Positions 1 to 64,000 of a stretch of 64,000 nt of DNA are shown piece after piece (positions within the stretch are counted from its first letter, which is position 1; each line of letters begins with the position of its first letter). The notes under the pieces are model-generated. The model was not told where the DNA came from and ran no database searches. It saw only the letters and a program-made list of their open reading frames with translations. Source of the DNA: Glandiceps talaboti (taxonomy: Eukaryota > Hemichordata > Enteropneusta > Spengelidae); assembly GCF_964340395.1 (NCBI RefSeq), contig NC_135563.1, forward strand, positions 23,638,309-23,702,308. The letters are read 5' to 3'. Made by a program: the position numbers and the translations under genes.

Positions 1-290
1 CCTACAGGAAGATATCATAAAATTTCTACTTAAAAACGTGTATTTATTTCATCAACGTTCAATTTTATTCCTAACACAAATTTGAAAATTGTTACCTAAA
101 ATTATTGACTGCACACTTCTTTGTCAACAATTTGACCCACTAATGCACTATTCAAAACATGTGATGATATTTTTTAATATTCAGAAATCATAAAACAACA
201 AATAAAGAGTGACAGAAAGCCTCAGGCTGACAGACAAACAAAATTTGTCATTTTCACTTTGGTTAAAACTACATGTGGCATTTGACTTGC

Positions 291-3200
291 CTTCTTCAAT
301 CTCCCCAACATCTTCATCTACCCCTCTTTTCACAACTCTTGGTCGTACATGACTATCAGGAGTAGTACCCCATTCATCAGCCTGACTACTAGGTCTAAAA
401 TGAACTATGACATTAGGATTATGCATAACCACTGTCTCTGCATCAGGGAATTCCAAACGACGATGCCATGCGTTGTTTGTCACAGCAATTTGATATTCTT
501 CCTGCAAATATAGTAAAAAACACAAAGCCCGGCAAATTGTCAAACTGTTCATTGATGAGGTTGTAATTTCAATCAGAATTCTTTCTGAATCATATCAACC
601 AATTTTCCTGAAAATCACATAAAAACTCTCAAAACAATGCCTATGAAATCTTGTTCCCAGTCATTTTGAAATAATAAAAAAACCCTTAGGGTTTCACCGC
701 CGACCATAAATGTAATATGGTCCCTGTCAGGACCTAGACTATCGGCAGCCATATTGGGTTCTAAAATGACTAAATTTTAATATCATTTTGACTTCTAATT
801 CAAAATCTGCACATTAACCCAAGTTTTTTTTTGGTTTGAACTGAGAATAGGTCTGAAGTTTCTTGGACAAAGTTACAGGAAAAGTTTGAGATCTCTATTT
901 CCAACTTGTGTCTTACCTCTAACTTTTCAGCAAATACTTCATTATATGGCACAAATTTGTTATCACCATCACCTTTGTAAAACCATGTACACCTTCGGAC
1001 CTCAGATGGTTTTTCCTCCCAGTAAATAGCATTACGTATACGTCTTGTTATGTTGACATCATAACGTCCACCATCAGTCTGAACAATACATTCTTCAGGA
1101 TCTTGTTGTACTGTGTAATGAAAACATTGTACAAGATTAGAACCACAGTATCAAACAACAACAAAGTCATTCTTTCAGTTTTTTAATGGAGACACAATTG
1201 TACTAGTATGTACTAGACTACATCATGTATATTAGTATTTGGAGTTGTTTTGTTATGAAAAAATGAACTTGACCTATACTGGTCACTTTGGTCTTACCCT
1301 TAATTTAAATCTGCAGTTGTATATTGTTAACAAATTCTTTTAAACATGTCCTCAATTCTGTTAAAAATATCAACATGTCAAAACTGACACATAATTGATG
1401 ATGAAACAAAACTGTTTTCGAGGCATAAACAAATTGTTATTTATAGTCTCCAAATTCCCCACACCAGTTCCTTTCATTGACCTTACCTGTGGTCCTTGTC
1501 TCCTCCAACTTCAGTGAATCAAGCATAGTAAATGGAGTCCACACAAATCTCTGTTCTATTTCCCTACAGTAGAACCAGTGTGCCTGTACAGGTTGGTACA
1601 ACATTTGTGGGCCTTCCACCCCTGTACTTGGAGATGCTGCTTGCATCGTTTGAAGATCAGCTGACGTTGGTGGTGGCTTGCTTGGATCAAACTTCAATAG
1701 TATAAATAGAACAGAAGTACATATTACTACTGGTATTAGCCTGATCACAGTGCTTTTATTACTATGTTTAGTTCTGATGAAACTCAAATGCAAGAAAGGG
1801 AACAAAATACAACATATTATGAAGGAAATTAGGCAGTCCTCTTAAACCAGACCTTCCACAGCATGCTTGAACTTGACAATATAAATATTACAATTATAGA
1901 AAGCTAGATCTTAAAAATTGTTTTCTAAGAAAGCCATACTTTTGAACTGAATTACTACTGAGACTATTTCAATATTATTTCATCAAACATAACTATGGAT
2001 AAACCATAAACCCCGGCGTGAGGAGGGTCTATGGATAAATGTACTTTGCACAACCAAATGTTCCAAAAGTTACCCATCCCACATCCCAATGCATGAAAAA
2101 CATAAGTTAACTTTGTGTACCTGAGGCCTTGGTGCAAATCCTGTAGTTGGTGGTGGTGCAGCAGGAGTGGTTTGCAGTGGTACATGTTGTTGTGGATACG
2201 ACATTGGTGGTCTTGTAGGTGTTGATGCATATCTAGCTTGTTCATGCGTTGGTGGTGGAGGTTGTCTTGGTGTCTGTTGTTGTGGTGGTTGTTGTCTGTA
2301 ATGTGACTGTGGGCTTGCCACTGATGGTGGTGGTGGCTGCAATGGTGGTTGGTGCTGTTGGTGGCCAATGTTTGCAAATGGGTCTGAATGTGAGGGTGCT
2401 GTCTGCTGCTGAAAGAATGAGAAGGAGCCTTGTTGTTGCTGCTGCTGTGGATCTACCATAGGTACTGAATCATTCTGACCAAGAAAACTGTCTGCTTCTC
2501 CCTCTTCTGTAAAACAAATGAAGATAAGTTTGCAAATAAACTTAATAAATTTTTCTGAATTCCCTAAGTATTTCACAGAGGTTCCCTCCCAAAATTAAGG
2601 TCCATAGTACACAGATATCAATTCATCTGTATGGTGAACCACTGTATCAAAGTATAACATCTCTTCCAAACACAAACTTGTAATTGAAAATTTCATGTAA
2701 AACTTTTCAAGTTTGTGTTTGGAACAAAAAAATTACTTTAATACAATATGAATATTTATTAATGCAAGTTTTACCAGAATTCCTTTCTCTGTTAATAAAA
2801 TCACAAAACATTGGCACCCCACTGTACACTTTCATTGCATAGTGGTAGACTTTTATACAAAATATGAATTAGTACATGAAATTTAACAGCTGGTCATTTC
2901 CAACAATTTTCAACAAAAAATCTTAGTACCAATATAAAAGTTTTTGCTCAATACTACAGATCGGCACAGGCAGAGTTTTTAATATATTACTTTTGATGTT
3001 GTCATGACATACAGCTAACAAGTATTTAAAGTTTATGGACTGTTTCAAGTACACAATAGTAAGATAAATTTATACGTAGACAGTGGTGAGAAAGCTGAAA
3101 GGTAAACTCCAGAGGATTTGGTTTAAAGGACCAGTTCAGATTAGGATTAAAATTTAGGTGTAGAAGACAGTTATCTGGCAGAGTTATACAAATAAATTAA

Positions 3201-4179
3201 AATCTAGGTGTAGAAGATAGTTATCTGGCAGAGTTATATAAATTAATTAATTTTTTTATAGTTGTCTGTTGTCAAAACTAATTTAGGTGTAGAAGACAGT
3301 TATCTGGCCGAGTTATAGACATAAATTTAATTTTTTATAGTTGTCTGTTGTCCAAACTAAAGAATGATCCTATCATTCCTATGTACTAAATCTTTACGGC
3401 TCCACTGACAAAAGCCCTGGGTAGATTAGGCTGGTTCTAAAAACGTCATCCACATATCTATATATTTGTCCTTCTACAAGATAAAAGTTATTATTATTAT
3501 CGTTATTACTACTGTTAATATTAAATTCAATATATTTGAAAAACTCACAAATATATTATTTGTTAACTAGTTCACTCTGTATACAATACAAATTTAATAC
3601 GTTATTGTTCTCAATATTACAATATCCTAAAATGTTTTAGAAATTCTTCCCCAGACAGTTAACATCGCTATCTATGATTCTAGTTGGTCCTTCAGTTAGT
3701 GAAAAAAGAACTAATAATGTACATATGATATCGTTCTGTACTGTGTGCACTGGATGGAAACAACAAGCTTCAAAATCAAAATACACAAAATTAATGAATT
3801 CAGCGTCGTAATGAATAATTCCACCGACCTTTCACCCTTCCAATGAATATAAAATATGTACATACGATAAAATAACATTTGTAGTACAACATGCAAATTG
3901 TCACGATCACTGAACAGTCAGAACTGAGGCCTGATGATGTAGGAGGTACATGTATGGAGCATAGGTTCGTGAAGTGAATCAGGAAGTCCAAGTCACCATA
4001 CCGGTTCGTCGGAAATGTGATGAACAGGACTGTCGGTACCGATTTTTGTGAAAAATACACTAACCTTCCGGAAAAAGAGATGCGGTAGCAGGGACAGGCA
4101 CCAGCTGTGGTGCTAATCCCTCGCTTGGAGGGAATAATAAGAGTGGTGGTGACTGCGACTGGTCTCGTTGGTCAGCCAT
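291..4179 (-). CDS. SEC23IP: SEC23-interacting protein (p125), N-terminal part, gene continues beyond position 1
   Basis: Five coding exons, in transcript order: 4065-4179, 2121-2506, 917-1110, with 1487-1691 before it, then 291-501; phases 1,0,1,0,1 all close, giving about 370 aa. The start ATG (4177-4179) opens MADQRDQSQSPPLLLF. Exon 2 has EADSFLGQND and SDPFANIG followed by a Pro/Gln-rich disordered stretch, the layout of the Sec23-binding N-terminus of vertebrate SEC23IP. Exons 3-5 hold HWFYCREIEQ, TDGGRYDV, RRCTWFYKGDG, WHRRLEF, VMHNP and RPRVVKRG, the WWE-like region of the PA-PLA1 family. The lipase-like GXSXG/SAM/DDHD part must lie left of the window. The family acts at ER exit sites, binding Sec23/Sec13-31 for COPII transport. 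The last visible donor is GCAAGT, a GC-AG intron. Family assignment is secure; exon 1 rests on phase, signal of homology and position. Confidence 0.93.
3140..3362. repeat. Three-copy imperfect tandem repeat in SEC23IP intron 1
   Basis: The core TTAGGTGTAGAAGACAGTTA (one copy reads CTAGG/GATAG) followed by TCTGGCAGAGTTAT recurs near 3157, 3205 and 3283. The second half of the unit, TATAGTTGTCTGTTGT, occurs twice. The rest of the intron (2507-4064) is AT-rich sequence in which I see no gene. Confidence 0.8.
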
Positions 4180-4394
4180 GTTATGAACGTACACGTCAGA
4201 AAATTCTCTCACCGGTACCTCTAGATGGCGTTGTTACAAAAATAGTAAAGAAGAAGAAATCCCAACCAACTTACACACATGTTTTGATTTAGGTCAGAGG
4301 TTACAAGATCACATGTGAAAATTTCCCGCCATTTAGAATTGCTTGCAAGCCCTATTTGAACGTTGCTGTGTGTGTCAGAGAACGAAAAAGTAAA
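4180..4394. promoter_or_regulatory. Bidirectional promoter between SEC23IP and MCMBP
   Basis: Only 215 bp separate the two divergent start codons (ATG complement at 4177-4179, ATG at 4395-4397), so both 5' UTRs and core promoters must lie here. No TATA box is evident. TTTCCCGC at 4322-4329 matches the E2F consensus TTTSSCGC, which would suit a replication gene such as MCMBP; AGATGGCG at 4223-4230 matches a YY1-type core. The arrangement is seen directly; factor binding is inferred from motifs only. Confidence 0.7.
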
Positions 4395-7300
4395 ATGCCG
4401 GGTTTAGAGGATTGGTTGAATTGTCCACTTGATATAGTTCAGCGGATTTTTGGTAAGTTGTGGTCTTCAGTAAAACGACTTTCAGAGAAAGAGATGAAAA
4501 GTAATGTTTGGCAAGTATATTGAAAGACAAAGAATTTTGACAACAAGCGCATGTACAGTACAGATAGTATTGACTATTGTGGTGTAAATGGGCACTGCGT
4601 ATCGTGAATGGACATGCATCGCTTGGCGGTACAAATGTGTTTGTGCCGGTGGTAATTGTACGAGCATGATGCTGACATAGTTGGTAAGAAAGAGTCGGTC
4701 TATCCCGAGAAAAAACAATCAATCCAGCAAAACACAAACAAGACTTTATATATAACATTTTATGAAAAAAAATAGTCAAAACAATAACAATTAGGAATTC
4801 CGTCACAGCTTTGAAGATGTCTATTTATATTATATTATTCTTTCACGTTTCCAATCCTCCATGAAATCATGTATAATAATACGCCATTTCACTGAATACA
4901 ACTTTTATTTTGGTAATGGTCTGTGATATTACAGATTGTTTACCGTATGTTCATATCAACATTGTCGATTTCAAATATTTTCAGAATGAGTAATGAAATA
5001 TCTAGTTTTTCATAAATGAATGCTGTTTTAATAATAACTCAACAATTGACTCAATTTTTCAATCAACATTGGATGGTTATGTTTGTAGCTTACGTCCATG
5101 GTCTTTTGTATGTGTTCTTTGTGTTTTAGTTTTTATCATCCTTTTCGAGAATGAAGTTGGTGATATATAAACTAATTAATTTTTTTAATTTATTAATTTA
5201 ATTTATAAATGAGAAAGTTTGTAATCATGAAGCATGCAATTGATATTTCTCCTGGTGTCATCCAAAAAATGCAATAATACAGAAATTATTCTTACAACAT
5301 CACAAACATTTATGACATAAATATAATAAAGTCTTTTGAAATTTGCAGCACAATAGACCAATGAAATGATCATAAAACTATTCTGTCCAACACTAGATTT
5401 AAAATCGTTTTTACTGTTTTAGCTCAGTAACTTTTTCATTCTTGTGGTTTTACTTTCAGAACAAAACAAAGAAGACTGGACACAAACAACATGTGAATAT
5501 TTTAGTAAAAGATTGCAAGAAAAAAATACATTATCATGGGTAAGCAATGATTTGATAGAGATTACAAAGAGATTGGTCAAAGGCTGGGTTAGCATCAGAA
5601 AGGTTGATTTGGAAAGTTATATTAAAATCCTTTCATCTGATGTTATTATATTTGACCTTGACCTTGATCTTCAAAGTTAAATGTCAAAATTGACCAAATA
5701 CATAGACTTAGTAATATGATATTGTCTATTTCAAAGAAAACGACAGTGACTAATGGACAAATGAATAAACTTCATATTGGACACAAGTAATTATTTTTTA
5801 TTGGATTAATGTCACTTGTATGTCACCCACAGTCAATTTATGTAAATCATATTAGCAGTGTTGCAGCCAGAGTGTTTTTTTTTGGTCATTTGACACACAT
5901 TTATTGGACCTGACCCACAATTTTGGAAGTGACAGGTCATAGATGACCCATACTAAAATTGTGTGCAAATATGTTTGGCAACATGACCACACCTACATGT
6001 ATAGCAACAGCCATTGCATTGATAACAACAGGACTGGATAGGCAACTGTATAATCATTTGAAGCAAATATCTAGCATGGATCAGCATGTGGGTAAATATT
6101 TTTACAAAACTGTACAGTTGTGCTACAATGCCATTGGGGCTTTTTTTTTTATAATGTCCCCAAAAAATTTATGATGACCCAGAAAAATGAAAGTCTCGGG
6201 ACACTATGTCCCACTCTTTCAAAAGGCTGGCTGCAACACTGTATTAGGTGGTTCCTACATAGCTGATTTGCATAAAGATTTTATTGCACTAATTTGTCTC
6301 TTTGAAAGTTGAAATTTTAACTCTGCAAGTATTAGACAGAAGCATGGCCGTTGTTCTTGTCTCAATATCTCTCAGTCTATTAATATATAGTCTTTCTTTT
6401 CCTTCAACCCTTCTATAGGTACCGTCATTGAACAAAACTATGCTTCACAACTTGAAGCCAAACACACTTGTCAAATTTAGGTGTATGATTCAGGACATGT
6501 TTGATCCAGAGTTCTATTTGGGAGTGTATGAAGTTGAAGATACAAAAACAGGACAAACAGTAAGTGAATGACTCTTATTACATAGAATTTGTAATGATCG
6601 TAAAAGGACTGGACCTTTTCAGACTATTGGAATATTTGTAATATGGTAGCAGTTGCAGTATGTGTTGCAGTATGTGTTGCAGTAGTTGCAGTACTGTATC
6701 TGTATCCTCACTTTATTCAAGTCATGTCTATCAAAATCTCTTCCTTCCTTCCATTGTATTACAGAGCCTTAGGACAGGGAGATATCGTGATATAGCAGAC
6801 TGCTTACCTCACCAACGAATCAATGTAGAGTCAGCCAGGAATCAAACTTTAGATAGGCAAACACTGTATTGTGTACCAGTACCTGCTGAAACACAATGGG
6901 TTAAAGAAATATCCTTTCTATCAAGAATTTAGAAAAAAAAATTGAACATTTTGTTCAAATATGACTAAAAGAGTTGATCACGTTTATTGTATTAATGTTG
7001 CAATGTCATTGACAGATTACATTGTCAGAACTTTACATTTCTCAGTTTTTATTGCTATCAGACATTGGTAAAGGGTTTATCTGAATATGTTCATGTCTCT
7101 GTCAGTTAGGGATGGTTACACAATGTCACACAAGCTCACTAAGCGAACTTCATTCGTTTAGTGGGAGGGGGTTTGGCATCAATGTGATTGCTGAACATCC
7201 TTTTCACACTTCTAACCAAATTGCGAAAACTTTCACGCCTTCAGTGATAAAAGCTTCTGTTTTTACAAGTGAGATGATCAGGAGTGAACAAATCCACTGG

Positions 7301-10300
7301 TCCTGGGTCCAGGACTAGCGATTTTTTTGGGCGGACCACACAAATTTTACCTTGTCTGGTCCGTCGGACCATCTATTTTTATACCTCCATGGTCGGACCA
7401 GTACCTTACTGTTAATGACTATGTTAAAAAGTCCTCTGAATACACAGATTCATAGGCAAGATTTAATGCTTCACATTAGCGCGACCTGGGACCACTAATT
7501 CTTTCAGCAGGACCACTAGATTTTTTAAGGCACTGGTCTGGGGACCACCAGTTCACAAAATGAGTTGTTCACCCCTGGATCTTGATAAGGTGATAAACAT
7601 TTATGTCTAATGTGAGATACAGTGCTGGGTTTCTGGGTAGTATTTTGATGTGTTTACAATCATCTCAGTAAACAGGTTCATAAGGTTGGAACTTCATGTT
7701 TACAATCATGTTTTTACATTGCATCAATCAGAGTGGTGTGACTACTAAAATTTTCATCATGGTTTACATCATATATATAAATGTGTGATGTGGCACTTGT
7801 GAATGTTTGTTTTGGTGGAGAGGGGAGGGTTTTATGTTCATTTATTGAGCTTGTGCGACATAGTGCGATCAACCCTTACTTATAATTTGTTATGTGTTCA
7901 TTTACATACACACAGCATAATTTGTTATCGGTGTGAGTTTTTGATAAAGTTCAAGGAAAAAAGAAAAAAAACAGACAAGAAATCTGGTAAAACTTCTATT
8001 GATATACTTGTACTGTACCATAATTTTGGCAGAGAACCCTAGTATTAATACTGTTGGAACTCGCATAGGCTGAAAGGCCCAGGATTCAATCCCAGGTTTT
8101 CGCTATAGTGCTTACTTAAAGTGAATCTACATACAGATAGGATCTAATCATTTTATTGTTCAGGACCATCTTTTCTATAGATCTGCCAGGCACCAATTTT
8201 AACATCCACATTATAAATCTTCATCTGGCATGGCAATGACTTTTCATGTCAGTGAAGTGTTTGTTTTCCTTAGCCCACTGTAAGCATTCTCCAGTGATTG
8301 TAAAGCTAGGGCAACACCTTCAACATCCTATTCCACTGTCAGACAGAAGAGAAGTCTAGACAATGATGAACAAACAAACACAGAGTCAGAGGGCACAGAA
8401 GTTACCATGGAAACTGAAGGACAAACATCAGAGACCAAGAGATCAAGGACAGAGGAAGGCAGTGGTGTGTCACCCCCTGTAACTCCTGATTTGAATTTTC
8501 CACTGCCAGGTGAAACCGGTCCGGCATGTCTTGTAAAAGTAAGAGCCTGTGTATTCAGTGTATACAGAAGAATATTTCATGTTTTCCTTTTACTCTTATA
8601 TTGTTTTACAATCTTTCTGAAAAGATAAAATGTTGAATATTAGTAAGTTCGTTCGTTGTTTCTGGCTTTTCATTTATTTACCACTCACATCAGAATTGAT
8701 ATCAACAGAATGGATAATTCTGAAATCTATTTCTGAATTCAATGAAAATTTGAGATTTCCAGTAAAAGAACTAAAAATATGTATTGTTATTGATTTTTTT
8801 ATTGTTGTTTCTCGTCTCTGTAGGTTTATGAAAATTTTGATAATTTTCGTGTAAATGATGTCATTGAGTTCATTGGTGTGCTATCAGTGGATCCAGCATT
8901 AGCAACAGCCACTCAACAACCACTGTAAGTTTTTATTTTATAATATTTTATGGAAAGAAATTGTCTTTCTCTTTTCAAATACTACAATTCTAACAGTGCA
9001 GGACATGAACTTAATGTTATGACTATTTCCTATGTACCTTCTTCAGAGAAACATCGCCATTTGTAGATCCGAGTGATGCTATGGAAGGCGTAGAAGAACG
9101 ACATGCCCACTCCCCACCTCCATCACTAGTACCAAGGTTACATGCTATAGTAGTCAATAAACTACAACATTGTAATCCATTACTTCCACAAAATCTCCAC
9201 TCTGAAGAACACCAAACAGGTATGAAGTGTTTTATACCCCAATTCAAGTTTACCGTTCACTGGCTCTGTTTGATACAACCATGCAGAAACCAATAAGAAA
9301 CTGTACAGCTACACTTTAAGATAGTAAGAATGGATGAATAGTTTCTTGAGATATTTTGAAATGAACAGACCTGCCGCCATGCAGACGTCAAAACAAAGGC
9401 ATCTGGTGTTTAGTTGCAGTACTAAATGTAGCTGGAAATTGCAATCCTGCTATCTCAGTGTAGAGTATGCAGTTTCTAATTGGTTTCTGTATGGTTTTAT
9501 GAAACAGAGTCAGTGAACATTAAGAAACTGGCCGTAACAAACTTTCAATGACTACATGTGTATCGTTCAGTCAGATCTAGTGTGGACACTGATGAAGGAC
9601 AAGTGATTTGATCAAAATATCAAATTTGTGTTTCCCAAAGGTTAATCCAATTGGAATGCTTTACAGATTTCCCCCATCTGTTACCATGGTTCCCAAACCT
9701 TTTTATTAGAAACTGTCTTGCATTATTTTGAACTTGATTTGCTAGTACGTCTGCTATGACACATTAGAACTGCAACTGTTGTTTGCCTACTACTTTCTGC
9801 TGATGTGAGTAGTGAGACATGTCTACACTTATCTACGTACTGAGATATTTCTCTGTATTTTTATAGTCATCCAAAGTGTTTTATCAGAGGCTGCATCTGT
9901 AAGGCAAGATTTAATAGCAATGTTACAACAAGCCTTATTTGGTGATAGCCTGGCTGCAGAGTATCTGTTACTTCATCTTGTCTCATCAGTGTAAGTATAC
10001 AGACAACAAACATTTTATCTTCTTGGAAACAATCAAATAGAACTCTTATTGGAATATTCCAGTCACATACTGCAGTATTCTTGTAAGAATTATCACACGA
10101 CTGATGAGGCACTAGAGTTTAGAAAATATATTAAATGTGCAAAGCTTTTGTCATGGACACCAATCACATCACAGTCATTGAAATGTGTTGAAATCAAGTT
10201 CATGAGTTCCATCAAAACAGAAACGTGCATGGATGTTTTGACTAGCCGAGAATGTCATTCACTTTAGATTTGGAACAGTGAGATATAATGCTTTTCACAG

Positions 10301-10438
10301 GAGGCTACAATACTTGACAGCTGTGAACCTCACTTCCTATACAAAAGCTCCTTCCTAACAGCACTTCTTATGGCTGAACTGCATAATATTTTGTCTTTCC
10401 AATAACTTGAATACAGTACAACTAATATTTGTATGTAT

Positions 10439-10473
<35 letters not shown>

Positions 10474-13400
10474 TTTTTGTTGGACTATGAAACAAATAAT
10501 AATACAATAAAACATAAATAACTTTATCGTCAGTTAGTGTTGACATTGTAATTACTAAAACTGATCCCAACTCTAATTTCAGGTATGCAAGGAGAGACGT
10601 GATGGCTTTGGGTAAATTTTCTTTAAACTTAACAGGATGTCCACCAAATACAGGCTTCTCACAACAATTATATCTACTTATACAAGACCTGGTAACAAAG
10701 GTAATACCTCATCACTTTGATTCAGAAAGGAAATCGTTTCCAATTTGTTGAATTTTAATAAGGAGGCTTACAAACTCACACTTTCTGTATTCAAGCCACA
10801 GATGTAGATAATAACACTCAGTATACAAAATGACCAGAAAACTACCTCACTCCTACAGAGGTGTAATTTATTAGTTGAATGATCTAAACTCCTTATTAAC
10901 TAATGTTTTAAATTCTTTGTATCATCGAGTAGTCTTTACAGGACAATCGCACAATGTCACACGAGCTCAATAAGCAGACTTCATTTGTTTAGGGGGAGGG
11001 GATCTAGCGTGAATGCGATTGCTGAAATTCATTTTCACACTTCTAACCAAACTTCGGTGGAAAACTCACTCCTTCAATGATAACAGCTTTTGTATTTACT
11101 ACTGAGATGTTTATAGTTGATACAAATTTACATCTAAACACGAGATATGGTGCTGGGTTTCTGTAGACTAAGTATTTTACATGTAATGTGTTTATAACTA
11201 TGTTTTTACATTACATTGATTGTAGTGGTGTGACTGCTGTAGTTTTCAACATAGTTTACACATGAATGTTTGATGTTGCATTTGTGAACTTTCGTTTAGG
11301 GGAGGGGCGAGGTTTTTTTTTACCTAAACGAACAATGTTTGTTTGTTGAGCCTGTGCGACATTGTGCAATCGTCCCTTAAGTGACCATAATGCATTGTTC
11401 ATGTTGTCACTGGCCCATCAAATTTATGTGTTTGTTTCATATTTTACTTTCCAACCTAAGTTTGCAGCCTTTATCTTACATTTATAATTATCATATTATA
11501 AATATGAAATAAATATAAAAATAAATCTGTAAGTTTTTTAGACAATTTGTATACTGAGTGTTATTTTCTACATCAGTGGCTTGAATACAGAAAGTGGAAG
11601 TTTGTAATTTATAATAATGTTATATTATTTTTAGGTTTATTTACTACCAATGACTCTGGAAAATATGAACACACTGAAATTTATTCCAAAGAAAGACTAC
11701 ACAGCCAATAGACTTACAAGTGGATTATTACAGCTAAGTGAAAGAACACATCTTGTCATTGATGAAACAGCCTTACAACCAGGACAATTAGATACAAACG
11801 GTAAGACATGAAGAAATATGTTATCCCCACACTGATAGGACCTAACAAAAAAAATTGTGTGGTTCCGATTGCGTTCAATTTTAGAATTGGTGTGGGGGAC
11901 ATAGATTTTTAGTTTTATCTTTTTATATATTTTTTTCATATGTGAGTGTCTAAGTTAGGTATTTATGTTTTCCGTTGCTTTCCATATGGTCTCTGTGTTT
12001 TGGTTTCTTCTCATCAGATGTACAGCCATTTCAGATTGGAAGAACAGTTTTATATTGTGATTTTAAGTTGATGTCAGTTTCCGCATCCACTATTTCTTGC
12101 GAGACTTCACAATATTTGTGATTTTATTATTTTTTCTCGAATACATAAATAAAAGTTTAGGGTCAGTGTGAAAAAACTAGGTGGGGTCAGGCAACCGGAA
12201 CCAAACAAGATTTTTTTAGGCCTAGCCATGGGAATTGTGCATGCATAGCTCAAGAAATCTGTTAAAACTTCATATACCATCCATTGATCCATCACAAGCT
12301 TTTGAATTATGGCTGAAAAATTCATACTTTGGTTTTGGGAAAGAATGTATCTTCTGTTTGAAAATGAAAGTAGCATGAATCACCCAAAACTTTGCTGTAT
12401 GAAAACTTAGTCTTTGTACTTTAGAAATAGTAAGTGAAATTTGATATCCACCATCTTGTTTTCACCTATTATATCTATGATTTTCCAGTATAGTGAACAC
12501 CCTGTTTGATAACCATTTTGAAGTCCCGCTATAATATGGACAGTACTTTTGTTTAATTTTGTTGTCTATTTAAAAATGTTGTGCAGTGATCCTGTTTTCT
12601 TTCCAGTTTTAACTGAGAATGGGAAGTTTACTTGACTAAAGTACTAGTTAAAGTTTGACTTTTATTTCCTATACATATACTGACATTAAAATAAAATGTT
12701 AATTTTTGTTGCAGGAGTTCAGAATGTGACAGCCTTAGGTAACGTGATATCATGGCAGAAAGTAGATTATGATTTTAATTATCATAGATCAGAGTTTCCA
12801 ACTAATATTGAAGTCCTTACATTGTCAGAAGGGAAGTCATTATTACCGGTAGGTTAATAACTTGTGTATATTTTGTATACTGGTACATTTTTGTACTTTT
12901 TTATCTTCATTTATTTTGTGTTTCTTATGTTTTCTTTAATTATTATTTGTTATGGGGGCTTTCTAAGCTCTCCCTTTCAGTACTTGTTTATTTGTCAAGT
13001 AACTTTCTGTTTTTCTGTTCAAAAAGTAACAATAAATTATTTTTGAAGAAAATAATATCTAGTGTATTTTCTAAGGGGAAGAGGGGGTGTGGGATAACGG
13101 CACACATGAATAACAAATTAGTAGTGACAAATCTAGAATTATGAGTAATTAAATATGTCATATTCCCATTTTGGAAAGATAGAAGATTATGTTTTTAGCT
13201 CATCAAGAAATGCTATTCAAAATGTCCTAAATGACTGGAATGGGCAGTTCAGAATAATTTGACATGTTTCCTAGTAGTTCATGGCTATTTACAAGTCTAT
13301 GATATTCTTGTTATTTTACTCAATAAGAACAGACTTTGAAGTTTGTGGATGTGTAAGTTTCAGCTAAGGTTTTAGAAACCCTGTAATATGATACATCTTC

Positions 13401-14994
13401 AGTACATTTAGTAATAATTTGAATTTCTGAGTAAGGTTTTATAAATTAGTAACTCAACAAAAGGCTAGAGAAAGTTTAATTTGTAGATTTCAGTACTCAT
13501 CACCAACCTTCTTTATTTTACTTTCTGCAGAGTGACAGTCAAGTTCCCATCAAAGTTCAGACTACCAGTTGTAGTAGTTCAGTTGGTGACTCATTTGCTG
13601 CAATCCATAGATCTCTTACACCTGTGTTATTATCTAGATTTAGAACCTACATCAGTGTTATACAGTCCATGAACTATGACCTGACTGAAGAATTACAGAA
13701 AGTGAGTACTTCTCCCACAACATACACTCTGTATTTCATCACCATAGACATCAAAATGTGAAATGCTAATATTTAAGTGAATTGTCAGGTGTATACTTAT
13801 CCATGATATTGGATTTTGTGCAAGATAACATATTTACAAGATATTTTTGTTCTTGTCAAATATCCTTATCCTGTCATTAGTATGTGATAAATAAGTTATC
13901 ACCTCCATCCTGTCATTGGTATGTGATAAATAAGTTGTCACCTCCGTCCTGTCATCGGCATGTGATAATTAAGTTAGCTCCTCCACCCTGTCATTGGTAT
14001 GAGATAAATAACTTATCACCTCCATTGTGTCATCGGCATGTGATGAATAAGTTATCTCTTCCACTCTTTCATTGATGTGTGATAAATAACTTATCACCTC
14101 CATCCGTCATTGGTATGTGATAAATAAGTTATCACCTCATTTTATCATATTTGAATAGATTAACATGTTATCTGATTATGTGAACCAACCCACCCAATAC
14201 CTGCACCTTGGTATATGTCTCACAATGTGTTTGTATGATCCTTTGTTTCCCTCTTCAGGCTGTAGAGGATGATTTTGTTGAAATGCGTAAAAATGACCCG
14301 CAAAGTATGACTGCAGAGGACTTCCATCAACTACTTATAGTGTCTAGGTGAGTGTAACAATTTATAGTGTCTAGGTAACTGAAACTGGAAGCTGCAATAG
14401 CAAGCTGTAACTGTGGCATGGGGGAGGGGATCACTTTTGTTTGAGGATGGGTCAGGGGTACTTTCACAACTCATAATTGTCTCTTTCTGTTTTCATCATC
14501 TGTAAAACTTCAAAGTAAAGATCAGAAAATTGTAATTTGATGTCTATCAAAATGTGTAAATACCATTTATAATATCAGTAATCCATTAAAAAGTTCACCT
14601 TTTGGGTACTCATAAAAGAATTTTTGACACTTTTATCGTATATTGTGCAAACGGTCTTAGCCCTCAATAGGGAGGAATGAATGATATTGAATGTCTGTCC
14701 ATGTCAGTGAACAACCTATCTCAGACACCCATGAGTATTTCAAAATTTCAACCAAACTTGGCACAAATGTCAGATACTATAGAGTACATCACTATTCCAG
14801 TACTACCAGTAGTTCAGTTAATGACACAGAAAATGCTTCCCCAAGAAAAATGGTGAAATCTTACTTTTTCCCATTTCAGGTGGTTGTCATTGACTACAGG
14901 ACAGAAAACTTTGACAAAGGATGCCTGGGAGAGAGCAAAATTGATAGAGAGAGAAAGAAAACAACGTATCAAAATCCAAAGTAACAGACAATGA
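4395..14994 (+). CDS. MCMBP: Mini-chromosome maintenance complex-binding protein, complete, 14 exons
   Basis: Exons: 4395-4452, 5460-5539, 6419-6559, 6765-6908, 8284-8538, 8824-8924, 9047-9219, 9867-9990, 10583-10700, 11635-11800, 12715-12848, 13531-13701, 14259-14347, 14880-14994 (TGA 14992-14994). They join in frame to 622 aa, against about 642 in human. Diagnostic blocks: [39 protein letters not shown]-like [109 protein letters not shown], and the C-terminal helix [15 protein letters not shown]. The family binds MCM3-7, dissociates MCM2-7 from chromatin in late S phase and supports sister-chromatid cohesion, in the nucleus. Residues about 150-190 form an acidic, poorly conserved linker. 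All introns are GT-AG except intron 4 (see 6909-8283). It is head-to-head with SEC23IP and tail-to-tail with IDUA. Confidence 0.97.
7109..7875. mobile_element. Harbinger-like MITE, copy 1, interrupted by another element
   Basis: Terminal inverted repeats start GGGATGGTTACACAATGTC at 7109 and end at 7875 with the complementary form, flanked by TTA on both sides (7106-7108, 7876-7878), as expected for the TWA target duplications of PIF/Harbinger elements. A second copy is at 10939-11376. No transposase reading frame is present. Inside it sits an unrelated element (7279-7577). Confidence 0.72.
7279..7577. mobile_element. hAT-like MITE nested in the Harbinger-like MITE
   Basis: About 299 bp bounded by CAGGAGTGAACAA (7279) and the inverted form TTGTTCACCCCTG (ends 7577). 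It is absent from the second copy of the host MITE at 10939-11376, which shows it is an insertion. CAG ends suggest hAT, but I could not find a clean 8-bp target duplication. Confidence 0.5.
10436..10477. repeat. (TTTA)n microsatellite in MCMBP intron 8
   Basis: About ten uninterrupted ATTT units. Confidence 0.95.
10763..11617. mobile_element. Inverted-repeat element carrying a nested MITE, MCMBP intron 9
   Basis: About 60 bp at 10763-10823 (core TTTCTGTATTCAAGCCAC) recurs inverted, with few mismatches, at about 11552-11613. The two arms flank the Harbinger-like MITE at 10939-11376. This looks like a non-autonomous element with long terminal inverted repeats that later received an insertion. 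Confidence 0.6.
10939..11376. mobile_element. Harbinger-like MITE, copy 2
   Basis: Same family as 7109-7875. Left end GGACAATCGCACAATGTCAC, right end with GACATTGTGCAATCGTCC, TTA flanks at 10936-10938 and 11377-11379. Internal blocks such as TTCACACTTCTAACCAAA are shared with copy 1. Confidence 0.72.
11836..12225 (+). mobile_element. MITE family A, copy 1 (MCMBP intron 10)
   Basis: Terminal inverted repeats of about 35 bp containing TGTGGTTCCGATT at the left and AACCGGAACCAAA at the right, with TAGGCCTAA-like tips. The internal landmark GTCAGTTTCCGCATCCACTA is shared with copies at 24807-25183 and 61487-61836. No protein-coding capacity. Confidence 0.75.
13866..14135. repeat. 39-bp minisatellite in MCMBP intron 12
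   Basis: About seven imperfect copies of GTGATAAATAAGTTATCACC plus TCCATCCTGTCATTGGTAT. The small open frame across it is a by-product of the repeat. Confidence 0.9.
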
Positions 14995-15630
14995 GATTCG
15001 AACCCATATCATATCATATATAGCATACATAATAACACAAAGAATAGAGCCAAAATCACATATACAGTACGTTGCATCAGTACCTTCATTGGATGTACCT
15101 TTATTGTTCATGGTGTACGATAGTATGAGTAAGACAAATATTTTTCACAAAACAGTTTTTTAAAAAAACATTCCCGACATATCACAAGTACAAGGATGTT
15201 AACAAACACATTGACAACAGCGCCCTCAGCAGGCAAACAAATAAACTTATTGTTGGGCAATTACGGCAATCTCCAATAGACAAGACTTTTTGGCTGCACA
15301 AATTTAATCCCACTGAATGAACTTTTCCCTTGATTTTGTGAAATAATGAATATTATCAACTGAAGTGAGATTCAAAACTACAAAGATTAGTTTACTTAGT
15401 CAGATATTTTGCGATAGTTTTCAAGAAATGTGTGATTCTTGTTTTGTTTACTTGTGACAATGAGCTGTAAAGTTCACTATTTCTAAGAATTTTGTTTTCT
15501 TATTTGGAAAATTGTTCGGTGAAATTGTTGGCTGCATTTTCAGTTTGAACTTTGACCTTCACTGACACTTGTACAGGTGTTGTGTTTATTTTGCAGTCAC
15601 ATGAACTTTATTATTTGTAATCTGTGTTCC

Positions 15631-15636
15631 AATAAA
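15631..15636 (+). terminator. Likely MCMBP polyadenylation signal
   Basis: AATAAA 637 bp after the MCMBP stop codon, followed by T-rich and TGTT-containing sequence. This is the first canonical hexamer in a sensible place; the actual cleavage site is not determined. Confidence 0.45.
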
Positions 15637-15786
15637 TTACAAGACTGTTTTCTTGTACATTAAATCAATATTTATTGTATCTATTGTTTTTTTCTGCATC
15701 CATTATTTGAGGGCTGACTTGTTTTAAAGCTGCAGTAACTGCAACTCCGGTATTACACCTTTTGTTGAAGATTAACTTTTATATAG

Positions 15787-16001
15787 CTCTGATCACGCAA
15801 CAACATTTGTGCCTGGCAGCCATTTTGTTTGTGAATTTTCCATGTCCAAAGCCATAACTCAGACTCCATTTTCATCGTGATATGATCCCCCATACCCAAC
15901 CAATCCTTTATTGTTGGAGGCATATTCCATGTCCAGCAAGCACACACAACATATCTAAGGCTGTTTGTTTTAGGTTCACAAATGTTGTTGCGTGATCAGA
16001 G
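15787..16001. mobile_element. 215-bp MITE with 25-bp perfect terminal inverted repeats
   Basis: 15787-15811 (CTCTGATCACGCAACAACAT and 5 more bases) is the exact reverse complement of 15977-16001. It lies between the convergent MCMBP and IDUA 3' ends; flanks read tag on both sides. The remainder of 15640-16770 shows no gene. Confidence 0.7.
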
Positions 16002-16773
16002 TAGTGATAATTCCTTAAAACCCAATTATAGCGGGGAGTATGTCATTCTCAATGACTTGTTAACCACAAACCTTACTCAACAATTAAGACAAAAGTATAA
16101 AAAAACAACTGACTTACTGTCCAGCAGTATTTTTTTTTTTTAAATGTGTGTATCTTGTACACCATTTTCTACTATAAATGAACTCAGGAATTGGATAAAA
16201 CATCTTCATATAAAAACAAGTAAAATTCATGACTATGAAAATAGAATTTATGAAGAAAAAAATATGAAGTTTTTCTCTGCTTTACAACATATTTGAATTA
16301 TGATTGCATAAGTCACTCACCAATGTTCTAGAAATTTATGTCATCCTTTTGATTACCTTTTCACAAAGTACTCTTCTCAATCTTTTTTGAAGTTAAATAT
16401 TTAAACTGGTCTCCATAAATCTAGTTTCCCATCAGTCACAGGAATCAAATTTTGACAGGCTTGATGCAATTTATTGAAAGAGACACATTAACCAATATCA
16501 CTGTACAATATTCTACCATCAACTCTCTGATTTGTACTGTTGGACGTCATCTCCTTGAAGTCAAATAAATCTCATGTGTGTACAGGTTTTGTAAAAACAA
16601 TTTTGCCATATGCAAAGCATAGAATTGCCACTGATGAGTTTCTGAATACCCATTGTCAATCAAAGGAGAGTTATTGTACAGTGCAATATTTATAACATAA
16701 TTTGCTGACAAAGGTGTAAGCTGCATTTTACTTTGCTTTGTAGAGTTTTTGTTTTCTTTTCATGTTTGTCTGT

Positions 16774-19700
16774 TCATAGTTTAAGTTGTACTGGTAAGGA
16801 GTATTCACCAGGTCTTCCCCAGTAATCAACAGCTCGGACTCTGTAGAAACCTGTAATAGTGGATGTCATAGGATCTGAAACAAAAAAAGATGACAAAACA
16901 GTCATTATAGCTACTAAATAAAAATGGCTGTGACCAGATTGACATATTAATATCAATAGTGTACAACTAAAAAACCTATCACACTATCAAACTAACATAC
17001 TAGACTAGTATATTCCCTTACATTGTACTAGAAAGTCATCTCCTTATCACACTATCAAACTAACATATATTCCCTTACATTGTACTAGAAAGTCTTCAGT
17101 TCTTAACACACTATCAAACTAACATATATTCCCTTACAAGGTCACAGCACACAGCAGAATCATAACATTTTGACATAAAATCTTGTTTTGAGTATGATCT
17201 TTATTTTACAGGGTACACAGAAATGACAAGAGGACTTGATACCCATGTTTGTTCAGAGAGAACACTACACATATCTTTCTTTCAAAACAAATGTACATCT
17301 TGTCATCATTTGCCCAGTTTTGGTGTTTGTATGCAAGGGTCAGAGAGGTAGATAATTTATTTGTTAAACATAAAAAACTTCATTGATTGAAAAGACAGGA
17401 TTATATATAATATCTGAAAACACGACCTTATGACCTTTGACACAGTAAATTACATCACTAATACTTACCTACACTGTTATTTTCTGGGGAGAAAAAATAC
17501 GAAGTAAAAATCAAATCAACATCATTTATCCTCTGATATGGACCCTGAGAACTTTTAGATGAAAATTCCACTTCAAAAGTTTTAAGGCATTTAGAGTTGA
17601 CACAGCCATCATCCCAAATAATCAAGACCTCATCTTTGGTAATGTTATGTAGTCTTACACCAGTTGTCTATGTGAAGGAAAGGGAAGAAAACTGACTTAG
17701 ATTAATTAATTGATTTTATTTGGCAAAAACAATTTGGAAAACCACAAACTATTAAAAGTGCATATACAATATGACAGCTATCACATTCGCAGGAAAGACA
17801 AAACAGACACATCATTGAATACATTTGCCAAGGATGACACAAAACAGTTTTAACAACTTATTTAAAAATGTCTGACTTGTTTAACTTAAAAATTTTTGCC
17901 TTTTAAGATTTTTTTTTTTAAATCAGTTTTCTTGGAATGCACTACATTACTATTTAAGTATTAAATTTAAAAGTGAGAAATATGAAATTTCCCCCCTCAA
18001 AAAAAGTTATTGGTTTTGGAAAATGCAAACAGACACTGAAAATGATATTTTGGTACATCAAATCATTTTGTTCCATGGCTTTTAATAACCAGCGCAAGTT
18101 CTGAAATGTTAGGCTACATCAACTTGGTACTCATATGTGCTGTAGAAAACACCCAAATGTTGCTGTAGACAGAAATTATTCTTCACTTAATATGCCATCA
18201 CCCTCACCTGGTCTGGTTGAACATCTGGTTTCTGACAAACATGAACCAACAGAACTCCTGGCATATTCAATGTCATTTTCATACTAGCTGTACTTGGTGT
18301 GATTGGTTTGGGATCTTGGATTCTGACTAGCTCCTAAACATGGAAAGAAGTGAGGGTCAGTACATGGCAAACCCTTTGACAGACCCTATATTTCATTGGA
18401 TGGTATACTAACAAGGTCAGTGTATGGCAAACCCTTTGACAGACACTATATTTCATTGGATGGTATACTAACAAGGTCAGTGTATGGCAAACCCTTTGAC
18501 AGACACCATATTTCATTGGATGGTATACTAACAAAATCAAATTTTTACAACTCTGGAATGGCTGAATTCCTAGTAATGGTTATCACTATGACTGCTAAGT
18601 CTATCATTCAATTTAGAAATATGTACATGTACATTCAAAGTTCAGGTTGAATACAACAGGAAAGTTTGGGTAGATAACATGTTTATATGACAACTATTAA
18701 AATTAGTAGAGAATGGGCTAACACATCAATTGTAATTGTAAAATAGCCAATTCATTGACCAAATAATGTAACTTGTAGATAAATAGAATTCCTTTCCTTA
18801 GGCTTAGGTATAGCATAAAGTCCTTGACACTTTCACTCTGAACACAATGTAAATTAGTAACATCTGTATCACATCGCATCAAAGTTTGTTTCTGATAACT
18901 TCTGGCATAATCCCTTCCTTCCTTCTTTACCTGTTCTCTTCTTAACCTTCTAAATTGTTCTTTTGTTGGGAAAATGGGTTTGCCCATATTTTCCCATAAT
19001 GCACTTGGGTTACCAGTTTGGTTATCAATCAAATATACAGCATAGATTAGATTATCTGAAACAAATAAAAATGATGTACAAAATTGTTCTGAATATACAG
19101 CATAGAAATTATAATGACAGATGAAAAATTTTTCAAAATATGTACTATGTAACAGATTATCAGATAAGCCAACGTTAGGTTTAGGTTCTGTGTCTATTTT
19201 TATGCTCTGCAATATGAATAATGTCAAATTTTTTAAAAATATTTTTGCAATGTTTAGACATTCAAAAACAGTTTGTACAAAAACAAGTTGTCACGCATTT
19301 CATGGGGATAGAAAAAGAGGGTGAAAACAAGACTTCGGTGAAGATGCTGTCTACGCCAGTTTGAATTTCCCACATTTGTACAGAATAGCAGACAATGTAT
19401 AAGACAATTGGATGCAAGTTACCTGTATTCCTTTCTTGTATTTTCTCAAAAAGTTTAAAATTTAAAATCAGATTATCTTGTCCAAAAGTATGAGTTGTAT
19501 CATCACTATTATAAATAAGTACTGCTACTTGCCAACTGGATAAAGACAAGAATAAGAAAGTGATATTAAATAGAAAAGACAAAAATAATAACATAACTGA
19601 TAAAATGTACTTGTGTGTAAATACTGCAGTAAAGCTGTTTACACACTAATTATATTCTTTGTGCTCATAGTATTGTACTTTGTTTAATAATGGCATGAAA

Positions 19701-19920
19701 TGAAGATTAATTTGCAAACTGATAGTCCTACCATGACAAAAGGACAAATGAGAGATGGACTGACTGATAAACACAGACAAACACAGAGATATGTATATGT
19801 CATACACATGCACATACACATACATACACACACATACATACACACATATATACATACATACGTACGTGTACATACATACATACATACATACATACATACA
19901 TACATACATACATACATACA

Positions 19921-19952
<32 letters not shown>

Positions 19953-19986
19953 AACATACATGCATACATACAGACAGACACATACA

Positions 19987-20049
<63 letters not shown>

Positions 20050-23000
20050 CAGACAGACAGAGACAGAGACAAGAATACTAATTTACCTATCAGCTGTGCC
20101 ATTGATTGTTGGTATGTGTTCAGATGCAATTACTCCAACATTACTATCATTGCTAACAACTGATCCATTCACTATGAACACAAACATAATGAGATTTAAA
20201 TAAGTAAACAGATAACATCTTAATAATTCACACATGGTGTAAACTTCATAAATATGTCTTCTATTCTAATAAATGCATCTTCTATTCTGAGAACTCAAAA
20301 AAACCACCTCAATTTGGTATAATTTTATATATCAATTCAGAATTGAATGAAATAAACTTGTTGATATATAGCTTGTGTGTGACTCTTATATTTTTAGTGT
20401 ATGTTTTCAACATTGGGATAACTATCTTTTTGGGGCTATTCAGAGATGAAACATATAGGACATGAATGATTGAACAAACTTTGTAAAGTTTTAGTGGTTT
20501 TCATTTCTATAGTAATGAGAAAGCATACAGTTACAACTAGTGGTAACAGAATGGGAATTTTAGGGCCTAATTTAGACTGTACCAAAGTCGTTGGTGGCGC
20601 TATATAGGTGCACTCTAGAGTATGGGAGTGTCACCAACCATAGACGTTGGATTCTAACGCACTAACTTTATATTCTAGCCCTACCTCCTTACCTGTGACT
20701 TCAGCTTGTAGCTGTTTCTCTCCAAGCAATGCTAGTAGACCCATCACATTCAGGACAGGTTTCTTGACAAACTGTACACTTCTTGGTGTAGTATTGTTCA
20801 TTTGAAATCTGGCAAGCAGGGTTCTTTCATCAAAGAAATGAGGATTAAAATTCATAAATCCATTGTCATTACTCAGAAGTGCATAGTTGATGGCATTGCC
20901 TGGCTTACTGAGAACCTGATTTTGATGTTGACCTATGACCTGGTGAAAGGAAAAAGAAACTGAAAGTTTGCATTTTACTTAATATGGCTGGCACCAACTT
21001 AGAGCTTTGAAAATAAAACAAAGACCACAAGACCAAAGTGTTTATAGACCACATTGTAATATTAATAAAATATCTCTTACAGGAAATGATATAAATTTAT
21101 AAATACCTTGGCAACTACAGCAGCATATCTAGCATCTGCTCGCCAATCTTCACCTTTACTCCAGCCGACTAGGGGGTCAGCTTCACTGCCATGGAAACAT
21201 AAATAAATAGTTCAACATAAGGAGTGTTTTTAACTATCTAGAATTCATATTTGTGTCACACTACAGTCAACAAAACATAATTTATGAATTTGAAAATAAT
21301 CCAGATACTGAAGAAAATTTTGCTTTGACTTGATAAATTAAACAACTAATAAAACTTTAAAGAATTATAAATATGAAAATATCATATGACTAAAACAGAT
21401 ATGCTAATTACACTGAATACGGAAATATCCCATGACTAACAAATATGCTAATAGCATCATGAATATGCAAATATTTGAAATAACAAAGACTGCATCTGCA
21501 AGATCAACAACATATTAAGAAAGATGCATTCTGTTTACATCGACTGGCTACGTGTATAATCATAGACATTGGAGAGAGATCTATAATATAATTAAGTCAA
21601 TATGTGCCACTACAAAGCTCCATTCACAAAAACTGAACATTAAAAAAAAAATCTGCTTACTCATTATAGAATGGTAGATGAGCTAACTTTGGGTGTTTTC
21701 TTTGCATTCTTTGAATAGTTTCTAATTCTGTATCTAATATGTATGTTGATGACCCTTCACCCTGAAATCGAACAATAATAGGTACTCATTTTACGTTGGC
21801 TTCTCAAAAATTATAACGAAAGAATTTGAAATATAACATTTAGGTACTTTCTGTGAAGACATTCATTTGTGTTCATAGGTTGCTGGCTTCTTGAAACATG
21901 TAGTGTTCCCTGCCAAAAATAATAGTATGTTCAGTTTGGACATGTATTATAAACATAGATATTTTCACCACCAGAAAATGTTGCAATTTTACAATCTTAA
22001 TCTCGTAGAATGAATATACTTTTTTATAACAATGAATGTCTGCAATTACAATATAAACATTTACCTTATGATGTATAGCTATAAAGTCTAATCTAACCCC
22101 AGTTTCACCAGTGAAGTAGTTTTGACCACTTTCACAATGTTCCAGTAGTGTCCAGCAAATTGGTGATTTGGGTGGATCTTTACATCCACCTCCTGGACCA
22201 CCAAAGGTCAATAATGGACTTGCAGCTTTCAAACCCTCAGAACATGCATCATAGTAATTCAGAAATCCTGAAAATGTATATGAAGAATAACATTGTAGAA
22301 TTTATGATTGAGTGAGAACAGATATATTAACATTAATTGAACTTATTTTGAATGTCTAGGCAGGGATCTAAATTGCACTGAAATATGAATATATTAAGTA
22401 GAAGTATTTTTTTTTTTTTTTTTATGCTGAAAGTTGATACTTAAGGTTTATGAAGAATAACAAGTTGATATTAAGTTTTGTGAATTGCAATGATATACAA
22501 CCGTTTGTAATACTGGTATATGTAATTATATGAGGTTATTACCTGGTATCACCTCATTGTTCGTCATATCACCACAAATGCCATTTCGGCAGCGTGACAC
22601 TCAAAATTTGACTTTTGACAAAAAATTTCAAACTTTGACTACCTTGTGTTGTAAAATGGATGTCGTCAAAATCATGCGAATCAGGCTCATTCCATGTCTC
22701 AAAGTTCCATTGAAATACATAACCAAGGCCATACTGATCTGATGAGTAAAAACAATGAATAATAAAGTTACCTTGTATTGTAATATCCAAATCATCAAAG
22801 TCATGGTGGTCTGGTTCATTCCAAGTTTCAAAATTCCACTGTTGTACATACTCTAAACCATATTGACCTGGCAATGAATGAATGAATGAATGAATGAATG
22901 AATGAATGAATGAATGCAACAATGTATAAAGCCTGAGTGTTGATTTCACCCTTTTCTTACCATGATACCATGACTAGTAGACTTGAGGTGAATCCCATAT

Positions 23001-25927
23001 TGTGGGTTAGCTTATCCTTAATAGAAGACATGGCATATATGTTGATTTAAACTATAGTTTGTAACATAACAATTTGACAAGAGTGTTGGATAAATCACTG
23101 CACTATTTCACTTAAAGATAACATTATACATCTCTGTAAGTGACAAGATTGTTTTAATTTCCAAACAAAGAAATGGAGGCAAACTTACCAATATATCGGG
23201 TAGCTAATTCTGTTAGCATACACAGACTTACCAATATATCAGGTAGCTAATTCTGTTAGCATTGACAGACTTACCAATATATTGGGTAGCTAATTCTGTT
23301 ACCATAGACAGACTTACCAATATATAGCGGGTAGCTAATTCTGTTAGCATAGACAGACTTACCAATATATCGAGTAGCTAATTCTGTTAGCATACACAGA
23401 CTTACCAATATATGGGGTAGCTAATTCTGTTAGCATACACAGACTTACCAATATATCGGGTAGCTAATTCTGTTAGCATACACAGACTTACCAATATATC
23501 GGGTAGCTAATTCTGTTACCATACACAGACTTACCAATATATCGGGTAGCTAATTCTGTTAGCATACACAGACTTACCAATATATCGGGTAGCTAATTCT
23601 GTTACAATACACAGACTTACCACTATATGGGGTAGCTAATTCTGTTAGCATACACAGACTTACCAATATATCGGGTAGCTAATTCTGTTAGCATACACAG
23701 ACTTACCAATATATCGGGTAACTAATTCTGTTAGCATACACAAACTTACCACTATATGGGGTAGCTAATTCTGTTAGCATACACAGACTTACCAATATAT
23801 CGGGTAGCTAATTCTGTTACCATATTCTTCCATTCTCTGACTTGTGAACCATCATCAAATGAGCTGAAATAACTGGACGGATTACCCATAATCTCAAATC
23901 CAGGTCTTAATCCATTCTGCCACAACAGATTAATAAGTTGATCCAGTAGTTCATAATGATATGTGATTGTACCATTTCCTTTTCTGAATGGGTAATAAAA
24001 GGACAGACTGGTAAATGTTGACATAGCGCATCATCACTGAGCAGGTTTATTTTCCACTCAAATTACCATATCAATATTTATTTTTTAACTACATCAAAAG
24101 ATGTCATCATTTAATAGTTAATAAAAAACAAGAAAACATACTTTTTAGGGATTTTCAGGTTACCATCCACAGACACTACCAGATGAGCTAGTATTTTTTA
24201 CCCTGAAGAAGGAAATTTGTGTATTGCCGAAACGTTGGTACTAATAAAGATTGTCTGAAGATTGTAGTAACTGATTGAGTACATCCATCATTTTCACCCA
24301 ACATTTAGGGATAGTTACTGCCTAGTTTGGGATACTATGCTCCCCAGGGAGTTGAAGTTATATTATTCTGCATGGGTCGGTGCCAGGGGTAATAACATCT
24401 AAAATGTGCCAGGGGTAATAACATCTAAAATGCTATGATTATGACATTATTTGTGGCGGTGTCAAATGATCATTATTCCTACATGTGTTAATATCATTAT
24501 TACAGTTGGATCATTTCCTGAATAAATAACAGAATAATTCAAGCAAAAAGTAGGATTAAGTTCTAAATTCTAGAAACTTACGTGAGAGTGACCATATCCA
24601 GTAACCAGTGTATTCTGACTTGCTCAATTCCATTGTGAGGAACAGATCCTATGTACGCTAAATTCTGGACTTCATCCTCACTCAGAAAGTATTTGGAGTC
24701 CTCCTGATGGGGTTGAGGGGGACTGAGAACACAAAATTTAAAGTATGAATGTCATGAAGTAGTGTGTTAGAAAATGTGGATATTAACCCTTGGAAAAGCA
24801 TTTACTTTAGGTCTAACTAAAAAATGGTATGGTTCTGATTACGCTCAATTTTAGAATAGGTGGGGTAGGTAGATTTTTTATGTTATTTTATTATATTTTT
24901 TTTTCTTTGCGAGTGTCAAGTTTAGGTTTTCTATTATTTTCCAAATTCTTTCTGTGTTGTTTATTTCTTCCTATCAGATGTACAGCCATAATTTTACAGA
25001 CAGGAAGAACTTTTTTTAAAGTTGATGTCAGTTTCCGCATCCACTAATTTTTGTAAGACTTTACAGTTTTTTAGATTTTATTACTTTTTTCTTGAAATTG
25101 AAAAATAAAAAAGTTTAATGTTGGCAGTGAAAAGCTAGGTGGGGTTGAGTAATCAGAACCAAACAATTATTTTTTTAGGACTTATGACTCTATTGATGAC
25201 GAGTCTATTACCACTCTACAAGAGATCATTTTAATTTTATCCAAGGTATTATATAAAGTGTAAATGACAAATGAAAATTCCTACTCAAAGTCCAAAAAAA
25301 TCCCAATTTTTGCTGACATTGTACACCCCTGATGATGATACTGGTGGGATGTTTATACTATAGCAAAATTTAGTATTCACTTCCAAAGATGCATTGTATA
25401 TCAAATTTAACCAATATGAAAAACACAATTTATAATTAGCTTGCTATTCATTTCTTTTAACATTCAAATATTTGAAACCGTGCCGCTAGAAAAATAACAA
25501 ATACATACAGAATCAAATATTTTATACAATCCTGTAGTTTTTTCCTGATTTTTGTTTTTGGACCCCGTTACTTTCATACTGTAGTATTTTGTTCCTATAC
25601 TCACTGTCAATTTCCGGACTTCGACACGCCCTCAATACAGTCAGTGCTCTCCTGAAGGTTTACTTTCAATTGCATATCTAAAACGTATCTGAACGTAATT
25701 TCAACGTGCAATTCAGAGAATTTGATCACTAAATATACTTACCAAAAGCCCGTACTTTTCCAAAAATGCGTTAAATTTGAAACAGTATTGCCGTGTACTG
25801 TAATGTTGTATGTTTTCGTCGAACATGCGAAATGGACCACAGGAAGACAAGTGCACAACACGAGAAAGAGTTTTATAAACATTAATGGTGTTTTCAAAGT
25901 TGACATAATGTTCAGCAAAGTCGCCAT
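16774..25927 (-). CDS. IDUA: Alpha-L-iduronidase (glycoside hydrolase family 39), complete
   Basis: Coding exons in transcript order: 25743-25927, 24582-24722, 23793-23983, 22772-22867 or 22643-22738 (alternative), 22065-22267, 21661-21761, 21107-21185, 20693-20939, 20087-20171, 19423-19535, 18931-19055, 18208-18333, 17469-17667, 16774-16874 (TGA 16774-16776). They join in phase to 663 aa (human 653). A hydrophobic signal ([16 protein letters not shown]) leads to lysosomal/secretory entry. Motifs: [50 protein letters not shown] (acid/base Glu about 190, equivalent to human 182), [22 protein letters not shown] (nucleophile Glu about 307, equivalent to human 299), [44 protein letters not shown], and the C-terminal fibronectin-like [14 protein letters not shown]. 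It removes terminal iduronate from dermatan and heparan sulfate. Confidence 0.96.
16978..17140. repeat. Three-copy ~60-bp tandem repeat in IDUA intron 13
   Basis: The block CACACTATCAAACTAACATA recurs near 16979, 17047 and 17106, each followed by TATTCCCTTACA. Confidence 0.85.
18356..18536. repeat. 60-bp tandem repeat, three copies, IDUA intron 11
   Basis: GTCAGTGTATGGCAAACCCT plus TTGACAGACACTATATTTCA and GGATGGTATACTAACAA repeats three times at exactly 60 bp. Reading frames on both strands here are repeat artefacts. Confidence 0.95.
19801..20050. repeat. (TACA)n microsatellite next to IDUA exon 9 donor
   Basis: About 250 bp of CATA/TACA units with a few interruptions, ending some 37 bp downstream (in transcript sense) of the exon 9 splice donor. 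The apparent Cys-Met-Tyr-Val proteins here are translations of the microsatellite. Confidence 0.97.
22643..22738 (-). other. IDUA: IDUA alternative exon 4, distal copy (4a)
   Basis: 96-nt exon, phase 1 in and phase 1 out, with acceptor TCATCAG and donor GTAGTC. It encodes [20 protein letters not shown] followed by [12 protein letters not shown]. The catalytic Glu of WNEPD is kept but the next residue pattern is D-S-H instead of D-H-H. It is 24/32 identical in protein to the proximal copy (22772-22867). Confidence 0.88.
22772..22867 (-). other. IDUA: IDUA alternative exon 4, proximal copy (4b)
   Basis: 96-nt exon, phase 1 in and out, with acceptor TTGCCAG and donor GTAACT. It encodes [20 protein letters not shown] followed by [12 protein letters not shown], the form closest to human (NEPDHHDFD). 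Only 33 bp (22739-22771) separate it from copy 4a. Confidence 0.92.
22871..22917. repeat. (TGAA)n microsatellite beside IDUA exon 4b acceptor
   Basis: About eleven TGAA units starting four bases upstream (transcript sense) of the exon 4b acceptor, in the place usually held by the polypyrimidine tract (TTCA repeats in the transcript). Confidence 0.93.
23176..23830 (-). repeat. IDUA: 43-bp minisatellite made of IDUA exon 3 end plus its splice donor
   Basis: Fifteen copies with donor starts spaced 43 bp (one spacing 45): the complement of GGTAAGT lies at 23183, 23226, 23269, 23312, 23357, 23400, 23443, 23486, 23529, 23572, 23615, 23658, 23701, 23744 and 23787. The last is the genuine donor of exon 3 (exon end 23793). 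Each unit repeats the exon sequence for TELATRYI and the intact GTAAGT, so the intron carries fourteen extra perfect 5' splice sites. Confidence 0.95.
24807..25183 (+). mobile_element. MITE family A, copy 2 (IDUA intron 1)
   Basis: Shares TGATTACGCTCAATTTTAGA, GTCAGTTTCCGCATCCACTA and the inverted tips GGTTCTGATTAC / GTAATCAGAACC with the copies at 11836-12225 and 61487-61836. Confidence 0.75.
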
Positions 25928-26120
25928 CAGCTATATCTACATATATTCAGTAATCTTCACGGAGCTCCGAGCTAGCTACCTGTTCTTCTGCGAACTGCTC
26001 ATTGATTGCTATCACTGCACTGTATCAGCTGATCACCAGACGCTTGAGAAATCATATCCACTGCGCAAAGTTATGCGCATACTTGCACAATGGTTCGTCT
26101 ATTCATGGATGTATTAGTGG

Positions 26121-27749
26121 GACTAATACATCCATGGTCTATTGTATTGTATACATATAAGGGTGGTGAAAAATAAGCACCTCGGACGTACATGGCTGAA
26201 ACGATCGCCAAAAGTAAGTGTACAGCAACATAGATGTTTGTAATGTAACAATGTATCCACAACACCCCCATGTGTTCTACAAAGATTTGTTTTGCTTCAA
26301 CATCTAATTTTATTCTACTTCTTTCGCAGGTTGTTGATGTGTTCTCACACAACTAAATTATGAAGTCAGCTGAGATACTAACTAAAGATACAAATTCAAC
26401 TATTGGTCAGCTGAGAATAAGGATACTAAGTTTTGGACAAACATTCTTAATAATTTACTCAGCAAGGAACACGGATAAAGTGTAATGAGTAAAAACATAA
26501 TCAGCTGAAAATGAAATAAATTGAATAAAAGAAAGTATAAAAATAATATTGTATAATAGTGCCCTCACTACCCTCACTACCGAAGTTTTTCGTGGTGGGA
26601 ACTTTCCATAAACAGTTATTATCAAGGCTTGCAATTTTATTCGAAAGGTTGTGAGTAGGAAACGAACCTGAGACAGTAAAGCACTAACTATTTGGCGTCC
26701 CGAAATTGACCCACGACGCCGTTTTGGTCCCTTCTTTCCCAATGTCGCTTACTCACTTACATATCTGTGGTCCTCAGTACATAAAAAATATTCTCGAACT
26801 CTAATAGGTATCGAACCCGAAACAGTTACATAGGCTTAGGTCTTGATATCCACCACTTTAACCACTACTCCACATGGGGGTGTTGTGGATACATTGTTAC
26901 ATTACAAACATCTATGTTGCTGTACACTTACTTTTGGCGATCGTTTCAGCCATGTACGTCCGAGGTGCTTATTTTTCACCACCCTTATATGTATACAATA
27001 CAATAGACCATGGATGTATTAGTCTCACCATGGAAGTATATGGAAATAAGCACCTCGGACGTACATGGCTGAAACGATCGCCAAAAGTAAGTGTACAGCA
27101 ACATAGATGTTTGTAATGTAACAATGTATCCACAACACCCCCATGTGGAGTAGTGGTTGAAGTGGTGGACATCAAGACCTAAGCCTATGTAACTGTTTCG
27201 GGTTCGATACCTATTAGAGTTCGAGAATATTTTTTATGTACTGAGGACCACAGATATATAAGTGAGTAAGCGACATTGGGAAAGAAGGGACCAAAACGGC
27301 GTCGTGGGTCAATTTCGGGACGCCAAATAGTTAGTGCACAGGACTGTCTCAGGTTCGTTTCCTACTCACAACCTTCCGAATAAAATTGCAAGCCTTGATA
27401 ATAACTGTTTATGGAAAGTTCCCACCACGAAAAACTTCAGTAGTGAGTGCAGTGAGGGCACTATCATACAATATTATTTTTATACTTCCTTTTATTCAAT
27501 TTATTTCATTTTCAGCTGATTATGTTTTTACTCATTACACTTTATCCGTGTTCCTTGCTGAGTAAATTATTAAGAATGTTTGTCCAAAACTTAGTATCCT
27601 TATTCTCAGCTGACCAATAGTTGAATTTGTATCTTTAGTTAGTATCTCAGCTGACTTCATAATTTAGTTGTGTGAGAACACATCAACAACCTGCGAAAGA
27701 AGTAGAATAAAATTAGATGTTGAAGCAAAACAAATCTTTGTAGAACACA
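26121..27749. repeat. 0.7-kb inverted repeat with a third partial arm and tRNA-like SINE segments
   Basis: 26271-26974 is the near-perfect reverse complement of 27044-27749, with a 69-bp spacer. The innermost 150 bp (26873-27021) is present a third time, inverted, at 26121-26273. Within the right arm, GTAGTGGTTGAAGTGG (about 27150) and GGGTTCGATACC (about 27200) look like tRNA A and B boxes, and CAGGTTCGTTTCCTAC (about 27349) like a second B box, so the arms probably derive from a tRNA-related SINE. A 32-bp palindrome sits at the left tip (26103-26134). No protein gene is seen between 25928 and 28423. Confidence 0.85.
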
Positions 27750-27785
27750 TAGTTCCCTCAAAAAATTTACTTCTGTGTTCGACCC

Positions 27786-27928
27786 AATCTGATTAAAATC
27801 CGATGTAGATGTCGGCTAATCGTGCATTGCTATCTTACCATCGTTATTTAGCTTGAATTGACCTTCGTAGTACATGTTTACATTTTTTAGCCTGATCGCC
27901 GACATCTACATCGGATTTTAATCAGATT
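27786..27928. mobile_element. 143-bp MITE with 31-bp perfect terminal inverted repeats
   Basis: 27786-27816 is the exact reverse complement of 27898-27928 (AATCTGATTAAAATCCGATG and 11 more). Ten-base direct repeats GTGTTCGACC flank it at 27775-27784 and 27929-27938. A 9-11 bp target duplication points to a Mutator-like (MULE) origin; one extra C separates the left duplication from the inverted repeat. Confidence 0.78.
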
Positions 27929-28423
27929 GTGTTCGACCATGATGGATGAAATAAATGCATGTTCTTTATTTGTTATGTCCTAGATTTTAAAAAAAAATTG
28001 TGACATTTATCAAATACACACATGAACAAATACAAACATTTAAAAATACGACAAATCTCTACACAAGTTAAGAATCCCCGAATAGAGTATTGTATCGGCT
28101 TTGCAGTGGACAATTTCGTATCTTCAACTTTTCCATGTGGAATGATTAAAAAGAAAGTAAAACTCATAAATAAACTTAGAGGGCGCGCCTCAAAGTAACG
28201 CTATCTCACTGCAGATTTCACTGTCACTGGTCGATTGATGGAAAACGGTTAATCCTGAATGACAACTTAGTTTGACAAGAACGTCCTTTGTCTTACAAAT
28301 GTACCGCCTGGTAACAAAGACAACAATGCAACTATTTATAAACGTGTCTGTCCGATGTATCAGCGGAACTTTCATTCTTTGACCGTACATTTGGCCATAA
28401 TATATAACTTTGACAAGTTTTAG

Positions 28424-35580
<7,157 letters not shown>

Positions 35581-35929
35581 GACGTAGCATACTGCTGATC
35601 ACCTATATGCCTATCTTGCAGTGTTACTTTGCGATGTATGATGATGTGATCGAATGTTTCCAACCTGCGTTCGAAACATAACAGTCGTAGTAAATTGGAC
35701 AAAGACTTAAGAGTTACTACTGTACATTTTAAAATGGGTTCATGAATGATGGTTACAGAGGCCTTTGTTTAACGATAAATATAAAAAAGGGAAACACACA
35801 CATTGTATTTGAGGTACATATTTTCAAATTGATAAAAAGGGGCCACTTTAATAGGTTTCAATTTATGCATGCCGATTTAGAAAAAGGCCTATCAGAGGTT
35901 TGTACAGTTTTCATACCAAACACACAATA

Positions 35930-36835
35930 ACCCTTGATATCCATTAAAACACACCTTTGATTATGATATCCGACCAAACACACAATACACACACCTTGCT
36001 ATTCACCAAACACACCTAAACACACAATGACCCTTGATATCCGTCCGAACACACAATAACCCTTGATATCCGACCAAATATATAATAACCCTTGATATTC
36101 GACCAAATACATAGTAGTCTTTGATATCTAACCAAACACACAATAACCTTTGATATCCGACCAAACACACACTAAACTTTGACATCGACTAAAAAGCCCT
36201 TGATATCCAATCAAACACACATTAACCCTTGATATCCGTCCGTACCAAAAAACCCTTGATATCCATCCAAACACACAATAACCCTTGATATCCATCCAAA
36301 TACACAATAACCCTTGATATCCGTCCGAACACACACTATCCCTTGATATCCGACCAGAACACACAATAATCCTTGATATTCATTCATACACACAAATAAC
36401 CCTCGATATTCATCTAAACACACCATAGCCCAACCCTTGATATCAAATACATAATAACCCTTGATATCTGACCAAATACATAGCATTACACCAACCACTC
36501 AGCAATACTGCTTATTATGGTGACAGAGCATTCTCAATTTGTGCCCCACGCTTGTGGAATGCTCTGCCATCGTATCTGTAGAGTGACACTACATTCCAGG
36601 CATTTAAATCAGGTCTTAAGACGTATAACTTCAATAAGACTTTTTTGCTTGAGTCTGTTTTTGTACTCGTGTTTATGTGCTTTGTAAAGCGCATTGTGAT
36701 AGTTATATGGAATGCGCTATATAAAAAAATTAGATTAGATTAGATTATTCTTTGATATCTATCCAAACACCCAATAATCTTTGATATCCGACCAAAAAAA
36801 AACCTGATATCCATCCAAACACACAATAACCCTAA
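35930..36835. repeat. ~29-33-bp minisatellite downstream of the receptor gene
   Basis: More than twenty imperfect copies of CCTTGATATCCGACCAAACA plus CACAATAAC. The array is split by a LINE 3' end at 36490-36748 and resumes at 36749. Minus-strand reading frames of the type GLLCVWLDIK are repeat translations. Confidence 0.93.
36490..36748 (+). mobile_element. 5'-truncated non-LTR retrotransposon, 3' end only
   Basis: Translates to YGDRAFSICAPRLWNALPSY, stop, then SDTTFQAFKSGLKTYNFNKT, the C-terminal end typical of CR1/L2/I-type reverse transcriptase proteins. It is followed by a short 3' UTR with GCGCTATATAAA and an (ATTAG)n tail at about 36730-36746. The insertion sits inside the minisatellite array. 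Confidence 0.85.
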
Positions 36836-38113
36836 GTTGGGATGTCCATCTCTCTGTATTATGTCGGACATTTTTACAGTTTAACCCTTCGTGATGCTTT
36901 TTCTTTTTTTAGTGCTGTAAAGTTATATATATGGTTATATTTTATTTTTGATTTCCCACTTTTGGGTCAATAGAGATCAAAAATACTTTACGGTGAATAT
37001 GATTTTCTCATTTGCGAACGAGGAAAGACTGTACAGTTTATTTCCGATAGAATGATAGACAACCATAATTTGAATATTTGTAAAATATAATCACTACTTT
37101 TTTGTACTTTATCAGAACTTTATAAACTTTTCTGGTATATAAGCTGCCTATAAACACCATTGCTTTTAGCTTGCCACATTCACTTGTATCCACTCAGCTC
37201 CACATTTATTTGGAGACGAATATTCAACTCAACTCTCATATATCTTTATTTTTTTTAAAGAACTTCAGTTACTGATAAGCTTGTTACATGTTTTCATAGT
37301 TTTATATTATCACATTTGACACGGTTCAGGTTTGTCTATTGTTTACATTGTAATAACCCATTCACTGTAATCTTAGAGGAGTAAACACAGTTCAGGTTTG
37401 TTTATTGTTTACATTGTAATAACCCATTCACTATAATTTTAGAGTATAGTGCAATGTAGTGCAGTGCAGTGTAGTGTCGCACCTTGCCATACCCTGCCCT
37501 GTTGTGCCATGTAGCATAGTATAGTGTAGAACAAATTCATTTGTATTTGTATACTATTTTTGTTAAAATGTTTTTCGTATTCGGTGTCGGAAATGTAATA
37601 ACTAGTGACAAAAGTTTATATTGATATCACATTTTACGCAAAACTTTAAAGTTTATTTTTCACCATTAAACATTTGTGATTCGAGCAGTCATATTTCTCG
37701 GACATCCTTAAAAATATCGTGTATTTATAGTTATACACGTTTGTTTTCTATAGACATTTGATTCATTCAATGCAGTTATTTGTTACACTGTTCAATTCTA
37801 AATTAAGGTTTATTTCTTAGAATTATATCTTGGCAATAAAGGTCAATTCGTCTATCATCATTCTTACTGGAGCCATATCCATGATTTTCTTATCGATCAC
37901 ATCAAATAAAATTTGCCAGAAATTGTGTTTTTGTTAGTATTCCTCTCTGAAACTCTGGGTCTTGTTATCAGCAGTTCCGATCACAATGGCCTCGACAATC
38001 TTGTTGACTATTTCCTCTTGATTTTGAATACCACGCAATCTGTTACAACTATATCGGGCATACTTTCACCCCATTTCAAGCACTATGTGCGTTCCAAAAA
38101 TAAACCTATATGC
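36836..38113. other. Intergenic DNA without a recognised gene
   Basis: Two near-identical 50-bp pieces (ACAGTTCAGGTTTGTTTATT type) occur at about 37321 and 37387. An AATAAA at 37835-37840 could serve the receptor gene but lies 2.2 kb past its stop. An open plus-strand frame from 37913 runs straight into the satellite and has no recognised domain. Confidence 0.6.
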
Positions 38114-40380
38114 TGTACCACAACATGTACCACTATCTATACCACTATCTATACCACTACTGTACCACTACTGTATCGCCTCTGTATTACTATTGTACCA
38201 CTATCTATACCACTACTATATCACTATCTATACCACAACATGTATCACTACTGTATCACCACTATATTACTATTGTACCAATATCTATACCACTATCTAT
38301 ACCACTACTGTACCACTATCTATACCACCACTGTACCACTACTGTATCGCCACTGTATTATTGTTGTATCACTATCTATACCACTATCTATACCACTACT
38401 GTACCACTACTGTATCACCACTGTATTACTATTGTACCACTATCTATACCACTATCTATACCACTACTGTGCCACTGCTGTATCACCACTACATTACCAT
38501 TGTACCACTATCTATACCACTATCTATACCACTACTGTACCACCACTGTACCACTATCTATACCACCACTGTAACACTATCTATACCACGACTGTAACAC
38601 TATCTATACCACCACTGTACCACCACTGTAACACTATCTATACCACGACTGTAACACTATCTATACCACCACTGTACCACTACTGTAACACTATCTATAC
38701 CACCACTGTAACACTATCTATACCACGACTGTAACACTATCTATACCACCACTGTAACACTATCTATACCACGACTGTAACAATATCTATACCACGACTG
38801 TAACACTATCTATACCACCACTGTAACACTATCTATACCACGACTGTAACACTATCTATACCACCACTGTAACACTATCTATACCACGACTGTAACACTA
38901 TCTATACCACCACTGTAACACTATCTATACCACTATCTATACCACCACTGTAACACTATCTATACCACCACTGTACCACTACTGTAACACTATCTATACC
39001 ACGACTGTAACACTATCTATACCACCACTGTACCACCACTGTAACACTATCTATACCACCACTGTAACACTATCTATACCACGACTGTAACACTATCTAT
39101 ACCACTACTGTACCACCACTGTACCACTATCTATACCACGACTGTACCACTACTGTACCACTATCTATACCACCACTGTACCACTACTGTACCACTATCT
39201 ATACCACCACTGTAACACTATCTATACGACTACTGTAACACTATCTATACCACCACTGTAACACTATCTATACCACTACTGTAACACTATCTATACCACC
39301 ACTGTAACACTATCTATACCACTACTGTACCACCACTGTACCACCACTGTAACACTATCTATACCACTACTGTACCACTACTGTAACACTATCTATACCA
39401 CTACTATACCACCACTGTAACACTATCTATACCACTACTGTAACACTATCTATACCACTACTGTAACACCACTGTACCACTATCTATACCACCACTGTAA
39501 CACTATCTATACCACTACTGTAACACTATCTATACCACCACTGTAACACTATCTATACCACCACTGTACCACCACTGTAACACTATCTATACCACCACTG
39601 TAACACTATCTATACCACTACTGTAACACTATCTATACCACCACTGTAACACTATCTATACCACCACTGTAACACTATCTATACCACTACTATACCACCA
39701 CTGTAACACTATCTATACCACTACTGTACCACGACTGTAACACTATCTATACCACCATTGTAACACTATCTATACCACTACTGTACCACTACTGTACCAC
39801 TACTGTACCACCACTGTAACACTATCTATACCACCATTGTAACACTATCTATACCACTACTGTACCACTACTGAACCACCACTGTAACACTATCTATACG
39901 GCCACTGTAACACTATCTATACCACTACTATACCACCACTGTACCACTATCTATACCACTACTGTACCACCACTGTAACACTATCTATACCACTACTGTA
40001 CCACCACTGTACCAATATCTATACCACGACTGTACCACCACTGTAACTATCTATACCACTACTGTACCACTATCTATACCACTACTGTACTACCACTTTA
40101 CCACTATCTATACCACCACTGTACCACCACTGTAACACTATCTATACCACTACTGTACCACTATCTATACCACTATCTATACCACTATCTATACCACTAC
40201 TGTACCACCACTGTAACACTATCTATATCACTACTGTACCACCATTGTATCACTATCTATGCCATTACTGTACCACCACTATACAACTACAGTACCACTA
40301 CATGTATCACTACCTGTACCACCACACTACCACTACACTACCACTACCTCTATCACTACTGTACTACTATTACCACTGCT
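38114..40380. repeat. 2.3-kb satellite of 11-12-bp subunits
   Basis: Built almost wholly from TACCACTACTG/TACCACCACTG and TAACACTATCTA subunits in mixed order, often as 23-bp pairs. Because TACCAC and TATCTATACC lack stops in some frames, open frames up to 273 codons arise, but they are pure Tyr-His-Thr repeats and not genes. Confidence 0.97.
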
Positions 40381-40420
40381 TGACCCATATCCTTCCTTCC
40401 TCAGTCAAGGGAGTATATAT

Positions 40421-40996
40421 CAGGGCCGTAGCCTGACCAAATTGCCAAGGGGGGGGGGGGGCAGAATTTTGTCTTGGTGCAATCATGCATTTAAAATTTA
40501 GAAAAATGCTAATTTACATACATTTGCATGCAATTTACATGATATCTTTTAGCATACGCAATTTAATCTATAAGGTCAGAAAAAATAAAAAATGCTGGTC
40601 AACGGGTAACCTCACCCATCGCATTGGGTAAGTAGGTCGATTTCATTTTTTCACAATGCTTGACAAGGATAAAACAAACCATATATAATGACAGCAAAAT
40701 ATTTCAGGTCGAGTTTACATAGAACTTATTCAGTCATCTTGATACTATCTCATGCAATTTGTCTGCATAGCTACAGTTAGGAAATGTACACAATTTATGG
40801 TTAAACAAATGGTGCAGTTCCTCTCAACCTCTCTTCTCAAAAAATGTTAAGCCCCGTCAATTGAAACCCGATCATTATTTTAGCCACCCCTTCTGTCACC
40901 TACACTACAGTGGAGATATAAACCCATATGGTACAATGATGCATTGGAAGGAGACAACTCCCATGCCCCCCCCCCCCCCCGCAGGCTACGGTACTG
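40421..40996 (+). mobile_element. hAT-like non-autonomous element, internally deleted copy
   Basis: Terminal inverted repeats CAGGGCCGTAGCCTG (40421-40435) and CAGGCTACGGTACTG (40982-40996), plus G-rich and C-rich subterminal runs. The interior matches 53213-54471 closely (for example TGTCTGCATAGCTACAGTTA) but lacks two blocks present there. CAG-type ends suggest hAT; flanks are TATA-rich so the target duplication is unclear. Confidence 0.75.
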
Positions 40997-41471
40997 TATA
41001 TACTGTATATATGTTCATTCAGGACATGCGCATGCGCTTCTGCTGGGGCGACAGTGTAATAGACGATGAAAATATTTGATCTTTTAGAATTGCTAAACTA
41101 ACAAAGTACAGAATGTAATAAACACAAAACCACTTTAATATGAAACTACTAATATAATAGCTGTCAATTTCAATTGTAAGTTAGTACACCCTAAGTTAGT
41201 ATTATTTATCAGGTCAATATACCTTACAGTTTCAATACCTATGTATACCTTCATTCTGAGTGTTATAAAAGATTGAAACGTTGTCATTATACTGTAGTGA
41301 TAAAACAAAAAAATGAGACTGGGTGTACATTCTAGTCCTAATAAAATAACTGCCATGGTGCAAAAGTTTGAAATACCAGACATACTTTAAGCTGTTAGCA
41401 TTTTTGTTCTAAATCTAACACAATCTAATAATCACCACGAGTCCTCGACTATCTCCTTGAAATGATTATCA

Positions 41472-42097
41472 AGGCTACTTACACGAAAATGAGCAAAAGA
41501 CGACGAATAACAGGGAACGTATTAGTAAAGATACATTTGCATCGAAAGCAGCATAGCAAGATACAAGACCGTCCTTTGGAGTCATAATAAATACGAACCT
41601 GTCATCACAAGCAACCAGCACATGTGAATGTAATACATTCTGACCAAGAAAACAACGTATTTGATGTTTGTAATGTCCAAAAAAACCTGTAACTCTTCAG
41701 TACTTGTATGCAATTTTTCCTTACTAGACGTATTATACATTTTGAAATCGTGCGTCATCTGTCCTCCATCCTGCAATTGCTGTCAAACGCAAATCTATCT
41801 CAGTACACATCGGTCTAGTGTGATAATTCCAACCACTGTAAAACAGACCATCGACACTGTGTAACGATAAATTACATTTTCAAAACTCAAGACATTTGTC
41901 ATAGAACTCTTGGATACCATTTGGCGGCAAAGGATGCGGTAATGAAGAATCAATTCGTTTCCGATTGTAATAGGGTTTTTTTCTCACGCTATTCTAATTA
42001 CCTTTAGGATTCAGAGCCGATATGCGCACATTTTGTCTCATGTATGAATCTCCACTGGGTGGTTCCCAACTTATACATACGTAACCAGGTGTTAGTA

Positions 42098-42181
<84 letters not shown>

Positions 42182-42370
42182 GTACTGACCCCTTTTATGT
42201 CAATCATTTCCTTGGCCATATCAAATATTCCGCCGCTATGCAGATAGATTGTTATCTCCCATGAGTCGTGATTAGTAGATTCTATGTCCTTGTAACATTC
42301 CATGTATTCGTCTTTAAGTATCCTGGCGAAGGAAAGGTTTAAGTGTGCTTTAAACATAAGATGAAAATTG
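41472..42370 (-). other. Possible exon fragments of an unrecognised minus-strand gene or gene relic
   Basis: About 42191-42350 reads ILKDEYMECYKDIESTNHDS then WEITIYLHSGGIFDMAKEMI, which looks like real coding sequence with an acceptor-like CTTCGCCAG. Further along the strand, after a TA microsatellite, a TACTAAC branch-like site precedes a piece that can read WEPPSGDSYMRQNVRISALN before GTAATT (about 42006-42072). I could not join the pieces in one consistent phase and do not recognise the family. It may be an intact small gene, a relic, or chance. Confidence 0.25.
42101..42178. repeat. (TA)n microsatellite
   Basis: About 39 uninterrupted AT units, splitting the coding-like minus-strand frame described at 41472-42370. 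Confidence 0.97.
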
Positions 42371-42578
42371 ATACCAAGGAGAAGAATCGGTCACTTTCCT
42401 CAAAATTGTTTATGACAGGTCCTTTCAAGAAACCTAACCTTAACCTTCTAATCTATTTTGAGTTTTTATTTTCTCACACTTTTTAATATTTTGCTATTAT
42501 AAAACTGAACATTTCAAAAACCATAGCGTGTATATATCTTGACTTAAAACTATCAGTTCGAGCCATGGTCCCCAACAT

Positions 42579-42590
42579 AGACAGGCAGGC

Positions 42591-42672
<82 letters not shown>

Positions 42673-42728
42673 TCAGACAGGCAGGCAGGCAGGCAGGCAG
42701 GCAGACAGGTTGACTGACTGACAGAGCT
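42579..42728. repeat. (AGAC)n/(AGGC)n microsatellite
   Basis: About 150 bp of ACAG, ACAG/GGCA tetranucleotides. The Cys-Leu-Ser-Val frame on the minus strand is an artefact. From 42730 to 44278 I see no gene; the promoter of the second receptor gene should lie near its end. Confidence 0.95.
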
Positions 42729-44278
42729 ATATCGTAAAGCCATTTATGGGAGATGAATATAATTTGATTTTATATTAATCTACACATCTGAGACCGCTTT
42801 CAGTTTGCTTTATCAGCTTCTCCTATAGAAATAAATGACTTAATACAATAACTTGATAGATTCCCATAAGACATATAGAGAAGTGGCGAATCGTCCTCGA
42901 ATTTATCCCTGCGGCGACATGCTTGTTTTCAACACTATAATGTTCCTGATCAAGCGATCTGAGAGCAAATAAACATCACTATTTTGGCTGACGTGTTGCG
43001 TACAGTTATTCTTTGTGGTTACCAACTAACTGGATAAATATTGTTCTTGAATGGCTTTGCATCATTAGTAGACAATTCTCATGCTCATAGAGATTTTCTT
43101 CTGTCAACATGAACACACCATCCCCGAAACCTGATCAGTTGGTGTGACCCGAGATTTTACAATAATGATATTGATTTTATATTATCAGGGGACTTGTTCA
43201 TTGACGTTGTGTTGTTTCAAGAAACTTCCCGCTTAGTAGTATCAAAATTTAATATGAATATTGACGAAAATTGAAGAGCTCTTCAATGTCGTCTTGAATT
43301 ACGATGAAATTAATAAATCTATCCTGACACGAATTCTTTATTTCTAAAGAGTCGTGAACTGTAAAAAATGAATAAAATGCAATTTTTTGATATGAAGTAT
43401 ACTGTTTCAAACCGTAGGCAGACTAACGTTTGTTTTCATATTGAAAACCGACACTTTACCGACTAATAAACGTTCAGCACAACGTGTCACACGATCCAAC
43501 TCGTTGAATACATATTACATTCGCTCATGTTATCAATAATTCATTTGAATTCAGTCCACGACTTTGAAGTTCTCCATACGGATGACGTGGAGATTATGAT
43601 GACGATATTGATGGCGATGATCGTGATTTAAAACCTATGTTGACAATAGATTAGTCATGCTGTGGGTGTAATAGACGTAGGCGAATCAAATGGCAGCCAA
43701 AACATCGGTTAATTAGCTACGCTTGATCACAAAGTTCTTCATACTGAACAAATCACTCCCGCCAAAAGTCTCGCTTTACTTATTGCTGACTTACATACAA
43801 GAATAATCAGACGAGAATTGCCTTGTAGCCACGCGTCTGGCTGACTATGTGAAGTTTCGTCACGCGCATGGAACATCTTTATCTACTCTGCTTTTCCTCT
43901 ACCCATTTCTCTCTCTTGCTCTCTCCTTTTGCCATTTAACTTCTCTCATGCGTTGTTCAACTGACCAATGATGCATTGTGGTGTCCAACGTTTCACACCA
44001 CATCCGTTCCAGGATATTATCTCTTGTGCTCCCAGGCTCGAATATAGAATTGCGTCGAATGGAATTTTAATTAGCGGGTCGTAATTTTACAGTGTAAAGT
44101 AGATCTATGAAAACTCCTTCTCTGCTAAGGCTCAACGGACAGTGTGTGTGGTCAGTGCTGCTCAAACAAGGTTAACACTTTAACAACTTTAACCTGCTTT
44201 ACAAATCATCATGCAGTGAGTGATTGGAAGTCCAAGACGAGTTGCAAATCCGACATTAGTATTACAGCAGTTTTCATT

Positions 44279-63311
<19,033 letters not shown>

Positions 63312-63679
63312 GTAAGTATTATGTTGCCATAAGTAATTATTCAAAGCGTCAACATTTCTATCATGCCATCTGGTAAAATATCAATAAAGAGTAACTACCA
63401 ACGAAAGGTTAGCTATGTATTACTGTCTCATCAATAAATTATTGATATAACCGGTTCACAATGGCGACCTGATACACATATTACATACTAATGAATAGTC
63501 TTGCGCCTCGTATTTTACATGACATTGTGCCATTTAATTTATTTCTAGAAGGTTTTCTTTACTGATATATGATTGCACTGCCAAAAAATCTAGATTGCAA
63601 ATACCGTTGTAGATAGTTTGGTAAATTTTGTCTTTCGCTAGTTTTGTGTTCGAGTTATTATATATATATATATATATAT

Positions 63680-63827
63680 ATAGTTTTGGTAGTACTGGAA
63701 CTCTTTCTTGGTTGTAACTCGGAGTTTCACGCATGGTGCGATCATCAGACACTGATGTCTGATGATCGCACCATGCGTGAAACTCCGAGTTACAACCAAG
63801 AAAGAGTTCCAGTACTACCAAAACTAT
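63680..63827. repeat. Perfect 72-bp-arm hairpin (foldback) with a 4-nt loop
   Basis: 63680-63751 is the exact reverse complement of 63756-63827, loop CTGA. TA microsatellites flank it (63659-63680 and from 63887). The sequence after it (CTCTGCCACTGCGGTATAGA) could be part of a SINE head. Confidence 0.95.
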
Positions 63828-63882
63828 TACGCTCTGCCACTGCGGTATAGAGCACTGTCTTAGCAGATTGATACTCACCGAG

Positions 63883-63990
<108 letters not shown>

Positions 63991-64000
63991 TATATATATC

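Follow-up and report, generated by a model that had tools for sequence, protein, structure and literature searches.

Tandem copies of the exon for the catalytic acid/base segment in an enteropneust alpha-L-iduronidase gene, predicted to be mutually exclusive

When the exon for part of an active site is duplicated and the copies are swapped, one gene has a direct route to two specificities. In ketohexokinase, exon 3 has a tandem arrangement. The ketohexokinase splice isoforms A and C differ in their substrate affinities (PMC11332825), and the tandem pairs of NALCN, exons 15a/15b and 31a/31b, have been shown by cDNA and occur in many phyla (PMC3557258). In alpha-tropomyosin and in exons 4a/4b of OGDH, neighbouring exons are made exclusive by the distance between a donor and a branch point (PMC7969005), and potential steric interference has been reported for 57 human exon clusters, or 9% (PMC5740500). 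Here we describe a pair predicted to be of this kind in the gene for alpha-L-iduronidase (IDUA) of the enteropneust Glandiceps talaboti, within a stretch of 64,000 nucleotides that we call the window and whose first letter is position 1. We think it probable that the two exons, 4b and 4a, arose when one IDUA exon was duplicated in tandem long ago and have been kept as mutually exclusive alternatives. The original prediction had named them probably mutually exclusive; the tandem arrangement, the coding character of both copies, their constraint over most of their history and a geometry that should block their joining are now supported, while exclusivity itself is still predicted from the DNA.

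By its geometry the pair very likely belongs to a known class, in which neighbouring duplicate exons are too crowded to be used together. As described for alpha-tropomyosin and OGDH, the exons are duplicated neighbours of the same phase, with a branch point that here is predicted to be too near the upstream donor. Those genes, however, have a longer intervening intron and a branch point unusually far from its acceptor, whereas the IDUA gap is only 33 nt, so that any branch point within it, at the placement predicted here, would be too close. With the human steric clusters the pair shares a predicted class, defined by a donor and a branch point less than 50 nt apart. NALCN is likewise a case, in invertebrates, of a tandem exon pair that swaps a key residue of a functional centre, but there the pair changes the selectivity filter of a channel, whereas IDUA is an enzyme. 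Ketohexokinase is, like IDUA, a carbohydrate enzyme with splice isoforms, although not a glycosidase. The human clusters are backed by RNA reads and the kinetics of ketohexokinase were measured, whereas the IDUA pair is known, and its class predicted, from sequence alone. Human alpha-L-iduronidase (PDB 3w81 and other entries) has the orthologous fold and catalytic segment, and apparently a single copy of the exon. We found no mutually exclusive exons reported for IDUA in searches of an open-access library; PMC9146820 uses the phrase in a general sense.

The iduronidase gene and its duplicated exon

The gene encodes an intact alpha-L-iduronidase of family GH39. It is on the minus strand; its ATG is at 25927, and its stop ends at 16774. 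With either 4b or 4a the product has 663 residues and a single, terminal stop; the form with both copies is open over 695 residues, and the form with neither over 631. The features that matter most for the argument are these.

16774..25927, minus strand: full coding extent of the IDUA gene, in 15 exons with 4b and 4a counted separately
23793..23983, minus strand: exon 3, the upstream common exon, 191 nt, ending in phase 1
22772..22867, minus strand: exon 4b, the proximal copy, 96 nt, with His at the place of human His185; 43.9 bits on its own in Pfam
22739..22771, minus strand: gap between 4b and 4a, 33 nt, GTAACT...CATCAG, holding the 4b donor and the 4a acceptor
22643..22738, minus strand: exon 4a, the distal copy, 96 nt, with Ser at the place of human His185; 37.1 bits on its own in Pfam
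22065..22267, minus strand: exon 5, the downstream common exon, 203 nt, starting in phase 1

Exons 1 to 8 match the human IDUA chain 3w81 with 498.6 bits (E 1e-148) when 4b is used and with 490.5 bits (E 3.9e-146) when 4a is used, the match covering residues 52-413 of their product, and the exon 4 segment aligns to human IDUA without a gap with either copy. An 11-residue segment around the nucleophile Glu also aligns to its human counterpart, and we take one letter of that segment to correspond to Glu299. Human Glu299 is named as the nucleophile in PMC10794756.

Exons 4b and 4a are both phase 1-1, and each has an AG acceptor and a GT donor. They are identical at 68 of 96 nucleotides and, counting the split first codon, at 24 of 32 residues, and each carries the NEP motif with the catalytic acid/base Glu, aligned to the human NEP. 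The eight residue differences, given as 4b/4a, are G/D, E/G, Q/F, H/S, L/I, D/H, I/F and I/T, and the change from His to Ser lies two residues past the P of NEP. Since each exon alone exceeds the curated cut-off of 26 bits for Pfam Glyco_hydro_39, their similarity is not chance; their flanks are unrelated to each other. The two exons are tandem duplicates of one IDUA exon, both coding. Recounting and alignment to the human protein agree with the original prediction on the coordinates of two adjacent 96-nt exons, their phases and intact splice sites, the 32-residue versions with 24 identities and the NEP Glu in both; the differences it had picked out (D-H-H to D-S-H, Q/F, D/H and I/T) are all among the eight.

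For the human gene, we take an exon boundary to lie at c.590 and exon 5 to be 96 nt long. The splice positions c.494 and c.793 are given for human IDUA (PMC6805319), and the span from 494 to 792, 299 nt, equals the 96 + 203 nt of exons 4 and 5 here. That human IDUA has one exon at this point, as had been supposed, agrees with the primer table of the same source, which has a single exon 5.

We searched the genome assembly (590 Mb in 47 contigs) for other members of the family and obtained seven matches, six of them inside the IDUA gene. The lone match outside is an exon 5 fragment, and the 1.5 kb upstream of it hold no exon 4; a paralogue with the same exon pair was not found in the assembly. 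The fragment lies with the start of the following intron on another contig (L003, G000:C2:30583064-30583264), has its donor GT changed to GC, and adjoins a dispersed sequence; inspection by eye places the latter in the window too, at 24833-25160 near exon 2. The acceptor of exon 12 was placed at 18334, and the intron before that exon contains a 60-bp unit three times, with 91-95% identity (window 18355-18539).

Constraint on the copies and the active-site difference

Of the 32 codons, 11 are identical between 4b and 4a; another 13 show only silent differences, and the other 8 encode different residues. A dN/dS comparison of the copies, put forward with the original prediction as a check, gives dN 0.19 with dS saturated by NG86, and dN 0.16 with dS 27 by maximum likelihood in Biopython. 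Silent sites are thus saturated while the protein has been kept, which argues for constraint on both copies over most of their history. Under simulated neutral drift to 26-30 differences, eight or fewer residue changes occurred in 0 of 42,877 and 0 of 43,035 kept simulations. In a second set of simulations, with constraint on both copies, the best fit was at T 80, where a fraction of 0.39 of 1500 runs came near the observed counts. When one copy was constrained throughout and the other released for at least a quarter of the time, at most 0.4% of runs fitted at T 60 and T 80: at T 80, release for 20 of 80 steps fitted in 0.3%, and release for all 80 in none. This second set, which assumes an omega of 0.08, supersedes a half-neutral set that was not rate-matched, in which 6-10 free changes left eight or fewer residue changes and no stop in 48-68% of runs, and in at most 0.07% when at least 13 silent codons were required as well. 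A fully unconstrained copy is ruled out by the drift and release simulations. A recent tandem duplicate or allele collapse is ruled out by the saturated silent sites.

A short free tail at the end of the simulated history behaves differently from a long release. At T 60, a tail of 2 in 60 steps gives a fit of 0.24, against 0.23 under continued constraint, and at T 80 a tail of 4 in 80 steps gives 0.24, against 0.39. Judging from these fits, both copies appear to have functioned as exons through most of a long history, and a short recent release of one fits nearly as well. The fitting simulations would put the age of the pair at 0.6-0.8 neutral changes per site per branch, and at that age the pair is expected in related species as well.

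The compatibility of the simulations with a short terminal release bears on a reading in which 4b is the sole exon in real use and 4a an old alternative, lately disused and splicing-competent on paper only. Exon 4a has the lower scores against both Pfam and human IDUA, and it has lost the human-type Gly of the split codon and His185, the two places at which 4a differs from human and 4b does not. Its donor is also the weaker one: in a rough weight matrix built on human frequencies, the 4b donor (AAG/GTAACT) scores 8.4 and the 4a donor (AAG/GTAGTC) 4.5, although donors about as weak occur in the same gene at exon 6 (4.1) and exon 7 (5.4). Yet 4a has no stop or frameshift, keeps its GT and AG and retains NEP and its neighbours, and a long release is rejected by the simulations. 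Moreover, its changes fall largely on family-variable places, since 4b itself departs from human at 10 of the 32 positions and these include 6 of the 8 differences (hypergeometric P 0.005). We regard recent disuse of 4a as unlikely.

If both copies are in use, as we favour, the strength of their splice sites may say something of how the choice is made. The branch and pyrimidine region of the 4b acceptor is occupied by a simple repeat.

22872..22916, minus strand: (TTCA)n microsatellite upstream of the 4b acceptor, each unit holding one yUnAy-type motif

Taken together, the donor scores and the (TTCA)n acceptor suggest that 4b may be the default and 4a the regulated choice. The length of the repeat may vary among individuals and affect exon choice.

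The main active-site difference between the two isoforms is the His or Ser at the place of human His185, which of the eight is the one near bound substrate. For human His185, no contact is listed in the iduronate crystal complex; a single contact of 3.5 A is given to docked dermatan tetrasaccharide, and one of 2.9 A to the methylumbelliferyl group of 4-MUI (PMC10794756). These contacts suggest that the residue sits at the rim of the iduronate pocket, on the leaving-group side. A Ser is aligned here in the bacterial orthologue 5ndx, whose chain reads Gln for the acid/base Glu, in one alignment and close to a three-residue gap. With a Ser in 5ndx, it is plausible that the Ser form is compatible with a working enzyme, and a change of substrate preference between the isoforms, as raised in the original prediction, is possible, with indirect support from the docking contacts and this Ser. 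A search for bacterial relatives by sequence pattern matched 12 stretches, none of which was a relative.

It is also conceivable that 4a is used but yields an isoform that is nearly or wholly inactive as an iduronidase; the switch would then tune the amount of enzyme and not its specificity. This would fit the replacement of His185, eight changes beside the active site, and docking that assigns substrate contacts to His185 (PMC10794756). The catalytic N-E-P is retained in 4a, however, and the Ser that 5ndx aligns at the His185 place also speaks against it, within the limits of one alignment near a gap of three residues. We consider an inactive 4a isoform quite improbable.

Under mutually exclusive use of two working exons, either choice would yield a full enzyme with the catalytic Glu, and the isoforms would differ at eight residues. 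They might then differ in their preference for what follows iduronate, and the choice of exon may be regulated. We tentatively propose, as a possibility well short of the duplication and exclusive use themselves, that one gene here supplies two iduronidases, a His185 and a Ser185 form, which would differ in preference for the sugar or sulfation beside iduronate, with the choice hard-wired by the gap. Loss of IDUA in humans causes mucopolysaccharidosis I, and if the Ser form works, it would reveal the role of the His185 place.

Gap geometry and mutual exclusion

The stretch from a branch point to its acceptor is normally free of AG. The last AG before the 4a acceptor is the AG that ends exon 4b, so the AG-free branch zone of 4a is the 33-nt gap alone. 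Counted from the 4b donor, the yUnAy-type adenines in the gap lie at 9, 16, 25 and 29 nt. A candidate 4a branch point is therefore at most ~29 nt from that donor, below the limit of about 50 nt between donor and branch point given in two sources (PMC7969005; PMC5740500); an estimated minimum of 52 nt has also been given (PMC6692369). With candidate branch points too near the 4b donor, joining of 4b to 4a should be sterically blocked, and the original argument from gap geometry is supported. The gap also offers a clean natural case for the limit between donor and branch point.

The gap is also far shorter than the shortest (167 nt) of 72 other introns measured or estimated in this genome, which bears out the claim that it is shorter than ordinary introns. 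The 13 other introns of the IDUA gene are all at least 167 nt, and 32 chaperonin and 27 kinesin introns are estimated at no less than 200 nt and 246 nt, respectively, from the ends of matches, some of which hold stops and within any one of which a bridged short intron would escape. The chaperonin survey yielded 33 gaps, one of which, of 78 nt, was left out because both its matches share one 609-residue open frame. For the kinesins, 47 of 143 matches were taken, picked by eye from apparently single-copy genes, and these gave the 27 gaps. A hard lower limit is called into question by human introns of 43 and 49 nt that have been reported as spliced, although these are G-rich (PMC8363638), unlike the gap, with its 3 G of 33.

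We propose that the branch point of 4a must sit in the 33-nt gap, which would be too near the 4b donor for joint use. The spliceosome would pair exon 3 with 4b and then 4b with exon 5, removing introns of 925 and 504 nt, or alternatively pair exon 3 with 4a and then 4a with exon 5, removing introns of 1054 and 375 nt; it would never pair 4b with 4a. Mutual exclusion can also be of an RNA-structure type, with competing selector and docking helices. Folding of the RNA over the pair (361 nt) revealed nothing special (z -0.46, with 33 of 100 shuffles folding equally well), and over this stretch no candidate other than geometry emerged for what might govern exon choice.

Joint inclusion would leave the reading frame open, 96 nt being a multiple of three; the locus has no frame-breaking safeguard, and the class does not require one. 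Because the gap is itself a multiple of three and without a stop in the exon frame, 4b, gap and 4a form one open frame of 225 nt. Both copies could on these grounds be included, with the 33 nt spliced out or the 225 nt kept whole, to give a product with 32 or 43 extra residues and a repeated strand-loop. Against this, the gap has perfect splice signals at each end, and as an intron it would fall below all 72 sampled. Furthermore, the gap-free alignment matches the exon to a single core segment of the barrel, which should leave no room for a second copy; duplication of a barrel core strand had been raised as an objection from the start. We judge joint inclusion very improbable.

An assembly artefact, for example two alleles placed side by side, is scarcely credible: nearby local tandem repeats might trouble assembly, but the copies differ by 29% of nucleotides with silent sites almost saturated, and their flanks are unrelated and not allele-like.

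Other observations in the window and genome

The end of exon 3 and its donor (TTG/GTAAGT) are repeated as a 43-bp minisatellite at window 23188-23835. The true donor is at 23792, and 14 further GGTAAG donors lie downstream in the intron; in test joins the first alone keeps the frame, and the 14 longer forms hit a stop at one shared codon. Elsewhere, the window contains coding stretches for a WWE domain (184-1150, minus strand), an MCM-binding protein (8284-9293, plus strand), a ligand-gated ion channel (33626-34801, plus strand) and a reverse transcriptase (61021-61335, plus strand).

The kinesin family is multicopy and tandem. Its motor exons (positions 245-320) recur with near-equal scores on contigs C22, C23, C9, C11, C18, C15 and others of the assembly (G000), and the copies on C22 and C23 are ~1.8-2 kb apart. 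The chaperonin-like frame of 609 residues, at G000:C17:3793519-3795189, is seemingly intronless, and its relatives differ in this.

The mitochondrial contig (G000:C40; L011, L012) has 51,222 bases and three cox1 copies spaced 15,435 bases apart, and is therefore apparently a tandem assembly of one mitochondrial genome. Its tRNA and cox order is vertebrate-like. Mitochondrial ATA occurs at places whose usual residue we take to be Ile or Val, and cox1 is without AAA. Taken by themselves, these features of the contig point to hemichordates or echinoderms. Counting against hemichordates, the cob gene lies between atp6 and cox3; in two hemichordates cob is described beside nd5 (PMC2697986), and changes of the mitochondrial code are described in the same source.
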